This document shows positions 1 to 64,000 of a stretch of 64,000 bases of DNA, in pieces (the first letter of the stretch is position 1; every line of letters begins with the position of its first letter). The position numbers and the translations under genes were made by a program. The stretch comes from Ramlibacter henchirensis (GTDB lineage: Bacteria > Pseudomonadota > Gammaproteobacteria > Burkholderiales > Burkholderiaceae_C): contig NZ_SMLM01000001.1 of NCBI RefSeq assembly GCF_004682015.1, forward strand, positions 1,116,001-1,180,000. Direction: 5' to 3'. A model generated the notes under the pieces. It was not told where the DNA came from. It made no database searches and saw nothing but the letters and a program-made list of their open reading frames with translations.

Positions 1-696
1 GAAGCGATCCGCGATGCGATCGAGCGCCTGCGCGGCGACGCGTCGGTGCGCGCCGTGGTGCTGCACGGCGAGGGCCGCGCTTTCTGCGCCGGCCTGGACA
101 AAGGCAGCTTCGAAGGCATCGCGAAAGGCGGGAAAGGCTTCGACGACCTGATGGCACGCACCCACGGCCTGGCCAACGCCTGGCAGCAGGTGGCCTGGGG
201 CTGGCGCGAGCTGCCGGTGCCGGTGATCGCCGCCGTGCATGGCCTCGCCTTCGGCGGCGGCCTGCAGATCGCGCTGGGCGCCGACGTGCGCTACGTGCGG
301 CCGGACACGCGCATGTCGGTGATGGAGATCCGGTGGGGCCTGGTGCCCGACATGGCCGGCTGCGTCTTCATGGCCGAGCTTCTCCGCACCGACGTCGCCC
401 GCGAACTCACCTTCACCGGCCGCGTGGTCGAAGGACCGGAGGCGGTGCAGATCGGCCTGGCCACGCGCGTGTGCGACGACCCGCTCGAACAGGCGCGGGC
501 CACCGCGCGCCAGATCGCCGCCGGCAGTCCCGATGCGCAGCGTGCCGCGAAGCGGCTGCTCAATGCTGCCTCAGCCGTGCGGGCCGGCGCGGTGCTGCTG
601 GCCGAATCGCGCGAGCAGCAGGCGTTGATCGGCAGCCCGAACCAGGTCGAGGCCGTGCGGTCCGCGCTCGAGGGTCGCGCGGCGCAATTCCGCTGA
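1..696 (+). CDS. Enoyl-CoA hydratase/isomerase (crotonase), 5' end missing
   Basis: The reading frame is open from the first base, so the true start lies left of the window. The protein is a crotonase, acting on acyl-CoA in beta-oxidation-type catabolism. The two oxyanion-hole segments are visible (RAFCAGLD and HGLAFGGGLQIALGAD). Glutamates occur at both positions that carry the catalytic acids in enoyl-CoA hydratases (MEIRWGLVPD and ARELTFTG). The VPDMAG segment is seen in both hydratases and isomerases, so the exact reaction cannot be assigned. The C-terminus looks complete, ending at a TGA. Confidence 0.85.
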   Translation, partial: EAIRDAIERLRGDASVRAVVLHGEGRAFCAGLDKGSFEGIAKGGKGFDDLMARTHGLANAWQQVAWGWRELPVPVIAAVHGLAFGGGLQIALGADVRYVRPDTRMSVMEIRWGLVPDMAGCVFMAELLRTDVARELTFTGRVVEGPEAVQIGLATRVCDDPLEQARATARQIAAGSPDAQRAAKRLLNAASAVRAGAVLLAESREQQALIGSPNQVEAVRSALEGRAAQFR

Positions 697-855
697 GGGC
701 CGGCACCACCGTGATGCGCTCGCGACGCTGAGCCACGCGAGCGCCGCTCCGCGCGCCGCATCTCGCGCCTTCGTCCGACATGCCGCCCGGAAGCGGCCAT
801 TAGAGTGGGTCGGGCGGCGCGCCGGTCCGGCCGCGCCGAAGCGGAAGGAGGGCCC

Positions 856-2007
856 TTGTCTGCCGCCATCAGCAGCGCCGTGTTGAGTGCCGACGCGGCC
901 GTTCGCGGCACGGTCGTCGCGCTCGCGCCCGACGGAAGCGAGCCGGGGTGCACGCACGACCGCGTCACGCTCGCGGGCTTCGTCCGCGCCATCGCGCGCC
1001 TCAAGGGCTACGAGGACGCCGGCGTCTACGAGCCGGGACGCTCCTACGAGGGCAGCGTCTATTTCGTGCCGAGCGACACCATCACCAGCCAGCAGGCGGC
1101 GCGCCTGGGCATCCGCGGCCCTTCCGACCTGTTCGGCGGCGTCGTGCCGCAGCCGTTCATGGCGACCAAGGCGATCAGCCATTCGCTGGTCGATCCCACG
1201 GCGGCCAGTCCGCGCGGCTGGAACCCGGACTTCGCCGCGCGGCTGGGCGACGTGCTGCTGGACGGCCACTCCGCATTCAGCCGCGACGATGCCCATCGTG
1301 CCGGCCTGCGCCTGCTGCAGAAGGGGCCGGTGCGGGTCAAGCCGGTGCGCGGAAAGGGCGGCGCCGGCCAGTCTGTCGCGCGCGATGCGTCCGAACTGCA
1401 GTCGGTCCTGCAGCAGCTGGATGCGGACGAGATCGAAGTGCACGGCGTGGTGCTGGAGGAGCAGCTCGCGGACGTGCGCACCTTCAGCGTGGGACAGGTG
1501 CAACTGGACGACCTCGTCGCCAGCTACTGGGGCGTGCAGCGCCTGACGCGCAGCAACACGGGCCAGGAGGTGTTCGGCGGATCCGACCTGACGGTGGTCC
1601 GCGGCGGCTTCGATGCGCTGCTGGGGCAGGGCCCCGCGCCGGAGTTCGACCACGCCATCGCCCAGGCGCGGCGTTACGACGAAGCGGCGCATGCGTGCTT
1701 CCCCGGCTTCTTCGCATCGCGCCGCAACTACGACGTGGCGCTGGGGCATTGCACGCGCGGACGCTGGCGCTCGGGCGTGCTGGAACAGTCGTGGCGGGTG
1801 GGCGGCGCCACCGGCCCCGAGCTCGCCGCACTGGACGTGTTCCGCCGCGAGCCGGCGCGCAAGCGCGTGCGAGCGATGGGCGTCGAGATCTTCGGCGACA
1901 GCCCGGAGCCGCCGCCGCACGCCATCGTCCATTACCGCGGCGAGGACCCCAAGGCCGGGCCGCTGACGAAGTACACCGTGGTCGATCCCGATGTCCACCC
2001 GAGCTAA
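856..2007 (+). CDS. DUF3182 family protein, ATP-grasp-like
   Basis: About 383 residues, matching the DUF3182 family of Burkholderiales; no function is established. The segment KPVRGKGGAGQSVA near residue 160 and the later VLEEQL resemble an ATP-grasp nucleotide site, so an ATP-dependent ligase-type activity is possible (inference). A GTG at 805 is in frame, but the TTG at 856 is preferred because GGAAGGAGG (843-851) lies directly upstream at good spacing. The 3' end overlaps the start of the next gene by 17 bases, so the two are probably co-translated. Confidence 0.8.
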   Translation: MSAAISSAVLSADAAVRGTVVALAPDGSEPGCTHDRVTLAGFVRAIARLKGYEDAGVYEPGRSYEGSVYFVPSDTITSQQAARLGIRGPSDLFGGVVPQPFMATKAISHSLVDPTAASPRGWNPDFAARLGDVLLDGHSAFSRDDAHRAGLRLLQKGPVRVKPVRGKGGAGQSVARDASELQSVLQQLDADEIEVHGVVLEEQLADVRTFSVGQVQLDDLVASYWGVQRLTRSNTGQEVFGGSDLTVVRGGFDALLGQGPAPEFDHAIAQARRYDEAAHACFPGFFASRRNYDVALGHCTRGRWRSGVLEQSWRVGGATGPELAALDVFRREPARKRVRAMGVEIFGDSPEPPPHAIVHYRGEDPKAGPLTKYTVVDPDVHPS

Positions 2008-2797
2008 CACGATCGACATCGCCGTCGACGGCAAGCACATCGACGGCACCCTGGTCGCGCCGGACACCATGGTGCCCGGCGTGCTGCTGGTGCACGGCTG
2101 GGACGGCAGCCAGGACCAGTACATCGCCCGCGCCCACGAGATCGCCGCGCTGGGCTGCGTGTGCCTCACGTTCGACCTGCGCGGCCACGTGCGGCACCAG
2201 GACGAGTACAACACCGTCAGCCGCGAGGAGAACCTGCAGGACGTGCTGGCCGCGTACGACGTGCTGGTCGGCCATCCCGTCGTCGACCCGCGCGCCATCG
2301 CCATCGTCGGCAGCAGCTATGGCGGCTACCTCGCCGCGCTGGTGACTGCGATGCGACAGGTGCGCTGGCTCGCGCTGCGGGTCCCGGCGCTGTACCGCGA
2401 CGAGGATTGGCACGTGCCCAAGCGTCAGCTCAAGCGCGAAGACCTGGCCGCGTACCGGCGCAGCCGCGTCGCCGCGGAAGAGAACCGCGCGCTGCGTGCC
2501 TGCTCGGCGTTCGAAGGCGATGCGCTGATCGTCGAATCCGAGCACGACCCGGTGGTGCCGCACCAGACGATCCAGAACTACAAGGCCGCCTTCACGCGCG
2601 CACGTTCGTTGACCTACCGCGTGATCCCGGACGCCGACCATGCGCTCACCGAGAAGAAGTGGCAGCAGGCCTACACGGCGCTGCTGGTGCACTGGATGGG
2701 CGAGATGGTGCTCAGCGCCCGGACGGGCAGCACGGGCCCGGGGGCGCAGGAACCGCTGGCGACGACGGACGAGCAGGCGCTGGGCGAAGCGGATTAG
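1991..2797 (+). CDS. Alpha/beta hydrolase, dienelactone-hydrolase-like
   Basis: This 268-residue cytoplasmic hydrolase has no signal peptide. The nucleophile elbow is GSSYGG (GxSxG). The likely acid and base are the Asp in ESEHDPVVP and the His in DADHALTE, so the triad is complete and in order. The family covers esterases, thioesterases and dienelactone hydrolases, and the substrate cannot be told. It starts inside the preceding DUF3182 gene, which implies coupled translation and a shared role with that putative ATP-grasp protein. About 20 residues at the C-terminus are low-complexity and probably disordered. Confidence 0.85.
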   Translation: MSTRANTIDIAVDGKHIDGTLVAPDTMVPGVLLVHGWDGSQDQYIARAHEIAALGCVCLTFDLRGHVRHQDEYNTVSREENLQDVLAAYDVLVGHPVVDPRAIAIVGSSYGGYLAALVTAMRQVRWLALRVPALYRDEDWHVPKRQLKREDLAAYRRSRVAAEENRALRACSAFEGDALIVESEHDPVVPHQTIQNYKAAFTRARSLTYRVIPDADHALTEKKWQQAYTALLVHWMGEMVLSARTGSTGPGAQEPLATTDEQALGEAD

Positions 2798-2801
2798 CGC
2801 G

Positions 2802-3293
2802 TTACCGCCATCCACCCTTTCGAGCCGCGGCGGGCGTCCTCTCCTCCAACCCGCTGCGCAGCGGCCGGTGGACCCAGCCGAAGACGGCGCCGAGCACCAA
2901 TCCCCAGGCGAGCTGTCCAAGCAGCAGGCCCAGCGCGGGGGGGCCGGTGAGGAGCGGATCGCCGGGGATCCATTGCAGCAGCGGCACCGCAACCGCCTGC
3001 CAGAGCAGGTAGCCGTAGGCCATGCCGAACAGCCAGCCGCCCGCGGGATCGTTGGCGGCCCGCTGGAACAGCAGGCCGTAGCCGGCGCCCCCGAGGGCCA
3101 TCACGGCGGCGTGCAGCAGGAGGGTGGCCGGCATCGCAGCACCAGCGGCGTCGGCAAGCCGGTCCAGGCTTCCGAACGCGAACAGCACGCCGATCGCCGG
3201 AAGGTCCGCGATCAAGCCCGCGATCGCGCCGGCGGCCAGCGGCCGCTGCGTCGGGCCCGCGTCGAGCCCGTGGGCGCGGAGCATCTCAAGCAT
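2802..3293 (-). CDS. Small multi-pass membrane protein, last gene of the sigma-led operon
   Basis: 163 residues with about four hydrophobic segments; no family is recognised with certainty. Its C-terminal part (GQLAWGLVLGAVFGWVHRP) matches by eye the end of the membrane domain of the next gene upstream (GHLVWGATLGALYTRP), so the two appear to share a membrane module. Its start overlaps the 3' end of that gene by 8 bases, so it is translated with it. The 3' end lies four bases from the convergent hydrolase gene. Confidence 0.7.
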   Translation of the reverse strand: MLEMLRAHGLDAGPTQRPLAAGAIAGLIADLPAIGVLFAFGSLDRLADAAGAAMPATLLLHAAVMALGGAGYGLLFQRAANDPAGGWLFGMAYGYLLWQAVAVPLLQWIPGDPLLTGPPALGLLLGQLAWGLVLGAVFGWVHRPLRSGLEERTPAAARKGGWR

Positions 3294-5082
3294 GGACCGC
3301 CTCCTGCTCTTCGCGAACGGCGGTTCCGCTGGCGTGGAGTACGTCCTCGATGCGCGGGTCGCCCTCCAGCTCCTTCGAATACATCTTCACGAGGTGGCGG
3401 TACGCCTGCCCCGTGATGCGCGGATCGCGGTTGAGGTCGAACAGGCCCACGGGACTCACGATCCCGCGCGGGCTGCGCAGGGCCACGTCCCAGTCCACCT
3501 GGTCGATCAGCGAATACCAGGTGAAGCCCACCACGGGCACGCCCGAAGCGCGCAGCATCTGCACGTTGTGCCACTGGCGCCAGAGCCATCGCGGTCCCTC
3601 GCGCGCGTCCATGTGGTTGGTTTCGGTGTGCATCAGCGGCCGGCGGTAGCGCGCGTGGTACTGGCCGGCGATCACGGTCCAGCCGAACAGCTCGCCCAGC
3701 GACCTCGGCGAGCCCGCGTGGTCGATCACCTTCTCGTTCCAGTCGTAATAGTCCACGCCCAGGATGGCCCGCCGGCGCACGTCCTGGTTCATGAACCAGG
3801 TGTATTCGGCGTCCGGCATGCCGCAGCGCCGCACGTGTTCGCGCATCTGCTCGCCCAGCGGCCGCGCGTACAGCAGGTCCAGCGGGAGGAAGCGCCGCTC
3901 GTTCTCGAACGTGGCGATGTCCTGGATGCGTCCATCGGGACAGCAGGCCTGGTAGAACTCGCTGCTCTCGCTGTTGACGAAGATCGCGCCGGGCCGCTCG
4001 CGGGCGATCGCCTGCATCATCAGCACGCTGGCACGCGCCTGGTGGCGCACCGCCCGGACGAAGGACACCTCGTCGCGGCGCTGCTCGTTCCAGGCACCTT
4101 CCAGCGCGCTGAGCCGCGCGCACACGTACATCTCGTTCACCGGCGTGTAGAGGCGCACCGCGGGATACCGTGCCGCGAAGGCCCGGGCGTATTCGGCCAG
4201 CGCATCCGGCACCTCGGGGTTCTGGAAGTTCTCCAGCCAGTCCGGCAGGCCGAAGTGGCACAGGTCCATGATCGGCTCGATGCCCAGCCGCTGCATCTGC
4301 GCCACCACGTCGTCGGTGAAGGACCAGTCGAAGCGGCCGGGCCCCTCGAACACGCGGTGCAGCGGCGGGCCGTAGCGCAGCGCCTGCACGCCGAGGCTGC
4401 GCACCAGTTCGAGGTCGGTGCGCCAGTGGCGGTAGTGGCCGGTTGCTTCCATCAGGTCGAGCCGCCAGCGGCCGCCTTCCAGCGTGGGGTAGCTGCATTC
4501 GATGCCGGTGGCGAAGAGGAAGCGCAGGTCGCGCGCGGCGGCTGATCCTTCAGGCGCCGGCCGCCCGGACCTTGCGATCGGCGGCGGGGAACTGCCGGTG
4601 CTGCGGCCCACCGGCCGCGTGTACAGCGCGCCCAGCGTCGCGCCCCAGACCAGGTGCCCGGCTGCGATGGCCAGCAGTCCCGCCCAGCCGCCCTCGGTGC
4701 CGAACAAGCCGGAAAAGGGCATGACGCCTTGCTGCACGAGCGGGTTCATCAGCTCGAGCTGCGGGCGCATGGCGAACATCGCCAGCGGCATCGGGATGAA
4801 CGAGAACGCCAGCCCCTGCAGCGCGGGACGCACCGGCAGCAGGGACCAGAAGAAGTAGGCATAGAACGCCGCCCACAACGCCCCCACGATCAGGTGGACC
4901 GCCATGCCGGCCAGCCACCAGCCGAGCGGCCCTGCATCCGGCAGCGCCACCGTTCCCAGCAGGTGCACGATGTCCGCGACGGGCCATCCCAGCAGGATCA
5001 GCGGACGGGCCGCCGCTTCCCACGCCGCTGCGCCTGCGGCGCCCGCCCACAGGGCCTTGCGGTACGCGACGCGTCGGATCAT
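3286..5082 (-). CDS. Membrane-anchored family 1 glycoside hydrolase
   Basis: 598 residues in two parts. Residues 1-160 form about four membrane segments. Residues 187-580 form a (beta/alpha)8 domain of the GH1 (beta-glucosidase/beta-galactosidase) type. The acid/base motif is TPVNE (Glu317) and the nucleophile is Glu487 in HTETN, both in the order expected for GH1, although the second differs from the usual TENG. GH1 enzymes are normally soluble proteins of about 450 residues, so an N-terminal membrane module is unusual. The gene begins six bases after the SDR stop and overlaps the small membrane gene downstream. The orientation of the catalytic domain across the membrane is not clear from sequence. 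Confidence 0.85.
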   Translation of the reverse strand: MIRRVAYRKALWAGAAGAAAWEAAARPLILLGWPVADIVHLLGTVALPDAGPLGWWLAGMAVHLIVGALWAAFYAYFFWSLLPVRPALQGLAFSFIPMPLAMFAMRPQLELMNPLVQQGVMPFSGLFGTEGGWAGLLAIAAGHLVWGATLGALYTRPVGRSTGSSPPPIARSGRPAPEGSAAARDLRFLFATGIECSYPTLEGGRWRLDLMEATGHYRHWRTDLELVRSLGVQALRYGPPLHRVFEGPGRFDWSFTDDVVAQMQRLGIEPIMDLCHFGLPDWLENFQNPEVPDALAEYARAFAARYPAVRLYTPVNEMYVCARLSALEGAWNEQRRDEVSFVRAVRHQARASVLMMQAIARERPGAIFVNSESSEFYQACCPDGRIQDIATFENERRFLPLDLLYARPLGEQMREHVRRCGMPDAEYTWFMNQDVRRRAILGVDYYDWNEKVIDHAGSPRSLGELFGWTVIAGQYHARYRRPLMHTETNHMDAREGPRWLWRQWHNVQMLRASGVPVVGFTWYSLIDQVDWDVALRSPRGIVSPVGLFDLNRDPRITGQAYRHLVKMYSKELEGDPRIEDVLHASGTAVREEQEAVHA

Positions 5083-5088
5083 CGGGCT

Positions 5089-6117
5089 TCACCTGTTCCG
5101 TCGGCCGGCGAAAGCAGCGGTGAAGAAGGCGCCCAGCACCGCCAAGCCGATCGCGCCGCGCACGGCTGCGGGATTCAGCGCGTGCGCACGGCGCCGCGCG
5201 CCGTCCGGGAAAGGACCTTCCACGCCGGCATCGGCCGCAGCCGGGGCGTCCAGGATGTCGAACCTCGTGTCCGTCGAGCCCTTGGCCTGCTGCGGCCCGA
5301 AGGCGGTGCGGGCCAGCAGCCGGTCGAGCAGCCCCGGCCCCAGCATGGTGCCGAGCAGCGCCTCGAGCACGGGCGCGCCGACCCAGAGTTCACGCGGCGC
5401 GTCGAGCGCTGCCTTGACGATCGCGCGGGCGGCCGCCTCGGGGTGGTAGACCGGACCGACCGGCCGGTGCCGCGTCGGCATGTGGGTCCGCGTCCAGTTG
5501 AACTGCGGCGTGTTCACGCCCGGCAGGTGGACCATCGACAGCCGCACCTGGCTGCCGGTGTGCAGCAGCTCGCTGCGAAGCGAATCGGTGAACGCGCGCA
5601 GCGCCGACTTGGCGCCGCAGTAGGGCGCCTGCAGCGGGATCGAGCGGTACGCCAATGCGGAACCGACCTGCACGATCGTGCCGCGGTTGCGCGGGCGCAT
5701 GTGCTTCAGCGCCGCCAGCGTCCCGTTCACGGCGCCGAGGTAGGTCACGCGCGTGACCCGCTCCCACTCCGCCGCGGGCACCTCCCACGACGGGCCGAAC
5801 ACGGACAGCATCGCGTTGTTGACCCAGACATCGAGCTGTCCCCATTCGCGCATCACGCGATCGGCCGCCGCCTTCACCGGCTCGGCATCGGCCACGTCGC
5901 ACGGGACGACGAGCGCCTCGCCGCCCGCGGCCTGTACGTCACGCGAAGCGCCTTCGAGGCCCGGCTGCCCGCGGGCCAGCAGGGCCACCCGCCACCCCAT
6001 GCGGCCGAACGCGATGGCGCTCGCGCGGCCGATGCCCGCGGACGCGCCGGTGATCACCGCCACCGGCCTGCCGCCATCGGTGGCGGACCTGCGTTGCCGT
6101 CGCCAACCTATTTCCAT
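5089..6117 (-). CDS. SDR family oxidoreductase with C-terminal membrane tail
   Basis: A 342-residue short-chain dehydrogenase. Near the N-terminus is the NAD(P) motif TGASAGIG, then VNNA and the catalytic APYCGAK (YxxxK). SDRs are usually near 250 residues. Here a C-terminal extension ends in a hydrophobic stretch (IGLAVLGAFFTAAFAG) that looks like a membrane anchor, in keeping with the membrane proteins on both sides. The ATG at 6117 overlaps the preceding gene by 10 bases. A much longer open frame continues upstream but is antisense read-through of the sigma gene in another frame. Confidence 0.85.
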   Translation of the reverse strand: MEIGWRRQRRSATDGGRPVAVITGASAGIGRASAIAFGRMGWRVALLARGQPGLEGASRDVQAAGGEALVVPCDVADAEPVKAAADRVMREWGQLDVWVNNAMLSVFGPSWEVPAAEWERVTRVTYLGAVNGTLAALKHMRPRNRGTIVQVGSALAYRSIPLQAPYCGAKSALRAFTDSLRSELLHTGSQVRLSMVHLPGVNTPQFNWTRTHMPTRHRPVGPVYHPEAAARAIVKAALDAPRELWVGAPVLEALLGTMLGPGLLDRLLARTAFGPQQAKGSTDTRFDILDAPAAADAGVEGPFPDGARRRAHALNPAAVRGAIGLAVLGAFFTAAFAGRRNR

Positions 6118-6470
6118 ACCGCGACGGCCAGCACGACCAGGCCGATGACCGCGATCGCCGCGTGGACGAGGACCATCCACACGGGCAGTGCCAGCCCATT
6201 GGCGTGGTAGCGCAGGTTCAGCATCAGGCCGCCCAGGGCCGCCACGACCAGGAGTGCGAGCCCCAGGGCTGCGCCGCCGGGGAAGCCCGAGACGATCCCG
6301 GCGTACAGGATCAGCGTCAACCCGCTTCCCGCCAGCAGGCCATGGCCCATGGCCATCCAGTGGGGTGGACGCGGCCGCCCGGAGAAGCGCAGGCCGGCCA
6401 TCAGCAGCCCTCCGGCGCCGGTGAGCGCGAGCAACACGACAGCGGTGCGGAACATCAATCCTGCTTCCAT
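6108..6470 (-). CDS. Small four-helix membrane protein, downstream of the ECF sigma gene
   Basis: 120 residues, almost entirely hydrophobic, with about four membrane helices. No family is recognised. Its ATG follows the TGA of the sigma factor gene immediately, without a spacer, so translation is very probably coupled. The position directly after an ECF sigma factor is where an anti-sigma factor is normally encoded, but this protein lacks an obvious cytoplasmic anti-sigma domain or a zinc-binding HxxxCxxC motif. Whether it controls the sigma factor is an open question. Confidence 0.7.
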   Translation of the reverse strand: MEAGLMFRTAVVLLALTGAGGLLMAGLRFSGRPRPPHWMAMGHGLLAGSGLTLILYAGIVSGFPGGAALGLALLVVAALGGLMLNLRYHANGLALPVWMVLVHAAIAVIGLVVLAVAVWK

Positions 6471-7175
6471 TCAGGCATCTCCTTGGGTGGGGTCGGTGAG
6501 GATGGCCCGCATCACGCCGGCCACGATCCGGTCGCAACGGGGTCCGTCGAAAGAGAACGCGTCGTCCATGGCGAAGTCGACGTCGCGGGCGAGCGCTTCC
6601 CTGAGCTGGGCGCGCGCGCGGAAGAAACGGGTGCGCACGGTGGCCTCCTGGATGCCGAGGGCCTGCGCGACTTCCTCGACGCTCATCTCCTCGAGCGCCC
6701 GCAGCATGAACACGGAGCGGAACTGCTCCGGCAGCCGGTCGATGTGGCGCTCGATGATGCGCGTCAGCTCGGCGCGCTGGGCGGTGAGCTCGGGATCGTG
6801 CATGGGGGTGTCCGGCTGCATCGACGTCTCCTCCTCGGACGGAACACCGGGCGCGCCGAGCGGCACCACCACGCCGCTGCGCCGGCGCACGCGGGACAGG
6901 GCCTGGTTCATCGCGATCCGCACGAGCCAGGTCGACAGGCGCGATTCGCCGCGGAACGTGGGCAGCGCCCGCCACGCCTTCAGCCAGGCGTCCTGCACCG
7001 CATCCTCGCTTTCCGCGTCGTCGCGCAGGATGCTGCGCGCCGTGCGGTACAGCAGGCGGTTGTGGCGCCGCATGATGAGCTCGAAGGCCATGGCGTCGCC
7101 GGCGGCCGCACGCGACAGCAACTCCGGTTCGGTGGACGCATCGGGGCGCGGGGGGAGCGGTTGGGGTGAACTCAT
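6471..7175 (-). CDS. ECF-type RNA polymerase sigma factor
   Basis: 234 residues with the two-domain layout of ECF sigma factors. Region 2 contains AFELIMRRHNRLLYRTARSI and DAVQDAWLKAW (-10 recognition and core binding). Region 4 contains LPEQFRSVFMLR and the helix-turn-helix MSVEEVAQALGIQEATVRTR. ATG at 7175 was chosen because it starts the conserved part with a plausible GGAAGG upstream; the longer open frame runs antisense into the VWA gene. It heads a five-gene minus-strand operon (sigma, membrane protein, SDR, GH1, membrane protein), which it may regulate. Confidence 0.88.
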   Translation of the reverse strand: MSSPQPLPPRPDASTEPELLSRAAAGDAMAFELIMRRHNRLLYRTARSILRDDAESEDAVQDAWLKAWRALPTFRGESRLSTWLVRIAMNQALSRVRRRSGVVVPLGAPGVPSEEETSMQPDTPMHDPELTAQRAELTRIIERHIDRLPEQFRSVFMLRALEEMSVEEVAQALGIQEATVRTRFFRARAQLREALARDVDFAMDDAFSFDGPRCDRIVAGVMRAILTDPTQGDA

Positions 7176-7261
7176 CGGATGGGGACCTTCCGTGCCGACG
7201 TATGACGCAGCACGAGGCCCGCGCGTTCCCGCCGGGGGAACGCTACCGCGATTCAAGTCGT

Positions 7262-8296
7262 TCAGGCGATGCGCCGGAACCAGAGCACCGACAGCGTTCC
7301 CGCGGCGAACATCACCACCGCCGATGCGAGCGCGAGCAGCGCGGTGAGTTCGTTCTCGCGGGTGACGATCTCCACGCGCGAGCCGAGGTTCTCGTAGACG
7401 CTGCGAAGTTTCTCGGCGGTGCCCGCGTAGAAGTACTCGCCGCCCGTCATCCGCGCCACCTCGCGCAGGGTGGGCTCGTCCAGCCGCAGGTAGATCGGCA
7501 TGCCCTCGGCGGAAGCGGCCTCGCCGTCCACCGTGCCCAGCCCCACCACGTAGATGCGCACGCCGCGGTCGGCCGCCATCTTCGCCGCCAGCAGCGTGTC
7601 GATGCCGGTCGTGCGGCGGCCATCGCTCAACAGGATGATCGCGGCGGAGCGGTACGAGCCCGGCGGAACCGGCTTGATGTTCCTGGGTGGCGGCTTGTCC
7701 TTCTCGTCGAGGCTGCGCCCGTGCAGCCTGCCGCCGGCCGCCAGTTCCTCGAGGTCCAGGCCGTGGTCGGGGAACAGCTCCGTCAGGCTCATCACGATCG
7801 CGTTGCCGACGGCGGTGCCCATCTGCATCTGGAAGCCGTCGATCGCCGCCACCAGCGACTTGCGGTCCAGCGTCGCCCGCTGCGCGACCTGGGTGCTGCC
7901 TGCGAAGGTGACCAGGCCGACCTCGATGTCCGCCGGCAGGTCGTGCAGGAAGAGCTTGGCCGCATCCTGCGCGGCAGCCAGCCGGGTGGGCTTCACGTCG
8001 GTAACGCGCATGCTGAGCGACACGTCCATGGTCAGGATGATCGTGGTGCGCGCCCAGGGAAGCGCCACCCGCGCCACCGGCCGCGCCGACGCGAGCAGCA
8101 GTCCGGCGCACGCCAGCAGCAGCAGGGCGGGCGGCACGTGCCGGCGCCACTGCGAGCCTGCTGCTTCGCGGACGACCTTGACGCTGCTGTAGCGCACGGC
8201 CAGTCGTGCCCGGCGGCGCAGCAGCCAGATGTAGAGCACCGGCAGCAGCGCGAGCCCGAGCATCAACCACAGGTATTGAGGCCACAGGAAAAACAT
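7262..8296 (-). CDS. VWA domain protein, BatA-like
   Basis: 344 residues. Two hydrophobic segments at the N-terminus (residues about 5-25 and 55-72) are followed by a von Willebrand A domain, with a final membrane helix near residue 320. The metal-binding MIDAS residues are visible: DVSLS at 91-95 (DxSxS) and the later LLSDGRR. This is the BatA/Aerotolerance layout, with the VWA domain placed between membrane anchors, probably on the periplasmic side. Bat proteins usually sit with a MoxR ATPase and other Bat genes. None is present here, so it is an orphan copy. It is transcribed away from the TetR gene. Confidence 0.85.
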   Translation of the reverse strand: MFFLWPQYLWLMLGLALLPVLYIWLLRRRARLAVRYSSVKVVREAAGSQWRRHVPPALLLLACAGLLLASARPVARVALPWARTTIILTMDVSLSMRVTDVKPTRLAAAQDAAKLFLHDLPADIEVGLVTFAGSTQVAQRATLDRKSLVAAIDGFQMQMGTAVGNAIVMSLTELFPDHGLDLEELAAGGRLHGRSLDEKDKPPPRNIKPVPPGSYRSAAIILLSDGRRTTGIDTLLAAKMAADRGVRIYVVGLGTVDGEAASAEGMPIYLRLDEPTLREVARMTGGEYFYAGTAEKLRSVYENLGSRVEIVTRENELTALLALASAVVMFAAGTLSVLWFRRIA

Positions 8297-8369
8297 CTCG
8301 GATGCTCGCCGCGCTGGTGCAGTGCATCGGCATCGTGCGCCCGAAGCGGCGCGTTGGCAACCGCGCGTG

Positions 8370-8398
8370 TTGACTCCGCAGGCGTTCTTGCGCAGACT
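8370..8398 (+). promoter_or_regulatory. Candidate sigma70 promoter for the TetR/acyl-CoA mutase operon
   Basis: TTGACT (8370-8375) and CAGACT (8393-8398) are separated by 17 bases. The -35 box matches the consensus at five of six positions and the -10 box at three of six. The predicted start of transcription would fall inside the palindrome at 8403-8416. Confidence 0.35.
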
Positions 8399-8402
8399 AA
8401 AC

Positions 8403-8416
8403 CAAACGAACGTTTG
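8403..8416. promoter_or_regulatory. Palindromic operator, probably bound by the adjacent TetR protein
   Basis: CAAACG-AA-CGTTTG is a perfect inverted repeat with six-base arms and a two-base centre, ending six bases before the TetR start codon. TetR repressors commonly bind such palindromes over their own promoter. The position overlaps the predicted transcription start, so autorepression of the operon is the natural reading. Binding itself is inference. Confidence 0.55.
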
Positions 8417-8422
8417 CTATTC

Positions 8423-9028
8423 ATGCCCGCCGCCCAGAAAGCCTTGCGCGCCCCGCGCGCGGACAACCGCATGCCCGAGCTGCTCGATGCGGCGGCGCGC
8501 CTGTTCGCGCAGCGCGGCTATGCGGCGACGTCCATGCGCGACATTGCGGTCGCGGCCCACATGCTGTCGGGCTCCCTCTACTACCACTTCCCGTCCAAGG
8601 ACGAGTTGCTTCTCGCGGTCTACCGTGCGGGCGTCGAAGAGCTGGAGAAGGCCGGCCAAGAAGCGGTCGAGCGCGAGTCCGATCCCTGGCTGCGGCTGGA
8701 GGCGCTGTGCCGGGCCCACCTGGAAACCGTGCTGCGCGACAGCGACTACGCGCAGGTCCTCATCCGCGTGCTGCCGGACGACATTCCGCGCATCGCCGAC
8801 CGCCTGCGCGCCTTGCGCGAGAACTACGAACGCGCGTTCCGGGACGTGATGGCGCGCCTGCCGCTGCCGCCCGGCACCGACCGCCGCGCGCTGCGGCTGA
8901 TGCTCATCGGGGCGCTCAACTGGGCCCCGTTCTGGTTCGACCCCCAGGGACGCGACTCCCCGCGCGTCCTGGCGAGGAAATTCGTGGGACTGGTGAAGGA
9001 GACGCAGGATGGCCGCACGTCCGCCTAG
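8423..9028 (+). CDS. TetR/AcrR family transcriptional regulator
   Basis: 201 residues. The N-terminal helix-turn-helix is clear (LLDAAARLFAQRGYAATSMR followed by DIAVAAHMLSGSLYYHF). The C-terminal ligand domain is TetR_C-like. It leads an operon for a B12-dependent acyl-CoA mutase, overlapping the cobalamin-subunit gene by 20 bases, so its inducer is plausibly an acyl-CoA handled by that enzyme (inference). A palindrome directly in front of the start (8403-8416) suggests autoregulation. ATG at 8423 starts the conserved domain; the longer upstream frame is antisense to the VWA gene. Confidence 0.9.
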   Translation: MPAAQKALRAPRADNRMPELLDAAARLFAQRGYAATSMRDIAVAAHMLSGSLYYHFPSKDELLLAVYRAGVEELEKAGQEAVERESDPWLRLEALCRAHLETVLRDSDYAQVLIRVLPDDIPRIADRLRALRENYERAFRDVMARLPLPPGTDRRALRLMLIGALNWAPFWFDPQGRDSPRVLARKFVGLVKETQDGRTSA

Positions 9029-9431
9029 GGTGATCGTGACGAAGATCGGGTTCGACGGGCACGACCGCGGCAGCCGCGTGATCGCCGCCTGCCTGCGCGA
9101 TGCGGGCATGGAGGTGATCTACACGCCGCCGTGGCAGGAGATCCCCACCGTGGTGAAGCTCGCGATGGAAGAGGACGCCGACGTGATCGGCATCTCCTCG
9201 CTGGCCACCGACCACCTGATCGTGCCCAGGCTGATGTCCGCGCTGCGCGATGCCGGCATGGGGGACGTCCAGGTCATCGTGGGCGGCATCGTGCCCCATC
9301 GCGACGAGGCCGTGCTGCTCGAAAGCGGCGTCGCCCGCGTGTTCCATCCCGGCACGTCGCTCGACGACGTGGTGGCCGAGGTCCGGGCGCTCACCGCGAA
9401 GCGCCGCCAGATGCAAGGAGCTTCCGCATGA
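9009..9431 (+). CDS. Cobalamin-binding small subunit of an acyl-CoA mutase
   Basis: 140 residues, a stand-alone B12-binding domain of the methylmalonyl-CoA mutase C-terminal type. The base-off/His-on signature is present as [12 protein letters not shown] (DxHxxG), followed by the conserved GISSLATDH and VGGIVPHRD. Separate small subunits of about 135 residues are typical of isobutyryl-CoA and 2-hydroxyisobutyryl-CoA mutases rather than of fused methylmalonyl-CoA mutases. It pairs with the large subunit that starts at its stop codon (ATGA overlap). Confidence 0.92.
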
Positions 9432-11110
9432 ACGCCATCCTGAAGCCCACGCCCGGCGAGCTGCCGGAAGAGGGCCACGAGCGCTGGTCGGCCGAATTCG
9501 CCGCGGCCGTTCCCGGTGATGCGACGACCTTCAACCGTTCCGGCATTCCGATCAAGCCGCTCTACACGCCGCGCGACTGGAACGGCCAGGCCTGCGAGCA
9601 GCACCTGGGCTATCCCGGGCAGTACCCGTACACGCGCGGCATCTACCCGTCGATGTACCGCGGCCGCAGCTGGTCGCAGCGCCAGCTGGTCGGCCTGGGC
9701 GTGCCCGAGGACTACAACCTGCGCGTCAAGGAAGTCCTGCGGCTGGGCGCATCGGCCCTGTCGCTGCTGCCCTGCAACTCCGTCTTCCGCGGCTATGACG
9801 CCGACGAAGTGCCGCCCGAGCTGCTGGGCACCTGCGGCACCGTGATCAACCACGTGGGCGACATGGAGGCGGCGCTCGACGGCGTGCCCATCGGCGACAT
9901 CTCCACCGCGATGAACGATCCCACGCCGTTCACCCTGCTGGCCTTCGAGCTCGCCGTGGCCAGGCGCCGCGGCGTGCCGTGGAGCCGCATCACCGGCACC
10001 TCCAACCAGAGCGACTGCATCTCGCACTTCGTGGCCAACCACATGTTTTTCCGGCTCGCGCTGCAGGGCGCGCGGCGGGTGATCGTGGACCACATCGCGT
10101 TCTGCAACGAGCAGGTGCGCGGCTGGAATCCGCTCTCCGTCGTCGGCCAGCACATGCAGCAGGCGGGCGCCACGCCGGCGGAGGCCATGGCCTTCACGCT
10201 CTGCTCGGCGATCCAGTACGCGGAGGACTGCATCGCCCGCCGCATGGACCCGGACGAGTTCCTGCCCCGCTTCACCTTCTTCTTCGACATCTCCATCAGC
10301 TTCTTCGAGGAAGTGGCGAAGTTCCGCGCCGGCCGCCGCATCTGGGCGCGCCTGTGCAAGGAGCGTTTCGGCGCGAAAGACCCGCGCTCCTGGCGCTTCA
10401 AGTTCCACGGGCAGACGTCGGGCGTGGACCTCACGCGCCAGCAGCCGCTGAACAACATCGCGCGCGTCACGGCGCAGGCGATGGCGGGCATCTTCGGCGG
10501 GCTGCAGTCGCTGCACACGGACAGCTACGACGAGGTGTTCTCCACGCCGACGGCCGACGCCGCCCGCATCGCTGTCGCCACGCAGAACGTGCTGCGCGAA
10601 GAGGCGCATCTCACCGATGTGATCGATCCGCTCGGCGGCTCTTTCTTCGTCGAGGCGCTCACCGACGAGATGGAGAAGAAGATCGAATCCCTCATCCGCA
10701 TGATCGACGAAGCCGGCGGCATGTACCAGGCGGTGGAGAAGGGCATCGTGCAGCAGATGATCGGCGACTCGGCGCTCGCCTTCCAGAAGAAGATCGACAG
10801 CGGCGAGCAGACGCTCGTGGGCGTCAACGCCTACCAGGTCGAGGAAGACCCGGCCGACTATCCGGCGCTGGAGTACCCCGACCCGCAGCGCATGAAGGCC
10901 TACCTGGAGCGCCTTGCGCAGTTCAAGCGCAGCCGCTCCAACGCCGACGTGCAGAAGGCCCTCGGTGAGCTGGCGCGGTCGGCCAACGACCCCCAGCTGA
11001 ACGTGTTCGCCCATGTGGTGTCGGCCGCCGAAGCGGGTGCGACCCACGGCGAGATCTGCCGCACGCTGCGCGAGGAACTGGGTTTCGGGCACGTGCTGGC
11101 GATGGTGTGA
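9428..11110 (+). CDS. Catalytic large subunit of a divergent B12-dependent acyl-CoA mutase
   Basis: 560 residues, the length of the substrate-binding subunits of two-subunit mutases (IcmA/HcmA type), with a TIM-barrel start [15 protein letters not shown]. The catalytic His is kept (GQHMQQAG, His242) and so is the block [10 protein letters not shown]. The pocket differs from known subfamilies. By hand alignment the position of methylmalonyl-CoA mutase Tyr89 is Leu87, that of Arg207 is Asn204, and that of the Asp117 of 2-hydroxyisobutyryl-CoA mutase is Leu114. A carboxylated substrate therefore looks unlikely; a neutral, probably bulky or branched acyl-CoA is my inference. It overlaps its B12 subunit and its GTPase chaperone by four bases each. 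Confidence 0.9.
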
Positions 11111-12330
11111 CCGCCTTGGACGAGAGCCTCACCCGGAGAATCCTGCGCGGCGACCGCCGCACGGTGGCGCAGGCGATCAGCTGCCTGGAAGCCGGCGACG
11201 AGCGCGCGATCGACGTGCGCCGCGCCATCGCCGCCCACCAGGGCAGGGCGCATGTGATCGGCGTCACCGGCCCGCCCGGCGGCGGCAAGTCGACGCTGGT
11301 CTCCGCCTTGATCAAGGGCCTGCGCGAGCGCGGCCGCACCGTGGCCGTGGTGGCCGTCGATCCGTCGAGCCCCTACACCGGCGGCGCGGTGCTGGGCGAC
11401 CGCATCCGCATGGGCGAGCACCAGGCCGACGAAGGCGTGTTCATCCGTTCGCTGGCTTCGCGCGGGCACCTGGGCGGCTTGGCGACCGCCGCCGCCGACG
11501 TGATCGACCTGTTCGACGCGGCGGGCTTCGACGTCGTGCTGGTGGAGACGGTGGGCGCGGGCCAGTCCGAGGTGGAGATCACCCGTTATGCCGACACGCG
11601 CGTGGTCGTCTGCCCGCCCGGCCTGGGCGACGAAGTGCAGGCGATCAAGGCCGGTGTGCTGGAAATCGCCGACGTCTTCGTTGTCACCAAGGCGGACCTC
11701 CCCGATGCGCGAAGGACCGAGTCCGAACTGCAATCCATGCTGGGCCTGCGCCGCAACGCGAGCTGGACGCCCGTGGTCCGGAAAGTGTGCGCGACTTCCG
11801 GCGAAGGCATGGACGCGCTCCTGAACTGGCTGGACGATCGCCCACAGCGCGGGCTGCGCCATGCGTCCGTCGGCGAGAACAAGGCACGGACGGTGGTGAC
11901 CGGGTGCCTGGCGGCCGACAACTTCGGCCAGTCGCTAGGCATCGAGCTCGTGTCGGCGTCCGCCGGCAACGTGACGCTGCGCATGCAGGTGCGGCGCGAG
12001 CACATGAACTTCAACAATCGCTGCCACGGCGGCGCCATCTTCGCGTTCGGCGACATGGCGCTGGGATTGGCCTGCAACTCCCATGGCCAGATGGCCACGC
12101 TGGTGGACAGCGGGATGAGCATCTCGACCGCCGTCGAGGAAGGCGAGTGGCTGATCGCGCAGGCGACCGAGGTCTCGCGCTCACGCAAGATCGGCAGCTA
12201 CCAGGTGAAGATCACGCGGGCGCGGGACGACGCGCACGTGGCGCTGCTGCACGGCACGGTGTACGTGCTGGACCGGCCGGTCGAAGTGGCCGGGAGCGCG
12301 CCGCAGACCGGCGCGACGCAGGCTCAGTAG
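11107..12330 (+). CDS. MeaB/ArgK-type GTPase chaperone fused to a hotdog thioesterase
   Basis: 407 residues. Residues 1-255 are the G-protein chaperone that loads and protects B12-dependent mutases: Walker A GPPGGGKS (55-62), [10 protein letters not shown] (84-93), ETVGAGQSE (147-155) and TKAD (194-197). Residues 271-390 are a PaaI-type hotdog thioesterase domain with [14 protein letters not shown] (His307, Asp316). MeaB proteins are normally near 330 residues and end in a dimerisation arm; here that arm appears replaced by the thioesterase, which could itself mediate oligomerisation. The GTG start overlaps the mutase stop (GTGA). Hydrolysis of mutase substrates or products, releasing CoA, is inference. 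Confidence 0.9.
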
Positions 12331-12494
12331 CCGCCGCCTCCGCCCCCGCCGGCGCCGCCGCCAGGATCGGCGCTCGTGCTGCCCGCCGACGTGCCGCTGT
12401 TCGGGGACCTCCCGGTCGTCTGGCAACCGGCCAGCGCGGCCGCGAGCACGATCAGGAACACGGTGAGCGGACGGACGACGGATCGTGACAGCAT
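12324..12494 (-). CDS. Small glycine-rich lipoprotein
   Basis: 56 residues: signal peptide with lipobox LAGC (Cys24), then a Ser/Gly-rich tail ending in a glycine run. The start ATG at 12494 has a good AAAGGAG ribosome site. No function is known for this kind of protein. Its stop overlaps the end of the convergent GTPase gene by seven bases. Confidence 0.6.
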   Translation of the reverse strand: MLSRSVVRPLTVFLIVLAAALAGCQTTGRSPNSGTSAGSTSADPGGGAGGGGGGGY

Positions 12495-12616
12495 GGAAGG
12501 CTCCTTTCGGGTCGCAGGGCGACACCGCAGGAGGTTCATGCTATGCCGGGCGACTGCGAATGCAAGCCGGCTGCAACCGCGAGCCGACTACCTCGCGCGA
12601 GCGCCCGTTGAGCTGT

Positions 12617-12850
12617 CTACTTGTCTTCGCTGTCGGGAAGCGCCAGGTCGGCTGCAGCACCGACGGCCTTGCCCGTCAGCCTGACGGTGCCGATCGCCGC
12701 GTCAGCCGCCAGGCCGCCGGCCGAGATGGCCAGGGAAGCCGCCGTGTCCACTGCCGTCACGACGGCGCAGCCGCCCAGCGATGCACCGCAGGCAACGAGA
12801 AGGAGGGCGCTGGCGGCGCGGCGGCTGGGGGCGAGGTGGATCAACGGCAT
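12617..12850 (-). CDS. Small alanine-rich lipoprotein
   Basis: 77 residues. The N-terminal signal ends in a lipobox (LGGC, Cys28), followed by AVVTAVDTAASLA and an Ala/Gly-rich amphipathic stretch that ends in a short acidic tail. Small outer-membrane-type lipoproteins with a similar AVDTA start occur widely in Proteobacteria; their role is unknown. It lies alone between two short intergenic stretches. Confidence 0.65.
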   Translation of the reverse strand: MPLIHLAPSRRAASALLLVACGASLGGCAVVTAVDTAASLAISAGGLAADAAIGTVRLTGKAVGAAADLALPDSEDK

Positions 12851-12925
12851 CGATGGCGGCGAATTCTATGGATGGGCTGTAACACCGCTGTAGCTGTGCG
12901 GTAAGCAACTGTGCGGTCGCGTCCC

Positions 12926-13387
12926 CTAGGCTCGCGGACGCCGCGCGACCATCGCCCAGATCCACCCGACGATGAACAGCTGCAGGGGGCCGCGGATCAG
13001 CAGGTACGCGGGGCCCCACGCATGTCCTCCCATCGGCACGTGCTCGAGCGCCGCATGGATGTTCGCGGGGAAGAAGGCCACGAGCGCGGCAAGGGCGGCC
13101 CAAGCGGCAGTTCGCCGCCAGCGCGTGGTGAAGAGTCCGAGGGCGATGACGATCTCCAGCACACCCGTGGCGTACACGAGCGCTTCGCGTGCCGGGACCC
13201 AGGGCGGCAGCATCTGCGCCATGGGCGCGGTCTGCGTGAAATGGCCGCTGGCCGTGAACAGGAACAGCAGGCCTGCGCCCCAGGCCCCCGCCGCGGCGGG
13301 AACAACCTGGCTGCGCCAGCGCGCGAGGGCGCGGGAGGCCAGGTGGGGCAGGGTGAGGATCAGGAGCATGAGGACCGGCGTGACCAT
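12926..13387 (-). CDS. DoxX-like membrane protein
   Basis: 153 residues with about four membrane helices. The pattern FTASGHFTQTAPM followed by a helix with EIVIALGLF fits the DoxX/DoxX-like family of small quinone-associated or uncharacterised inner-membrane proteins. It has no partner gene in an operon, so no pathway can be given. Confidence 0.7.
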   Translation of the reverse strand: MVTPVLMLLILTLPHLASRALARWRSQVVPAAAGAWGAGLLFLFTASGHFTQTAPMAQMLPPWVPAREALVYATGVLEIVIALGLFTTRWRRTAAWAALAALVAFFPANIHAALEHVPMGGHAWGPAYLLIRGPLQLFIVGWIWAMVARRPRA

Positions 13388-13600
13388 GATCGGGCTCGGG
13401 TGAGTAGTGGATGCGCCACTGTGCGTCGCCGGAACATGGGCGGCCAGCGGCCTGCGACGGGATGCAGGATCGATGGAGCTGAATGCGGCTGCGGCGGAGT
13501 GAATCGCATGCGGTGCAGGAGCATGTTGCGCAACGGATGAGGCATCCGGGGCGCGCTCACGGGCAGAATCGACTGCCTCGACCAGAAGTCCGGAGGCACC

Positions 13601-14764
13601 GTGTCCCCATCTTCACGCGAGCCGATCGACGCCCAGGTGCTGGTGATCGGCGCCGGCCCGGCCGGCCTGGCCGTTGCGGGGTCGCTCGCGCATCGCGGCG
13701 TGCGGGCCGAAATCGTCGAGCGGGGCGAGGCGCTGGGCACCTCCTGGCGCAACCACTACGAGCGCCTTCACCTGCATACGGTCAAGCAGTACTCGGCGTT
13801 GCCCCACTTTCCTTTCCCGAAGCACTACCCGCGCTACGTTTCGCGCTCCCAGTTCGTCGAGTACCTGGAGGCGTATGCGCGGGCCTTCGGCCTCCGGCCT
13901 CGGTTCGGCGAAGAGGTCGAGGCCATCACCCGCGACGGCGCTCGCTGGCTCACCCGTTGCGCAAGCGGCTTGTCATTCCTCACCGGCTGCGTGGTGCTCG
14001 CGACCGGGGCCAACCGCTTCCCGAACCGCCCGACCCTGCCCGGTGAAGAGGACTACGGCGGCCGGCTGCTGCACAGCGCGAGCTACCGCGACGCGCAACC
14101 TTTCGCGGGCCAGCGGGTGCTCGTCGTCGGCATGGGCAACACGGGAGCGGAGATCGCGCTGGACCTGGTCCAGCATGGCGCGCGCGCCGCCCTGTCGGTG
14201 CGGTCACCGGTGAACATCGTGCCGCGCGACGTCCTGGGCCGGCCCACGCAGCTGACGGCCATCGCACTCTCTTACCTGCCGGACAGCGTCGCGGATCGAA
14301 TCTCAACGACGGTCCGCCGTCTCGCCGTGCCGGACCTGCGGCCTTACGGGATCGAGGTGCCTGCGATGTCGCCGCTTCGGCAGTTGCGGGAGCACGGACG
14401 CACGCCGGTGATCGACGTCGGGACCGTGGCGTCGATACGCAAGGGCGAGATCGACGTGCGTCCCGGCATTGCGGCCATGACGCGCGACGGCGTGCGCTTC
14501 GCCGACGGCCGCGAGGAAGCCTTCGACGCCGTGATCCTGGCGACCGGCTACCGCGCGGACGTGGCCAGGCTCTTCCCGCAGGCGCAGGTGCCCGTGCGCG
14601 ACAAGGGCCTGCCCGCCGAAATCGCAGGAACAGGGCCGTTCGCGGGCGTGTACTTCGTGGGATACGACCTGCGGCAGACGGGCGGCTTGCTGCGAAGCAT
14701 CGGCAAGCAAGCGCTGCAGGTGGCCGAGTCGGTGGTCGAGCGAGTGGCCACGGCGCCGGCCTAG
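13601..14764 (+). CDS. Flavin-containing monooxygenase / NAD(P)-binding oxidoreductase
   Basis: 387 residues with two Rossmann folds: GAGPAGLAVAGSL (FAD) at the N-terminus and GMGNTGAEIALDL (NADPH) near residue 180. The conserved ATG motif of flavin monooxygenases is seen as VILATGYRADV toward the C-terminus. This is the layout of YUCCA-like and bacterial FMO-type N-oxygenases; the substrate is unknown. Translation starts at GTG 13601 after CCGGAGG. The stop codon is interlocked with that of the convergent peptidase gene through a shared CTAG. Confidence 0.85.
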   Translation: MSPSSREPIDAQVLVIGAGPAGLAVAGSLAHRGVRAEIVERGEALGTSWRNHYERLHLHTVKQYSALPHFPFPKHYPRYVSRSQFVEYLEAYARAFGLRPRFGEEVEAITRDGARWLTRCASGLSFLTGCVVLATGANRFPNRPTLPGEEDYGGRLLHSASYRDAQPFAGQRVLVVGMGNTGAEIALDLVQHGARAALSVRSPVNIVPRDVLGRPTQLTAIALSYLPDSVADRISTTVRRLAVPDLRPYGIEVPAMSPLRQLREHGRTPVIDVGTVASIRKGEIDVRPGIAAMTRDGVRFADGREEAFDAVILATGYRADVARLFPQAQVPVRDKGLPAEIAGTGPFAGVYFVGYDLRQTGGLLRSIGKQALQVAESVVERVATAPA

Positions 14765-15741
14765 AGGCTGAACTCGAAGCGCTGCTCCAGCACCGTCTGC
14801 TCGCGCTGGCGCACCACGTACTCGCCGACATACCGCCCCTTGGTCCAGCCACCGGACGGACGTCGCACGCCGGCGAAGATCATGCTTTGCGCCTGGTCGT
14901 TGCGCAAAGGCTTTGCGGTGTTCGACGCGAGCACCGCGCCGTCCGGCCCTTTCAGCGTGACGGTCTGCACGTCGCCGGCCTTGAGGCCGATCCCCCTCGC
15001 GTACGCGAACAGGGTGGCGTCGTCTCGGGCAGGTGCGCCCAGGCCCTCGTCGATGGCCGTCATGCTGGGCCGCTGCGAACTGAAGCCGGCGTTGAGCACC
15101 GAGCGGTGCTTGTAGCCGAGCATCTGCGTCAGCTCGGGCCGCCAGAGGCTGCGGCCTCCCTGGCACTCGCCCTCCGGCGCGCCGTACGCGAAGGGATCGA
15201 CGACCCGCCGGCCCTGGCGCACGCTGAAGTGCAGGTGCGGGTACTCCGTGCGGCCGGACAGCCCGACGCGGCCGATGACATCGCCGGCTTTCACGGAGAC
15301 GCCGGGCTTCACCGCGATGCTGCCATTCGCCAGATGACAGTACTGGGTCTCGAAACCGCCTTCATGGGCGATGAGGACGCCGTTGCCGCAGTCGCGCCCC
15401 TCGAGCGCGGCCGTGCCGGTGGCGCGGACCGACACATCGGCGAGGCCGTCGCGCACGCGCAGCACCCGGCCGGCCGCAGCCGCCAGCACGGCCACGCCTT
15501 CGTTCTTTTTGGCCAGGTTCGGCAGGCGGAAGTCGACGCCGGTGTGGCCCTGGTAGCTCCTCGTGCCGCACTGGTAGTCCTTGACCCCCGGGCCGGGATC
15601 GCGGTCGACGTAGTTCTGGATCTCGCAATCGACGCCGACGCGGCACTGGATCGGCAGCACCAGCGTCGGCGGCTCTGACTGCGCCAGCGCGAGCGACGAC
15701 GCGAGCAGCGGCAGCGCGCAGAGGACGGCGAAAGCCCTCAA
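14761..15741 (-). CDS. M23 family metallopeptidase (secreted)
   Basis: About 326 residues. A signal peptide (residues 1-20, ending in ALA) precedes a LytM-type peptidase. The zinc-binding motifs HTGVD (His66, Asp70) and HLHF (His169, His171) are both present, so the enzyme should cleave peptidoglycan cross-links or related Gly-rich peptides in the periplasm. The best start is a TTG whose last bases overlap the TGA of the esterase gene upstream (TTGA). No ATG occurs at a sensible place. It forms a two-gene unit with that esterase. Confidence 0.85.
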   Translation of the reverse strand: MRAFAVLCALPLLASSLALAQSEPPTLVLPIQCRVGVDCEIQNYVDRDPGPGVKDYQCGTRSYQGHTGVDFRLPNLAKKNEGVAVLAAAAGRVLRVRDGLADVSVRATGTAALEGRDCGNGVLIAHEGGFETQYCHLANGSIAVKPGVSVKAGDVIGRVGLSGRTEYPHLHFSVRQGRRVVDPFAYGAPEGECQGGRSLWRPELTQMLGYKHRSVLNAGFSSQRPSMTAIDEGLGAPARDDATLFAYARGIGLKAGDVQTVTLKGPDGAVLASNTAKPLRNDQAQSMIFAGVRRPSGGWTKGRYVGEYVVRQREQTVLEQRFEFSL

Positions 15742-17054
15742 GGCCAGTTCGCAGCCGCCAGCGACTGGTTGACGGTGGCGGCCAGCAGGCGGTGGCCCGC
15801 GGGCGTGGGATGGAAGCCATCCGAGAACGCCCAGGTCGCCCACCAGCCCGCCCCTGCGCCAGGCAACGCGGCGTCGAGCACGGCCGACGTGCAGGTCTGC
15901 AGGTTCCACTCCGGCAGCCCCCTGGAACTCAGGCCCGTGACCGGGCAGGCCGCGCGGACGGCATCGCTCAGGCCGAATTCGGCCGCTCGCGCGATCTGCT
16001 CGTCCACGGCCGCGCGAACGTCCACGAGCAACACCCGTGGATCGGGTCCGAGCCGGCTTTGCAGCCGCGCATTGAACGCGGCGACGGCCTGCTGCACGGC
16101 GGCCCGGATCTTCGCGGCTTCCTCCGGGCCCTCTTCCTGCACCAGCTTCTCGAAGGCCGCGGTGAACTTCGGGGTGAGCGTGACGTCGGGGATGTTCAGC
16201 ACGGCGACGCGTGTGGCGCCGCGTTCCAGGGCGTGCGACGCGATCGCCTCGGCGAGTTCATCGGCGGCGTCTTCCATGTACAGGAAGGCGCTGCGGGCCA
16301 GGCTGTCGTCACCGCGCACGGTCGACAGCAGGTCGCGCACGCTCACCTCGCGCCCCAGGAACGCCAGGAAAGCGAGCAGGCCGGTGCGACTGGTCACCGC
16401 GCCCAGGTAGGCCGCCGCCAGGTCGGACGCATCGTTGCCGCCGCCGTCCACCAGCACCAGGTCGCCGGGGGCGAAACTGCCGATGGCCGCCGCGGCTTCG
16501 CGCAGCTGGCCGACGATGCTCTTCGGGCCGTCGCCGAGCACGATGCGAGCGCCGCCGACGGCGAAATTCGTGCAGGTCGGATCGCCCCGCGGCACGATGC
16601 CGCCCGCGCCGTTGTCCATGTAGTAGCTGCAGGCGGCGGCCAGTCCATACGCGGCCGCGACCAGCTCCGGCAACACGGGGAAACCGGCCGGGTTGCCGGC
16701 GTCCTGCACCGTGAACTTGAAGCCGAAGGTGCCCACGTCGGCGAGGCTGTCGCCCGCCACGATCACGCGCGACACGCCCTTCAGCAGCGAACTGGCCGCG
16801 GCGGGTGCGGCGGGCGCTGCAGCAGCTGCGGGCGCAACGGACACGGGGTCCGCCACGATGGGCGCGGCGGCGACGGGCGTTTCGGCGCCGGCAATCTCTC
16901 CGCCGCCTCCACCACCGCACGCGGCGAGCAGGAGCGCTCCCAGGCAGGCGGCCAGCAGGCGCGGCGGACATCGTGTCGCGATCGGATCACGTGCGCGCAA
17001 ATGCAGCCGCGCGGACATGCCGGCGGATGCGGGGTGCTGCTTCGTGCTTCGCAT
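15738..17054 (-). CDS. SGNH/GDSL-type esterase lipoprotein
   Basis: 438 residues. The long N-terminus ends in a lipobox (LLAAC) with a poly-Gly run, followed by an Ala/Pro-rich linker. The SGNH blocks are in order: AGDSLADVG (nucleophile Ser), DGGGNDASD (GxND), and DGFHPTPAGH near the C-terminus (Asp and His). It resembles the passenger esterases of autotransporters but has no beta-barrel, so anchoring by lipid is expected. ATG at 17054 has a strong GGAGAGGAGG upstream. It is followed directly by the M23 peptidase. Confidence 0.85.
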   Translation of the reverse strand: MRSTKQHPASAGMSARLHLRARDPIATRCPPRLLAACLGALLLAACGGGGGGEIAGAETPVAAAPIVADPVSVAPAAAAAPAAPAAASSLLKGVSRVIVAGDSLADVGTFGFKFTVQDAGNPAGFPVLPELVAAAYGLAAACSYYMDNGAGGIVPRGDPTCTNFAVGGARIVLGDGPKSIVGQLREAAAAIGSFAPGDLVLVDGGGNDASDLAAAYLGAVTSRTGLLAFLAFLGREVSVRDLLSTVRGDDSLARSAFLYMEDAADELAEAIASHALERGATRVAVLNIPDVTLTPKFTAAFEKLVQEEGPEEAAKIRAAVQQAVAAFNARLQSRLGPDPRVLLVDVRAAVDEQIARAAEFGLSDAVRAACPVTGLSSRGLPEWNLQTCTSAVLDAALPGAGAGWWATWAFSDGFHPTPAGHRLLAATVNQSLAAANWP

Positions 17055-17130
17055 GCTGGGCCTCCTCTCCTGATGCGCTGCAAGGCGCCGGTGGAGGATA
17101 GAAGCGCAAACCCTTCAGTGGAGCTGGGCA

Positions 17131-17144
17131 GTGAAATCTTTCAC
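17131..17144. promoter_or_regulatory. Short palindrome upstream of the esterase gene
   Basis: GTGAAA-TC-TTTCAC is a perfect inverted repeat about 77 bases upstream of the esterase start, in the gap between it and the divergent small gene at 17288. It could be an operator. No regulator gene adjoins it. Confidence 0.3.
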
Positions 17145-17287
17145 GCGCGATTGCCGGCCGCCAGCCCGGCAGTGGGCCGCAGTCCGCCGGAAGCATTTGG
17201 CAACTCTTTGTGCTGCGGAGCGTGCAAGCGTCGAGAACGCGCACACTCCAGATCCACCCTTTTCTCCAATGGCAGCACACGCTCACG

Positions 17288-17584
17288 ATGAATCGCAATC
17301 GACGTAAGGCTGACCACGCCAACGAGCAGTGGCAACGGCACAGCGACGACGAGGCGCGTGCCCGGGCGGCCCAGCAGGAGAGCGCCGGCGGCACCCATCA
17401 ACCCGTCGAAGGTCCGCCGCCCTACGGCAACGAGCAGGTGAACCTGATCGCCGCGGAGATCGAGCGGGAGGTCACCGACCGTTGCGCGCGACTCGTCGAA
17501 ACCTGGCCGGTCGGCGCCGGCGACGAAGCCGCCGCCGGACTGCTTCGCGACCTGGCGCAAGCCATCCGGCGGACCCGCCCCTGA
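17288..17584 (+). CDS. Small hydrophilic protein of unknown function
   Basis: 98 residues with a charged, Gln/Arg/Glu-rich N-terminal half and a C-terminal helical part (NLIAAEIEREVTDRCARLVE). No family is recognised. The ATG at 17288 is chosen over an upstream in-frame start at 17210 because the intervening residues look non-coding. It lies 46 bases before the transglutaminase gene and may share its transcript. It could be a spurious frame. Confidence 0.4.
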   Translation: MNRNRRKADHANEQWQRHSDDEARARAAQQESAGGTHQPVEGPPPYGNEQVNLIAAEIEREVTDRCARLVETWPVGAGDEAAAGLLRDLAQAIRRTRP

Positions 17585-17630
17585 TGGCGCGGTGGCGAGA
17601 GCTGCGCGGGCAAGTGCGAGCGAAAGTCCA

Positions 17631-18521
17631 ATGAACGTCTCCCCGCCGATCCGCATGTCGTATTCGGTCGAGCTCGCCTACCAGGTGAACCAGCCCGGTG
17701 CGGACTTCGTGCTCAACGTGCATGCCGCGCGCACCGCCTCGCAGCGCGTGGTGTCCGAGCACCTCGAGATCTCCCCGCCGATGGCCTGGCAGGAATACGT
17801 CGACCCGGCCAGCTCGTCACGGCTGCTGCGCCTGCGCGCGGACACGGGCAAGCTGGTCGTTCGCTACCACTGCGCCGTGGATCTCGATCACGTGAGGGCC
17901 GATCCCTCGGGGGTGCCGGAAAACTGGATCTGCAACCTGCCCGGCGCCGTGTTGCCTTACCTGTACCCGAGCCGCTACTGCGAGTCCGACACGCTCAACG
18001 CGTTCGCGCGCGAGCAGTTCGGCAGCGTGCGCCAGGGCTACACGCGCGTCCAGATGATCTGCGAATGGGTCCAGCGCAACATCAGGTTCGTTTCCGGGAG
18101 CTCGGGCGGCACGACCACCGCGGCCGAAACGCTGGCCGGCGGCGAGGGCGTGTGCCGGGATTTCGCCCACCTGATGAGCGCCCTGTGCCGGGCGCTGAAC
18201 GTGCCCGCGCGGTTTGCCACGGGCCTGGATTACGGCGCCGACCCTGAACTCGGCCCCACCGATTTCCACGCCTACGTCGAGGTGTACCTCGGCACGCGCT
18301 GGTACATCTTCGATCCGTCCGGGACGGCCGTCCCGATGGGGCTGGTGCGCCTGGCGTCCGGCCGCGACGCCTCCGACTGCGCCTACGCGACCATCTTCGG
18401 CGACGTGACGCCCCTCACGCGCTGGTTGACCGTGCAGCCCACGGCCGGCGGCGACGGCCAGGTCCGGCTGCCCTTCAAGTGCGCCGAGGCGCTGTCGACC
18501 GATTCCGCGGCGCTGGCTTGA
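17631..18521 (+). CDS. Transglutaminase-like cysteine protease-fold protein
   Basis: 296 residues. The N-terminal half is the beta-rich extension often found with bacterial transglutaminase domains. The catalytic triad is complete: Cys175 in GGEGVCRDFAH, His213 in TDFHAYVEV and Asp228 in FDPSG. No signal peptide is visible, so it is likely cytoplasmic. Related proteins in Proteobacteria are often encoded near circularly permuted ATP-grasp or alpha-E proteins, but none is adjacent here. A terminator-like hairpin follows at 18530. Confidence 0.85.
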   Translation: MNVSPPIRMSYSVELAYQVNQPGADFVLNVHAARTASQRVVSEHLEISPPMAWQEYVDPASSSRLLRLRADTGKLVVRYHCAVDLDHVRADPSGVPENWICNLPGAVLPYLYPSRYCESDTLNAFAREQFGSVRQGYTRVQMICEWVQRNIRFVSGSSGGTTTAAETLAGGEGVCRDFAHLMSALCRALNVPARFATGLDYGADPELGPTDFHAYVEVYLGTRWYIFDPSGTAVPMGLVRLASGRDASDCAYATIFGDVTPLTRWLTVQPTAGGDGQVRLPFKCAEALSTDSAALA

Positions 18522-18529
18522 TGTGAACC

Positions 18530-18556
18530 CACCCTGGGCCGGCACGCGCCAGGGTG
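18530..18556. terminator. Bidirectional hairpin between convergent genes
   Basis: CACCCTGG and CCAGGGTG form a perfect eight-base stem with an 11-base loop, placed between the stop of the transglutaminase gene (+) and the stop of the small gene at 18561 (-). There is no clear T-run. Its position suits termination from both sides. Confidence 0.5.
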
Positions 18557-18560
18557 CGAT

Positions 18561-18791
18561 TCAGGCTTGCCGCAGCTTGCGCAGCTGCAGTTCCAGGCTC
18601 GCCAGCCGGCTGTGCAGTGTGTCCACATGCCTCATCGCATCCCGGACATCGCCGGCGGAGCCCACCGCGCGAAGGCTCATCGCGCGCCGAAGCGCCACCC
18701 CTTCCTCGGCGCGGACGGTCGCCACCTCGCCGCAAAGCATCTCCAGGGAAGCGTCGTCCGTCATGGCGTTCACAGGTGCAAGAGTGGTCAT
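18561..18791 (-). CDS. Small coiled-coil protein of unknown function
   Basis: 76 residues. The C-terminal third (HVDTLHSRLASLELQLRKLR) has a heptad pattern and would form a coiled coil. No family is recognised. Its ATG overlaps the stop of the preceding gene (ATGA), so the two are translated together. Confidence 0.55.
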   Translation of the reverse strand: MTTLAPVNAMTDDASLEMLCGEVATVRAEEGVALRRAMSLRAVGSAGDVRDAMRHVDTLHSRLASLELQLRKLRQA

Positions 18792-19135
18792 GGCGCCGGC
18801 CTCAGCAGCACGGGCCCGAGAAGCCGCGGGACCACCAGGATCAGGTCACCGGGCGCCCGCATCAATGTCACGTCGCCGCTGTCGTCCAGCGATCGAAGCA
18901 GGACCTTGCAGCGCCCGGCGAACTGGCCCGTCAGCTTCTCCACCGAAAGCACGCGGAACAGGCGCACATCGTTGTTGATCTGCAGGACGTCGGCCGCCCT
19001 GAGCCTGCTCACGGTGCGCAGTTCGGTATCGCTCACCACGCCGCCGCCTCGAGGCACCTGGCCCTTTGGGACTGCGGAGGAAGTATCGGTCGATGGCGTG
19101 GCGTTGGTGCTTTCATGCGAAACCTTCGTACGCAT
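18788..19135 (-). CDS. Hypothetical protein, partner of the small coiled-coil gene
   Basis: 115 residues. The first 40 are polar and probably disordered. The remainder (RAADVLQINNDVRLFRVLSVE and following) is predicted beta-rich, ending in a hydrophobic stretch RLLGPVLLRPAP. No family is recognised. The open frame extends upstream antisense to the channel gene, and ATG at 19135 is the sensible start. It overlaps the next gene by four bases. Confidence 0.5.
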   Translation of the reverse strand: MRTKVSHESTNATPSTDTSSAVPKGQVPRGGGVVSDTELRTVSRLRAADVLQINNDVRLFRVLSVEKLTGQFAGRCKVLLRSLDDSGDVTLMRAPGDLILVVPRLLGPVLLRPAP

Positions 19136-19194
19136 GGTGCGCGCCGGGCCATCGCGGCGCCTGCTACTTCGGTAAGGGTTTGTGCCGCGTGCGT

Positions 19195-19845
19195 TCAAGC
19201 CGCATCGCCACCCGGTGACCATCGCGGAAGCGTGTACCCGGTCACGAGCGCCAGGACGCGCAGGCCGCCGGCACAGGCGGCGCCGAGCACCAGCCCCAGG
19301 CCTTCCGGCACGCCGGCATGCTGCAGGACGACCAGCAGCCAGCCGCCCGCGAACGCGCAGATGGCGTAGGGGCGATGGTCGCGCAGCGCCGTGGGGATCT
19401 CGTTGCAGACGATGTCCCGCAGCACGCCGCCGAAGGTCGCCGTGATCACTCCCATCAGGACCGCGACGATCCCGGGCAGGTCCTGCGCCAGCGCGAGCTG
19501 GGTGCCGCTGGCGCTGAACAGGCCCAGGCCCAGTGCATCCGGCCACTGCATCGCCCGCTCGGTGGGCGCGAAGTGACGCGCCCTCAGGAAGGCCATCGCG
19601 CCCGCGCACAGCACCAGCAACGCCCACAGCCACTCGGAATGCGCCACCCAGAAGAAAGGCCGCCGGTCGAGCAGCACGTCGCGCAGCGTGCCGCCGCCGA
19701 ACGCGGCGAGTCCGGCGACCAGGCAGACGCCGACCGCATCCAGGCGCTTGCGGGCGGCCTCCAGGAGGCCGGAGAGGGCGAAGGCGAGGGTGGCGCCGGC
19801 CTCGACGACCGTCAGCAGCCATGACAGCAAGGGTGCATTCGACAT
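19195..19845 (-). CDS. TRIC family cation channel (UPF0126/YadS-like)
   Basis: 216 residues with seven predicted helices and the two repeated glycine motifs of the TRIC fold, AFGGGTLRD in the first half and TFGGVLRDI in the second. Bacterial members are homotrimeric monovalent-cation channels of the inner membrane. The length is typical. It stands alone, with no operon partner. Confidence 0.9.
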   Translation of the reverse strand: MSNAPLLSWLLTVVEAGATLAFALSGLLEAARKRLDAVGVCLVAGLAAFGGGTLRDVLLDRRPFFWVAHSEWLWALLVLCAGAMAFLRARHFAPTERAMQWPDALGLGLFSASGTQLALAQDLPGIVAVLMGVITATFGGVLRDIVCNEIPTALRDHRPYAICAFAGGWLLVVLQHAGVPEGLGLVLGAACAGGLRVLALVTGYTLPRWSPGGDAA

Positions 19846-19890
19846 CGGCCGATTGTCCTTGCCAGCCCGAAGCCGGGGACGCGGGGCGCC

Positions 19891-20163
19891 TCAGTCGAAG
19901 TCGAACAGCTCGCCCAGGAAGCCTTCGCGCTTCTTCTTCCGGTAGTGCCCGCCACCGCCGTAGGGAGCCTGTGCGGGCGGGTAGGCCGGCGCAGGCTGGT
20001 GCTGCGCCGGCGCGGCCATGGCCTGCGGCGAGGCTCGTTCGATGATCTTGTCCAGCTCGCCGCGGTCAAGCCAGACGCCGCGGCACTGCGGGCAGTAGTC
20101 GATCTCGATCCCGCTTCGTTCGGCCATCGTGAGGTTCACGGTTTTGCAAACAGGGCACTGCAC
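19891..20163 (-). CDS. Zinc-ribbon (zf-TFIIB) domain protein
   Basis: 90 residues. Two CxxC knuckles, QCPVCKT at the N-terminus and YCPQCRGVWLDRGELDKI, make the TFIIB-type zinc ribbon found in small bacterial proteins. The tail is Pro/Ala/Tyr-rich and ends in a basic patch and an acidic end. The start is GTG 20163 with GAAGGAG upstream; it is needed to include the first zinc knuckle. The much longer upstream frame is antisense to the LytTR gene. Confidence 0.8.
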   Translation of the reverse strand: MQCPVCKTVNLTMAERSGIEIDYCPQCRGVWLDRGELDKIIERASPQAMAAPAQHQPAPAYPPAQAPYGGGGHYRKKKREGFLGELFDFD

Positions 20164-20228
20164 GGTTGAGCTCCTTCGTTGGGTGCGATCATCTTCCCAC
20201 CGCACGCAGCCCGGCACGGGAAACCCCG

Positions 20229-21104
20229 TCAGCGGCCAAGCACCTCCCGGTAGCGGCGGCTGCAAGGCACGCTGCTGCCGTCCTTCATCTTCAGGCGCGC
20301 GTCGCCCGCTTCCAGCGGCTCGATCTCGGCGACCCGGTCCAGGTTGACGGCCCAGCTGCGGTGCACGCGGGCGAAGCGCGCCGGGTCCAGTTGGGCGAGG
20401 AAGTCGGCGAGGGTGGAGCGCAGCAGGTAGTCGTGCCCGTTGACGCGCAGCCCAAGGTAGTTGCCCTGGGCCTGCAGCCAGTCGATGTCGGCCGCGGCCA
20501 CCAGGAACTCCTTGCGCAGCTTGCGCACCAGGAATCGTTCGGGTCGCGCCGGCGGCGTGGGGCTGGCAGCGGGTGAATGCGCGGGCGGCTCGGGCGCGTC
20601 GAGCACGCGCGCCTCGCCCTGCGTGCGCAAGAGCAGGAAGCGCCAGCCCACGATGGTCCCCAGGATCGCGGCATAGCTGCGCACGTCCTTCAGGAACTCG
20701 TAGAGCAGGACGTCCGTCCAGGAGCCCATCCGGTACTGCAGCCCGAGGGCGGCATACGCCGCCCATCGCAGGCCCATCATCCCGACGACGTGCAGCAGGG
20801 TGAACGCGACGCTGCCGGCCAAGTGCCAGCCGAGGCACGCGGGCAACGTGTCCAGCCGCACGGTATGCCGGCGCTCCCACCAGGCCACGGCCGGGACCAG
20901 CGCGCCCACCACGACCACGCTCGTCAATTCCCAGAGCAGCGGGTGCCAGTAGGCATGCGTTGGCGCGAACCGGCGCAGGTCCATCCAGCTGACCACGCTG
21001 TTGAACACCACCTGGATGGCGAGCACCGCCACCCAGAAGCCCACGTCGGCGGCGCGTTCGTGCCGCCGGTAGTACGTGAGCCAGCCTGGAAGCGCATCCG
21101 CCAT
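20229..21104 (-). CDS. Membrane-bound LytTR-type DNA-binding regulator
   Basis: 291 residues. About four membrane helices occupy residues 20-160, then a Pro-rich linker leads to a LytTR DNA-binding domain (FLVRKLRKEFLVAAADIDWL, DYLLRSTLADF, FARVHRSWAVNLDRV, and the final CSRRYREVL). This layout puts a membrane sensor and DNA-binding domain in one chain, with no receiver domain. ATG at 21104 is preferred to an in-frame upstream ATG. A 9-base direct repeat resembling a LytTR site lies 26 bases upstream, facing the divergent acyltransferase gene. Confidence 0.88.
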   Translation of the reverse strand: MADALPGWLTYYRRHERAADVGFWVAVLAIQVVFNSVVSWMDLRRFAPTHAYWHPLLWELTSVVVVGALVPAVAWWERRHTVRLDTLPACLGWHLAGSVAFTLLHVVGMMGLRWAAYAALGLQYRMGSWTDVLLYEFLKDVRSYAAILGTIVGWRFLLLRTQGEARVLDAPEPPAHSPAASPTPPARPERFLVRKLRKEFLVAAADIDWLQAQGNYLGLRVNGHDYLLRSTLADFLAQLDPARFARVHRSWAVNLDRVAEIEPLEAGDARLKMKDGSSVPCSRRYREVLGR

Positions 21105-21129
21105 GGCCGCGGAGTCTAGGGCTTCCGAA

Positions 21130-21158
21130 GTTCGTCCCTTCCCGCCGCCGTTCGTCCC
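21130..21158. promoter_or_regulatory. LytTR-type binding site (two 9-base direct repeats)
   Basis: GTTCGTCCC occurs exactly at 21130-21138 and again at 21150-21158, with 11 bases between and a period of 20 bases. LytTR proteins bind two roughly 9-base direct repeats containing GTT separated by about 12 bases. The site lies between a LytTR gene and its divergent neighbour, so it probably controls one or both. Confidence 0.6.
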
Positions 21159-21241
21159 GGGAGGCGCAGGCGCGGTCCCAAAGCGCTGGCCGGGGGCGGG
21201 ACCGTCGCCGAACATGCGCGGCCTGCTTGCGAGGAGCCGAC

Positions 21242-22462
21242 ATGGAAAGACGACACGACATCGATGCGCTGCGCGCGCTGGCCTTTGCGCTGGTGATGCT
21301 CTACCACGTGGGCATGTACTACGTGGACGGCTGGGCCTGGCACCTGAAGAGTCCTCATGCGGCCGAGTGGCTGCAGGTGCCGATGCGGGCCGTCAACCTC
21401 TGGCGGATGGACCTGGTGTTCCTGGTCTCCGGCGTTGCCGTCGCGGTGCTCTGGCGCGGCGCCGGCCGCTGGGCGCTGCTGCGCCGCAGGAGCTGGCGGC
21501 TGCTGCTGCCGCTGGCCTTCGGGATGGCGGTGATCGTTCCCTACCAGGCCTATGCGCAGGGCGTGGCGAACGGACTCATCGAGCCCGGCTTCGGCGCTTT
21601 CCTGCTGCGCTACCTGAGCGGCGGACCGTGGCCGGCCGGCGCGTTCGACGGCGCGCACGTGGGCGTCACCTGGAACCACCTCTGGTTCCTGCCCTACCTC
21701 TGGCTGTACACGGCGGTGCTGGTACTCGCGCTGCCCGTGCTGGACGGCCGCATGGGACGGCGCGTTCGCTCGGCCTTCGTCCACCTGCGCGGCGCGCGTC
21801 TGCTGTGGCCCGCGCTGCCGCTGATGGCGTGGTCGCTGCTTCTGTGGCCGCACTTCCCGCCGACGCATGACCTCGTCGGCGACGGCTGGCTGCACGCCGT
21901 CTACTTCACCCTGTTCCTCTACGGCTGGTGGATCGGGCTCGACGCCGGCCTGTGGGCGGAACTGCGCCGGCTGCGCTGGCGTTTCGCGGCCGCCGCCCTG
22001 GCGCTGCTGGCGGTGTACCTCGCCTCGCGCTCGTTCGGCGCGCCCCGCATCGCCGTGCGCCTGGCTGCCGACCTGTACCTCTGGACCACGATCGTGGCGG
22101 TGCTGGGCTGGGCGCACCACGCGCTGAATCGCCCCTGGCCATGGCTGGCCTGGGCCAGCGAACAGGTCTACCCGTGGTACGTGCTCCACCAGACGCTGAT
22201 CATCGCGGCCGCCGTCTGGCTCGCTCCCCTGCGGCTGGGGCCGGTGCTGGAGCCGATCGCGATCCTGGCGCTGACCGTCGCGGGCTGCTGGTCGCTGACG
22301 GCTGTCATCCGGCGCAGCCGGGCGCTGCGGCCTCTGTTCGGGTTGAAGCCCGCCGGCGCTCAACCGTTTTTTTCCCTTGCTTCACGTACCTTCACTTTGG
22401 CTTCATGGCCGCTTCAGGATGGGCATCGAGACTGCGTTCCATCGAGGAAAGGACCAACATGA
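21242..22462 (+). CDS. Membrane acyltransferase (acyltransferase-3 / OpgC-like)
   Basis: 406 residues with about ten membrane helices. The N-terminus RRHDIDALRALAFALVMLYH carries the acyltransferase-3 signature with its conserved His. Members transfer acetyl or succinyl groups onto periplasmic or surface glycans. It diverges from a membrane LytTR regulator, with which it shares a putative operator. The last 40 residues are atypical, and the stop codon overlaps the ATG of the next gene, which suggests the frame was extended to give coupling. Confidence 0.85.
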   Translation: MERRHDIDALRALAFALVMLYHVGMYYVDGWAWHLKSPHAAEWLQVPMRAVNLWRMDLVFLVSGVAVAVLWRGAGRWALLRRRSWRLLLPLAFGMAVIVPYQAYAQGVANGLIEPGFGAFLLRYLSGGPWPAGAFDGAHVGVTWNHLWFLPYLWLYTAVLVLALPVLDGRMGRRVRSAFVHLRGARLLWPALPLMAWSLLLWPHFPPTHDLVGDGWLHAVYFTLFLYGWWIGLDAGLWAELRRLRWRFAAAALALLAVYLASRSFGAPRIAVRLAADLYLWTTIVAVLGWAHHALNRPWPWLAWASEQVYPWYVLHQTLIIAAAVWLAPLRLGPVLEPIAILALTVAGCWSLTAVIRRSRALRPLFGLKPAGAQPFFSLASRTFTLASWPLQDGHRDCVPSRKGPT

Positions 22463-22872
22463 ATCGATCGATGAAACCCAGGCTGGCGGCGATCCTTCTG
22501 GCGATCGGCACGCTCGGTGCGGCGGGCGCGGCGAATGCCGGCACCGGTGTCCACATCACCGTCGGCGTGGCGGCGCCGCCGGCTCCCGTGGTGCACGTTC
22601 CCCCGCAGCCGGTGTACGTCCCCGCGCGCCCCGCCGTTTATGCGCCGGCCTACGAGGTGTACGACGAACCGCACGGCCACTACCGCGGCCATGGCGGTCG
22701 CTCCATGCGCGGCGCGCCGCGCTGGGACCCCCACGTGCGCTACATGCCGGGCCAGGTGGTCCGGCGCCATGGCGAGCTGTGGGTCGCCAGGCGGGTTTCG
22801 GCGCGGGTCTGGAACGAGAACAGCCCGCCCGAGTGGACGCCGCAGTACTGGGCCCGGGCCGAGTACCGGTGA
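22459..22872 (+). CDS. Secreted small protein with a CBM5/12-like C-terminus
   Basis: 137 residues. A signal peptide (ending in ANA near residue 25) is followed by a Pro/Val/Tyr-rich region and a His-rich patch. The last 45 residues (YMPGQVVRRHGELWVARR, then WTPQYWARAEY) follow the aromatic spacing of family 5/12 carbohydrate-binding modules, which bind chitin-like glycans. No catalytic domain is attached. ATG 22459 has GAGGAAAGGA upstream and overlaps the acyltransferase stop, so the pair may modify and bind the same surface glycan (inference). Confidence 0.7.
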   Translation: MNRSMKPRLAAILLAIGTLGAAGAANAGTGVHITVGVAAPPAPVVHVPPQPVYVPARPAVYAPAYEVYDEPHGHYRGHGGRSMRGAPRWDPHVRYMPGQVVRRHGELWVARRVSARVWNENSPPEWTPQYWARAEYR

Positions 22873-22874
22873 GG

Positions 22875-22914
22875 GCGGCGCGGCGCCTTCAGGCTCCCCG
22901 CGCCGCTGCTCTTC
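22875..22914 (+). terminator. Rho-independent-type terminator after the CBM-like gene
   Basis: GCGGCGCGG (22875-22883) pairs with CCGCGCCGC (22898-22906) across a 14-base loop, followed by the T-rich stretch TGCTCTTCT, three bases after the stop codon. It would close the acyltransferase/CBM transcript. Confidence 0.6.
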
Positions 22915-22981
22915 TAGGGAATGACCCCGTTCGGCAGGTCCGGCATGGCCGCACCATGAGCCGCTTTGAAGGGGCGGCCGA

Positions 22982-23800
22982 ATGAACCAGGCACCGGATG
23001 GACCGAGGATCACCGACACGTGGCAGGAGGGTGGCGCGTACGACCGCTACATCGGCCGGTGGAGCTTCCGGATCGCGCCGCTGTTCCTGTCATGGCTGGC
23101 GATCCCGTCAGGGAGACGCTGGCTGGATGTCGGCTGCGGCACTGGGGCGCTGTGCGCCGCGATCCTGCGGCACGCGAATCCGTCGACGCTGACCGGCGTC
23201 GAACCTTCCGAAGGTTTCCTCTCGTTGGCCAGGCAGCACCTGCCACGGTCGGTTCGCCTGCTGGCCGGCAATGCGGAGTCAATTCCGCTGCAGGACGCGG
23301 AGGTGGACGCGGTGGTTTCCGGCCTGGTACTGAACTTCGTGCCGGACCTGCCTCGTGCCCTTGCCGAGATGGCGCGTGTTGCGTCGCCCGGCGGCAGCGT
23401 GGCGGCCTACGTGTGGGACTACGCCGAAGGCATGGAGATGCTTCGCCATTTCTGGGATGCCGCAGTGCAACTGGATCCCGGTGCCGAAAAGCTCCATGAG
23501 GGAACACGCTTCGGCCTGTGCCGGCGCGGCGCGCTCCAATCGGCCTTCGAGCAGGCTGGTTTCGACCATGTGCTTATCGCGCCGCTGGACATCGACACGC
23601 CGTTCTCCAGTTTCGACGATTACTGGCAGCCTTTCCTCGGCGCGCAGGGACCTGCGCCGGCTTACGTCGCCTCGCTCCCCGAGGAGCGCCGGATGCGCCT
23701 GCGTGAAGCGCTCCGGGCCCGGGTGCCCGCGGCCAGCGACGGAACCATTGCGCTGCGCGCGCGAGCGTGGGCCGTGCGCGGGACAGCCCCGAAACCCTGA
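22982..23800 (+). CDS. Class I SAM-dependent methyltransferase
   Basis: 272 residues. The SAM-binding motif I is LDVGCGTGALCAAI near residue 50, motif II GVEPSEGFL follows, and the AGNAESIPLQDAEVDAVV block is typical of UbiE/type 11 methyltransferases. The substrate cannot be read from sequence. The 3' end overlaps the possible 5' region of the regulator gene, whose real start is probably at 23851. Confidence 0.85.
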   Translation: MNQAPDGPRITDTWQEGGAYDRYIGRWSFRIAPLFLSWLAIPSGRRWLDVGCGTGALCAAILRHANPSTLTGVEPSEGFLSLARQHLPRSVRLLAGNAESIPLQDAEVDAVVSGLVLNFVPDLPRALAEMARVASPGGSVAAYVWDYAEGMEMLRHFWDAAVQLDPGAEKLHEGTRFGLCRRGALQSAFEQAGFDHVLIAPLDIDTPFSSFDDYWQPFLGAQGPAPAYVASLPEERRMRLREALRARVPAASDGTIALRARAWAVRGTAPKP

Positions 23801-23850
23801 CGGTCGTCTCGAGGGACGGCGTCCTGCGCGGACGCGGTAGTCTCGCGGGC

Positions 23851-25071
23851 ATGGATGCCCTGATCGCAGCCTCCGCCCGCGCTCTCTCCGCCGGCGACGC
23901 GCTCGGTGCCCTGAAGGGCGTGGCGCTGCGCGAGGATCCGCCGGCGCTCGCGCTGCGCGGTATCGCGATGGCGCAGCTGGGCGAGCTTGCCCGCGCACGC
24001 GATCTGCTGCGCCGCGCGGCACGCGCGTTCGGCCCGCGCGAGGAACTTGCGCGCGCACGCTGCGTGCTGGCGGAGGCCGAAGTCGCGCTCGCCATGCGCG
24101 AACTCGGCGACCCGCCCCGGCTGCTGGCCGCCGCAGCGGTGACGCTCGAGAAGCACGGCGATCGCTCCAATGCACTGCACGCGCGGCTGCTCACGGCCAG
24201 ACGCTTCCTGCTGCTCGGCCGGCTCGCGGATGCGTTGGCGGCCCTGGAGACCGTCGACCCGCGCGGCCTGCCGCCGGCACTGGCCGCCGTGGCCGAGCTC
24301 ACCTCCGCCGAGCTCGCGCTGCGCTCGCTGCGCTCCGCGCCCGCCAGGGCGGCCCTGGCGCGCGCGCACCAGGCCGCGTATCGATCGGGGATCCCGTCGC
24401 TGATCGCCGAAGTGGCCGAGGCGAGGGCGGCGCTGGACCGGCCCGCTGCGCGGCGCATCGCGTCCGGCGCCGAGCAGCCGCTGCGACTGGACGAGGTCGA
24501 GGCCTTGCTCGCCTCGGGCGCACTGGTGCTGGATGCCTGCCGGCGCGGCCTCGCCGGCGCCGGTGCGTGGCAACCGTTGGCGCGCCGGCCCATCCTCTTT
24601 TCGCTCGCGCGTTCGCTGGCCGAGGCATGGCCGCAGGACGTGGAGCGCGACGCGCTGATCGCCACCGCGTTCCGCACCCGCCGCCCCGACGAGACGCATC
24701 GCGCGCGGCTGCGCGTGGAGATCGGCCGCCTGCGCGCGCTGGTCAAGCACCTGGCCGGCATCGAGGCGACGCCGCGCGGCTTCGTCCTGCAACCCCGGGG
24801 CGCCTCGCAGGTCGTCGTGCTGGCGCCACCCATCGATGGCGAGCAGGCCTCGCTGGTGGCGCTGCTCTCGGACGGCACCGCGTGGTCGACATCCGCCCTG
24901 GCGCTGGCCCTGGGCGACAGCCAGCGCACGGTGCAGCGCGCCGTGGCCGAGCTGGAAGCCGCCGGCCAGGTGCGCGGCGTCGGCCAGGCGCGGGCGCGGC
25001 GCTGGGTGGCTGCGCCCTTGGCCGGTTTCACGACAGTCTTGTTACTCCCCGCTTCGCTGCCCGGTGCGTAG
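23851..25071 (+). CDS. TPR-like regulator with C-terminal helix-turn-helix
   Basis: 406 residues. The first 230 are Ala/Leu/Arg-rich helical repeats of the tetratricopeptide kind. A winged-helix part lies near residues 260-330. At the end is a second helix-turn-helix (TSALALALGDSQRTVQRAV). It probably regulates the next genes (beta-propeller and DUF899), which follow on the same strand. An in-frame GTG at 23767 exists, but ATG 23851 is the first residue of the repeat region. Confidence 0.6.
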   Translation: MDALIAASARALSAGDALGALKGVALREDPPALALRGIAMAQLGELARARDLLRRAARAFGPREELARARCVLAEAEVALAMRELGDPPRLLAAAAVTLEKHGDRSNALHARLLTARRFLLLGRLADALAALETVDPRGLPPALAAVAELTSAELALRSLRSAPARAALARAHQAAYRSGIPSLIAEVAEARAALDRPAARRIASGAEQPLRLDEVEALLASGALVLDACRRGLAGAGAWQPLARRPILFSLARSLAEAWPQDVERDALIATAFRTRRPDETHRARLRVEIGRLRALVKHLAGIEATPRGFVLQPRGASQVVVLAPPIDGEQASLVALLSDGTAWSTSALALALGDSQRTVQRAVAELEAAGQVRGVGQARARRWVAAPLAGFTTVLLLPASLPGA

Positions 25072-25118
25072 AGTCCTCTCATCGCGTCGACCCCGGCGCC
25101 GAAGGAAAGGAAAGCACC

Positions 25119-25796
25119 ATGAGCACCACCACCCACAGCCGGCCGTCGCAGGCCGAGGCGCACGCTGCCGAGATCGTGCGCGAGTTCGGCCCGTTTGCCG
25201 CGTCCACGCCGGTGCACGGCGTCAGCTACGACGGCACGCGCGTGTGGGCCGCCACGGGCGAGCGGCTCCTGGCCATCGATCCTTCCAGCGGCGAGGTCAC
25301 GCGCACGCTGGAGTGCACCTGCGACGCCGGCACCGCGTTCGACGGCAAGCACCTGTGGCAGATCGCCGGTTCGCGTATCGACAAGATCGATCCCGTCACG
25401 GGCGAAGTGATGGCGTCGATCCCGGCGCCCGCCGGCGGCAGCAACTCCGGGCTGACCTGGGCGGAAGGCAGCCTGTGGGTGGGCGACTACCGCGGCCGCA
25501 GCATCCACCGGATCGACCCCGCCACGGGCGCGGTCCAGCGCACCGTCGAGACCAACCGCTTCGTCACCGGCGTGACCTGGGTGGACGGTGAGCTCTGGCA
25601 CGGCACCTGGGAGGCCGACGAGAGCGAACTGCGCCGCATCCATCCGGAAAGCGGCGAAGTGCTCACGCGACTGGAGATGCCGCCCGGTACCGGCGTGAGC
25701 GGCCTCGAATCGGACGGCGCCGACCTCCTGTACTGCGGAGGCGGCGCCAGTGGCAAGGTGCGTGCCGTCCGGCGCCCGCGGGCGCAGCGCGCCTAG
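25119..25796 (+). CDS. Beta-propeller-type protein (glutamine-cyclotransferase-like repeats)
   Basis: 225 residues made of about five repeats of a 40-45 residue unit with the pattern G.RVWA..GERLLAIDP, as in Vgb/YncE-type or glutaminyl-cyclotransferase-like propellers. There is no signal peptide, so it is likely cytoplasmic. It has too few blades for a closed seven-bladed ring, so it may dimerise or have a reduced ring. ATG 25119 follows a GGAAAGGAAAG ribosome site. It lies between the TPR/HTH regulator and the DUF899 gene. Confidence 0.7.
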   Translation: MSTTTHSRPSQAEAHAAEIVREFGPFAASTPVHGVSYDGTRVWAATGERLLAIDPSSGEVTRTLECTCDAGTAFDGKHLWQIAGSRIDKIDPVTGEVMASIPAPAGGSNSGLTWAEGSLWVGDYRGRSIHRIDPATGAVQRTVETNRFVTGVTWVDGELWHGTWEADESELRRIHPESGEVLTRLEMPPGTGVSGLESDGADLLYCGGGASGKVRAVRRPRAQRA

Positions 25797-25892
25797 GCAT
25801 CCCTCATTCCCCCGCGGGTCCCGACCCGGGTCGGGCCGCCGCATGGATCGAAGTTTCTCAACAGGCTCGGCGAGCCAACGAAGGAGCACACC

Positions 25893-26696
25893 ATGACCAC
25901 ACTCACCCTGCCGACCGGCACGGCCTCCCATCCCGTCGTCCCCGACGCGCGCTGGACCGTGGAGCGCAAGAAGCTGCTGGCGCGCGAGAAGGAGCTGACG
26001 CGCCTGCACGACCAGGTCGCGACCGAGCGCCGCGCGCTGCCGTGGCGGCGGATCACGAAGGACTATGTGTTCGACACGTCCGACGGAAAGCGCACGCTGG
26101 CCGAACTGTTCGGCGGCCGCCGCCAGCTGCTGGTGCAGCACTTCATGTTCGGCCCGGGCTGGGAGCAGGGCTGCCCAAGCTGCTCGTTCATGGCCGACCA
26201 CACCGACGGCATGACGATCCACCTGGCGCACCGCGACATCAGCTTCGTCGCCGTGTCGCGCGCGCCGCTCGCGGACATCCTGCGCTTCCGCGAGCGCATG
26301 GGCTGGAAGTTCGACTGGGTGTCCTCGCACGGCAGCGACTTCAACTTCGACTTCGACGTCAGCTTCACGCAGGAGGAGCTGGCCAGCGGCGAGGTCGAAT
26401 ACAACTACCGCAAGGGGTACTTCCCCGCGGAGGAAGCGCCCGGCATCAGCGTGTTCTTCAAGGACGACGCGGGCGAGGTGTTCCACACCTATTCCACCTT
26501 CGGCCGCGGCGCGGAAGCCATGATGGGCACCTACGTCCTGATGGACCTGACACCGATGGGCCGCAACGAGCGCGACACCTTCTACAAGATGGAGTGGGTG
26601 CGGCACCACGACCGGTACGAGCCCGAGCATCGCTTCGAGCCCGCGCCGGAGAAGGCGGCCATGCCGGCGGCGGCTTGCCCGCACTGCGAAGCCTGA
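25893..26696 (+). CDS. DUF899 thioredoxin-like protein
   Basis: 267 residues, typical of DUF899. The family has a thioredoxin-like fold, and the pair GCPSCSF (CxxC) near residue 90 is the probable redox site. The conserved block FHTYSTFGRGAEAM near the C-terminus is also visible. Redox activity is inferred from the fold; the substrate is unknown. The gene has a strong AAGGAG ribosome site. The C-terminus adds another Cys pair (CPHCEA), which could bind a metal. Confidence 0.88.
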   Translation: MTTLTLPTGTASHPVVPDARWTVERKKLLAREKELTRLHDQVATERRALPWRRITKDYVFDTSDGKRTLAELFGGRRQLLVQHFMFGPGWEQGCPSCSFMADHTDGMTIHLAHRDISFVAVSRAPLADILRFRERMGWKFDWVSSHGSDFNFDFDVSFTQEELASGEVEYNYRKGYFPAEEAPGISVFFKDDAGEVFHTYSTFGRGAEAMMGTYVLMDLTPMGRNERDTFYKMEWVRHHDRYEPEHRFEPAPEKAAMPAAACPHCEA

Positions 26697-26721
26697 GCGT
26701 CAGAGCTGCGACGGGACCGAC

Positions 26722-27306
26722 ATGGATTCGCTCTGGGCCTGGTGGGCCGTGGCGGCGGCGGGCGCGCTTCATGGCCTGAACCCCGCAACGGGCTGGGCCC
26801 TTGCGGCCTGGCGTGCCGAGGGCGCGATGCAGACGCTGTTCGCTCTCGTGCCGATCGGCGTGGGCCACATCGCTGCCGTGGCCGTCGTCGCGGCCGCAGT
26901 GCCCGCCGCCGTGCAGACCGAAGTCGAGTTCGATCCGCTGCTGCTGCAGGGCCTGGCCGCGGCGCTGCTGCTGGCGCTACTGGCGCGGCACCTTCGAGCG
27001 GGCGGACACCGCAGCGCGCGCCCACGCGTGGGCCAGGCCGGGCTCGCACTCTGGTCGTTCATCGTCGGCACGGTCCACGGCGCCGGGTGGCTGCTCGTGC
27101 CGGCGCTGGTTCCGCTGTGTGCGGGCGGCATGCCGGGACGGGAGATCACCGCGTCCGGATCGCTGTCGCTGGCGCTTGCGGCCGTGGGCGTCCACCTGAC
27201 GGCGATGCTGGCGACCACGGCGGCGATGGCGGCCGGTGCGCGGCGTGGGCTTCGTGTCGCTCGACAGTGGCTGGATTCGCACAGGAGCCGGAACTCAAGC
27301 CCCTGA
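26722..27306 (+). CDS. Multi-pass membrane protein with His-Gly helix motifs
   Basis: 194 residues with about six membrane helices. HGLNPATG near the start, GHIAAV in the middle and TVHGAG later repeat a His-Gly pattern inside helices, as in NicO/RcnA- and TauE-type transporters, so metal or small-solute transport is possible. No family assignment is secure. The C-terminus overlaps the stop of the convergent LysR gene by 12 bases. Confidence 0.6.
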   Translation: MDSLWAWWAVAAAGALHGLNPATGWALAAWRAEGAMQTLFALVPIGVGHIAAVAVVAAAVPAAVQTEVEFDPLLLQGLAAALLLALLARHLRAGGHRSARPRVGQAGLALWSFIVGTVHGAGWLLVPALVPLCAGGMPGREITASGSLSLALAAVGVHLTAMLATTAAMAAGARRGLRVARQWLDSHRSRNSSP

Positions 27307-28200
27307 GATCACGTTGTCGCGCAGGAGCTGCAGGAAGCGCTGCGCCAGCGGCGGCAAGGCGGCGTCGCGCCGGGTGAGCGCGCCGATCGCACGGGTGAAG
27401 CGCGCATCCGCCATCGGCAGGGCCACCAGGCCCGACCCCATGGGGCTGGCCAGCGTCGTCTCGCTCATGATGGAGACGAGGTCGCTGTGGGCCAGCAGGC
27501 GGGTCAGTGAACCCGCCGTGTTGCTGACCTCGACGGCGACCCGCGGCGGCGGCAGTCCGGCTTGCGCCAGCCGTCCTTCCACGCTGCGGCGTCCCGCCAC
27601 GCTGGCGCCGGGGAGCATCCATTGCGCCTGCTCCAGGTCCTGCAGGCGCAGGCGCCTGCGCTCCAGCAAAGGGTGGTGCTCCCGCACCACCATGCACAGG
27701 TCGTCGCGCATCAGGGGCGTGGCCTCCAGGTCGTCGGGCGGCACGCGCGGCAGCGCGCTGAGCGTGAGGTCCAGATCGCCCAGGCGCAGGGCGGCCAGCA
27801 GCGCGTCGTTCAGGTTGACCATCACCCGCATGCGCGCCGCGGGCCGCTGCTGGTGCAGCTGCAGCGCCGCCGGCACGAACAGCCGTTCCGCGTAGAGCGG
27901 GGAGACGCCCACGCGCAGGACGCCCATCGCGCCCAGGTGCAAGTCGGCGGCTTCCTTGATCGCCTCGGCCAGGCTGTTTCGAAGCGCCTGGGTGCGCTCC
28001 CGGAACTGCTGCGCGACCGGCGTGAGGGCCATCCCGCGTGCGCTGCGCACGAAGAGGGGGAATCCCAGCTCCTTTTCCAGCCGCTGCAACGCCTTGGTCA
28101 GCGCCGGCTGCGACAGGCCCAGGGCGTCGGCCGCCCGGCGCAGCTGCCCGTGCTGCGCCACCGCCAGGAAGTAATCGATGTCGTCCAGCCGCAAGGCCAT
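27295..28200 (-). CDS. LysR family transcriptional regulator
   Basis: 301 residues with the usual N-terminal winged helix (LRRAADALGLSQPALTKALQ) and a substrate-binding domain. ATG 28200 is preferred, with GAGGAG upstream; the longer frame adds 13 poorly supported residues. It is divergent from the acyl-CoA ligase operon, and a perfect palindrome with T-N11-A spacing lies between them, so it is the probable activator of that operon. The coinducer is unknown but is likely an acid or CoA ester of that pathway. Confidence 0.9.
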   Translation of the reverse strand: MALRLDDIDYFLAVAQHGQLRRAADALGLSQPALTKALQRLEKELGFPLFVRSARGMALTPVAQQFRERTQALRNSLAEAIKEAADLHLGAMGVLRVGVSPLYAERLFVPAALQLHQQRPAARMRVMVNLNDALLAALRLGDLDLTLSALPRVPPDDLEATPLMRDDLCMVVREHHPLLERRRLRLQDLEQAQWMLPGASVAGRRSVEGRLAQAGLPPPRVAVEVSNTAGSLTRLLAHSDLVSIMSETTLASPMGSGLVALPMADARFTRAIGALTRRDAALPPLAQRFLQLLRDNVISGA

Positions 28201-28243
28201 TCCGGCTCCTCGGATTCCCAAAGCGTCCTGTTGGGCCACGCAC

Positions 28244-28260
28244 GATAACCGGCGGTTATC
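28244..28260. promoter_or_regulatory. LysR-type operator between the regulator and the ligase operon
   Basis: GATAACCG-G-CGGTTATC is a perfect 17-base palindrome that contains the T-N11-A signature of LysR sites. It lies 44 bases upstream of the regulator start and 76 bases before the ligase start. A partial copy (GATTATC) follows at about 28275, where the lower-affinity activation site would be expected. Confidence 0.6.
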
Positions 28261-28335
28261 GGCGGCGGCGGCCGGATTATCGGTTCGCGCGGCCTGCGTT
28301 CATAGACTTCAGCCCAGACCCCAGGAGACAAATCC

Positions 28336-29892
28336 ATGAACATCGGGATGTACATCGCCCGCAGCGCACGCTTCTGGCCGGATCGCCCGGCCATCCTCTT
28401 TCGCGATCGCGCCGTCACCTACCGCGAACTCGAACTGCGATCCAACCGGCTCGCCCACGCGCTGCTTGGCCTGGGGCTGAGCCGCGGCGACCGTGTCGCC
28501 GTGGTGTCGCCCAACCGGCCCGAGATCATCGAACTGGAGTGCGCGCTCTACAAGGCCGGCCTGGTGAAGGTGGCGCTCAACTCGCGCCTGGCCCCGGCCG
28601 AACTGGCCGACGCGCTGGCCAATGCCGAGCCTGCCGCGATCCTGGCGGGCCCCGAGCACCGCGCCATGGCCGAGGAGGCCGCCGCCCGGGTGCCCGGGCT
28701 GCGCGATCGGATCGCTTACGAAGTGGCGCCGGGCTGGCTCGACTACGAAGCGCTGCTCGCGCAGGCCAGCGACGACCATTTCCACGTCGACATGCGGCCC
28801 GACGAACTCGCGGTGCTGCACTACACCTCGGGCTCGACCGGCAAGCTCAAGGCGGCCATGCAGACCGTCGGCAACCGGATGGCCTCGCTTCGAAAGGTGA
28901 CCATGGGCCGCATGCACGCGGGCCCCGGCGACGTGCTGATGCTGTGCGGGCCGATCACGCACGCCAGCGGCATGTTCATGCAGCCGATGCTTTACCAGGG
29001 CGCGACCCTGCTGCTGCTGGACGGCTTCAAGCCGGCCGAGGTGCTGGAGTCCATCGAGCGGCACCGCGTCACCATGGCCTTCTTCGTGCCGGCCATGATC
29101 TACGCGCTCCTGGCCGAGCCGAGCATCCGCACCCGCGATCTCAGCAGCCTGCGCCTGGTGAGCTACGGCGCCGCGCCGATGTCGCCCGCGCGGATCCGGG
29201 AGGCCTGGGCCGCCTTCGGCCCCGTGCTGTCGCAAGGCTACGGCGCCGGGGAGACCACCGGCGGCGTGATCGCCCTCACCATCGACGACCATGCCCGCGC
29301 CATCGAGGGGGGCCGTCCCGAACTGCTGTCGGCCTGCGGCCGGCCGGTGAGCGAGTCCGACGTGCAGGTGCTCGACGAGCAGGGCCGGCCGGTGTCGGGG
29401 GACGCCATCGGCGAGATCTGCGTGCGCGGCCCCGATGTTTTCGCAGGCTACTGGCGGGCCGAGCCGCAGACGCGCGAAGTGCTGGGCGAGGACGGCTGGT
29501 TGCGCACCGGCGACCTGGCCCGCGTGGACGACGAGGGCTACATCTTCATCGTCGACCGCAAGAAGGAGATGCTGGTCTCCGGCGGATTCAACGTGTACCC
29601 GAGCGAAGTCGAGTCCGTGCTGGCGCAGCACCCTGCGGTGTACGAGGTCTGCGTCGTCGGCGTCCCCGACGAGCGTTGGGGCGAGAGCGTGAAGGCGGTG
29701 GTCGTGCTGCGCGACGGCGCCCGCGCGGACGGCGGCGAGATCATGGACTTCTGCCGCGGCCGGCTGGCCGACTTCAAGCGGCCGCGCTCGGTGGACTTCG
29801 TGCCGCACCTGCCCAAGAACGGCAACGGCAAGCTGTCGCGCAAGGACGTGCGCGAGCACTACTGGCGTGGTCGCGAGCGCCGCGTCAACTGA
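28336..29892 (+). CDS. Acyl-CoA synthetase (AMP-forming)
   Basis: 518 residues of the ANL family. The P-loop is HYTSGSTGKLKAAM, the A5 motif is QGYGAGETTGG, the A8 motif is GWLRTGDLARVDDEGY, and the catalytic Lys occurs near the end in PKNGNGKLSRKDV. It activates a carboxylic acid through an acyl-adenylate to the CoA ester in the cytoplasm. The neighbours (an acyl-CoA dehydrogenase and a Bug receptor) point to uptake and CoA-dependent degradation of an organic acid. The chain length cannot be inferred. Confidence 0.9.
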   Translation: MNIGMYIARSARFWPDRPAILFRDRAVTYRELELRSNRLAHALLGLGLSRGDRVAVVSPNRPEIIELECALYKAGLVKVALNSRLAPAELADALANAEPAAILAGPEHRAMAEEAAARVPGLRDRIAYEVAPGWLDYEALLAQASDDHFHVDMRPDELAVLHYTSGSTGKLKAAMQTVGNRMASLRKVTMGRMHAGPGDVLMLCGPITHASGMFMQPMLYQGATLLLLDGFKPAEVLESIERHRVTMAFFVPAMIYALLAEPSIRTRDLSSLRLVSYGAAPMSPARIREAWAAFGPVLSQGYGAGETTGGVIALTIDDHARAIEGGRPELLSACGRPVSESDVQVLDEQGRPVSGDAIGEICVRGPDVFAGYWRAEPQTREVLGEDGWLRTGDLARVDDEGYIFIVDRKKEMLVSGGFNVYPSEVESVLAQHPAVYEVCVVGVPDERWGESVKAVVVLRDGARADGGEIMDFCRGRLADFKRPRSVDFVPHLPKNGNGKLSRKDVREHYWRGRERRVN

Positions 29893-29902
29893 GGGGCGCG
29901 CC

Positions 29903-31108
29903 ATGGATGCGACGATCACCCCGACCGCGCCGCCCGCCCGCTTCGAAGGCTCCGAAGCCGCCGCCGCGTTCATCGCGAAGGTGCAGGACTTCATCCGCGG
30001 CGAACTGCACCCGCTCGCCGTCGGGCACGGCATCACCCACGAGAGCGGCGCCCCGAAGGCGCTGCTGCAGCAGGTCTGGATGCGCTCGCGCGAACTCGGC
30101 TTCTACGGCGTGACCTTGCCCCAGCCGCTGGGCGGCGCCGGCTTCAACCTCGTGGACCACGTGCTGATCAAGGAAGCGATCTACGCGAGCGGATCGCCCT
30201 TTGCCGCTCACGTGCTGGGCGAGCTCACTGGGCCGCCCCGCGTCGGCGCGCTGGCCAGGCAGGCCACGCCCGACCAGATGGAGCGCTTCATCCTGCCGGT
30301 GGCGCGGGCCGAGAAGGCCGTCTGTTTCGCGATCACGGAACCGGAAGCGGGCTCGGATGCGGGCGCCCTGCAGACGCGCGCCCGCCGCGATGGCGCCGAG
30401 TGGGTGCTGGACGGCACCAAGCGATTCATCTCCGGTTCGCCGTTCTGCGATTTCGCGGTCGTGATCGCCTCGACCAGCGAGGACCCGGCGGCCCGCGAGA
30501 CCACGGCTTTCTTCGTCGAGCGCGACCGGCCGGGCTTCCGCGTCGAGGCGGGCTACAAGACCATGGCGGGCCAGTCCCACACCGGCAACATCGTGCTGGA
30601 GGCCTGCCGCATCCCCGCGGCCAACCAGATCGGCGAACGCGGACGCGGGCTGGCGTTGGCGCTGGGCCGCATCACGGTCAACCGCGTACTGCATTGCCCG
30701 GCGATGCTGGGCCTGGCGCGGCTGGCGCTGGAGGATTCGCTCGGGCATGCGGCGCGGCGGCGCCAGTTCGGCCAGCCGATCGGCGCGTTCCAGGCGGTGC
30801 AGCACATGCTCGCCGACATGGCGACGGAACTCGCGGCGGCGCGCGCGCTCATGCTGAGCGTGGCGCGCACGCTGGACGGCGGCGGCGAAGCCCGCGCCGA
30901 GGCTTCGATGGCCAAGCTGTTCTGTTCCGAGACCGCATTCCGCATCGCCGACCGCGCCGTGCAGGTCCACGGCGGCGAAGGCATCGTGCAGGGCAGCCGG
31001 GTGGAATTCCTGTTCCGGCTGCTGCGCATGTACCGGGTGCTCACCGGCACCAGCGAGATCCAGCGCAACACCATCGCGCGCGAACTGCTCGGCGCCGCGG
31101 TGCGCTGA
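29903..31108 (+). CDS. Acyl-CoA dehydrogenase, catalytic base apparently substituted
   Basis: 401 residues with the three-domain acyl-CoA dehydrogenase fold. FAITEPEAGSDAG and GTKRFISGS mark the flavin/substrate region and TGTSEIQRNTIAR the C-terminus. The glutamate that usually precedes GTSEIQR is Thr381. At the alternative position used in isovaleryl-CoA dehydrogenase, hand alignment gives Asn260 (GRITVNRVLHCP). A different catalytic residue or reaction is therefore possible. It follows the ligase by 10 bases and lies in the same operon. Confidence 0.85.
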   Translation: MDATITPTAPPARFEGSEAAAAFIAKVQDFIRGELHPLAVGHGITHESGAPKALLQQVWMRSRELGFYGVTLPQPLGGAGFNLVDHVLIKEAIYASGSPFAAHVLGELTGPPRVGALARQATPDQMERFILPVARAEKAVCFAITEPEAGSDAGALQTRARRDGAEWVLDGTKRFISGSPFCDFAVVIASTSEDPAARETTAFFVERDRPGFRVEAGYKTMAGQSHTGNIVLEACRIPAANQIGERGRGLALALGRITVNRVLHCPAMLGLARLALEDSLGHAARRRQFGQPIGAFQAVQHMLADMATELAAARALMLSVARTLDGGGEARAEASMAKLFCSETAFRIADRAVQVHGGEGIVQGSRVEFLFRLLRMYRVLTGTSEIQRNTIARELLGAAVR

Positions 31109-31132
31109 CCCCAACGAACAATGGAGACAAAC

Positions 31133-32101
31133 ATGCAACGACGTTTATTCGCCGCCCTGCTGGCCGGCGCCGCCCTCGGCCTTTCCACCGGCGCGCAGGC
31201 CCAGGACTATCCGAACCGCCCGATCAAGTGGATCGTTCCCTACCTGGCCGGCACCGCGCCCGATACCACGGTGCGCATCGTCGCCGACGCGATGGACGAC
31301 ATCCTCAAGCAGCCGGTGGTGGTCGAGAACAAGGGCGGGGCGGCGGGCAACCTGGGCGCGCAGATCGCCGCCAAGGCGCAGCCGGACGGCTACACCTGGG
31401 TGTATTCGGCGGCCCCGATGTCGACGAGCATGCGGATGTACCGCAAGCCGGGCTTCGACGTGATGAAGGACTTCGTCCACGTGGGCCGCATCGCGCAGTC
31501 CGACGTGCTGCTGGTGGTGAATTCGGAGTCGGGCATCACCTCGGTGAGGGAACTTGTCGAGCGCGGCCGCAAGAACCCCGGCAAGCTGGCCTTCGCGTCC
31601 GGCGGCGTCGGCTCGCCGGCCCACATGGGCGCCGAGCTGATGCTCAATGCGAGCGGCATGGAAGCGCTGCACGTGCCCTACAAGGGCGCCTCGGAATCGG
31701 CCAACGCGGTGATGGGCAAGCAGGTCGACTTCGCGCTGACCATCTTCTCCGTGTCGCTGCCGCACATCCAGGCCGGCAAGATGAACGCGCTGGCGGTGAT
31801 GGGACCCAGGCGCAACCCGCGCCTGCCCAACGTGCCGACGGCGGCTGAAGCCGGCTTGACGGGGATCAACCTGGTCTCCTTTGGGGGCTTGTCGGTGCCG
31901 GCCGGCACGCCGGCCCCGATCGTCAAGCGCATCAGCGATGCGCTGAACAAGGCCCTGGCCGACCCGCAGGTGCGCGCGAAGCTGGAAGCCAACGGGTCCA
32001 TCGTCGCGCCCAGCACCGCGCAGGAGTACGCCCAGAACCTGCAGGCCGAGATCGCGAACACCGAGGCGATGATGAAGGCCGCGAAGATCGAGGCGCAGTA
32101 G
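31133..32101 (+). CDS. Bug/TctC-type tripartite tricarboxylate receptor
   Basis: 322 residues. A signal peptide ending in AQA (residues 1-22) precedes a periplasmic solute-binding protein (YPNRPIKWIVPYLAGTAPD at the mature N-terminus, then VVVENKGGAAGNLGA). Bug proteins bind carboxylates or related anions. No membrane components (TctA/TctB) are adjacent, which is normal for these expanded receptor families. ATG 31133 is favoured over the ATG at 31121 because GGAGA then falls at the correct distance. It is the third gene of the ligase operon. Confidence 0.9.
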   Translation: MQRRLFAALLAGAALGLSTGAQAQDYPNRPIKWIVPYLAGTAPDTTVRIVADAMDDILKQPVVVENKGGAAGNLGAQIAAKAQPDGYTWVYSAAPMSTSMRMYRKPGFDVMKDFVHVGRIAQSDVLLVVNSESGITSVRELVERGRKNPGKLAFASGGVGSPAHMGAELMLNASGMEALHVPYKGASESANAVMGKQVDFALTIFSVSLPHIQAGKMNALAVMGPRRNPRLPNVPTAAEAGLTGINLVSFGGLSVPAGTPAPIVKRISDALNKALADPQVRAKLEANGSIVAPSTAQEYAQNLQAEIANTEAMMKAAKIEAQ

Positions 32102-32141
32102 CGCGCCGACCTCTCCGGCGCGGAGCCGTTAGATTCCGCGC

Positions 32142-33059
32142 ATGGAAGTCTTCGAATCGCCGGCTCTCGGGCGGCGGGCTCTGCTGCTGGCCACCCTGCC
32201 GTCAGCCCTTCTGGGATGCGTGGTCCCCGTGCCTTCACGAGTGGTCCATCCGCAATCGCCGCTTCCTGCCAAGGTGCTGGCCTGCTACTACGCGGCCTGG
32301 GACACCCGGACGTACGGGATCAGCGACGTCCCGATGGACTTCAACGTGACCTACCTGTTCCACGCGAAGCCGAACGGCCCGCCGGTGGACAGGAGCTGGA
32401 TCAACGTGGGCGACGGCTCGTTCAGGTTCGACCATCATGCTGAAGTCACTGCCTCGCAGGTCCAGCGTTGCCGGGCCCGCGGGCAGAAGGTGATCCTCAC
32501 CGTCGGCGGCGAACGGGCGGGCTTCAACTTCGACAACCGGCACAAGAGCCGCAACTTCGTCGAGTCCTTCCGCGCCATGTACGACGCGTTCCGCGGCCTG
32601 GACGGCTGCGACTTCAACAACTTCGAGGCGAAGGTCGGGTCCTCGCCGGCCGAGATGATCTGGATCGCGCAGCAGCTGAAGGCGCTGTACGGGCCGCAGT
32701 TCGCCATCACGGCGCCGCCGGAGCCGAACTCGCCCGAGGACCGCGCCATGCTCAAGGCGATGGCCGACGCCGGCGTGCTGAGCTGGGCCGCTCCGCAGTT
32801 CTATGGCTGGCCGGGCTTCAACGCCGCCGGCTTCATCAGCAACCGCACCGACGACTGGGTGCGCGACCTGGGCGCGGACAAGGTGGTGCTGGGACTGGCC
32901 GCGAACTACGCCAATGGCCCCTCGCTGCAGGACTGCATCCGGGAGTGGGAAACTGTCAGGGGCCGGCACCCGGGCATCCGCGGCATGTTCTGCTGGAACG
33001 CGCAATTCAACCTGGCCGGCGGCAATACCTGGGGCAAGATGATGAAGGCGCGGCTGTAA
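32142..33059 (+). CDS. GH18 chitinase-like lipoprotein with an altered catalytic motif
   Basis: 305 residues. The signal peptide ends in a lipobox (LLGC, Cys26). The TIM-barrel pattern of glycoside hydrolase family 18 is visible: KVLACYYAAW at the first strand and VILTVGGERAGF at the third. The active-site strand reads LDGCDFNNFEAK. Compared with DGxDxDxE, one Asp is Asn and the final Glu is displaced by one residue (Glu162). It may be an inactive or altered glycan-binding member. It stands alone after the ligase operon. Confidence 0.7.
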   Translation: MEVFESPALGRRALLLATLPSALLGCVVPVPSRVVHPQSPLPAKVLACYYAAWDTRTYGISDVPMDFNVTYLFHAKPNGPPVDRSWINVGDGSFRFDHHAEVTASQVQRCRARGQKVILTVGGERAGFNFDNRHKSRNFVESFRAMYDAFRGLDGCDFNNFEAKVGSSPAEMIWIAQQLKALYGPQFAITAPPEPNSPEDRAMLKAMADAGVLSWAAPQFYGWPGFNAAGFISNRTDDWVRDLGADKVVLGLAANYANGPSLQDCIREWETVRGRHPGIRGMFCWNAQFNLAGGNTWGKMMKARL

Positions 33060-33115
33060 CGTCCACGAGGATCCTGTGCGGTCCGCGTCCGCGCCGTTCT
33101 CAAGGAGGCCTCAAG

Positions 33116-33283
33116 GTGAAAGAACAACGTCCCTGTCTCGAGCGGCGGGCACTCACGCCCGCGTTGGGCTGTGCCGCCACCGCGGGGCTGGCAGATGTCG
33201 GCCGGGGCGCAGGACCCGGCGGCCGAGGGCAGTCGATCACCACGCGGCACGTGCTGACGCTGAGCGGATCGATGCGGCGCTGA
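33116..33283 (+). CDS. Possible small protein with a perfect ribosome site
   Basis: A 55-codon frame starting with GTG 33116 is preceded by AAGGAGG (33102-33108) at ideal spacing. The product is Arg/Gly/Ala-rich with a hydrophobic middle (ALTPALGCAATAGLADV). No family is recognised. It lies in a 270-base gap otherwise without a gene. It could be a genuine small protein, a remnant of a secreted protein start, or chance. Confidence 0.25.
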   Translation: MKEQRPCLERRALTPALGCAATAGLADVGRGAGPGGRGQSITTRHVLTLSGSMRR

Positions 33284-33330
33284 CAGATGGTTGACCGGTC
33301 GACGCGCTCATCGACAGGGAAATTGCGCCC

Positions 33331-34230
33331 ATGAGCCGGCTTGGCGAAGCCTGGCGCCGCGTCCGGTCCTGCGCGCTGTCCACACCAGGCCTGCGCGTGA
33401 TGCTGCTGGCCATCCGCAACTACGTCATGCACCAGAGCGCCAACCAGGCCGGCAGCCTGGCGTTCTCTTGGGTGCTGGCCATGTTTCCGCTGTTGATCCT
33501 GGTGTCGGCTTCCGCCGGTTTCGTGGGGCAGCCCGGCGAAGCTGCGGCCCTGGTCGAGCGCGTCATGGGCTATGCACCGCAGGTGGTGCGGGACGCGATG
33601 CAGCCGGCGATCGAGCAGGTGCTGGCCCGGCGCAGCCAGGCGCTCCTGGCCATCGGCGTGCTGGCGACGCTGTGGACGGCCTCGTCGGGGATGCAGGCCA
33701 TACGCTCCGCGCTGAACCGCGCCTACGGCATCGAGCGGGGCCTTCCCTTCTGGAAAGCGCGCATCAAGGTCACGCTGTTCACGGTCATCGCCGGCGCGGG
33801 TGTGCTGGCTGCATTCAGCTCGGTGGTCATCATGCCGTACGTGTGGCGGCTGCTGGAGGAGAACGCAGGCGTGGGGCAGGACACGCTCTGGCTCCACAAC
33901 AGCGTGCGCTACGGCTCGGCGTTCCTGGTGCTGATCGTGCTGTACGCATTCATGTACGGCTGGCTGCCCGACATTCGCCAGCGGCTCTACACCGTGATGC
34001 CGGGCGCGCTGGTCGGGGCCGCGCTGTGGGTCGCGGCTGCCGCGACGCTGTCGTACACGCTGCGCACCGCTGGAAAGCTGGCGTTGCTGTACGGCAGCTT
34101 CGCGGGCGTGGTCGCCACGCTGGTGTTCCTGTACATCAGCGCAACGACACTGATCTTCGGCGCCGAGATCAACGGGGTCCTGCGGGGGACGGCGCCGGAG
34201 GAGGCGCCCCGCGGGCCGGCCGCTTTCTAG
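33331..34230 (+). CDS. YihY/BrkB family inner-membrane protein
   Basis: 299 residues with six predicted helices and the family pattern HQSANQAGSLAFSWVLAMFP at the first helix, RYGSAFLVLIVLYAFMYGWL in the middle and TTLIFGAEINGVL at the end. Members were once called ribonuclease BN in error; they are membrane proteins of unclear function. Its last codon interlocks with the convergent small gene through a shared CTAG. Confidence 0.9.
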   Translation: MSRLGEAWRRVRSCALSTPGLRVMLLAIRNYVMHQSANQAGSLAFSWVLAMFPLLILVSASAGFVGQPGEAAALVERVMGYAPQVVRDAMQPAIEQVLARRSQALLAIGVLATLWTASSGMQAIRSALNRAYGIERGLPFWKARIKVTLFTVIAGAGVLAAFSSVVIMPYVWRLLEENAGVGQDTLWLHNSVRYGSAFLVLIVLYAFMYGWLPDIRQRLYTVMPGALVGAALWVAAAATLSYTLRTAGKLALLYGSFAGVVATLVFLYISATTLIFGAEINGVLRGTAPEEAPRGPAAF

Positions 34231-34436
34231 AGCGCCATGATGCAGGCCTGCAGCTGGTCCACTTCCTTTTCTGCAGCCACAAGCAGCTGCCTGACCTCCT
34301 CGACGGAACTGCGCTTGATGCTGCCGTCCTGCACGAGCGATTCAAGTCCCTGAAGCAAGTCCTGCAGTTCGTCGCGCTTTTTCAAGGCGGCCAGCCACTT
34401 GTCCAGTTCTGCTGTGCTTTCGTTGGCATCGCTCAT
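34227..34436 (-). CDS. Small coiled-coil protein of unknown function
   Basis: 69 residues, strongly helical and charged (LDKWLAALKKRDELQDLLQG and VRQLLVAAEKEVDQLQ). No family is recognised. ATG 34436 starts the sensible part of a longer frame. It overlaps the convergent BrkB gene by four bases. Confidence 0.55.
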   Translation of the reverse strand: MSDANESTAELDKWLAALKKRDELQDLLQGLESLVQDGSIKRSSVEEVRQLLVAAEKEVDQLQACIMAL

Positions 34437-34612
34437 CTGTGCAGCCAGTCGCGCGCCTGGCACGTTGCAACAGGCCTTGGGTATGAACGCTTGGGGCGGC
34501 TGATTTATTCCTTCGCACCCGGTGTGCTGCTGCATCCCGAGCCAGCGCGGCCGCAGGCTGCGCATCGCATTCCTGCGATCTACATTACGCCAGGCGTCTG
34601 AAGGAGAAAGCC

Positions 34613-35044
34613 GTGCTTCGCGGGAGTTGCCTCTGCCAGGGCGTGGCGTTCGAGATCGATGGCAAGGTCATCGACCTGCTGTACTGCCACTGCGCCATGT
34701 GCCGCAAGGCGCACGGCTCGGCCTTTCGGGCGCGCGGCAAGGTCAGGGCGTCGGAGTTCCGCTGGACCCGGGGCGAAGAGCTGGTCCGCTACTTCGAATC
34801 CTCGCCGGGCACCCACAGGGGCTTCTGCTCGGTTTGCGGCTCCAACCTCGTGAGCAGGTTCGACCAGAATCCCAGGGTGCTCGGCCTTGCGCTCGGCGTG
34901 CTCGACGATGACCCGCTGAACCGCCCGATCTGCCATGTCTACGTCGCTTCGAAGGCTCCGTGGCACGAGATCACTGACGAACTTCCACAGTTCGACGAGC
35001 TGCCGCCCGGTCCGGTGGGACCTCGAAACCCGAGTGGCGCCTGA
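34613..35044 (+). CDS. GFA family (Mss4-like) zinc protein
   Basis: 143 residues. The cysteine pattern of the GFA family is complete: SCLCQG, YCHCAMCRK and CSVCGSN, with CHVY at the end. Members include glutathione-dependent formaldehyde-activating enzymes, but most bind zinc and have unknown roles. The start is GTG 34613 with GAAGGAGAAAG upstream. It is a single gene. Confidence 0.88.
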   Translation: MLRGSCLCQGVAFEIDGKVIDLLYCHCAMCRKAHGSAFRARGKVRASEFRWTRGEELVRYFESSPGTHRGFCSVCGSNLVSRFDQNPRVLGLALGVLDDDPLNRPICHVYVASKAPWHEITDELPQFDELPPGPVGPRNPSGA

Positions 35045-35071
35045 GCGATCGTTCAGCGCGCCGTCGCGAGT

Positions 35072-35512
35072 TCAGGCTTCCTGAACGGTCGTGGCCACCT
35101 CGGCACGGCGGCTCTGGATCCTGCCGCCCAGCGTGGCCAGCTCCATGCCGCTGGCCTTCGCCTTCGTGAAGATGTCGCGGCGCTCCTCTTCGATGTGCTC
35201 CAGCGCGTTGCGCCAGATGGCTTCGATCGCGCCGTCGAGGTTTTCGGCTTGCGGCACGCGGGCGATCAGCTCCTTGACCCGCTGATGCTCCTTGCGCGCG
35301 TGTTCGACGAGCTGCTCATCGCCGACGGCGGTGGCGAACGCGGGGTAGAAGATCTCCTCCTCGACCATCGCGTGCAAGGTCAGTTCCATGCAGATGATCT
35401 GCGCCAGGTGCAGCTTGGCCGCAGGGTCGCCGCCGGCCGACTTGAACTCCCGGAAAAGGCCCTCCACGCGCTGGTGGTCGGCTTCGAGCAAGGCAATGGC
35501 GTCTTGGGCCAT
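35072..35512 (-). CDS. Hemerythrin-like domain protein
   Basis: 146 residues. The iron-binding residues are visible: H in EADHQRVEGLF, H and E in LTLHAMVEEEIFYPA, H in RKEHQRVKELI, and the final HIEEERRDIF. This is the four-helix bundle with a non-haem diiron site, which binds oxygen or nitric oxide or senses them. ATG 35512 is the start; upstream residues of the longer frame are not plausible. It is a single gene. Confidence 0.88.
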   Translation of the reverse strand: MAQDAIALLEADHQRVEGLFREFKSAGGDPAAKLHLAQIICMELTLHAMVEEEIFYPAFATAVGDEQLVEHARKEHQRVKELIARVPQAENLDGAIEAIWRNALEHIEEERRDIFTKAKASGMELATLGGRIQSRRAEVATTVQEA

Positions 35513-35775
35513 GGTGGATCTCCTGTGCTGGGACGCGGGCGTGCATGCACGGCGCGATGCCACCCTCCGCCAACCTAGCGCTGCCGGTTCAAGCCGTCTG
35601 TAGGCTGATGCTGGCAGCCGCCTGTCGGCCGGCCACGAGCGGCTCGTCAGGCGCATGCCGGATCAGCGTCGACGTAGGAGGACGGCCACCCGCAAACAGG
35701 CGCGCACGCCTAGGCAATCGCGCTTGCCGCGGCCTCATGCTGGTGTCGGGCCCTTCGCCCGGAATCGGAACCGAC

Positions 35776-35982
35776 ATGAGCAATCCCTGGGCACGGAAGA
35801 ACCCGTTCATGAGCATGTGGCTCACCGCCGCCAACGCTGCCGCGGGCAGCGCGCGCGGGCACGCGACCAGCGCCGCGAGGAGGCAGGTAGCCGCCGCCCA
35901 GGCAGAGACGGCGCGGCAAATCCTCGACTTCTGGACCGGCAAACCGAAGAAACCGGTCGCGCGCAAGAGGCCTCGCCGGTAA
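35776..35982 (+). CDS. Small basic protein with a conserved-looking N-terminus
   Basis: 68 residues. The N-terminus NPWARKNPFMSMWLTAANAA is followed by an Ala/Arg-rich helix and ends in a Lys/Arg-rich tail (KPKKPVARKRPRR) that could bind nucleic acid. No function is known to me. ATG 35776 is chosen over upstream in-frame starts because the N-terminal pattern begins here. Confidence 0.5.
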   Translation: MSNPWARKNPFMSMWLTAANAAAGSARGHATSAARRQVAAAQAETARQILDFWTGKPKKPVARKRPRR

Positions 35983-35999
35983 GCCTCTGCTTGCCCCGG

Positions 36000-36149
36000 T
36001 CACTGCTTGTTCTTCAGCTTGCCCTTGGGCATGACGGTGGTGGTCGGGGGCGTCGGACGGTCGGAAGTGCCGCTGCCTTCCTTGGGAGGCGAGTGGTCCT
36101 TCTTCGGTTTCTTCGCCATCTTGTTGCTGCGTTGGTCGCCTTTCGCCAT
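36000..36149 (-). CDS. Small lysine-rich protein
   Basis: 49 residues beginning MAKGDQRSNKMAKKPKKD, then Ser/Pro/Thr-rich, ending in a basic stretch. Short proteins with this start are common in Burkholderiales and other Proteobacteria, with no assigned role. ATG 36149 has a CAGGAGAT ribosome site. It is convergent with the preceding small gene. Confidence 0.6.
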   Translation of the reverse strand: MAKGDQRSNKMAKKPKKDHSPPKEGSGTSDRPTPPTTTVMPKGKLKNKQ

Positions 36150-36295
36150 GGGATCTCCTGAGGTTTGCGCGTGGCAGGAATGTAAGGTTCGGACGCCGCC
36201 AGGGCGATAAGGGTAAGCAGCGAAGCAGCGTTCACGCCCAGCAGTCGCCGGTGCCAATGGTAGAGTCATGCAGCGAACCGGAGGCGGCGGCTGCA

Positions 36296-37600
36296 GTGAA
36301 AACGGACCGGAATCCTGGACTTGGGAGCGCGCTCGTCGCGGCGCTGCTGTGCGTCTCGACCGCTCGCGCGCAAGAGCAGCCGCTCAGCGCCGAGGAGCTG
36401 TACGAACGCATCTCGCCGAGCGTCTGGATGGTGGAGGTCCGCCGGACGGATTCGGCCGCCATGGGCAGTGCGGTCGTCACCGCGCCCGGCACGCTCATCA
36501 CCAACTGCCACGTCGTGGCGAAGACCACACAGATCGTCGTGAGCCATGGCTCGCAGGTCCACGCGGCCACCGTGCGCCACCGGGATCCGACGCGGGACCT
36601 GTGCGAACTCCGCGCCCCCGGCGTCGTGGCACCGGCGGTCAACATCGGAGACTGGAGCCGCCTGCGCATCGGCGCCAAGCTCTACGCGATCGGCAATCCG
36701 AGGGGCCTTGAGCTCACCCTTTCCGACGGGCTGCTCTCGGGCATCCGGCGCGACTCGCGTGGTGCGCTCGAAGCGTTGCAGATCTCCGTGCCCATCTCGC
36801 CGGGCTCCAGCGGTGGCGGCCTGTTCGACACCTACGGACGACTGGTCGGCATCACCACCGGCGGGTTCCCCGACGCGCAGAACATCGGCTTTGCACTTCC
36901 AGCCACCTGGATCGCGGAACTGCCCCGCCGCGCCGGCATGGCGCCCGGCACCATCACACCGGACCCGGGGCCATCGCCCGCGCCGCAGTCGCCCGAGGAT
37001 CCGGCACGGATCGCATCGATCAGGCCCCCACATCCGCAACATCCGGAGTCGAAGGCGGCGCCCGCCGTATTCGAGTACCAGCTGCGCGACCGGCTCACCG
37101 GCCTGGTTCGCCGCGTCGTGTACCGCGTGGACCGGCGCGAGGCCGGCCTGGTGGTGATCAACGGCGGCACCCGCGTGGAAGACGTCGAGGGCCGGGTCGT
37201 GACGCTCACCGCAGCCATCGCCGGCGAATTCGAGGAAGCCATGCCGCCGGGCGGCTGGGTGCTGGGCGGTAAGGCCCCGGACCAGAACTGGTCCGGCACC
37301 TATATGGCGGTCGGGGACGGCCGGCCTTTCGGGATGGAGCTGCGCTCGGCGTGGCAGGGCGAGGAGATGGTCCAGGTTGCCGGCCGCGCGCTGCGTGCGA
37401 TGAAAGTGCAGTTCAAGGGCTTCACGACACGCGGCGGGGGCGCACGGACCAACCCGCCCGGCAGCTATTCCGCGGTGGCGTGGTATTCGCCCGAGCTCGG
37501 CCGCGTGGTGCGATTCGAAGCGCGCACCCGGGGCGGCCTCGGGCACACGGCTTTCGTGGTCGACGAAGTCCTCGAGCTCACAGGCGTGCGGTCCGAATAG
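36296..37600 (+). CDS. Secreted trypsin-like serine protease
   Basis: 434 residues. A signal peptide (about 25 residues, ending in ARA) precedes an S1 fold with the full triad: His72 in TNCHVV, Asp101 in DPTRDLCEL and Ser172 in PGSSGGGLF. No PDZ domain is visible. The C-terminal 200 residues, after a Pro-rich linker, are a beta-rich domain of unknown type. GTG 36296 gives a normal signal peptide and has GGAGG upstream; an alternative GTG lies at 36251. Confidence 0.8.
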   Translation: MKTDRNPGLGSALVAALLCVSTARAQEQPLSAEELYERISPSVWMVEVRRTDSAAMGSAVVTAPGTLITNCHVVAKTTQIVVSHGSQVHAATVRHRDPTRDLCELRAPGVVAPAVNIGDWSRLRIGAKLYAIGNPRGLELTLSDGLLSGIRRDSRGALEALQISVPISPGSSGGGLFDTYGRLVGITTGGFPDAQNIGFALPATWIAELPRRAGMAPGTITPDPGPSPAPQSPEDPARIASIRPPHPQHPESKAAPAVFEYQLRDRLTGLVRRVVYRVDRREAGLVVINGGTRVEDVEGRVVTLTAAIAGEFEEAMPPGGWVLGGKAPDQNWSGTYMAVGDGRPFGMELRSAWQGEEMVQVAGRALRAMKVQFKGFTTRGGGARTNPPGSYSAVAWYSPELGRVVRFEARTRGGLGHTAFVVDEVLELTGVRSE

Positions 37601-37603
37601 TCT

Positions 37604-39112
37604 TCATCCGCGCCGCACCATCCAGCGCTCCAGGACCTCGAACACCAGCTGCGTCAGCAACGCCAGCGCCGCGGCGGGGATCGCTCCGGCCAGGAGCGTC
37701 GCGCCGTCGTTGAGCGCCAGTCCCTGCGCGATCCGTTCACCATAGCCGCCCGCGCCGATGAAGGCGGCGATGGTCGCCGTGCCGACCGTCAGGATGGCGG
37801 CGGTCTTGATCCCGGCCAGGATGGCGGGGAACGCCAGCGGGAGGTCCACGTACCGCCACCGCTGGGACGCGGTCATCCCCAAGGCCAAGCCTGCCTGTTT
37901 CAGTCCCGCCGGCACTTCATCCAGGCCGAGCGCCGTGTTGCGGACGATCGGCAGCAGCGCGTAGAGCGACAGCGCGACGATCGCCGGGGCCGTGCCGATG
38001 CGCCCGAGCAGGGGGATCAGCGCGGCCAGCAAGGCCAGCGACGGAATCGTCTGCAGCATGCCCACGGCGGCGAGGATGGGCTGGCTCAGCTGCTTGCGTG
38101 CGGCGGCGGCGGCGCCGAGTGGCAGGCCTAGCAACACGCCGATCGCAACCGACGCTGCGACCAGTCCCACGTGTTCGCGCGTGAGCCGGCCCAGGTCGTC
38201 GCTGAACAGCCGCTCCCAGACGCCGGCGCGCGTGCTCTCTCCGCCCGCAACGGGGCGCGTCGACCCGCTCTCCACGAAATCCGCAGCGATGGCCGCAAAA
38301 GTGCGGCCGCGCAGTTCCGCGTCGCCGTTCATGCGGATCATGAGGTTCGCATCGATGCTGCCTGCCAGCCCGCTGATCGCCTTCCACGCCAGCGGTGCAC
38401 GATCGGGCAGGTCGACCCGGTAGAGCAGCACGGCGTCGTATCGCGGAAAGTAGCCGGCGTCGTCCTCCAGGACCGTCAGGCCAAGCTCGGCGATCTTGGC
38501 ATCGGTCGTGTAGATGTCGGTGACGTCGATGCGGCCCCCGGCCAGCGCCTCGTAGGCGATGCCATGGTCGATTCCGGCAGGCCGATGGGGCAGGCCATAG
38601 CGGCCGGCGAGCCCCGGCCAGCCGTCCGCGCGTCCCAGGAATTCCTGGGAGACGGCGATGCGCAGGTCGGGGTGCCTGCGCAGATCGCCGATGTTGCGCA
38701 GCCCGCGCTCACGCGCGAGGCGTGCCGTCGTCGCCAGCGCGTAGCCATTTGAGAAACCCAGGGGAACTGCGAACGCCAGCCCTGCCTTGCGCAACTCCTG
38801 CTGCAGCGTCTGCGGGCTGCTGCCGCTCGGCAGCTTGAGGATCTCCTTCTCGATGGTGCCCAGGTATTCGGGATAGACGTCGATCGAGCCCAGTTTCAGG
38901 GCCTCCAGCACGACAGCGGTGCTGCCGAGGCCGGGGCGGTGCTCGGCCTGCGCTCCGGCTTGCCGCGCCGTGCGCGCGACGATCTCGCCGAGGATGTAGC
39001 TCTCGGTGAAGCGCTTGGAACCTACGGTGATGCGCTCGGCCGCATCCGCCGCGCTGCAACACGCTGCAAGGCCGATCGCGAGCGCCGGGAGCAGGAGGCG
39101 GCAGGTCAGCAT
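37604..39112 (-). CDS. Osmoprotectant ABC transporter, binding protein fused to permease
   Basis: 502 residues. A signal peptide and a glycine-betaine-type solute-binding domain (ITVGSKRFTESYILGEI, then residues to about 295) are followed by a permease of the ProW/OpuCB kind (residues 310-500, with the EAA-like loop GLDEVPAGLKQAGLALGM). Binding domain first, then membrane domain, is one of the known layouts. No ATPase gene is present in the window, so the transporter must borrow one or its partner gene is elsewhere. Confidence 0.88.
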   Translation of the reverse strand: MLTCRLLLPALAIGLAACCSAADAAERITVGSKRFTESYILGEIVARTARQAGAQAEHRPGLGSTAVVLEALKLGSIDVYPEYLGTIEKEILKLPSGSSPQTLQQELRKAGLAFAVPLGFSNGYALATTARLARERGLRNIGDLRRHPDLRIAVSQEFLGRADGWPGLAGRYGLPHRPAGIDHGIAYEALAGGRIDVTDIYTTDAKIAELGLTVLEDDAGYFPRYDAVLLYRVDLPDRAPLAWKAISGLAGSIDANLMIRMNGDAELRGRTFAAIAADFVESGSTRPVAGGESTRAGVWERLFSDDLGRLTREHVGLVAASVAIGVLLGLPLGAAAAARKQLSQPILAAVGMLQTIPSLALLAALIPLLGRIGTAPAIVALSLYALLPIVRNTALGLDEVPAGLKQAGLALGMTASQRWRYVDLPLAFPAILAGIKTAAILTVGTATIAAFIGAGGYGERIAQGLALNDGATLLAGAIPAAALALLTQLVFEVLERWMVRRG

Positions 39113-39153
39113 CGTGGCGGCCGGGAGTGGCCTTCCCCCGCAGGGGCATCTCC

Positions 39154-39366
39154 TCAGCTCGGCCGATCGTACTCCGGCGGATTTTTCATCGCCGGGCGGC
39201 CGCGGCCAGTTCCATCCTTCTTGCGCCCGTTTTTCTGCATGAGCTTGCGCAGGCGCTTTTCAGTCGCCTCGGCCCGCTCGAGCGCGCGCTGCGCCTCTTC
39301 CAGGTTCCGGCGCGCCGTCTCCACCCCTGCAAGCGCCCGTTCAACGGCGCTGAGCAATTCATCCAT
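39154..39366 (-). CDS. Small coiled-coil protein
   Basis: 70 residues. The first 45 are an unbroken heptad helix (LLSAVERALAGVETARRNLE and following), then a basic disordered tail. No family is recognised. The start at 39366 is the first plausible ATG. Confidence 0.5.
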   Translation of the reverse strand: MDELLSAVERALAGVETARRNLEEAQRALERAEATEKRLRKLMQKNGRKKDGTGRGRPAMKNPPEYDRPS

Positions 39367-39508
39367 GTCTCGCCCCCGCGGCAACACTGCCTGGCCTCTT
39401 TTCCCCGCGCAAGATTCATATCACTGCGTGACACAAAAGCAAAGCGGGCCAACGCGGAGTGCCGCGAGGCCGACGCGTTCCGGCTCGTCCGCCAGGCCGA
39501 TCGAGGCA

Positions 39509-40318
39509 TCACCGGCGCGCGGGCCGGGCCCTTTCGATCTCGCCCAGCCGCACGGTCACCAGCCGGACCTGTTCCTGCATCTTCGCCAGCACGCCACGGA
39601 CGCGGTCTCGCGGCAGCCGTTCGGCCAGCGTCGCGATGCTGATCGCCGCGACCAGGGTGCCGGCGGGATCGAGGATGGGCACCGCCATGGCACTGGTGCC
39701 GGGCATCACGCCCGCCTGGGCATACGTGTAGCCCTGCGCGCGGCACGCATCGACGGCGGCCAGGACATCCTTGACGGAGCGTCCGGCGCCCTTGAGCCGC
39801 TTCTCGTTGCGCTGGGTCAGGGCCCTGGCCTCGTCGGGCGGCATGCCGGCCAGCAGCACGATGCCGGAGACGCTCGCGCCCAGCGGCCGCCGCGCGCCGA
39901 CGTCGATCGAGAGCACCTGGATCGGATGCGAGCCGAGGTGGCGCGCGATGCTCACCGAGTCCGCCCCATGACGCACGCTCAGGAACACGGTGTCGCCCAC
40001 GTTTGCGGCCAGCGCCGCGAGATACGGCTCTGCGATCGCGCGGATGGATACGCCGCCCGGCCGCGCCAGTCCGAGCAGGGTGATCTCGTGCCCGATGCGG
40101 TAGCGCCGCGTGGTGGGGTCCTGCTCGACCGCCGTCTCGTCCATCAGCACCTTCAGGAACCGGTGAACCGTGGGCGCGGTGAGGCCGGACATGGCCGCCA
40201 CGTCGGTGAGCCGCACGCCGCGGTCCTGCCCCGCCGCGACGAGCCGCAGGATGGCCATGGCGCGGCGAACGCTCTGCGCGCCGTCCGCGGAGTCCAGGGA
40301 CGCCGGAGCGCGGGGCAT
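39509..40318 (-). CDS. IclR family transcriptional regulator
   Basis: 269 residues. The N-terminal winged helix (LTDVAAMSGLTAPTVHRFLK) and the IclR effector domain (GVSIRAIAEPYLAALAANVG to the end) are complete. It lies six bases downstream of a flavin reductase gene and divergent from an aromatic/organic-acid catabolic operon (Bug, RidA, amidohydrolase, two fumarylacetoacetate hydrolases), which is its likely target. The effector is unknown. Confidence 0.9.
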   Translation of the reverse strand: MPRAPASLDSADGAQSVRRAMAILRLVAAGQDRGVRLTDVAAMSGLTAPTVHRFLKVLMDETAVEQDPTTRRYRIGHEITLLGLARPGGVSIRAIAEPYLAALAANVGDTVFLSVRHGADSVSIARHLGSHPIQVLSIDVGARRPLGASVSGIVLLAGMPPDEARALTQRNEKRLKGAGRSVKDVLAAVDACRAQGYTYAQAGVMPGTSAMAVPILDPAGTLVAAISIATLAERLPRDRVRGVLAKMQEQVRLVTVRLGEIERARPARR

Positions 40319-40324
40319 CCGGGC

Positions 40325-40948
40325 TCAGCCCTCGATGATCGTCTTGCCCGTCTGCGACACCGCGCGGAGCGTCACGATGCGGCCCAGCGTCGCGTAGTTG
40401 GGCCCGCCGAGGCGGCAGACGGGATTGAGGGCCAGGGTGTCGATCTTGAAGTCGCGCGCCAGGCCTTCGCGGATGTGGAAAGCGAGCACCTCGCCCACCA
40501 TGAATTCGGACCCGGTCGCGCCGAAGGCGATGGACTGGTGCAGCCGGCATTCCATCGCCACCGGCGGCGCCGCCAGCCGGGGCACGTCGATGAAGTCGCT
40601 GGCGATGGTGTCGAGGCCGAGGAGTTCGACCTCGCTGACCTCGGGCGGGTGCTCCTCCGCGCTCTCGTGCAGCGGGTGCAGGAGGGCCTCGTCGGCGATG
40701 TGCACCACGTACTCGCGCCGGGACAGGATGTTGTTGCCCGTGTCCTTCATGACACCCGCCTTGCGGCCGATGTTGACGCCGATCATCGGCGGCTTGTTGG
40801 AGACGAAGGTGAAGGCGCTGAACGGCGCGATGTTCAGCACGCCGGCTTCGGACCGGGTGCACACCCAGGCGATGGGGCGCGGAACGATGATGCCCGTCAG
40901 CAGCTTGTAGGTCTGCTGCGGGTCCATGTCGGAGGCGAGGATGCGCAT
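40325..40948 (-). CDS. Flavin reductase family protein
   Basis: 207 residues with the FMN-binding split-barrel fold. Key parts are LLTGIIVPRPIAWVCT near the N-terminus, PFSAFTFVSNKPPM, and SEFMVGEVLAFHI toward the end. Such proteins supply reduced flavin to monooxygenases or bind FMN for other reactions. ATG 40948 is chosen; the upstream part of the longer frame lies in the divergent promoter. It shares an operon with the IclR gene. Confidence 0.85.
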   Translation of the reverse strand: MRILASDMDPQQTYKLLTGIIVPRPIAWVCTRSEAGVLNIAPFSAFTFVSNKPPMIGVNIGRKAGVMKDTGNNILSRREYVVHIADEALLHPLHESAEEHPPEVSEVELLGLDTIASDFIDVPRLAAPPVAMECRLHQSIAFGATGSEFMVGEVLAFHIREGLARDFKIDTLALNPVCRLGGPNYATLGRIVTLRAVSQTGKTIIEG

Positions 40949-41135
40949 GGGCGGTGTCCAGAATGCGGAAAAGGGGCCGCGGCGAGCCGGTCCGCCCATG
41001 CTAGGACACATCAGTGAAAACGGCCCCACGCCCGCTCGAGAATGTTTCCGGCATGTGGAAGTTTCGGGCAGATCGCGATTGCGGGGGTATCGTGCGTTGC
41101 CTAGAGTCGCCGCAGATCAAACGGAGACATCGACC

Positions 41136-42110
41136 ATGCGCAACCTGCTTGCCTTTCTCGCGCTCGGCGCCGCCGCGCTGCTGTCCGCCGGCCCCGGCCT
41201 GGCCCAGCAGGCCTGGCCCAGCAAACCGGTGCGGATCGTGGTGCCGTACCCGCCAGGTGGAAACGTCGACGGCGCCGCGCGCATCATCGCCTCCGACCTG
41301 CAGAAGAGCCTGGGGCAGCCGATCGTGGTGGAGAACAAGGCCGGCGCGGGCGGCATGATCGCCGGCGACCTGGTCGCCAAGGCGGACCCGGACGGGCACA
41401 CGCTGTTCCTCGCCGCCAACGGGCCGCTGCTGTTCTCGCCCACCATCTACAACCGGCAGCTGTACCACTGGAAGAAGAACTTCGTCCCGATCTCCAGGGT
41501 GTCGCTGACGCCGCTGCTGGTCCAGGTGCATCCTTCGGTGCCGGCCCGGACGGTGCCGGAGCTGCTGGCGCTGATCAAGGCCAAGCCGAACGCCGTGACG
41601 ATGGCGTCGCCCGGCGCCGGCACCACCAACCACCTGCTCAGCGAACTGATGCAGAAGGCCACCGGCGTGCAATGGACCACGGTGCACTACAAGGGCAACG
41701 CGCCGGCCACCAACGACCTGCTGGGCGGCCAGGTGCAGTTCAACTTCGACCAGGTGTCGGTGGCGCAGCCGTACATCAAGGACGGCCGCACCCGGGCGCT
41801 GGCGGTGATCGCGCCCAGGCGAGTGCCCTGGCTGCCCGACGTGCCGACGCTGGAAGAGCAGGGCATCAAGGGCGTCGAAGGGCAGACGTTCACCGGCCTG
41901 CTCGCGCCGGCCGGCACGCCGCCGGCGGTGATCGAGAAGCTCAGCGCCGCGCTCAAGACCGTCCTGGACTCCAAGGCGGTGCAGGACCGCTTCTACCAGG
42001 CGGGCGCCGAGGTCGCGTGGCTGTCGCCGCAGCAGTTCACGGCCTACCTGCAGAAGGAAGAGGACATCTGGATCCCGATCATCAAGACGGCCCGGATCAC
42101 CGCGGAGTGA
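41136..42110 (+). CDS. Bug/TctC-type tripartite tricarboxylate receptor
   Basis: 324 residues. The signal peptide ends near residue 23 (GLA). The mature protein begins QQAWPSKPVRIVVPYPPGGN, typical of Bug receptors, and VVENKAGAGGMIAGD is the conserved glycine-rich loop. It is the first gene of the catabolic operon and probably captures the substrate of the downstream enzymes. Membrane subunits are not encoded nearby. Confidence 0.9.
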   Translation: MRNLLAFLALGAAALLSAGPGLAQQAWPSKPVRIVVPYPPGGNVDGAARIIASDLQKSLGQPIVVENKAGAGGMIAGDLVAKADPDGHTLFLAANGPLLFSPTIYNRQLYHWKKNFVPISRVSLTPLLVQVHPSVPARTVPELLALIKAKPNAVTMASPGAGTTNHLLSELMQKATGVQWTTVHYKGNAPATNDLLGGQVQFNFDQVSVAQPYIKDGRTRALAVIAPRRVPWLPDVPTLEEQGIKGVEGQTFTGLLAPAGTPPAVIEKLSAALKTVLDSKAVQDRFYQAGAEVAWLSPQQFTAYLQKEEDIWIPIIKTARITAE

Positions 42111-42112
42111 GC

Positions 42113-42499
42113 ATGCCCAAGCGCCAGAGCCTGCACGTGGCGGGCTTCAGCCACAAGAACCCGATTCCGGCCGCGGCCCGGATCGGTCCGCTGCTGATGA
42201 GCGGCCTGATCAATGGGATGGACCCCGCCACGGGGAAGCTCGCCGAGGGGCTGGAGGCGCAGTGCGCCTTCATGTTCCAGCAGGTGCGCAACGTGCTCGC
42301 CGGCGCCGGCGGCACGCCCGACCACATCGTGCGCATGACGGTGTGGCTGAAGGACCGCTCGCAGCGCGGCCCGCTCAACGAACAGTGGCTCGCGATGTTC
42401 CCGGATGCGCAGGACCGTCCCGCGCGGCTGTCGCTGCAAGCCACGGAGCTGACCGAGGGCATCCTCGTGCAGTGCGAGATCACCGCCTGGATCGAATAG
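42113..42499 (+). CDS. RidA family (YjgF-like) protein
   Basis: 128 residues with the RidA trimer fold. The arginine that binds the substrate carboxylate is kept (RPARLSLQA), as is the Glu in VQCEITAW. RidA proteins hydrolyse reactive enamines or imines; members in catabolic operons often act on aminomuconate-type intermediates. It starts three bases after the Bug gene and is therefore part of the operon. Confidence 0.88.
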   Translation: MPKRQSLHVAGFSHKNPIPAAARIGPLLMSGLINGMDPATGKLAEGLEAQCAFMFQQVRNVLAGAGGTPDHIVRMTVWLKDRSQRGPLNEQWLAMFPDAQDRPARLSLQATELTEGILVQCEITAWIE

Positions 42500-42509
42500 C
42501 CGAATCACC

Positions 42510-43397
42510 ATGGCCGACTACTTCCCCTTCGACCCGAATCCGCGCACGCCCTCACGGCCCGCGCCCCCCGGCGCCATCGACGCGCAGTTCCACATCCTTG
42601 GCCCGCGCGAGAAATATCCGGTGCGTCCGGGCGCCGCCTACGAGATGCCCACCGCCACGCCGGCTGCGCTCAAGCGCGTGCACGCGGCACTCGGCTTCCG
42701 GCGCGGCATCGTCGTGCAGACCACGACCTATGGCGAGGACCACACGGTGGTGCTCGATGCGCTGGCCGAGCTGGGGCCCGGCTACAAGGGTTGCGCCAAC
42801 GCGCTGGTGTTCGAGGCTCGCGACGACGCCTACCTGCACAAGCTCCACGACGCGGGCGTGCGCGGCGCGCGCTTCTCGTTCCGGCAGGCGCTGGGCGCCG
42901 TGCTGAGCAAGCCCGCGTTCGAGCGCGCCGTCGCTCGCATCCGCGAACTTGGCTGGTACATGAAGATCCAGCCCGAGCAGAGCGGCATCCTCGAGAGCCT
43001 GCCCTGGATCGAGCAGATCACCGACATCCCGGTGCTGATCGACCACATGGGCCGCGCCAACGCGGATCTCGGTCCCGAGCGGGACCCCAACGTCCGCACG
43101 CTGTCCGAGCTGCTGGGGCGCGGGAATTTCTGGGTGATGCTGTCGCTGGGCGAGAAGGTGTCCACGCAGGGAGCCCCGTACGAGGACGTCGTGCCCATCG
43201 CCCGAGCGCTGATCGACGCGGCGCCGCACCGCTGCGTCTGGGGCTCGGACTGGCCGCACCCGGTCTCGAAGAAGCAGCCGCCGAACGACGCGGACCTGCT
43301 GGAGCTGCTCTATCGCTACGTGCGCAGCGACGACGAACTGCGCCGCATCCTGGTCGACAACCCGTCGGCCTTGTTCGGTTACGGAGGTGAAGCATGA
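42510..43397 (+). CDS. Amidohydrolase family protein, LigI-like (2-pyrone-4,6-dicarboxylate lactonase type)
   Basis: 295 residues. The N-terminal motif is IDAQFHILGP, where related enzymes have D-x-H-x-H, so the first His appears to be Gln. Strand 8 carries WGSDWPHP with the catalytic Asp. The overall length and TIM-barrel pattern agree with 2-pyrone-4,6-dicarboxylate lactonase relatives, which hydrolyse lactones in aromatic degradation. It stands between the RidA and fumarylacetoacetate-hydrolase genes. Confidence 0.85.
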   Translation: MADYFPFDPNPRTPSRPAPPGAIDAQFHILGPREKYPVRPGAAYEMPTATPAALKRVHAALGFRRGIVVQTTTYGEDHTVVLDALAELGPGYKGCANALVFEARDDAYLHKLHDAGVRGARFSFRQALGAVLSKPAFERAVARIRELGWYMKIQPEQSGILESLPWIEQITDIPVLIDHMGRANADLGPERDPNVRTLSELLGRGNFWVMLSLGEKVSTQGAPYEDVVPIARALIDAAPHRCVWGSDWPHPVSKKQPPNDADLLELLYRYVRSDDELRRILVDNPSALFGYGGEA

Positions 43398-44041
43398 GAA
43401 CGCGAACGGTGGTCGGCGCCTTGCTGAACTTCCGCGGCGAGTGGCAGGCGATGGAGCCGGCCATGCACAAGGAGCCGCACTTCAAGCCGCCGCAGCATCC
43501 GGTGCTGTACCTCAAGCCGCCCAACACCTTCAACCGCGACGGCGATGCGATCGTGCTGCCGGCGGGCGTGGAGCAGGTGCAGGTCGGCGCGACCGTGGGC
43601 GTCGTCATCGGCGCGCCGGCGTCGCGCCTGTCCGAAGCCGAGGCCATGGGCTTCGTGGCCGGCTATGTGCCGGTCAATGACGTGACCGTGCCGCACACCG
43701 CCGTGCTGCGCCCTCCGATCAAGCAGAAGTGCCGCGACACCTTTTGCCCGATCGGCCCGCAGGCGGCGGCATCCCGCGTGGCCGACCCCGGCGCGCTGGA
43801 GATCCGCGCCTGGGTCAACGGCGAGTTGAAGGCCACCAACTCCACGCGCAACCTGATCCGCTCCGTGCCGAGGCTGTTGGCGGAGGTGACGGAGTTCATG
43901 ACGCTGGAGGCGGGCGACATCCTGCTGGTCGGCGTGCCGGAAAACGTTCCGCTGGCCAGGGCGGGCGATCGCGTGGCGGTGGAGATCGAAGGCGTGGGCC
44001 GGGTCGAGAACCCGATCCGCGCCGAAGGGAGTCCGGCATGA
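43394..44041 (+). CDS. Fumarylacetoacetate hydrolase family protein, HpaG1-like
   Basis: 215 residues, the first half of the two-part HpcE/HpaG system. In the homoprotocatechuate pathway this enzyme decarboxylates 5-oxo-pent-3-ene-1,2,5-tricarboxylate and isomerises the product. Recognisable parts are VGATVGVVIG, VPVNDVTVPH and IKQKCRDTFCPIGP. Its ATG overlaps the amidohydrolase stop and its stop overlaps the next ATG (ATGA both times). The assigned substrate is by analogy only. Confidence 0.85.
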   Translation: MRTRTVVGALLNFRGEWQAMEPAMHKEPHFKPPQHPVLYLKPPNTFNRDGDAIVLPAGVEQVQVGATVGVVIGAPASRLSEAEAMGFVAGYVPVNDVTVPHTAVLRPPIKQKCRDTFCPIGPQAAASRVADPGALEIRAWVNGELKATNSTRNLIRSVPRLLAEVTEFMTLEAGDILLVGVPENVPLARAGDRVAVEIEGVGRVENPIRAEGSPA

Positions 44042-44832
44042 GACAGGGTCGAGTCGTCTACGGCGGCGCCGTGCATGGCTGCACGCCGGCCGCCCAGTCA
44101 GGCGTGCGGCTGGCCGACGGCCGCATCGTGGCGGAGCAGGACGTGCAGTGGCTCGCGCCGTTGGAGCCGCGCACCATCTTCACGCTGGCGCTGAACTATG
44201 CCGACCATGCGAGCGAACTCGCCGCCAAGTCGTCCAAGGAACAGGCCACCTTCCTGCAGGCCCAGCGCAGCGAGCCGGTGGTTTTCCTCAAGGCCGCGAA
44301 CGCGGTCATCGGCCACCGGGGACTCACGCGGCGGCCGCGCGACGCCGAGTTCATGCATTACGAGTGCGAGCTGGTCGTGGTGATCGGCCGCGAGGCTCGC
44401 AACGTGCCGCGCGCCGACGCGCTGCAGTACGTACGCGGCTACACGGTCGGCAACGACTACGCGATCCGCAATTTCCTGGAGCCGTACTACCGCCCGAACC
44501 TGCGCGTGAAGAACCGCGACGGCGCCACGGCGCTCGGCCCCTGGCTGGTGCCCGCCTCCGAAGTGCCCGACCCGCAGAAGCTGCGGCTGACGACGCATGT
44601 CAACGGCAAGCGGGTGCAGGAGGGCACGACGGCGGACATGATCCACGACGTGGCCTCGCTCATCGAGTACCTCAGCGGCATCATGACCCTGAGCCCCGGC
44701 GACGTGATCCTGACCGGCACGCCCAAGGGATCGGTCGACGTGCGGCCCGGCGACGAAGTGGTCTGCGAAGTCGAAGGTGTCGGTCGCCTGGTGAACACGC
44801 TGGTGGAAGACTGGACGCCGGCGCCGCGCTAG
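44038..44832 (+). CDS. Fumarylacetoacetate hydrolase family protein, HpaG2-like
   Basis: 264 residues, the second HpaG half. The metal-binding pattern is visible in FMHYECELVVVIGREARN and GYTVGNDYAIRNF, and the C-terminal GDVILTGTPKGS is typical of the family. It is the last gene of the operon. The other homoprotocatechuate genes (hpaE, D, F) are absent from the window, so the substrate may be another ring-cleavage product. Confidence 0.88.
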   Translation: MRQGRVVYGGAVHGCTPAAQSGVRLADGRIVAEQDVQWLAPLEPRTIFTLALNYADHASELAAKSSKEQATFLQAQRSEPVVFLKAANAVIGHRGLTRRPRDAEFMHYECELVVVIGREARNVPRADALQYVRGYTVGNDYAIRNFLEPYYRPNLRVKNRDGATALGPWLVPASEVPDPQKLRLTTHVNGKRVQEGTTADMIHDVASLIEYLSGIMTLSPGDVILTGTPKGSVDVRPGDEVVCEVEGVGRLVNTLVEDWTPAPR

Positions 44833-44870
44833 CGCGTCGATGGCGCAGTCCTCACTGTGGGAGAACGAAT

Positions 44871-45350
44871 GTGATCAGCAAGAACACGGTCTGTCTCTGG
44901 TACGACGGCACTGCCCTGGATGCCGCGCAGTTCTATGCGAAGACGTTCCCGGACAGCACCGTGGGAGCCGTCCATCGCGCGCCCTCTGACTTTCCCTCCG
45001 GCAAGCAAGGCGACGTCCTGACCGTCGAGTTCACCGTGATGGGCATCCCTTGCCTCGGCCTGAACGGCGGCCCCGCGTTCAAGCACAACGAGGCCTTCTC
45101 GTTCCAGGTGGCGACCGACGACCAGGCCGAGACGGATCGCTTGTGGAACGCGATCGTCGGGAACGGCGGCCAGGAGAGCGCATGCGGCTGGTGCAAGGAC
45201 AAGTGGGGCCTGTCCTGGCAGATCACGCCACGGGTCCTCACCGAGGCGTTCACCGGTCCCGATCGCGCGGCGGCCAAGCGCGCCTTCGAAGCGATGATGC
45301 AGATGACCAAGATCGACGTCGCTGCCATCGAAGCGGCGCGGCGGGGCTGA
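44871..45350 (+). CDS. VOC (PhnB-like) family protein
   Basis: 159 residues with the pattern of PhnB/3-demethylubiquinone-methyltransferase-like VOC proteins: CLWYDGTALDAAQFYAKTFP at the start, CLGLNGGPAFKHNEAFSF and CGWCKDKWGLSWQI further on. Most are of unknown function. The start is GTG 44871 after GGGAGA. It lies alone after the catabolic operon. Confidence 0.85.
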   Translation: MISKNTVCLWYDGTALDAAQFYAKTFPDSTVGAVHRAPSDFPSGKQGDVLTVEFTVMGIPCLGLNGGPAFKHNEAFSFQVATDDQAETDRLWNAIVGNGGQESACGWCKDKWGLSWQITPRVLTEAFTGPDRAAAKRAFEAMMQMTKIDVAAIEAARRG

Positions 45351-45391
45351 GGCGTACTCGTCGGTAGCCCAGCTCCGCGGCCCGCGCCTGC

Positions 45392-46183
45392 TCACTGCGC
45401 GGCGAGGATCAACTTGGCCACCCCGGCAACCAGCAGCCCCAGGCCCAGGAGGGCAGAGATGAGCTGGCCGCCGGGCGCGAGCTTCTCGATCGCAACGGCG
45501 ATCGCCAGCGCCGCCACCCAGGCCACGTTCATCATCCCGCCGATGAAAAGCAGCGCCATCAACGCCCAGCAGCAGCCGAGGCACAGCACGCCATGCCGCA
45601 AGCCCATGGCGAACGCGCCGGCCCGCCCGGGCCGCCACTGCCCGAGGAGGAAGCTGAAAGGCGTCCGGCAGGACTGCAGGCAGGCGCGCTTGAGCGGTGA
45701 GAACTGGTAGACCCCGGCCAGGAGCAGCAGCAGCGCGTTGAGCAGCGTGGACCGGCTCACCGCCATCGGATCCACCCAGCCTAATTGCTGCAATCCCCAC
45801 TGCACTGCGGTGCCGGCTGCGCCGAAGCCAAGCCAGACGAGCAGATAGGCTGCGACGAAAGCGTGCCCGCGGCCTTGCTCGCCGTTGCGTTGCGCGACCC
45901 GTACGAAGGTGAGGACCATGGGCATCGCCGACGGCAGCATCATCGCGACCATCATCACCGACCACATCGCCCACACGGCGAACAGGTTGCCCGTGCTCCA
46001 GTCCCTTGACATGGGCATGGCCAGCTGCGCGAAAGGCGTCTCCATGTCCGTTGCCAGCCAGGCGAGGAACAGCCAGCCGGCCACGCTGATGCCGAGCAGG
46101 ACCAGCAAACCCGCGGGATGCTCCCGCAGGAAAGGGCCGAAGCCTCCCCTTGTGCCGGCCGGTGAACGAGAGCCCTGCTGCAT
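45392..46183 (-). CDS. DUF2182 membrane protein
   Basis: 263 residues with about seven helices. AMWSVMMVAMMLPSAMPMVL is the Met-rich helix typical of DUF2182, and a Cys-containing helix (GVLCLGCCWALM) follows. Met and Cys in membrane helices suggest metal (copper) binding. It is divergent from the DUF1326 gene, an association I recognise from other genomes, so the two may work together. Confidence 0.85.
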   Translation of the reverse strand: MQQGSRSPAGTRGGFGPFLREHPAGLLVLLGISVAGWLFLAWLATDMETPFAQLAMPMSRDWSTGNLFAVWAMWSVMMVAMMLPSAMPMVLTFVRVAQRNGEQGRGHAFVAAYLLVWLGFGAAGTAVQWGLQQLGWVDPMAVSRSTLLNALLLLLAGVYQFSPLKRACLQSCRTPFSFLLGQWRPGRAGAFAMGLRHGVLCLGCCWALMALLFIGGMMNVAWVAALAIAVAIEKLAPGGQLISALLGLGLLVAGVAKLILAAQ

Positions 46184-46280
46184 GCTGAGTCCTTCCGTCC
46201 GCGCGATTGGCGAAGCGCGGGCGGACCGAAGATCGTGGACGCCAGCGCGGCTGTCAACCCGGCGGCGTTACATGTTGCAT

Positions 46281-46309
46281 TTGCAGGCGCGCCCGGCCCG
46301 GCCTAACTT
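46281..46309 (+). promoter_or_regulatory. Candidate promoter for the DUF1326 gene
   Basis: TTGCAG (46281-46286) and TAACTT (46304-46309) are 17 bases apart, 36 bases before the DUF1326 start. Both boxes match the consensus only partly, so this is tentative. Confidence 0.25.
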
Positions 46310-46344
46310 GCGTATCCGGTGCGAAACCGGCAAGGAGCACAAGC

Positions 46345-46959
46345 ATGGCGAGCTGGAATATCAAGGGCCAATACATGGAGACGTGCAACTGCACGCTGCT
46401 GTGCCCCTGCATCTGGTCCAACCTGACCGCGCGGCCCACCGAAGGCGCGTGCGATGCGGCGGTGGCCCTTCGCATCGACCAGGGCAGCAAGGATGGCGTG
46501 AAGCTGGACGGGCTGGCCTTCGTCGTCATGCTGCATTCGCCCGGAGCGATGGCCCAAGGCAACCTCACCGTGGGCCTGATCGTCGACGAGGCCGCGAACG
46601 ACCAGCAGGTCGACGCGATCCGCGCCATCGCCACCGGCGAGGCCGGCGGCCCGATGGCCGCCCTGGCGCCCCTGGTCGGCAAGGTGGCCGGCATCGAGAA
46701 GCGGCCGATCAAGTTCACGCAGAAGGGCCTGGCGATCTCGCTCACGGCGGGCGAGCTGGTGGACCAGGCCATCGAGGGGCTGGAAAGCGCGGTCAAGCCG
46801 GGCGAGGCCATCGTCATCGACAACGTCGCGCACCCGGTGAACTCCCGCCTGTCGCTGGCCAAGGCCACGCGCAGCAGGTTCCATGCGTTCGGGATCGACT
46901 GGGAGGACATGACCGGGACGCGCAACGGGCACTTCGCGCCGTTTGCCTGGCAGGGCTGA
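46345..46959 (+). CDS. DUF1326 protein, Cys-rich N-terminus
   Basis: 204 residues of DUF1326. The N-terminus METCNCTLLCPCIW holds four cysteines in a CxCxxxCxC pattern that could bind a metal such as copper. No signal peptide is seen. ATG 46345 with GGAG upstream is the natural start. It is transcribed away from the DUF2182 gene. Confidence 0.85.
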   Translation: MASWNIKGQYMETCNCTLLCPCIWSNLTARPTEGACDAAVALRIDQGSKDGVKLDGLAFVVMLHSPGAMAQGNLTVGLIVDEAANDQQVDAIRAIATGEAGGPMAALAPLVGKVAGIEKRPIKFTQKGLAISLTAGELVDQAIEGLESAVKPGEAIVIDNVAHPVNSRLSLAKATRSRFHAFGIDWEDMTGTRNGHFAPFAWQG

Positions 46960-46999
46960 AGGCGCTCTCGCCGGCTTGCTCGCAGATCCATCCGGGGCC

Positions 47000-47452
47000 A
47001 TGTTCAAGCACATCCTGATTCCGGTCGACGGAAGCGAACCATCCAACCATGCGCTGCGAACCGCGATCTCGCTGGCCAGGGAGGTCGGCGCGCGGATCCG
47101 CCTGGTGCATGTCGTGGACAACACCGCCTTCCTCACCGGCTACGACCCGTCCGGCGGTTCCAGCGGGCAGATGTTCACCGCGTTGCGCGAGAGCGCCCTG
47201 CAGATCCTGCAGGAGGGCGTCGCGGCGGCGCAGGCGGCAGGATTGCAGGCCGACCACGTGCTGGTCGATCGCATCGGTTCCCGCCTGGGCGATTCGGTGG
47301 CCGAGGCAGCGGCCGGGTTCGGCGCCGACTTGATCGTCGTCGGCACGCACGGACGCAGCGGCCCCAGCCGGCTGCTGCTGGGCAGTGGAGCCGAACAGGT
47401 GATCCGGCTCGCTCCGGTCCCGGTGCTGGTCACGCGCGAGCCGGGCCGCTGA
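47000..47452 (+). CDS. Universal stress protein, single domain
   Basis: 150 residues. The nucleotide-binding pattern of UspA proteins is present: ILIPVDGSEPSNHAL at the N-terminus and VVGTHGRSGPSRLLLGSGAEQV near the end (GxxGxxxxxxxGS). Such proteins bind ATP and act in stress survival. ATG 47000 is chosen over an upstream GTG because the fold begins here. Confidence 0.88.
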   Translation: MFKHILIPVDGSEPSNHALRTAISLAREVGARIRLVHVVDNTAFLTGYDPSGGSSGQMFTALRESALQILQEGVAAAQAAGLQADHVLVDRIGSRLGDSVAEAAAGFGADLIVVGTHGRSGPSRLLLGSGAEQVIRLAPVPVLVTREPGR

Positions 47453-47476
47453 GGGCTACCCCGCGCGGTAAGGGGG

Positions 47477-48361
47477 CTATTGCCGCGAAGGAGCGGCCGA
47501 AGCCTGCAGGAGCTGCTGGCGGAACTCCTCCAGCTTCAACTTGAGCGCCTTGCGGTTGTCAGGTCCCATTCGCAGCAGCATCTTCTGGCCGGCGGTGAGC
47601 CGCTCCAGCCTGGCGTCGTCGTACTGGTAGCGGGTCCACGGCTGCGCCGAAGGGATGGGTCCCTTCACCTCGGTGAGCGTGATCTTCGGAGGCTGCGCGG
47701 GATCGGGCGTGGCCAGGAGGACATCGATCACCTGGAACACCCGCTGGTGCAGCGAACGGTCGCCGAATCCAAGATCGCGGTAGGCCTGCTGCAGCACGGG
47801 GTACATGCGGCGGTAGAGCTCCACCGCCTGCGCGGCGTCGATGGAATTCACGAATGCCACGAACGGCCAGTAGCGCATCGCGTTCTCGGTGGCGATCACC
47901 TGCGAACTGCCGCTTGCTGCGACGAGGAATCGCCCAGGCGCGGGAAGCACCGGCCAAGCCGAGACCGGCGCATGCTCGCGGCCCAGGTTGTCCAGGGTGG
48001 CGACGGCCTTGCGCGGAAAGTCCGTGGTCTCCAGGAACTGCAGCACCGCGTCGCGGCCCAGGAGCTGCATGAGCGCGCCGCGGACGTCTTCCGCTTTCAC
48101 CATGGCCTCTGCGGGTGCCGGCACCAACGCGGGCGGCTGTGCTGCGGCGGCGGTCTCCGGTTCAGCCTGCGGCTCCGATACGGTGGGCGGGGTTCGCACC
48201 ACCGGGACCTCCCGCGTCATCCAGAACCAGCCCGCGACGGCGGCAGCAACGGCGAGGAGCGCGACGAGGATGGGCGCCGTCGTCGAACTCGAGCGTCGGC
48301 GCTTGCGTGGCTCAACAGGACGGGAAGGAGAAAAGGTGGGTTCTCGTCGTGTGTCGATCAT
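47477..48361 (-). CDS. DUF3014 protein with one membrane helix
   Basis: 294 residues. The polar N-terminal segment is followed by one membrane helix (ILVALLAVAAAVAGWFW, about 31-47), a Pro/Ala-rich linker, and the DUF3014 domain (residues 90-290). It is probably anchored in the inner membrane with the domain in the periplasm. The function is unknown. ATG 48361 is chosen; the longer frame is antisense to the phosphoesterase gene. Confidence 0.8.
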   Translation of the reverse strand: MIDTRREPTFSPSRPVEPRKRRRSSSTTAPILVALLAVAAAVAGWFWMTREVPVVRTPPTVSEPQAEPETAAAAQPPALVPAPAEAMVKAEDVRGALMQLLGRDAVLQFLETTDFPRKAVATLDNLGREHAPVSAWPVLPAPGRFLVAASGSSQVIATENAMRYWPFVAFVNSIDAAQAVELYRRMYPVLQQAYRDLGFGDRSLHQRVFQVIDVLLATPDPAQPPKITLTEVKGPIPSAQPWTRYQYDDARLERLTAGQKMLLRMGPDNRKALKLKLEEFRQQLLQASAAPSRQ

Positions 48362-48405
48362 TGCAGCATCCTGCGCGCATCCGTGCGCAACCTCAATACC
48401 CTCGC

Positions 48406-49167
48406 TCAGACGGTCACGGTGAAGTTGATGTCGAACCGCGGATTCTCCGGCCGGCCCCCCATGAAATAGCCCCTGGGATTGCTCACGACGCGCACGCCGT
48501 GCAGCCGGTAATCCACGCTGTGGTGCATGTGTCCGTGCATCCAGAGAACCGCGCGGCCGCCGTTCAGGAGGTGTTCCGCGTGCGAGGCGAAGCAGGCGTT
48601 CAGCAGCGACCCCTCGAAGCGCGGGTCGATGCTTCGCGGACTCGGCGCGTGGTGGCTCACCACGACCGTCGGCCCGTCGAAGCGCTTGCCCAGGCCATGC
48701 TCCAGCCACGCCGAATGCCGCAGGAAAAGGCACGCCGAATCGAGCGGGGTGAACACCTGCTGGCATTGTTCGTCCAGGTAGATGCGCTGGAAGTCGTACA
48801 TCCGCCGCATCGCTTCCTGCACGGCGGCGTCGCGCAGCTGGCCGTCGCCGTAGAGCAGGAAGTCGGTCCAGAGGGGAGTCCCGAGGAAACGGACGCCGCC
48901 GACCACGACCTCGTCGTCGTGCAGGATCCGGACGTTGCTGCCCGCGGACAGCTCGCGCAGGCGCTGCACCGTGCCGGACAGGCTGCCGCCGTAGAACTCG
49001 TGGTTGCCGGGCACGTACAGCACGGGCTTGCGGATCTGCATGGCCCATTGAACGGCGGCATCCGGACGCGCGATGTCCCCGGCCAGCACGACCAGATCGG
49101 CATCGTTGTCGGGCACGTCGAGGCCGGCCTTGGACAGGTGAAGGTCGGAAAGCAGGTTCAGCCTCAT
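48406..49167 (-). CDS. Calcineurin-like metallophosphoesterase
   Basis: 253 residues. All metal-binding blocks are present: SDLHLS (DxH), LAGDIARPD (GD), GNHEFYGG (GNHE), SHHAPS and HGHMHHS. This gives a dinuclear phosphoesterase for a phosphomonoester or -diester of unknown identity. A palindrome in the divergent promoter region (49188-49206) may control it together with the PAS gene. Confidence 0.9.
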   Translation of the reverse strand: MRLNLLSDLHLSKAGLDVPDNDADLVVLAGDIARPDAAVQWAMQIRKPVLYVPGNHEFYGGSLSGTVQRLRELSAGSNVRILHDDEVVVGGVRFLGTPLWTDFLLYGDGQLRDAAVQEAMRRMYDFQRIYLDEQCQQVFTPLDSACLFLRHSAWLEHGLGKRFDGPTVVVSHHAPSPRSIDPRFEGSLLNACFASHAEHLLNGGRAVLWMHGHMHHSVDYRLHGVRVVSNPRGYFMGGRPENPRFDINFTVTV

Positions 49168-49187
49168 GGGGTCTCCTCCGGCTCACG

Positions 49188-49206
49188 TATATCACGACAT
49201 GATATA
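49188..49206. promoter_or_regulatory. AT-rich palindrome in a divergent promoter
   Basis: TATATCA-CGACA-TGATATA is a perfect inverted repeat with seven-base arms, lying 20 bases upstream of the phosphoesterase start and 37 bases before the PAS gene. The right arm contains an extended -10 (TGATATATA) for the plus strand and the left arm offers one for the minus strand. Such an AT-rich stretch is rare in this GC-rich window. Confidence 0.55.
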
Positions 49207-49242
49207 TAGTGGTGCGCACATGGCTTCTTCGGGTACCGGCGC

Positions 49243-49734
49243 ATGCTGAACAGCGGGCATTTTTCCGAGCCCATCGCCCCGATCGGGCTCGATGCGGGCC
49301 TGTGCCGCGCGGCCGTCGACGCCATGCAGGACGCCGTGCTGGTGGCCGACCGCGACGGCGTCATCCGGCTGTGGAACCGGGGCGCCGAGGTGCTGTTCGG
49401 CTTCAGCGCCGAAGAGGCGGTCGGCGCCGGGCTCGAACTCCTGGTGCCGGAGCGGTTCCGCCGGCAGCACGACGAGGGCTACCGCCATGCGATCGCCACG
49501 GGCCGGATGCGCACCCAGGGACGCGTGCTGACCACCCGGTCCAACCACAAGTACGGATGCCGCCTGTACGTCGCCTTCACGTTCGGGCTGTTGAAGGACG
49601 GGGATGGGCAGGTGCAAGGCGTGGTGGCAGTCGGCCGCGACGCAACGGCGTCACACCTCGAGAAGGTGGCGAACCGGCTCAAGGGCGAAGCGCCCGAAGG
49701 CTGCCCGGTGTCCGGCCAGCGAAGCGGCAACTAG
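49243..49734 (+). CDS. Stand-alone PAS domain protein
   Basis: 163 residues, a single PAS domain (AVLVADRDGVIRLWNRGAEV, GFSAEEAVG, PERFRRQHDEG) with the C-terminal strand VQGVVAVGRDATA. No output domain follows, so it may be a sensor that acts on a partner, or a small-molecule binder. The stop codon interlocks with the convergent stress gene through CTAG. Confidence 0.8.
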   Translation: MLNSGHFSEPIAPIGLDAGLCRAAVDAMQDAVLVADRDGVIRLWNRGAEVLFGFSAEEAVGAGLELLVPERFRRQHDEGYRHAIATGRMRTQGRVLTTRSNHKYGCRLYVAFTFGLLKDGDGQVQGVVAVGRDATASHLEKVANRLKGEAPEGCPVSGQRSGN

Positions 49735-50618
49735 TCGTCTGCCGCGCCTTCGGTCGGCAGCGGCACGACCAGCACATCGGCCTCGGACCGCGCGAGGACC
49801 TGCCGCGTGACGCTGCCCAGCAGGAAGTCGGCCAGCAGACCGCGCCTGCGCTTGCCGATCACGATGAGCTCGGCCTTGTGGGCGGTCTCGCCGGCCAGGA
49901 TGGTGTGGGCCGCATTCCCGAACGCCACGATGGGCGCGAGCGATTCGCGTCGTGCGCCGTGCGCTTCGGAGCTGCACGCGCTGTCGACAAGCCGCTCCAT
50001 CCGGCTGCTGGCCCAGCTCGCGCGCTCCTGCCGGTGCGCCCGAAGCGCCTGCGGCGGTGCGTCGATCTCGTGCAGCACCAGCTCGTCGGCCGGCGCGAGT
50101 GCATGGAAGACGGCGACGCCGTGTCCGCCCGCGAGCGCTGCACCCTGCGCGACCAGGTGATCGCTGCAGGCAAGCAGGTCCACGGGCGCGAACACGCGCC
50201 GGTATGAATCCCGCGCGGGCTGCTTGACCACCAATACCGGCGCGCGCACCAGCCGGATCAGCCGCTCGGCAGGGCTTCCCATCAGCCACTCACCCAGCGG
50301 GTTGCCGTTCGGCGTCGCCAGCACGAGCAGGCCTTTCTTCGCCAGCGAGACGCATTCGGCCACGGGGTCGCCGTGCACGCCGATCGGCGTGACCGCCACG
50401 TCATGTCGCCGCGCGGCTTCGCCGATGAACGAAGCGACCGCTGCCGGAACCTCGCTGGTGATTGGCGTCGCGCACCGGTAGAGCAGGCGCATCGGCACCT
50501 GCAGGTCGCGCGACACGATGGCCGCACGCCAGGCTGCGTTCATCGAAGCCGGCGATAGATCGCAGAGGGCGAGGACGTGGGCGGCGCCGGTTGCGCCGCG
50601 GGGGAAGGGGCGGGACAT
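49731..50618 (-). CDS. Tandem universal stress protein
   Basis: 295 residues made of two UspA-like domains. The first spans residues about 12-140 (LVLATPNGNPLGEWLMGSPA) and the second about 145-290 (LIVIGKRRRGLLADFLLGSV). The G-x2-G-x9-G(S) nucleotide motif is clearest in the second domain. A strong 12-base hairpin lies about 60 bases upstream of its start. Confidence 0.85.
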   Translation of the reverse strand: MSRPFPRGATGAAHVLALCDLSPASMNAAWRAAIVSRDLQVPMRLLYRCATPITSEVPAAVASFIGEAARRHDVAVTPIGVHGDPVAECVSLAKKGLLVLATPNGNPLGEWLMGSPAERLIRLVRAPVLVVKQPARDSYRRVFAPVDLLACSDHLVAQGAALAGGHGVAVFHALAPADELVLHEIDAPPQALRAHRQERASWASSRMERLVDSACSSEAHGARRESLAPIVAFGNAAHTILAGETAHKAELIVIGKRRRGLLADFLLGSVTRQVLARSEADVLVVPLPTEGAADD

Positions 50619-51031
50619 GACTCTCTCTCCTTGGAACCGCGCCTGGCTGCTGCAGGCGAAACGGGAGCGCGAGCGGGGAAGGCCCGGCGCAAGGCAGGAG
50701 GGCGCCGGGCCTTACAGGAGTGCCTCGAGAGGCGGTCGCGGGGAAGGAAAGCCCATGGATGTCACGCGAGCAGTCTAGACCGATGCATCGGCAGACGCGA
50801 CGAGGGGGGCAAAGGCCCTGCGGTCCTTGCCAGAATCGAACGCAGGAAGTCGAAGCGCACCCATACTCCGGGTCGTGCCGTTCTGCAGCCGTCTTCGAAC
50901 CCTCGTGCATCCGCTTTCGCGCGGAGGGCGGCCTGTCGCCGCACTTCCCCCGGCCCGGCGGCCCCTTGCATCCTCTTGACGCGCCATCCTCTCCGCCGGG
51001 CCTCCTGCCGGCGCATCACTGGAGCGCAAAC
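50619..51031. other. Gap of 413 bases between the tandem stress gene and rnk
   Basis: No convincing gene is found; the open frames here are short and non-conserved. The stretch holds a 12-base-pair hairpin (50679-50713), the leader of the minus-strand stress gene and the promoter region of the Rnk gene. Confidence 0.5.
50679..50713. repeat. Perfect 12-base-pair inverted repeat (hairpin)
   Basis: AAGGCCCGGCGC (50679-50690) and GCGCCGGGCCTT (50702-50713) form a perfect stem with an 11-base loop. It is in the leader of the stress gene on the minus strand and upstream of rnk on the plus strand. No T-run adjoins it, so a leader structure or an attenuator is as likely as a terminator. Confidence 0.6.
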
Positions 51032-51430
51032 ATGCAAGCAGACATTCAAGTCGAACGGCAACTTACCGAGCTGGACTTCGCCCGCCTTCGCAAACTGGAC
51101 ACATCGGGCGCAGGAGCCGGTTTCGCCGACGTGATCGCGGCGGCGGAGGTCGTCCCGGGCACGGAGATCGGGCCGACGGTGATCACCATGTACACGCAGT
51201 TCGAGCTGGAAGACGCCGACACGCGCGAGCGCCGCACCCTCGCCATCTGCTACCCCGAGGATGCAGAGCCTTCGAGCGGGTTCATCTCCGTGCTCTCGCC
51301 GCTGGGCAGCAGCCTGATCGGCGTGCGTGTCGGGTCCGAGGTGCGCTGGCAGACGCCGGCGGGAACGAGGAGGGCCACGGTGGCCGCCGTGCTGTTCCAG
51401 CCCGAAGCGACGGGTGACTACGTGACGTGA
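51032..51430 (+). CDS. rnk: Nucleoside diphosphate kinase regulator / GreA-GreB C-terminal protein
   Basis: 132 residues. The C-terminal FKBP-like GreA/GreB domain is clear (VITMYTQFELEDADTRERRT, then ISVLSPLGSSLIGVRVGSEV). It resembles Rnk, which binds RNA polymerase in the secondary channel but lacks the long Gre coiled coil. ATG 51032 is used, with TGGAG upstream. The next gene overlaps its stop (GTGA). Confidence 0.85.
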   Translation: MQADIQVERQLTELDFARLRKLDTSGAGAGFADVIAAAEVVPGTEIGPTVITMYTQFELEDADTRERRTLAICYPEDAEPSSGFISVLSPLGSSLIGVRVGSEVRWQTPAGTRRATVAAVLFQPEATGDYVT

Positions 51431-51699
51431 ACCGGGCCGCGCGATCCCTCGCCCTTGCCTCAGCACTGCTGGCGGGCTGCGGCGGGGGTGTCGTGATCGG
51501 CGCGAACGCATTCGACTGCGACGCCGAAATGGCCTCGCTGACCGGCACGCTGGGATTCCCCGACGAGGTGGACCGCCGCTTCGACGGCGGACTTCACATC
51601 CACACCTTCCTGTACGTGCGAAGCGGCGTCTCCGTCGTGTTCACCTGGGGCAGCGACTTCGCCTGCCACCGGCGCGACTTCCTGGTCAGCGGCCGTTAG
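51427..51699 (+). CDS. Small lipoprotein of unknown function
   Basis: 90 residues. A signal peptide ends in a lipobox (LLAGC, Cys18). The mature part has two further cysteines (FDCDAEM and FACHRR) that could form a disulfide. The GTG start overlaps the Rnk stop by four bases. Confidence 0.6.
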   Translation: MNRAARSLALASALLAGCGGGVVIGANAFDCDAEMASLTGTLGFPDEVDRRFDGGLHIHTFLYVRSGVSVVFTWGSDFACHRRDFLVSGR

Positions 51700-51733
51700 G
51701 CGGGCCGACGCCGTCGGCTCTTTCCGCCAGCTC

Positions 51734-51901
51734 TCAGCAATTGCCCTTCTTGGCCTGGCCGGGAGGGCAGAAGCCGCCGCTGCGCGTCGCATGGGCGGGC
51801 GCAGGATCGACCACGATCGCGCCGGACGGCGTATACACCGCACAGCCCCCGAGCAGGGTCATCAGCCAGACGCAGCCCGCGAAGCCCAGAATCTTCTTCA
51901 T
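51734..51901 (-). CDS. Small lipoprotein with conserved-looking Cys tail
   Basis: 55 residues. The signal peptide ends in a lipobox (LLGGC, Cys20), and the protein ends GGFCPPGQAKKGNC, a tail I recognise from small lipoproteins of Burkholderiales. The role is unknown. ATG 51901 starts the frame; the longer upstream frame is antisense to the CapA gene. Confidence 0.65.
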   Translation of the reverse strand: MKKILGFAGCVWLMTLLGGCAVYTPSGAIVVDPAPAHATRSGGFCPPGQAKKGNC

Positions 51902-52081
51902 TGCGTGAACCCTCAAAAGTTGATCGGTTTGCGGCATGAGCTTGCCGGAAACCATCGGGGGCCAGCGCCACTGGCTCGACAGACGGATTCGCGGGGCCTC
52001 CAGGCGGCTGGTGCGGCCTCCCGGGCTGTCGCTTCCAAGTGACGCAGGGAATGTGCCTGGGTGAACCATGGACCTCGTGAA

Positions 52082-53188
52082 ATGGACACGCTGCGATTGC
52101 TGCTCGCCGGCGACGTGATGACGGGCCGCGGCATCGACCAGGTGCTGCCGCATCCGGGCGATCCGCGACTGCACGAGTCCTGGATGCGCGACGCGCGCGA
52201 GTACGTTCGCCTCGCGGAGCGTGCGAACGGGCCCGTGCCGGCCCCCGTGGGTCCCGAGTACATCTGGGGTGACGCGCTCGCAGTGATGGAGCGGCTCGCC
52301 CCGGCGCTGCGCATCGTGAACCTCGAAACGGCGATCACCGCCACCGGGCAGCCCTGGCCGGACAAGGGCATCCACTACCGCATGCATCCGGCCAACATGG
52401 CTTGCCTTCGTGCGGCCGGCCTGGATGCCTGCGCGCTGGCCAACAACCATGTGCTCGACTGGGGCCTCGAGGGCCTGCATGAAACTCTGGCCACGCTGGA
52501 GGCCGCCGGTGTGCAGATCGCAGGCGCCGGCCGCGACCGCGCGCAGGCCTGGACGCCCGCCGTACTTCCGCTGGCTGACGGCCGCCGCTTGCTGCTCTTT
52601 TCCTTCGCCACGGAGAGCAGCGGTGTTCCGCGCGAATGGGCGGCGCGCTCCAATCGTCCAGGCGTCGCGCTGCTGCCGGGTCTGGGCACTCGCACAGCGC
52701 AGACGATCGCGCGGAGGGTCGAGGCGCATCGAAAGCCCGGCGATCGCGTGGTGGTTTCGATTCATTGGGGCGGCAACTGGGGGCTCGACATTCCCCCGGC
52801 GCACCAGGCCTTCGCGCGCGAGCTGATCGACCTGGGCGCTGCCGACGTGGTGCACGGGCATTCGTCGCACCATCCGCTGCCCGTCGAGGTGTGGCATGGG
52901 AGGGCCATCCTGTACGGCTGCGGCGACCTTCTCAACGACTACGAGGGCATCGGCGCGCACGGCCACCTGCGCTGCGACGTCGGCTGCCTCTATGTGCTCA
53001 CGCTCGATGAAGCCGGCAATCTGCACGAACTCGAGGTCGAGCCCCTGCAGCTGCGACGCTTGCGACTGGGGAAGGCGGACGCCATGGCGCGGTCCTGGCT
53101 GCTGTCCGTGTTCAACGAAGGCGGCCGGGCCTTGGGCACGCGGATGCAGTCGATGGCCGACGGATCCTTCGCAATGTGCTGGAAATGA
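52082..53188 (+). CDS. CapA family protein (PGA_cap metallophosphatase-like)
   Basis: 368 residues. The CapA motifs are in order: LLLAGDVMTGRGID, NLETAIT, LANNHVLDWG, HWGGNWG and HGHSSHH. The family includes poly-gamma-glutamate synthesis proteins, but most members stand alone and their function is not known. No signal peptide is present. ATG 52082 is preferred to a GTG 21 bases upstream. Confidence 0.85.
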   Translation: MDTLRLLLAGDVMTGRGIDQVLPHPGDPRLHESWMRDAREYVRLAERANGPVPAPVGPEYIWGDALAVMERLAPALRIVNLETAITATGQPWPDKGIHYRMHPANMACLRAAGLDACALANNHVLDWGLEGLHETLATLEAAGVQIAGAGRDRAQAWTPAVLPLADGRRLLLFSFATESSGVPREWAARSNRPGVALLPGLGTRTAQTIARRVEAHRKPGDRVVVSIHWGGNWGLDIPPAHQAFARELIDLGAADVVHGHSSHHPLPVEVWHGRAILYGCGDLLNDYEGIGAHGHLRCDVGCLYVLTLDEAGNLHELEVEPLQLRRLRLGKADAMARSWLLSVFNEGGRALGTRMQSMADGSFAMCWK

Positions 53189-53206
53189 GAACGGGCTCGC
53201 TGAGCC

Positions 53207-54391
53207 ATGGCCGGCACCTCGTCGCAGGCGAACGGTCTAAACTGGCCTGCACTCCCCATGGATCTGCATCCCCTGCTTGAATCGGCCCTGCCGAAGCTGC
53301 TTTCCCACAGCCGCGAGTACGCGCTCATCGTCCTGGATGCCGCAGGACGGATCGTGCAGTGGCTGGGCGCGTCGCAGCAGCTCATGGGCTTCAGCGCAGA
53401 GGAAATGATCGGCAGGCACGCGGGCGAGATCTTCATCTCGCCCGACCGCGAGAAGGGCTTCGATGAACTCGAGATGGCGATCGCGCGGGAGAGCGGCCGC
53501 TGCGAGGACGATCGCTGGCACGTCCGCAAGGATGGCGCCAGGATCTGGGTCAGTGGTTCGATGGAGGCCGTTCGCGAGGAATCCGGCGCTGTCGTCGGCT
53601 ACGTGAAGGTCATGAGGGACCGGACGGACCTGCGGATCCATGTCGACAGGCTCGAATCGCGCCTGCTGGACTGCGAGGCGGCGGCCCAGCGCACACGCGC
53701 CTTCCTGCGCACACTGGGTCACGAGATGCGCAATCCGCTGGCCCCGCTGCGGAACGCCTCCACCATCATCCAGAGGACGAACGACGATCCGCGCGCCGAC
53801 AAGGCCGTCGAGATCATCCTCGGCCAGATCGAGGTGCTGACCCGGCTCGCGGACGACCTGATGGAAGTTTCGCGGCTGGACGCGCGCAAGGTCAGGCTCG
53901 ACCTGCAGAGGCACGATCTGCGCGTGCTCCTGCGAGAGACCCACGACGCGTTCAGGCAGAGCGCCCACGAGAAGGGCCTGAACCTGATCCTGATGGTTCC
54001 GAAGGGGCCTCTCTGGGTCGACGTGGACAGGCCCAAGTTCCACCAGGCAGCATCGAACCTGGTGAGCAACGCGATCAAGTACACGCCGCGGGGCGGCAAG
54101 GTCTGGATCAAGGCCACGCAGGAGGGACGCGACGTGCTCATGCGCGTCGAGGACACCGGCCTGGGCATCAGCGCCGAACTGCTGCCGCGGCTGTTCGAGC
54201 TGTTCTCGCGCGGGGCGGCGGCCGAGGAGGCGGCGCCAGGCGGAATGGGCATCGGCCTGTCGGTGGTTCGCGAGCTGATCGACCTGCATGGCGGAAGCGT
54301 GGAAGCCCGCAGCTCGGGCGCCGGGAAGGGGTCGGAGTTCACGGTGCGCCTGCCCGGCGTCGACACCCAGGGGCAACACATCGACGGATGA
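53207..54391 (+). CDS. PAS-histidine kinase
   Basis: 394 residues. A PAS domain (residues 35-140) precedes the dimerisation/phosphoacceptor helix with the H box LGHEMRNPLAPL (His172) and a HATPase domain (NLVSNAIKYTP, DTGLGIS, GMGIGLSVV). There are no membrane helices, so it is a soluble kinase. No response regulator adjoins it. Its stop overlaps the start of the next gene by four bases. Confidence 0.9.
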   Translation: MAGTSSQANGLNWPALPMDLHPLLESALPKLLSHSREYALIVLDAAGRIVQWLGASQQLMGFSAEEMIGRHAGEIFISPDREKGFDELEMAIARESGRCEDDRWHVRKDGARIWVSGSMEAVREESGAVVGYVKVMRDRTDLRIHVDRLESRLLDCEAAAQRTRAFLRTLGHEMRNPLAPLRNASTIIQRTNDDPRADKAVEIILGQIEVLTRLADDLMEVSRLDARKVRLDLQRHDLRVLLRETHDAFRQSAHEKGLNLILMVPKGPLWVDVDRPKFHQAASNLVSNAIKYTPRGGKVWIKATQEGRDVLMRVEDTGLGISAELLPRLFELFSRGAAAEEAAPGGMGIGLSVVRELIDLHGGSVEARSSGAGKGSEFTVRLPGVDTQGQHIDG

Positions 54392-56016
54392 GCCGCTACG
54401 GCCCCTTCGGCGCAAAAATGACCAGCGCGGCGGCGGTGCTGCTAACAGCCGCGTGCACCACGCTGGCGCCCGCGCCGCTCGCTCGCGTCGCACCGACCAC
54501 CGACTGCACCGCGTGGGTGGGCACTGATCGCAATCGGGTACTGCCCGGCTACCTGCTGCCGCAAGCGAACGGCGCGACGCGCTGCGTTCCCTTGCTGCTG
54601 ACCGCCGCGAAGCCGCCGCCGGGCTACGCGGGCGACTTCTACGTCGATGAATTCACCGATGCCCGGCTCAAGCAGCGCTGGGCGGCGTGCAAGGCCGATG
54701 CCGCGTGCTTCCAGCGGATCGATGGGCAGATGCAGCGCTGGCTGCCGCCCAACAAGGAGCGCGCGACGCGCGTCACGGGGATGGTGGACCCGGTGGGCAG
54801 GATCGAGCCGGATGGCGAAGTGGACCTGCGCGACATCCGCAGGCCCGCGTTCTTCGGCAAGGCGCCGTACCACGAGCCGGTGGCGGAGGCGGACGGCCGC
54901 ACGCATGTCGTGGAGTTCACCGTGCCGCGCGATCCGCTGGAGCGGCTGAAGCTCGACATGCACGGCGACATCAAACTGCGCGGCTGGTACGTGGAAGGAG
55001 CAGGCGTGGACGATGGCCGCGGCGGCCGCACGCGCGCGCTCGTGATCATGAGCGCCGGCGGCGGTGGCCAGCTCACGGCGATCCAGCATCCGGCCGATGT
55101 GCCGGTGCGCGTGGACCCGGCCACGCGGCGCGCGACACCGGTGCGGTTCCCGAGCCCCACGACGGAAGGCATGGGCATGCGTTTGTGGCGCGACCACCTG
55201 CACGCACTCCATCGCGCGGGTTTCGATGTGCTGGCCTACGACAGGCGCGGCGAGGGACTGTCCGGCGGCTTCAGCGACACCAACACCCTCGAGCAGAGCG
55301 AAGACATCTTCCGCGTGCTGGAGCAGATGGAGCACGGGCGAGGCCTGCGCGTGCTGACACCCGCAGGCGAGTTGCTGGAGGGACCGGCGGCGGGCGGCCG
55401 GCTGATGGCGGGCATGAAGGCCCGCCAGATCCCGCTGCTGCTCCTGGGCTACTCGCGCGGTTCGATGACCACGGGCTGGGCGATGACGAAGAACTACTCG
55501 GGCGGCTGCACCTACGACATGCCGCTCGTGACCTGTGCCCCCGCCAAGGCTTACCCGAACATCAAGGGTGCGCTGCTCTATGCATCTTTCGTGAGCGGCG
55601 CCGGCTACCTGCCCGATGCGCCCGACCTGGCGGACCGCAACCTTTTCCTCGGCGGCATGGCGGCGGAGCACTACGTGGCCTTCTACCCGAACTCCGCGGT
55701 GCTGGCGAACATGCACCGCTGGCCCGCGGCGTTCTTCGCCAAGGGGCTGTGGGACCGGGCCGAGAGCCTGGAAGGCACCATCGCCGCGCACGACCGCGTT
55801 CGCGGGCTGAAGGAGATCGTCGTGTCGCGCGGTCCGCACTCGATGGAGACCTGGCCGCAGCAGGAGCAGGACCGCGTGCGCGACCGCATGGTGCGGTTCG
55901 CCGTCGCCGCGGTGCAGGGGCGCACGCAGCTGCCGGACTCGCCCCGCTGGACCGACATCAGGGAGCTGGTCGCCACGACGCCCGACGTCTGGGAGGTGTC
56001 GTCGCAGCCCCGCTGA
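54388..56016 (+). CDS. Alpha/beta hydrolase lipoprotein
   Basis: 542 residues. A lipobox (LLTAAC, about residue 23) indicates a lipoprotein. The hydrolase core has DVLAYDRRGEGLSGG, the nucleophile GYSRGS, and a late SRGPHSMETW with the probable His. The length is above average because of an N-terminal beta-rich part of about 170 residues. It is coupled to the histidine kinase gene, which may respond to the same cue (inference). Confidence 0.8.
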   Translation: MSRYGPFGAKMTSAAAVLLTAACTTLAPAPLARVAPTTDCTAWVGTDRNRVLPGYLLPQANGATRCVPLLLTAAKPPPGYAGDFYVDEFTDARLKQRWAACKADAACFQRIDGQMQRWLPPNKERATRVTGMVDPVGRIEPDGEVDLRDIRRPAFFGKAPYHEPVAEADGRTHVVEFTVPRDPLERLKLDMHGDIKLRGWYVEGAGVDDGRGGRTRALVIMSAGGGGQLTAIQHPADVPVRVDPATRRATPVRFPSPTTEGMGMRLWRDHLHALHRAGFDVLAYDRRGEGLSGGFSDTNTLEQSEDIFRVLEQMEHGRGLRVLTPAGELLEGPAAGGRLMAGMKARQIPLLLLGYSRGSMTTGWAMTKNYSGGCTYDMPLVTCAPAKAYPNIKGALLYASFVSGAGYLPDAPDLADRNLFLGGMAAEHYVAFYPNSAVLANMHRWPAAFFAKGLWDRAESLEGTIAAHDRVRGLKEIVVSRGPHSMETWPQQEQDRVRDRMVRFAVAAVQGRTQLPDSPRWTDIRELVATTPDVWEVSSQPR

Positions 56017-56025
56017 TGAGGTTGT

Positions 56026-57537
56026 TCAGGTGCCGCAGAAGGTCTGGTAGCAGGCCGTCACCGCGGCCGGAGCGGGTTCCGCATACAGCGCGTTCTCCGC
56101 CTTTTCCTCGTACGGATGGCGCAGGGCGCACAACAGGCGCTCGAATGGCCCGAGGTCGTCGTGCGCGGATGCGGCTTTCAGCGCTTCTTCCACTTGGTGG
56201 TTGCGCGGAATGATCCACGGGTTGACGCGCCGCATGCGCTCCGCCCGGGCCTCGCTGGATGCAGTGCCCTCGCTCTCGCATCTTGCCCGCCAGCGGGCCA
56301 GCCATTGCTGCAGCGGCTGCGCTTCGGAAAAGACCGATTGCAGCGAAGCCTCGTCACCCGCGGCCGCGTCGGCCAGCTTGCGCCAGCCGAGCGTGAAGTC
56401 CACGCGCTGCTCCTTCAGCAGGCCGAGCCAGTCGTTGGCCAGCGTGGCGTCGGCTGCGTCATCGGATCCCTCCGAGAGACCCAGCTTCGCGCGCAGCCCG
56501 CGCAGCAGGGCCGCCTGGAACAGGCCCGGGAACGCTTCGATCACGGCGGTCGCATCCGCGACGGCCCGGTCAGCCGCTTCCTCGCTCTCGCCCTCGACCA
56601 TCAGCGGCAACAAGGCCTCTGCCAGGCGCGCGAGGTTCCACTGCGCGATGGGCGGCTGGTTGCCGTACGCGTAGCGCCCGTTGTGGTCGATCGAGCTGAA
56701 CACCGCCCGCGGGTCGTACGCCTCCATGAATGCGCAGGGGCCGTAGTCGATCGTCTCGCCCGAGATCGTCATGTTGTCGGTGTTCATCACGCCGTGGATG
56801 AAGCCGACGTTCATCCACTGCGCGACCAGCGCAGCCTGGCGCTGCGACACGCGGCGCAGCAACTCGAGGTAACGGCCGGGGTGACCGGCCAGGTCCGGGT
56901 CGTGGCGCGCGATGGCGTACTCGGCCAGCTGGCGCAGCTTCTCGAAATCCTGCCGCGAGCTGAAGAACTCGAAGGTGCCCACGCGCAAATGGCTGGACGC
57001 CACGCGCGTCAGCACGGCGCCCGGCAGGACCTGCTCGCGGTAGACGGGCTCGCCGGTGCCGGCGACCGCGAGCGCGCGCGTCGTCGGAATGCCCAGCGCA
57101 TGCATGCCTTCGCTGACGAGCACTTCGCGCAGCATCGGTCCCACGGCCGCCTTGCCGTCGCCCCCGCGGGAAAACGGCGTCCGGCCGGAACCCTTGAAGG
57201 CCACGTCGCGCCGGCGGCCCTGGCGGTCGATCACCTCGCCCAGCAGCAGCGCGCGGCCATCGCCCAACTGCGGCGAGAAGCCGCCGAACTGGTGGCCGGC
57301 ATAGGCCTGCGCGATCGGCTCGGCGCCCTCCGGCAGCGTGTTGCCCGCGAAGATGGCCGCGCCCTGCTCGCCGAGGAGGGCGGCGGGATCGAGGCCCAGC
57401 TCGTCGGCGAGCGGCTCGTTGAGGAACAGAAGACGGGCCGCAGGCACCTGGGCCGGCTTCCACGGAACGTAGAAACCGGGCAGGTCGCGGGCATAGCTGT
57501 TGTCGAAGCGGAAGGACGGCGTGGCACGGGGTTGCAT
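56026..57537 (-). CDS. selO: Protein adenylyltransferase SelO (YdiU/UPF0061)
   Basis: 503 residues, the normal length of bacterial SelO. The pseudokinase fold is recognised from KGSGRTPFSRGGDGKAAVGP and NTDNMTISGETIDYGPCAF, which contain the inverted ATP-site residues. SelO transfers AMP onto Ser/Thr/Tyr of target proteins, in some species under redox control through a C-terminal Cys (here FCGT). ATG 57537 is preferred over an upstream GTG-type start. It is a single gene convergent with the lipoprotein hydrolase. Confidence 0.92.
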   Translation of the reverse strand: MQPRATPSFRFDNSYARDLPGFYVPWKPAQVPAARLLFLNEPLADELGLDPAALLGEQGAAIFAGNTLPEGAEPIAQAYAGHQFGGFSPQLGDGRALLLGEVIDRQGRRRDVAFKGSGRTPFSRGGDGKAAVGPMLREVLVSEGMHALGIPTTRALAVAGTGEPVYREQVLPGAVLTRVASSHLRVGTFEFFSSRQDFEKLRQLAEYAIARHDPDLAGHPGRYLELLRRVSQRQAALVAQWMNVGFIHGVMNTDNMTISGETIDYGPCAFMEAYDPRAVFSSIDHNGRYAYGNQPPIAQWNLARLAEALLPLMVEGESEEAADRAVADATAVIEAFPGLFQAALLRGLRAKLGLSEGSDDAADATLANDWLGLLKEQRVDFTLGWRKLADAAAGDEASLQSVFSEAQPLQQWLARWRARCESEGTASSEARAERMRRVNPWIIPRNHQVEEALKAASAHDDLGPFERLLCALRHPYEEKAENALYAEPAPAAVTACYQTFCGT

Positions 57538-57641
57538 CCCGCAAGTCTGCCGAGTTGCGGCGATGCCTGTTGTGGGCAAGGACAATCAATCGATGACGGC
57601 TGGCGCCGTGTCCCGCGGAGCCCGGCAGTACGCTTCAACCC

Positions 57642-58622
57642 ATGACCCAACTGATCGCCACCCACAGTGGAAGCTTCCACGCCGACGACGTCTTCGCCGT
57701 GGCCGTGCTCGCCGCCGTCTTTCCCGACCACCGGATCATCCGCACCCGCACGCCCGGCAAGATCGACGCTGCCGACTTCGTGGTGGATGTCGGCGGCGTG
57801 TGGGATCCAGGCAGGGGCCGGTTCGACCACCACCAGCGCGGCTTCCAGGGCGCTCGCCGGCGGCTGGACAGCGAGGGACGCCTCGTCCCCGCCGAGGCCT
57901 ACGCCAGCGCAGGGCTGGTCTGGCGCGAGTTCGGCAGCGACTACGTGCGCAAGGCGGCGCAGTCGATGGGCCACGAGCTGGATGCGGGCACGGCGGAGAA
58001 GGTCGCTGCCGACGTCGACGCGGCGCTGGTGAGGTACCTGGACCTGGTGGACAACGGCGCGGCCGACGTCGCGCCGGGCATGTTCGGCCTGTCCAGCCAG
58101 CTCTCGCTGCTGAACAGCACGTGGATGGAGGAAAAGGCGCTCGATGCAGACGCCGTCGCGAAGCTTCAGCTGGATCGCTTTCACGAAGCCATGGCGCTCG
58201 TGGACCGGCTGCTGCGCCGGTTCGTGCTGCGCGCCATCGGGCAATCGGTGGCAGCGGACATCGTCCGCCGGTCCGAGCGGCTGCTCGACGGGAAAGTGCT
58301 GCTCCTCGCCGAAGGCGGCATGCCGTGGACGCGGGTGGTCGTGCAGGAGATGCCCGAGGTGCTGCTGGTGATCTACCGCGAGTCGGGACGCGAGCAGTAC
58401 CAGCTGCGCACCGTTCCGGCCGCGGATGGTTCCTTCGCCTCCCGCATGGACCTGCCGGCGGAGTGGGCCGGCTTGCGCGACGAACAGCTGGCGGCCGTCT
58501 GCGGCGTGCCGGATGCGGTCTTCTGCCACATGAACCTCTTCATCGCGGGCGCGCGCAGCTTCGAGGGCGCGCTGAGGATGGCGGCGATTGCACTGGAGCA
58601 GGTTTCGCGAGTCGGCGGCTAG
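57642..58622 (+). CDS. MYG1 family protein (DHH-like exonuclease fold)
   Basis: 326 residues of the MYG1/UPF0160 family. The metal motifs HSGSFHADDVFA at the start and FDHHQRGF near residue 62 are those of the DHH superfamily. MYG1 of eukaryotes is a 3'-5' RNA exonuclease; the bacterial role is less clear. It is a single gene divergent from selO. Confidence 0.88.
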   Translation: MTQLIATHSGSFHADDVFAVAVLAAVFPDHRIIRTRTPGKIDAADFVVDVGGVWDPGRGRFDHHQRGFQGARRRLDSEGRLVPAEAYASAGLVWREFGSDYVRKAAQSMGHELDAGTAEKVAADVDAALVRYLDLVDNGAADVAPGMFGLSSQLSLLNSTWMEEKALDADAVAKLQLDRFHEAMALVDRLLRRFVLRAIGQSVAADIVRRSERLLDGKVLLLAEGGMPWTRVVVQEMPEVLLVIYRESGREQYQLRTVPAADGSFASRMDLPAEWAGLRDEQLAAVCGVPDAVFCHMNLFIAGARSFEGALRMAAIALEQVSRVGG

Positions 58623-58655
58623 GCGCCCACTCCCTTCCTTCCTTCACGAAGTTTT

Positions 58656-58696
58656 ACCCGGGTGATATTGACCGGCGAATTTCACCCGGGTATATT
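58656..58696 (+). promoter_or_regulatory. Promoter with two ACCCGGGT operators, DUF2239 gene
   Basis: TTGACC (58668-58673) and TATATT (58691-58696) are 17 bases apart, each matching the consensus at five of six positions. The palindrome ACCCGGGT occurs at 58656-58663, just upstream of the -35, and again at 58684-58691, ending on the first base of the -10. The copies are 28 bases apart. Repressor binding would cover the promoter completely. Confidence 0.75.
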
Positions 58697-58704
58697 CCGC
58701 GTCC

Positions 58705-59307
58705 ATGGACACAGCTCACGCGTACACGGCTTTTCTCGGCGCGCGCCGGCTGGCTTCCGGCTCGCTGGAGGAAGTCGCTGCCGCAGCAGCCCGAGCGTCT
58801 TCACGCACCGAGGCCGCGCTGCTGGTGTTCAGCGACGCGACCGGCAGCCAGGTCGACCTGGACCTCCGCGGCAGCGAAGAGGAAGTGCGGGAGCGGCACA
58901 GGCCGCTTCCGGCAGCGCCGGTGGCCGCCGCCAAAACGACCCCGCGGGGCCGAGGCCGTCCGCGGCTCGGCGTGGTCGCGCGGGAGGTCACCCTGCTGCC
59001 GCAGCAGTGGGAGTGGCTCGCGGCCCAGCCCGGCGGCGCGTCGGTCGCACTGCGAAAGCTCGTGCATCAAGCGCAGCGCGCGGGCACGCCGCGTGACCGC
59101 ATGCGGCAGGCGCAGGAGCGCAGCTACAAGGTGATGGCGGCGCTCGCCGGCGACCGCCCCGGCTTTGAAGAGGCCTCCAGGGCCCTGTTTGCCGGCGACA
59201 TGCCGGCCTTGCGCAGCAGGGTCGAACGATGGCCCCGCGACATCCGCGAGCACGTGTTGCAGCTCGCCGATCCGGAGTACCACGCGCAATCGCGGAGTGC
59301 AGGTTGA
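58705..59307 (+). CDS. DUF2239 family protein, probably leaderless transcript
   Basis: 200 residues. Residues about 85-125 (GRGRPRLGVVAREVTLLPQQ, then WLAAQPGGASVALRKLVHQA) resemble a ribbon-helix-helix DNA-binding segment, which would make this a small transcription factor; that is inference. The -10 box ends eight bases before the ATG, so transcription should start about at the ATG with no ribosome site. Two operator-like palindromes flank the promoter, so autoregulation is likely. Confidence 0.8.
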   Translation: MDTAHAYTAFLGARRLASGSLEEVAAAAARASSRTEAALLVFSDATGSQVDLDLRGSEEEVRERHRPLPAAPVAAAKTTPRGRGRPRLGVVAREVTLLPQQWEWLAAQPGGASVALRKLVHQAQRAGTPRDRMRQAQERSYKVMAALAGDRPGFEEASRALFAGDMPALRSRVERWPRDIREHVLQLADPEYHAQSRSAG

Positions 59308-59505
59308 TCCAGGCTGCGGCAGCTCCGTGGCAAGAGGTCGGCGACAGGAGACCGGCACGCGCGTTCTCAAATCCGTGACGCCGCGACAACACCTTTCCCC
59401 GCCGGCGGTTGTGGGCGGCACGAATTCACACCTCGGCACTTGACGCGCGGTGGGTCGGGGCACCGAGCCGATAGCATGGGCGAACCTCAACAGCCCACGA
59501 ACTCC

Positions 59506-60348
59506 ATGCGTGCAAGCACCCCCCTGATCGCCTCGATGTTGCTGACCGTCATCAGCTACTCGCCGAGTGCGCTCGCGGACCACGACGACCGAGGCCACCG
59601 CAGGCATGGCGGCCGCGAGTTCAAGGAGGAGTTCTGGGACGGCAACTGCAAGGTCGAACGCAAGTTCGAGAAGGACGGCGACTACAAGGAAAAGATCGAG
59701 TGCAAGGGCGGCGACCATCGCCATCGCCACGCTCACTACAAGGAAGAGTACCGGGACGGCAACTGCAAGGTGGAGCGCAAGTTCGAACGGGACGGCGACT
59801 ACAAGGAGGAGCGCAAGTGCCGCGGCGCGCCGCGCCAGCACGCGGTGGTGGTGCAGCCGGCCACGGTGGTCTATCCGCCGTGGGTGGTCGTCGAGCAGGG
59901 GCGCCCGCACGGCTATCGCAAGGGCTATGAACCCGCACCCGTGCAACGAGGCCAGGTCTCCGTCTGCAACAGCGAGACGGTCGGCAAGGTGCTCGGGGGC
60001 GTGGCCGGCGCCGTCGTCGGCAACCAGGTCGGCCAGGGCGGCGGCCGCGCGCTCGCGACGATCGGCGGCGCCGTGGCCGGCGTGCTGATCGGCGGTGAAG
60101 TCGGCCGCCGGATGGATGCCGGCAACCAGGCGTGCATCGGCCAGACACTCGAACTGGCGCCGGCCGGACAGCGCGTGCAGTGGCCCTCCGGCACCTCGCA
60201 GTACGCCGTCGTGCCCGGCGCGGTGGTCGACCGGGGCGGCGTTTATTGCCGGCCGTACGAGGCCCACATCCGGACCTCGGCAGGCTGGCAGACGACGCAG
60301 GGCATGGCCTGCCGCCGCACCGACGGGGTCTGGGTCCAGACCAGCTAG
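59506..60348 (+). CDS. Secreted glycine-zipper protein with duplicated N-terminal repeat
   Basis: 280 residues with a signal peptide (ending in ALA). Two repeats of about 33 residues follow, each with DGNCKVERKFE(K/R)DGDYKE. Then comes a Pro/Val region, a glycine-zipper 2TM domain (VLGGVAGAVVGNQVGQGGGR and GGAVAGVLIGGEVGRRMD) and a C-terminal RcnB/surface-antigen-like part. It is likely an envelope protein. Its stop interlocks with the convergent PdxA-family gene through CTAG. Confidence 0.75.
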   Translation: MRASTPLIASMLLTVISYSPSALADHDDRGHRRHGGREFKEEFWDGNCKVERKFEKDGDYKEKIECKGGDHRHRHAHYKEEYRDGNCKVERKFERDGDYKEERKCRGAPRQHAVVVQPATVVYPPWVVVEQGRPHGYRKGYEPAPVQRGQVSVCNSETVGKVLGGVAGAVVGNQVGQGGGRALATIGGAVAGVLIGGEVGRRMDAGNQACIGQTLELAPAGQRVQWPSGTSQYAVVPGAVVDRGGVYCRPYEAHIRTSAGWQTTQGMACRRTDGVWVQTS

Positions 60349-61307
60349 CTGCTCGCGCCCAAGGCCCTGGTGAGCAGGGCCACCGTATCCGTCATCGCAG
60401 ACGCATCGGCGCGGCCCTTGCCGGCCAGATCGAACGCCGCGCCGTGTCCGACGCTCGAGAACAGGATCGGCAGACCCGCCGCCAGCGCGCTCGCGCCCTT
60501 GGGCGAGAGCATCTTGACGGCGATGTGCCCCTGGTCGTGCAGCATGGCAACGTAGGCGTCGTGCTTGCGTTCGGACAGGGCCAGGTCGGCGCCGATCGGG
60601 CCGTCGACCTTCCAGCCCCTGGCGCGCATCGCTTCAACCGCCGGGCGGGTGATGTGCTCGTCCTCGTCGCCGAACAGCCCGCCTTCGCCCGCATGCGGGT
60701 TGATGCCGACCACGCACAAGGTGGGATCGGACCGGCCCAGCAGTGGCAGCGTGGCGCGCGCGGCGGAAGCGGCCGCTTCGACCAGCGCGGGCGTGAGCCG
60801 CCCGAGCGCGGTGCGCACACTCTCATGCAAGGTGCAGTGGACGATGCGCAGGCCGCGCGCTTCGAGCATGAGAAAAACCTCGTCGCGAGGCGTGCCCGTG
60901 AGGTCTGCCATCAGGCCGGCGTAGCCGTTGAAAGGCGTCCCGGACGCGTTGACGGCCGTCTCGCTGTGCGGCGCGGCGGCGATGGCGGCGATGCGGCCCT
61001 CGCGGTGCAGCTTCACCGCTTCCTTGGCGTACGCCACCGTGGCGGCGCCGGCCGCCTTGTCCACGAGGCCAGGCTTCCAGTCGGTGGGTGAGAGCGCGCC
61101 GACGGAGTGCACTTCGAAGCATTCGCGCGCCGCGGCATCCAGGCCGAGCACGTCGCAGAGCCTGTCGACGATGAAGGATTCGCCGATCACCAGGGGCCGC
61201 GCAGCGCCGCGCGTGCCGACGGCCACGGCCGCCTTCAGCGCGATCTCGGCGCCGATGCCGTTGGGGTCGCCGATGGCGATGCCGACGCGGGAAGGGCGGG
61301 TGCTCAT
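60345..61307 (-). CDS. PdxA-family dehydrogenase, TphB-like (cis-dihydrodiol dehydrogenase)
   Basis: 320 residues of the PdxA family (metal-dependent NAD-linked hydroxyacid dehydrogenase/decarboxylase). Metal and substrate residues are visible in CTLHESVRTALGRL and MLHDQGHIAVK. Although it resembles pyridoxal biosynthesis PdxA, the gene is directly downstream of Rieske oxygenase genes and matches the layout of TphB, which oxidises and decarboxylates the terephthalate dihydrodiol. Catabolic function is therefore favoured. Its start overlaps the small-subunit stop (61304-61307). Confidence 0.85.
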   Translation of the reverse strand: MSTRPSRVGIAIGDPNGIGAEIALKAAVAVGTRGAARPLVIGESFIVDRLCDVLGLDAAARECFEVHSVGALSPTDWKPGLVDKAAGAATVAYAKEAVKLHREGRIAAIAAAPHSETAVNASGTPFNGYAGLMADLTGTPRDEVFLMLEARGLRIVHCTLHESVRTALGRLTPALVEAAASAARATLPLLGRSDPTLCVVGINPHAGEGGLFGDEDEHITRPAVEAMRARGWKVDGPIGADLALSERKHDAYVAMLHDQGHIAVKMLSPKGASALAAGLPILFSSVGHGAAFDLAGKGRADASAMTDTVALLTRALGASS

Positions 61308-61765
61308 AGCGGAATCGCCAGCAGCGTGTCGATGCGCGAGCTGTCGCAGACCACGTCGCGCTTTCGCAGGCGCATCGCGTTGCCGTCGCGCACGACCTCG
61401 TCGAGGTAGCGGCCGCTGGCGAAGACGTCCGTCTCGCCGCCGCGCACGATGCGCAGCACCGCGAAGCCGGTCTCCACGCGCAGCGCGTCGCCGTCACCGC
61501 CGCGCAGCAGCGGCAGGCCCACCAGGTGCCGGTAGCGCTGGCGCTCGTAGACGTTGGCCTTGCGCAGCGACAGGATGCGGTCGGCCAGCATCTGCCGCGA
61601 ATCGGCATAGACCAGCCCGGCAGGCAGGCCCTGCGCGAAGTTTTGCGCCGTGGTGATGCGATAGAAGCAGCTTTCGGTGAAGAAGGCGGGCCAGTCCTCC
61701 AGCCGGTCGTCGTCGATGGCCGCCGCGTACTCGGCGTTCAGTGCGATGAGTTCGTTCTGCATCAC
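61304..61765 (-). CDS. Ring-hydroxylating dioxygenase small subunit, TphA3-like
   Basis: 153 residues with the cystatin-like (NTF2) fold of Rieske dioxygenase beta subunits: [32 protein letters not shown] and [11 protein letters not shown]. It stabilises the alpha subunit. The length equals that of TphA3 of terephthalate dioxygenase. The ATG overlaps the alpha-subunit stop and the stop overlaps the dehydrogenase start. Confidence 0.9.
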
Positions 61766-63006
61766 AGCCCCATGTGCGTGCGGTACGCGCGCCAGAAACC
61801 GCGGATGGACGATTCGGTGGCGCGGAAATCCTGCGACTGGGTGTCGTGCCCGCCCAGTTCGAGCAGCGCCTCTTCATTGCCGGCCGCCTGGATGCCGCGC
61901 TGGACGAAGCCGCCCACCGCGCCGTCTTCCATCGAGACGAAACCGGCCGGGCCGACGAGGTTGGACTGCTTCAGGCGCAGCTGACGCAGCTCGGGCGTGT
62001 CGTCCTGGTAGCCGAGGTAGGTCCAGTGCAGGTCGGTCGAATCCGTGCCGGTGGGCAGCACCTGCCGCACCGCGATGCAGTTGTGGATCTGCTGCAGCAC
62101 GAAGCCGGGGAAGACGGAGAGCATCTGCAGCACGATGCCGTCGCCGATCTCGTCCACGCTCCTGAGCATCGAGAGGTCGCCGATCTGCAGCTCCTGGTTC
62201 TCCGCGCGGATGGCCTGCTGCGCATACGCCGTCTCGGCCCCTTCCTTCAGCTTGCTGTAGGTGGCGCTCGCGTGGTGGCCGCCGTCCTCGCTGATGAAGA
62301 CGCCGCCTTCCTGCGTGAGCCGCGTGATGCCGAAGGTGGTGAAGAAGGTGTGCAGCAGGCTGGCGTGGTAGGTGTCGCGCACGTTCTCGCAGTACAGCTT
62401 CCAGTTGTTCGGCAATGCCTGGGTGAAGCGGCCGATCACCTCGACCGGCCTGCCGAGCACACGCTCCAGGCGGGCCGCGACTTCATCGCCGAGGTACTCC
62501 TCGATGGGCGGCACGTCGTCGTGCAGGCTGCCGAAGACCAGGCCGCAGAACGTGCTGGTGCGCAGCTTGCGCGGGCCGTGCGATTCCTTGCAGAAGCCTT
62601 CGGGCATGCCGCCCTTGCCCTGCACGCCTTTCTCGAACGCCACGCCGCGCAGGTTGCCCTGCAGGTCGTAGCGCCAGGCGTGGTAGACGCAGGTGTGCTC
62701 CTTCGCGTGGCCGAAGTCGTCGATGCAGATCAGGGCGCCGCGGTGGGCGCAGCGGTTCTCGAACGCGTAGACCTCGCCGTCCTCGTCGCGCGTGACGACC
62801 ACGGGCATGCGGCCGGCGAAAGTGGTCTTGAAGTCGCCCGCCTTGGGCACTTCGGCTTCGAGGCCGAGGAAGTTCCAGACCGGGCCTTCGAACACGCGCT
62901 GCTGTTCGAGCTGCAGCACGTCGTCACGCTGGAAGACGCCGTACGGGACGCGGGAATAGGTGCCGGGCGCCCAGCGCAGGGGCTGCTCCGTCAGGGAGGC
63001 TGTCAT
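61762..63006 (-). CDS. Ring-hydroxylating dioxygenase large subunit, TphA2-like
   Basis: 414 residues. The Rieske [2Fe-2S] ligands are in [11 protein letters not shown] (C-x-H) and CVYHAWRYD (C-x2-H). The mononuclear iron site is [15 protein letters not shown]. The length and the order of blocks ([49 protein letters not shown]) agree with terephthalate 1,2-dioxygenase TphA2 as I recall it. The reductase (TphA1) is not in the window. It begins the A2-A3-B operon, divergent from an IclR gene. Confidence 0.9.
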
Positions 63007-63025
63007 CGTGGAGTGTCTCTCTATG

Positions 63026-63047
63026 CGATACGCTTGTGTCGATACGC
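63026..63047. promoter_or_regulatory. Direct repeat in the dioxygenase/IclR divergent promoter
   Basis: CGATACGC occurs at 63026-63033 and 63040-63047, a 14-base period, in the 65-base gap between the dioxygenase and the IclR gene. It is a candidate binding site for that regulator; IclR sites are usually palindromic, so this is tentative. Confidence 0.35.
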
Positions 63048-63071
63048 GAGAAGATGATAGGATCGCCGCCC

Positions 63072-63857
63072 ATGGCTGTCAATGAGACCGGCGACGAGCA
63101 ACCCGGCGCTGCTTCGGTGCAGGCCGTCGGCGTGGCTTTCGCCGTGCTGGAGTCGCTTTCGCAGACGCCGGACGCCATCGGCACGAGCGACTTGGCACGC
63201 CGACTGGGGATGACGAAGGCGCGCGTGCACCGCCACCTGAGCACGCTGCGCCTGCTGGGCTTCGTCGAGAAGGACAGCGCCACCGACGGCTATCGCCTCG
63301 GCTGGAAGAGCTACAAGCTGGGCATGGCGGTGGCGGAGAACTTCGGCCTGCGCCGCATCGCGCACCGCCACCTTCTGCGGCTGCACAAGGACAGCGGCCA
63401 GACCGTCGCCCTGGCCATGCCCGCCGGGCCGGATGCCATCACCGTCATCGAGACCATCGAGGCGCCGGGCGTGGTCGCCATCACGGTCAAGCCGGGCTCC
63501 GTCATCCCCGCTCCGACCGCGGCCCTGGGCCGCGCCATCCTCGCGTTCCGCGACAACACGCAGGAAGAGGCTTCGTTCCAGAGCATCCGCGATCATTGGT
63601 ATGCGGTGGCGATCAACGAACGCATCCCTGGCGTGGCGGCGCTGGCGGCGCCTGTGTTCGACGATTCGGGCCGGCCCGTCGCGTCTGTCGGTGTCATCGG
63701 ATCGCAGGCGCACGTGACGCAGCCGCCGCGACAGGACCTGCTCGCCCAGGTGCAGGAAGCCGCATCCCGGATTTCCTCGGCGTTGCGCTCCACACGCTGG
63801 CGCAGCGCGCCCGGGCCCCATCAGCATCGACAACGCAGTACAGGAGACAAGACATGA
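63072..63857 (+). CDS. IclR family transcriptional regulator
   Basis: 261 residues. The winged helix is [20 protein letters not shown], and the effector domain runs to the end ([20 protein letters not shown]). It faces the dioxygenase operon in the same layout as tphR, the IclR regulator of terephthalate genes in Comamonas, although here the Bug gene follows the regulator. ATG 63072 is chosen over an in-frame GTG at 63036. The stop overlaps the Bug ATG. Confidence 0.88.
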
Positions 63858-64000
63858 ACTCCCACACCATCCTCACCCGGCGGCAGCTCGTCGTTGTCGC
63901 CGCGGGCGCCGCGGCGTCGCTGGCCACCGGCGTTTCATTCGCCCAGGGCGGCTATCCGAACAGGCCGGTGAAGGTGATCGTCACCTACACGCCCGGTGGC
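63854..64000 (+). CDS. Bug/TctC-type receptor, 3' end outside the window
   Basis: The first 49 codons only. A signal with two arginines (TRRQLVVVAAGAAASLATG) precedes the mature N-terminus GGYPNRPVKVIVTYTPGG, typical of Bug receptors. The position corresponds to tphC, the terephthalate-binding receptor, in the tph clusters. The ATG overlaps the IclR stop (ATGA). The twin arginines could also mean export by the Tat route. Confidence 0.85.
   Translation, partial: MNSHTILTRRQLVVVAAGAAASLATGVSFAQGGYPNRPVKVIVTYTPGG

Follow-up and report, generated by a model that had tools for sequence, protein, structure and literature searches.

A probable pivalyl-CoA mutase operon with a MeaB-thioesterase fusion in Ramlibacter henchirensis

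We analysed a window of 64,000 nucleotides from the genome of Ramlibacter henchirensis, which contains a tight four-gene operon on the forward strand (8423-12330). In order, its genes encode a TetR-family regulator, the small and the large subunit of an AdoCbl acyl-CoA mutase resembling pivalyl-CoA mutase (PCM), and a MeaB-type G-protein chaperone fused to a thioesterase (Table 1). Consecutive genes overlap: the 3' end of the TetR gene overlaps the start of the small-subunit gene by 20 bases, the two subunit genes, which lie side by side as a split mutase, share 4 bases, and the large-subunit gene and the MeaB-thioesterase gene share a further 4. The span 9009..11110, previously described as a B12-dependent acyl-CoA mutase, does encode both mutase subunits (families PF02310 and PF01642), and the large subunit matched the Pfam MM_CoA_mutase profile at E 4.3e-166. 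Within 8200-12700 no promoter-like sites were found, and the two terminator-like matches were at chance level. For the large subunit, AlphaFold2 gave a model with a mean pLDDT of 52.9.

Table 1 Genes and residues of the operon, with positions in the window
Feature	Position	Strand	Profile, motif or aligned residues
TetR-family regulator, first gene of the operon	8423..9028	+	TetR_N plus TetR_C_24
Small subunit, cobalamin-binding, 140 aa	9009..9431	+	PF02310, TIGR00640
DGHDRG in the small subunit	9054..9071	+	fits DxHxxG, which we take to be the cobalt-ligand motif
Large substrate-binding subunit, 560 aa, PCM-like acyl-CoA mutase	9428..11110	+	PF01642, TIGR00641
Leu87 codon	9686..9688	+	aligned with MCM Tyr89, HCM Ile90
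Leu114 codon	9767..9769	+	aligned with MCM Ala116, HCM Asp117
Asn204 codon	10037..10039	+	aligned with MCM Arg207, HCM Gln208
His242 codon, catalytic His	10151..10153	+	aligned with MCM His244
MeaB-type G-protein chaperone fused to PaaI-like hotdog thioesterase	11107..12330	+	PF03308, PF03061, TIGR00750

Residue equivalences were taken from HMMER alignments to PDB chains and from MAFFT alignments; for 2-hydroxyisobutyryl-CoA mutase (HCM) we use the pocket numbering Ile90/Asp117/Gln208, which we take to be that of the literature. Both kinds of alignment placed Leu87 and Asn204 opposite Tyr89 and Arg207 of methylmalonyl-CoA mutase (MCM), and Leu114 opposite Asp117 of HCM, as the earlier note on this DNA had proposed, and the residue it had named as the catalytic His, His242, fell in the column of MCM His244. 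The blocks LLPCN and GTSNQSD also proved to be as strongly unlike those of other mutase types as had been claimed. Compared with the MCM, HCM and IcmF sequences used, GTSNQSD carries one inserted residue, and the alignments gave three further changes, from MCM Asp118 to Cys116, Tyr243 to Gln241 and Glu247 to Gln245. Residues and trees agree that the pocket belongs to none of the Tyr/Arg, Phe/Gln or Ile/Asp/Gln types. These were the three mutase types covered in the earlier reading, which left out the PCM type and regarded the pocket as unrecorded. However, the exact Leu/Leu/Asn set, together with the catalytic His, is present in Xaut_5043, encoded on plasmid pXAUT01 of Xanthobacter autotrophicus Py2. 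This protein is 65.5% identical to the large subunit over 99% and also has Cys116, Gln241, Gln245 and the inserted residue.

A search of plasmid proteins gave six records at ≥ 60% identity, one of which holds Xaut_5043 on pXAUT01. When one genome per species was scanned with the patterns of the clade, 426 matches were obtained, 293 of them encoding a relative, so that by this pattern count the PCM-like type is not rare; the best 80 of the 293 loci were examined. Adding the window and five of the six records from plasmids to these 80 gave a set of 86 sequences, in which near-copies and genomes with two copies were kept. Leu87, Cys116, Gln241, NQSD and His242 were found in all 86 sequences. Position 114 held Ile in 72 sequences and Leu in the other 14. 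At position 204, 84 sequences have Asn, the two exceptions being L033 and L036 with Leu, which gives the pocket set L-I/L-N in 84/86. The unusual residues are not due to chance, because they are conserved across this set. Among the best 120 of 7947 database relatives above threshold, the window protein included, Leu87, Asn204, Cys116, Gln241, His242 and the L-I/L-N set were present in 120/120. In the public annotation of the relatives found, such genes carry the name methylmalonyl-CoA mutase or that of an acyl-CoA mutase large subunit; the combination of L-(I/L)-N, GTSNQSD and GQHMQQAG would permit PCM-like genes to be named correctly.

Two trees were built. The quick tree contained 52 sequences: 41 PCM-like sequences chosen from the 86, four PDB chains, three paralogs from the window's own genome and four plasmid mutases. 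All 41 PCM-like sequences fell on one side of a branch (SH-aLRT 100), where the stem measured 3.13 changes per column, and the program gave a long-branch warning, above all for IcmF. For the careful tree of 37 sequences, IcmF and 15 of the PCM-like sequences were left out and Xaut_5021 was added; here the 26 PCM-like sequences grouped at UFBoot/SH-aLRT 100/100, with a bootstrap that had not fully settled, and MCM and HCM formed separate groups. In both trees, neither of which held a named ethylmalonyl-CoA mutase or a stand-alone isobutyryl-CoA mutase, the large subunit and Xaut_5043 shared one fully supported clade, which a long stem separates from MCM, HCM and four plasmid mutases with no assigned function. 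Within the clade the window sequence grouped with sequences mainly from betaproteobacteria, Hydrogenophaga and Diaphorobacter among them, and not beside Xaut_5043. Because other members of the clade are closer to Xaut_5043, the substrate of the window enzyme could have drifted.

We take Xaut_5043 and Xaut_5044 to be the pivalyl-CoA/isovaleryl-CoA mutase of Xanthobacter, an enzyme reportedly shown to interconvert these two thioesters by Kitanishi, Cracan and Banerjee (JBC, 2015). A literature search returned, among the matches listed, no paper naming Xaut_5043/5044 as PCM. Three papers found on the topic cite a 2017 paper instead of the 2015 one. Given the presumed identity of Xaut_5043 as PCM, its match places the large subunit in a clade that is already characterised and in which these three residues recur. 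The earlier note had looked to a phylogeny for a clade of its own, and the sequence does lie in one apart from MCM and HCM, but the clade includes Xaut_5043. The proposal of a new substrate is therefore not borne out, as clade and Leu/Leu/Asn are both shared with a protein that we take to be the characterised pivalyl-CoA mutase. On these alignments the PCM-like pocket is the signature of a mutase kind already described and not of a new one, provided that Xaut_5043 is PCM, and the seemingly new pocket would belong to a little-known type of acyl-CoA mutase. We consider it probable that the window contains a PCM operon, a reading that draws on gene content, residues, clade, gene order and the assay reported for the Xanthobacter enzyme. 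Our confidence is limited by the presumed identity of Xaut_5043/5044 with the assayed enzyme and by a possible drift of substrate within the clade.

The neighbourhood of the mutase was compared over the 86 loci, many of which are truncated by the end of a contig. In 82/86 a small-subunit gene lay directly upstream, in 75/86 MeaB lay directly downstream, and in 70/86, including the window, a TetR gene lay directly upstream. The order small subunit, large subunit, MeaB is conserved, and a synthetase and an ABC transporter follow in part of the loci. We counted an acyl-CoA synthetase as linked when it had ≥ 50% identity to the operon synthetase of Xanthobacter, Diaphorobacter or Roseovarius and lay ≤ 6 kb downstream. 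This was the case in 18/86 loci. Of the 61 loci whose downstream sequence reached 6 kb, 15 had a linked synthetase and 46 had none at 50% identity; two loci (L043 and L061) have such a synthetase upstream on the other strand. A looser clustering of ORFs, accepting a synthetase anywhere in the stretches, gave 28/86. Liv-type (branched-chain-type ABC) permeases at ≥ 50% identity were found downstream in 15/86 loci. Where present, these genes suggest that a carboxylate would be imported, activated and then rearranged. By the same criteria, no acyl-CoA synthetase or transporter was found beside the window operon.

In Pseudosulfitobacter the operon is directly followed by genes for a carboxyltransferase, a hydratase, a biotin carboxylase and an acyl-CoA dehydrogenase. 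The carboxyltransferase scored highest with AccD1 (612 bits), followed by methylcrotonyl-CoA carboxylase (589) and geranyl-CoA carboxylase (428), and the best PDB matches of the dehydrogenase were not isovaleryl-CoA dehydrogenases. As judged from its gene content, this cluster suits a route for isovaleryl-CoA; a leucine-type neighbour cluster was clear in this one locus only. Carboxylase genes near the Ramlibacter loci L052 and L089 were considered as methylcrotonyl-CoA carboxylases, but they gave no clear match and their type is uncertain.

The window's own genome encodes, besides the PCM-like enzyme, an MCM-type mutase (Y/A/R), a second split mutase (Y/A/R) and an IcmF-type enzyme with Phe and Gln, the middle position of which is S or A depending on the alignment. 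A cobalamin adenosyltransferase and CobD/CbiB were also found. A cluster at C1:2342-2350 kb resembles the one in Pseudosulfitobacter and comprises a carboxyltransferase, an acyl-CoA dehydrogenase, a hydratase, a biotin carboxylase and an HMGL-like protein; leucine catabolism is its probable role. NCBIfam did not name its carboxylase as methylcrotonyl-CoA carboxylase, and these names are not decisive. A second carboxylase cluster, unlinked to the operon, is of the geranyl-CoA type (637 vs 474 bits). The closest acyl-CoA synthetase match in the genome, at C1:1586 kb, about 460 kb from the operon and accompanied by Liv-type ABC genes, shares 74% identity with the synthetase of the Diaphorobacter operon. 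Together with its ABC cluster it was considered as the part of the pathway that the window operon lacks. This idea is weakened, and the synthetase is not specific evidence, because kin of it (counted for the synthetase and not for the transporter genes) occur in 169/200 genomes of the window's family vs 9/200 for the mutase. In at least 4 of these 9 genomes, among the matches listed, a synthetase match lay ≤ 5 kb from the mutase.

The last gene of the operon encodes a fusion, with MeaB at residues of about 1-245 and a PaaI-like hotdog thioesterase at about 271-389. The MeaB part scored 294.8 bits with TIGR00750 (cut-off 240.75), which identifies it as a P-loop GTPase of the MeaB family; the hotdog part matched PF03061, and TIGR02286 below its cut-off. 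The MeaB match ended at position 236/300 of TIGR00750 and 233/273 of PF03308, with the hotdog domain following. The part of the profile beyond about position 236, which we presume to be the dimerisation part, is absent from the window fusion. The AlphaFold2 model of the fusion had a mean pLDDT of 76.3.

A tblastn census with the Xanthobacter proteins found the fusion in 42/86 loci, including the window. MeaB and thioesterase genes lay apart but near each other in 6 loci, and MeaB had no thioesterase match in 18; MeaB lay near a contig end in 9, only a thioesterase match was obtained in 3 and neither in 8. Distant MeaB or thioesterase genes may have been missed because the queries were Xanthobacter proteins. 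Among the 120 database relatives listed, 115 have both domains and 119 have CHGG. One of these relatives is from Thauera humireducens, and a Thauera has reportedly been isolated on pivalate under denitrifying conditions; among the matches listed, a literature search found no paper on such an isolation and no other paper on a pivalate degrader. The fusion is a variant architecture worth noting. According to PMC10481361, MeaB acts as a dimer, and in IcmF the second protomer wedges the mutase open. We infer that in the fusion the hotdog domain may now supply the dimer contact, and the fusion offers a lead on B12 chaperone dimerisation or on coupling to the mutase.

AdoCbl mutases share a general radical mechanism, on which the following scheme for a PCM operon is modelled. 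The small subunit would hold AdoCbl base-off/His-on, and binding of the substrate at the large subunit would lead to homolysis of the Co-C bond. The 5'-deoxyadenosyl radical would abstract a hydrogen from a methyl group of pivalyl-CoA, and the CO-SCoA group would move to the radical carbon to give isovaleryl-CoA, in a reversible reaction of which both substrate and direction are putative; the product could then enter leucine catabolism. With Leu87 instead of Tyr/Phe and Asn204 instead of Arg/Gln, the pocket may accommodate the quaternary carbon and would lack the partner of a carboxylate. Cofactor loading and repair would fall to the MeaB domain, the fused thioesterase would probably release CoA from stalled acyl-CoA, and the operon may be under TetR control.

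The alternative that survives best keeps this chemistry and changes the natural substrate: longer or other 2,2-dimethyl acyl-CoAs, for example from gem-dimethyl terpenoids, would be converted to 3-methylacyl-CoAs, with pivalyl-CoA a mere test-tube proxy. Pivalate is met mostly as a synthetic chemical, the clade seems wide (293 pattern-matched loci encoding a relative, the best 80 examined), and neighbourhoods vary, with thiolase, enoyl-CoA hydratase and acyl-CoA dehydrogenase genes near some loci and a synthetase within 6 kb downstream in 15/61; the unlinked geranyl-CoA carboxylase-type cluster of the own genome also fits. However, the pocket residues are nearly invariant over the sequences examined and the Xanthobacter enzyme reportedly acts on C5, and we regard another natural substrate as unlikely. 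Equally speculative, and improbable in our estimation, is a broader proposal in which the clade would supply the enzyme of a natural and widespread route for acids with a quaternary carbon (2,2-dimethyl acids), beyond pollutants. MeaB would have traded its C-terminal part for the hotdog thioesterase, and a single protein would then load the mutase and, at the same site, remove stalled acyl-CoA. If so, the window enzyme could prefer an acyl group larger than pivalyl.

It is very unlikely that the enzyme is a methylmalonyl-, ethylmalonyl-, isobutyryl- or 2-hydroxyisobutyryl-CoA mutase that tolerates an odd pocket. Overall identity is 35-37%, within a common family, but Tyr/Arg, Phe/Gln and Ile/Asp/Gln are all absent, scores are far under the NCBIfam equivalog cut-offs, the genome already has MCM-type and IcmF-type enzymes, and the sequence is separated at full support from the MCM and HCM groups in a tree without a named ethylmalonyl-CoA mutase. 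A mutase for a never-described class of substrate, as its difference from the three types considered earlier, together with Cys116, Gln241, Gln245 and the inserted residue, might suggest, is hardly credible and was rejected, as Xaut_5043, which we take to be the assayed enzyme, has the same pocket residues and all of those differences.

Compared with known systems, the PCM-like enzyme of the window has the catalytic His, the family and the AdoCbl motif in common with MCM (PDB 1req, 2xij, 6oxc), but has Leu/Asn where MCM has Tyr89/Arg207 and belongs to another clade. Membership of MCM was rejected on these residues, on the separate group in the tree and on NCBIfam PRK09426 (419.2 bits, cut-off 876). 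The best PDB match was HCM of Aquincola tertiaricarbonis (4r3u), which likewise has split large and small subunits; its identity is 37%, it has Ile/Asp/Gln vs Leu/Leu/Asn in the window, and it falls in another clade. Membership of HCM was rejected, as the window has Leu, Leu and Asn for Ile90, Asp117 and Gln208 and lies in a separate tree group. The other mutase on pXAUT01, Xaut_5021, is 83% identical to HCM 4r3u over 504 columns and has Ile/Asp/Gln. IcmF (4xc6) resembles the window in having a MeaB-like G-protein tied to the mutase system, but is a single chain with Phe/Gln, whereas the window has separate subunits, Leu/Asn and a G-protein fused to a thioesterase. ICM/IcmF membership was rejected on Leu/Asn, on the split subunits and on NF045497 (203.7 bits, cut-off 1500). 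IcmF also interconverts pivalyl-CoA and isovaleryl-CoA, according to PMC10481361 and PMC9974510.

The two domains of the fusion matched MeaB (PDB 8dpb, 2qm7) and PaaI (1j1y). In four unfused relatives, MeaB has a C-terminal extension where the window has the hotdog domain; MeaB with such an extension was found in Xanthobacter, Sphingobium, Roseovarius and Pseudosulfitobacter, and a separate thioesterase gene in Xanthobacter and Pseudosulfitobacter. The closest comparison is with the Xanthobacter operon. Xaut_5044 is 68% identical to the window small subunit over 126 aa, and the Xanthobacter operon continues with CoA ligase, synthetase and ABC genes, whereas no synthetase or transporter follows in the window. 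The order of Xaut_5045-5041 is that of the window (TetR, small subunit, large subunit, MeaB, thioesterase), with MeaB and thioesterase as separate genes in Xanthobacter and as one protein in the window.

In the fused protein of the operon, a PaaI-like hotdog thioesterase domain replaces the C-terminal region of the chaperone MeaB, and this MeaB-hotdog fusion was present at 42 of the 86 loci with a PCM-like operon that were compared. Upstream of the operon in the window, we also observed a DUF3182 protein (805-2007; PF11379, E 4.5e-137).

The locus L027 (JALHFX010000001.1), titled as a Propionibacterium sp. MAG, carries an operon of betaproteobacterial type; this record was probably binned or named wrongly. 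Copies from MAGs titled Desulfovibrionaceae (L013, on a 7 kb contig) and Desulfobulbaceae (L019, on a 5 kb contig) were 80% and 79% identical to the betaproteobacterial enzyme, respectively, which could be explained either by contamination or by recent transfer.

The second split mutase of the window's own genome formed a long branch in both trees and is adjoined by genes for a CaiB-type CoA-transferase and MeaB; its substrate is perhaps a substituted succinyl-CoA.

Within the PCM-like clade, the large subunits of two betaproteobacterial members, L033 and L036, differ at two positions: Asn204 is replaced by Leu and Pro115 by Val. Both retain Leu87 and Cys116. The genome of L036 contains a second copy (locus L056), which has Asn204. 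The substitutions in L033 and L036 possibly represent a substrate shift within the clade.

Features and their coordinates (G000, the window's own genome; C2, one of its contigs; L106, a stretch of G000; L033 and L036, individual loci)
Feature	Location
MeaB chaperone and PaaI-like hotdog thioesterase, one fused protein	window 11107-12330
Second split mutase, Tyr/Ala/Arg pocket	G000:C2:686851-690693 (= L106:6852-10694)
Clade members with altered pocket, betaproteobacterial (n = 2)	L033:5829-7448; L036:875-2494
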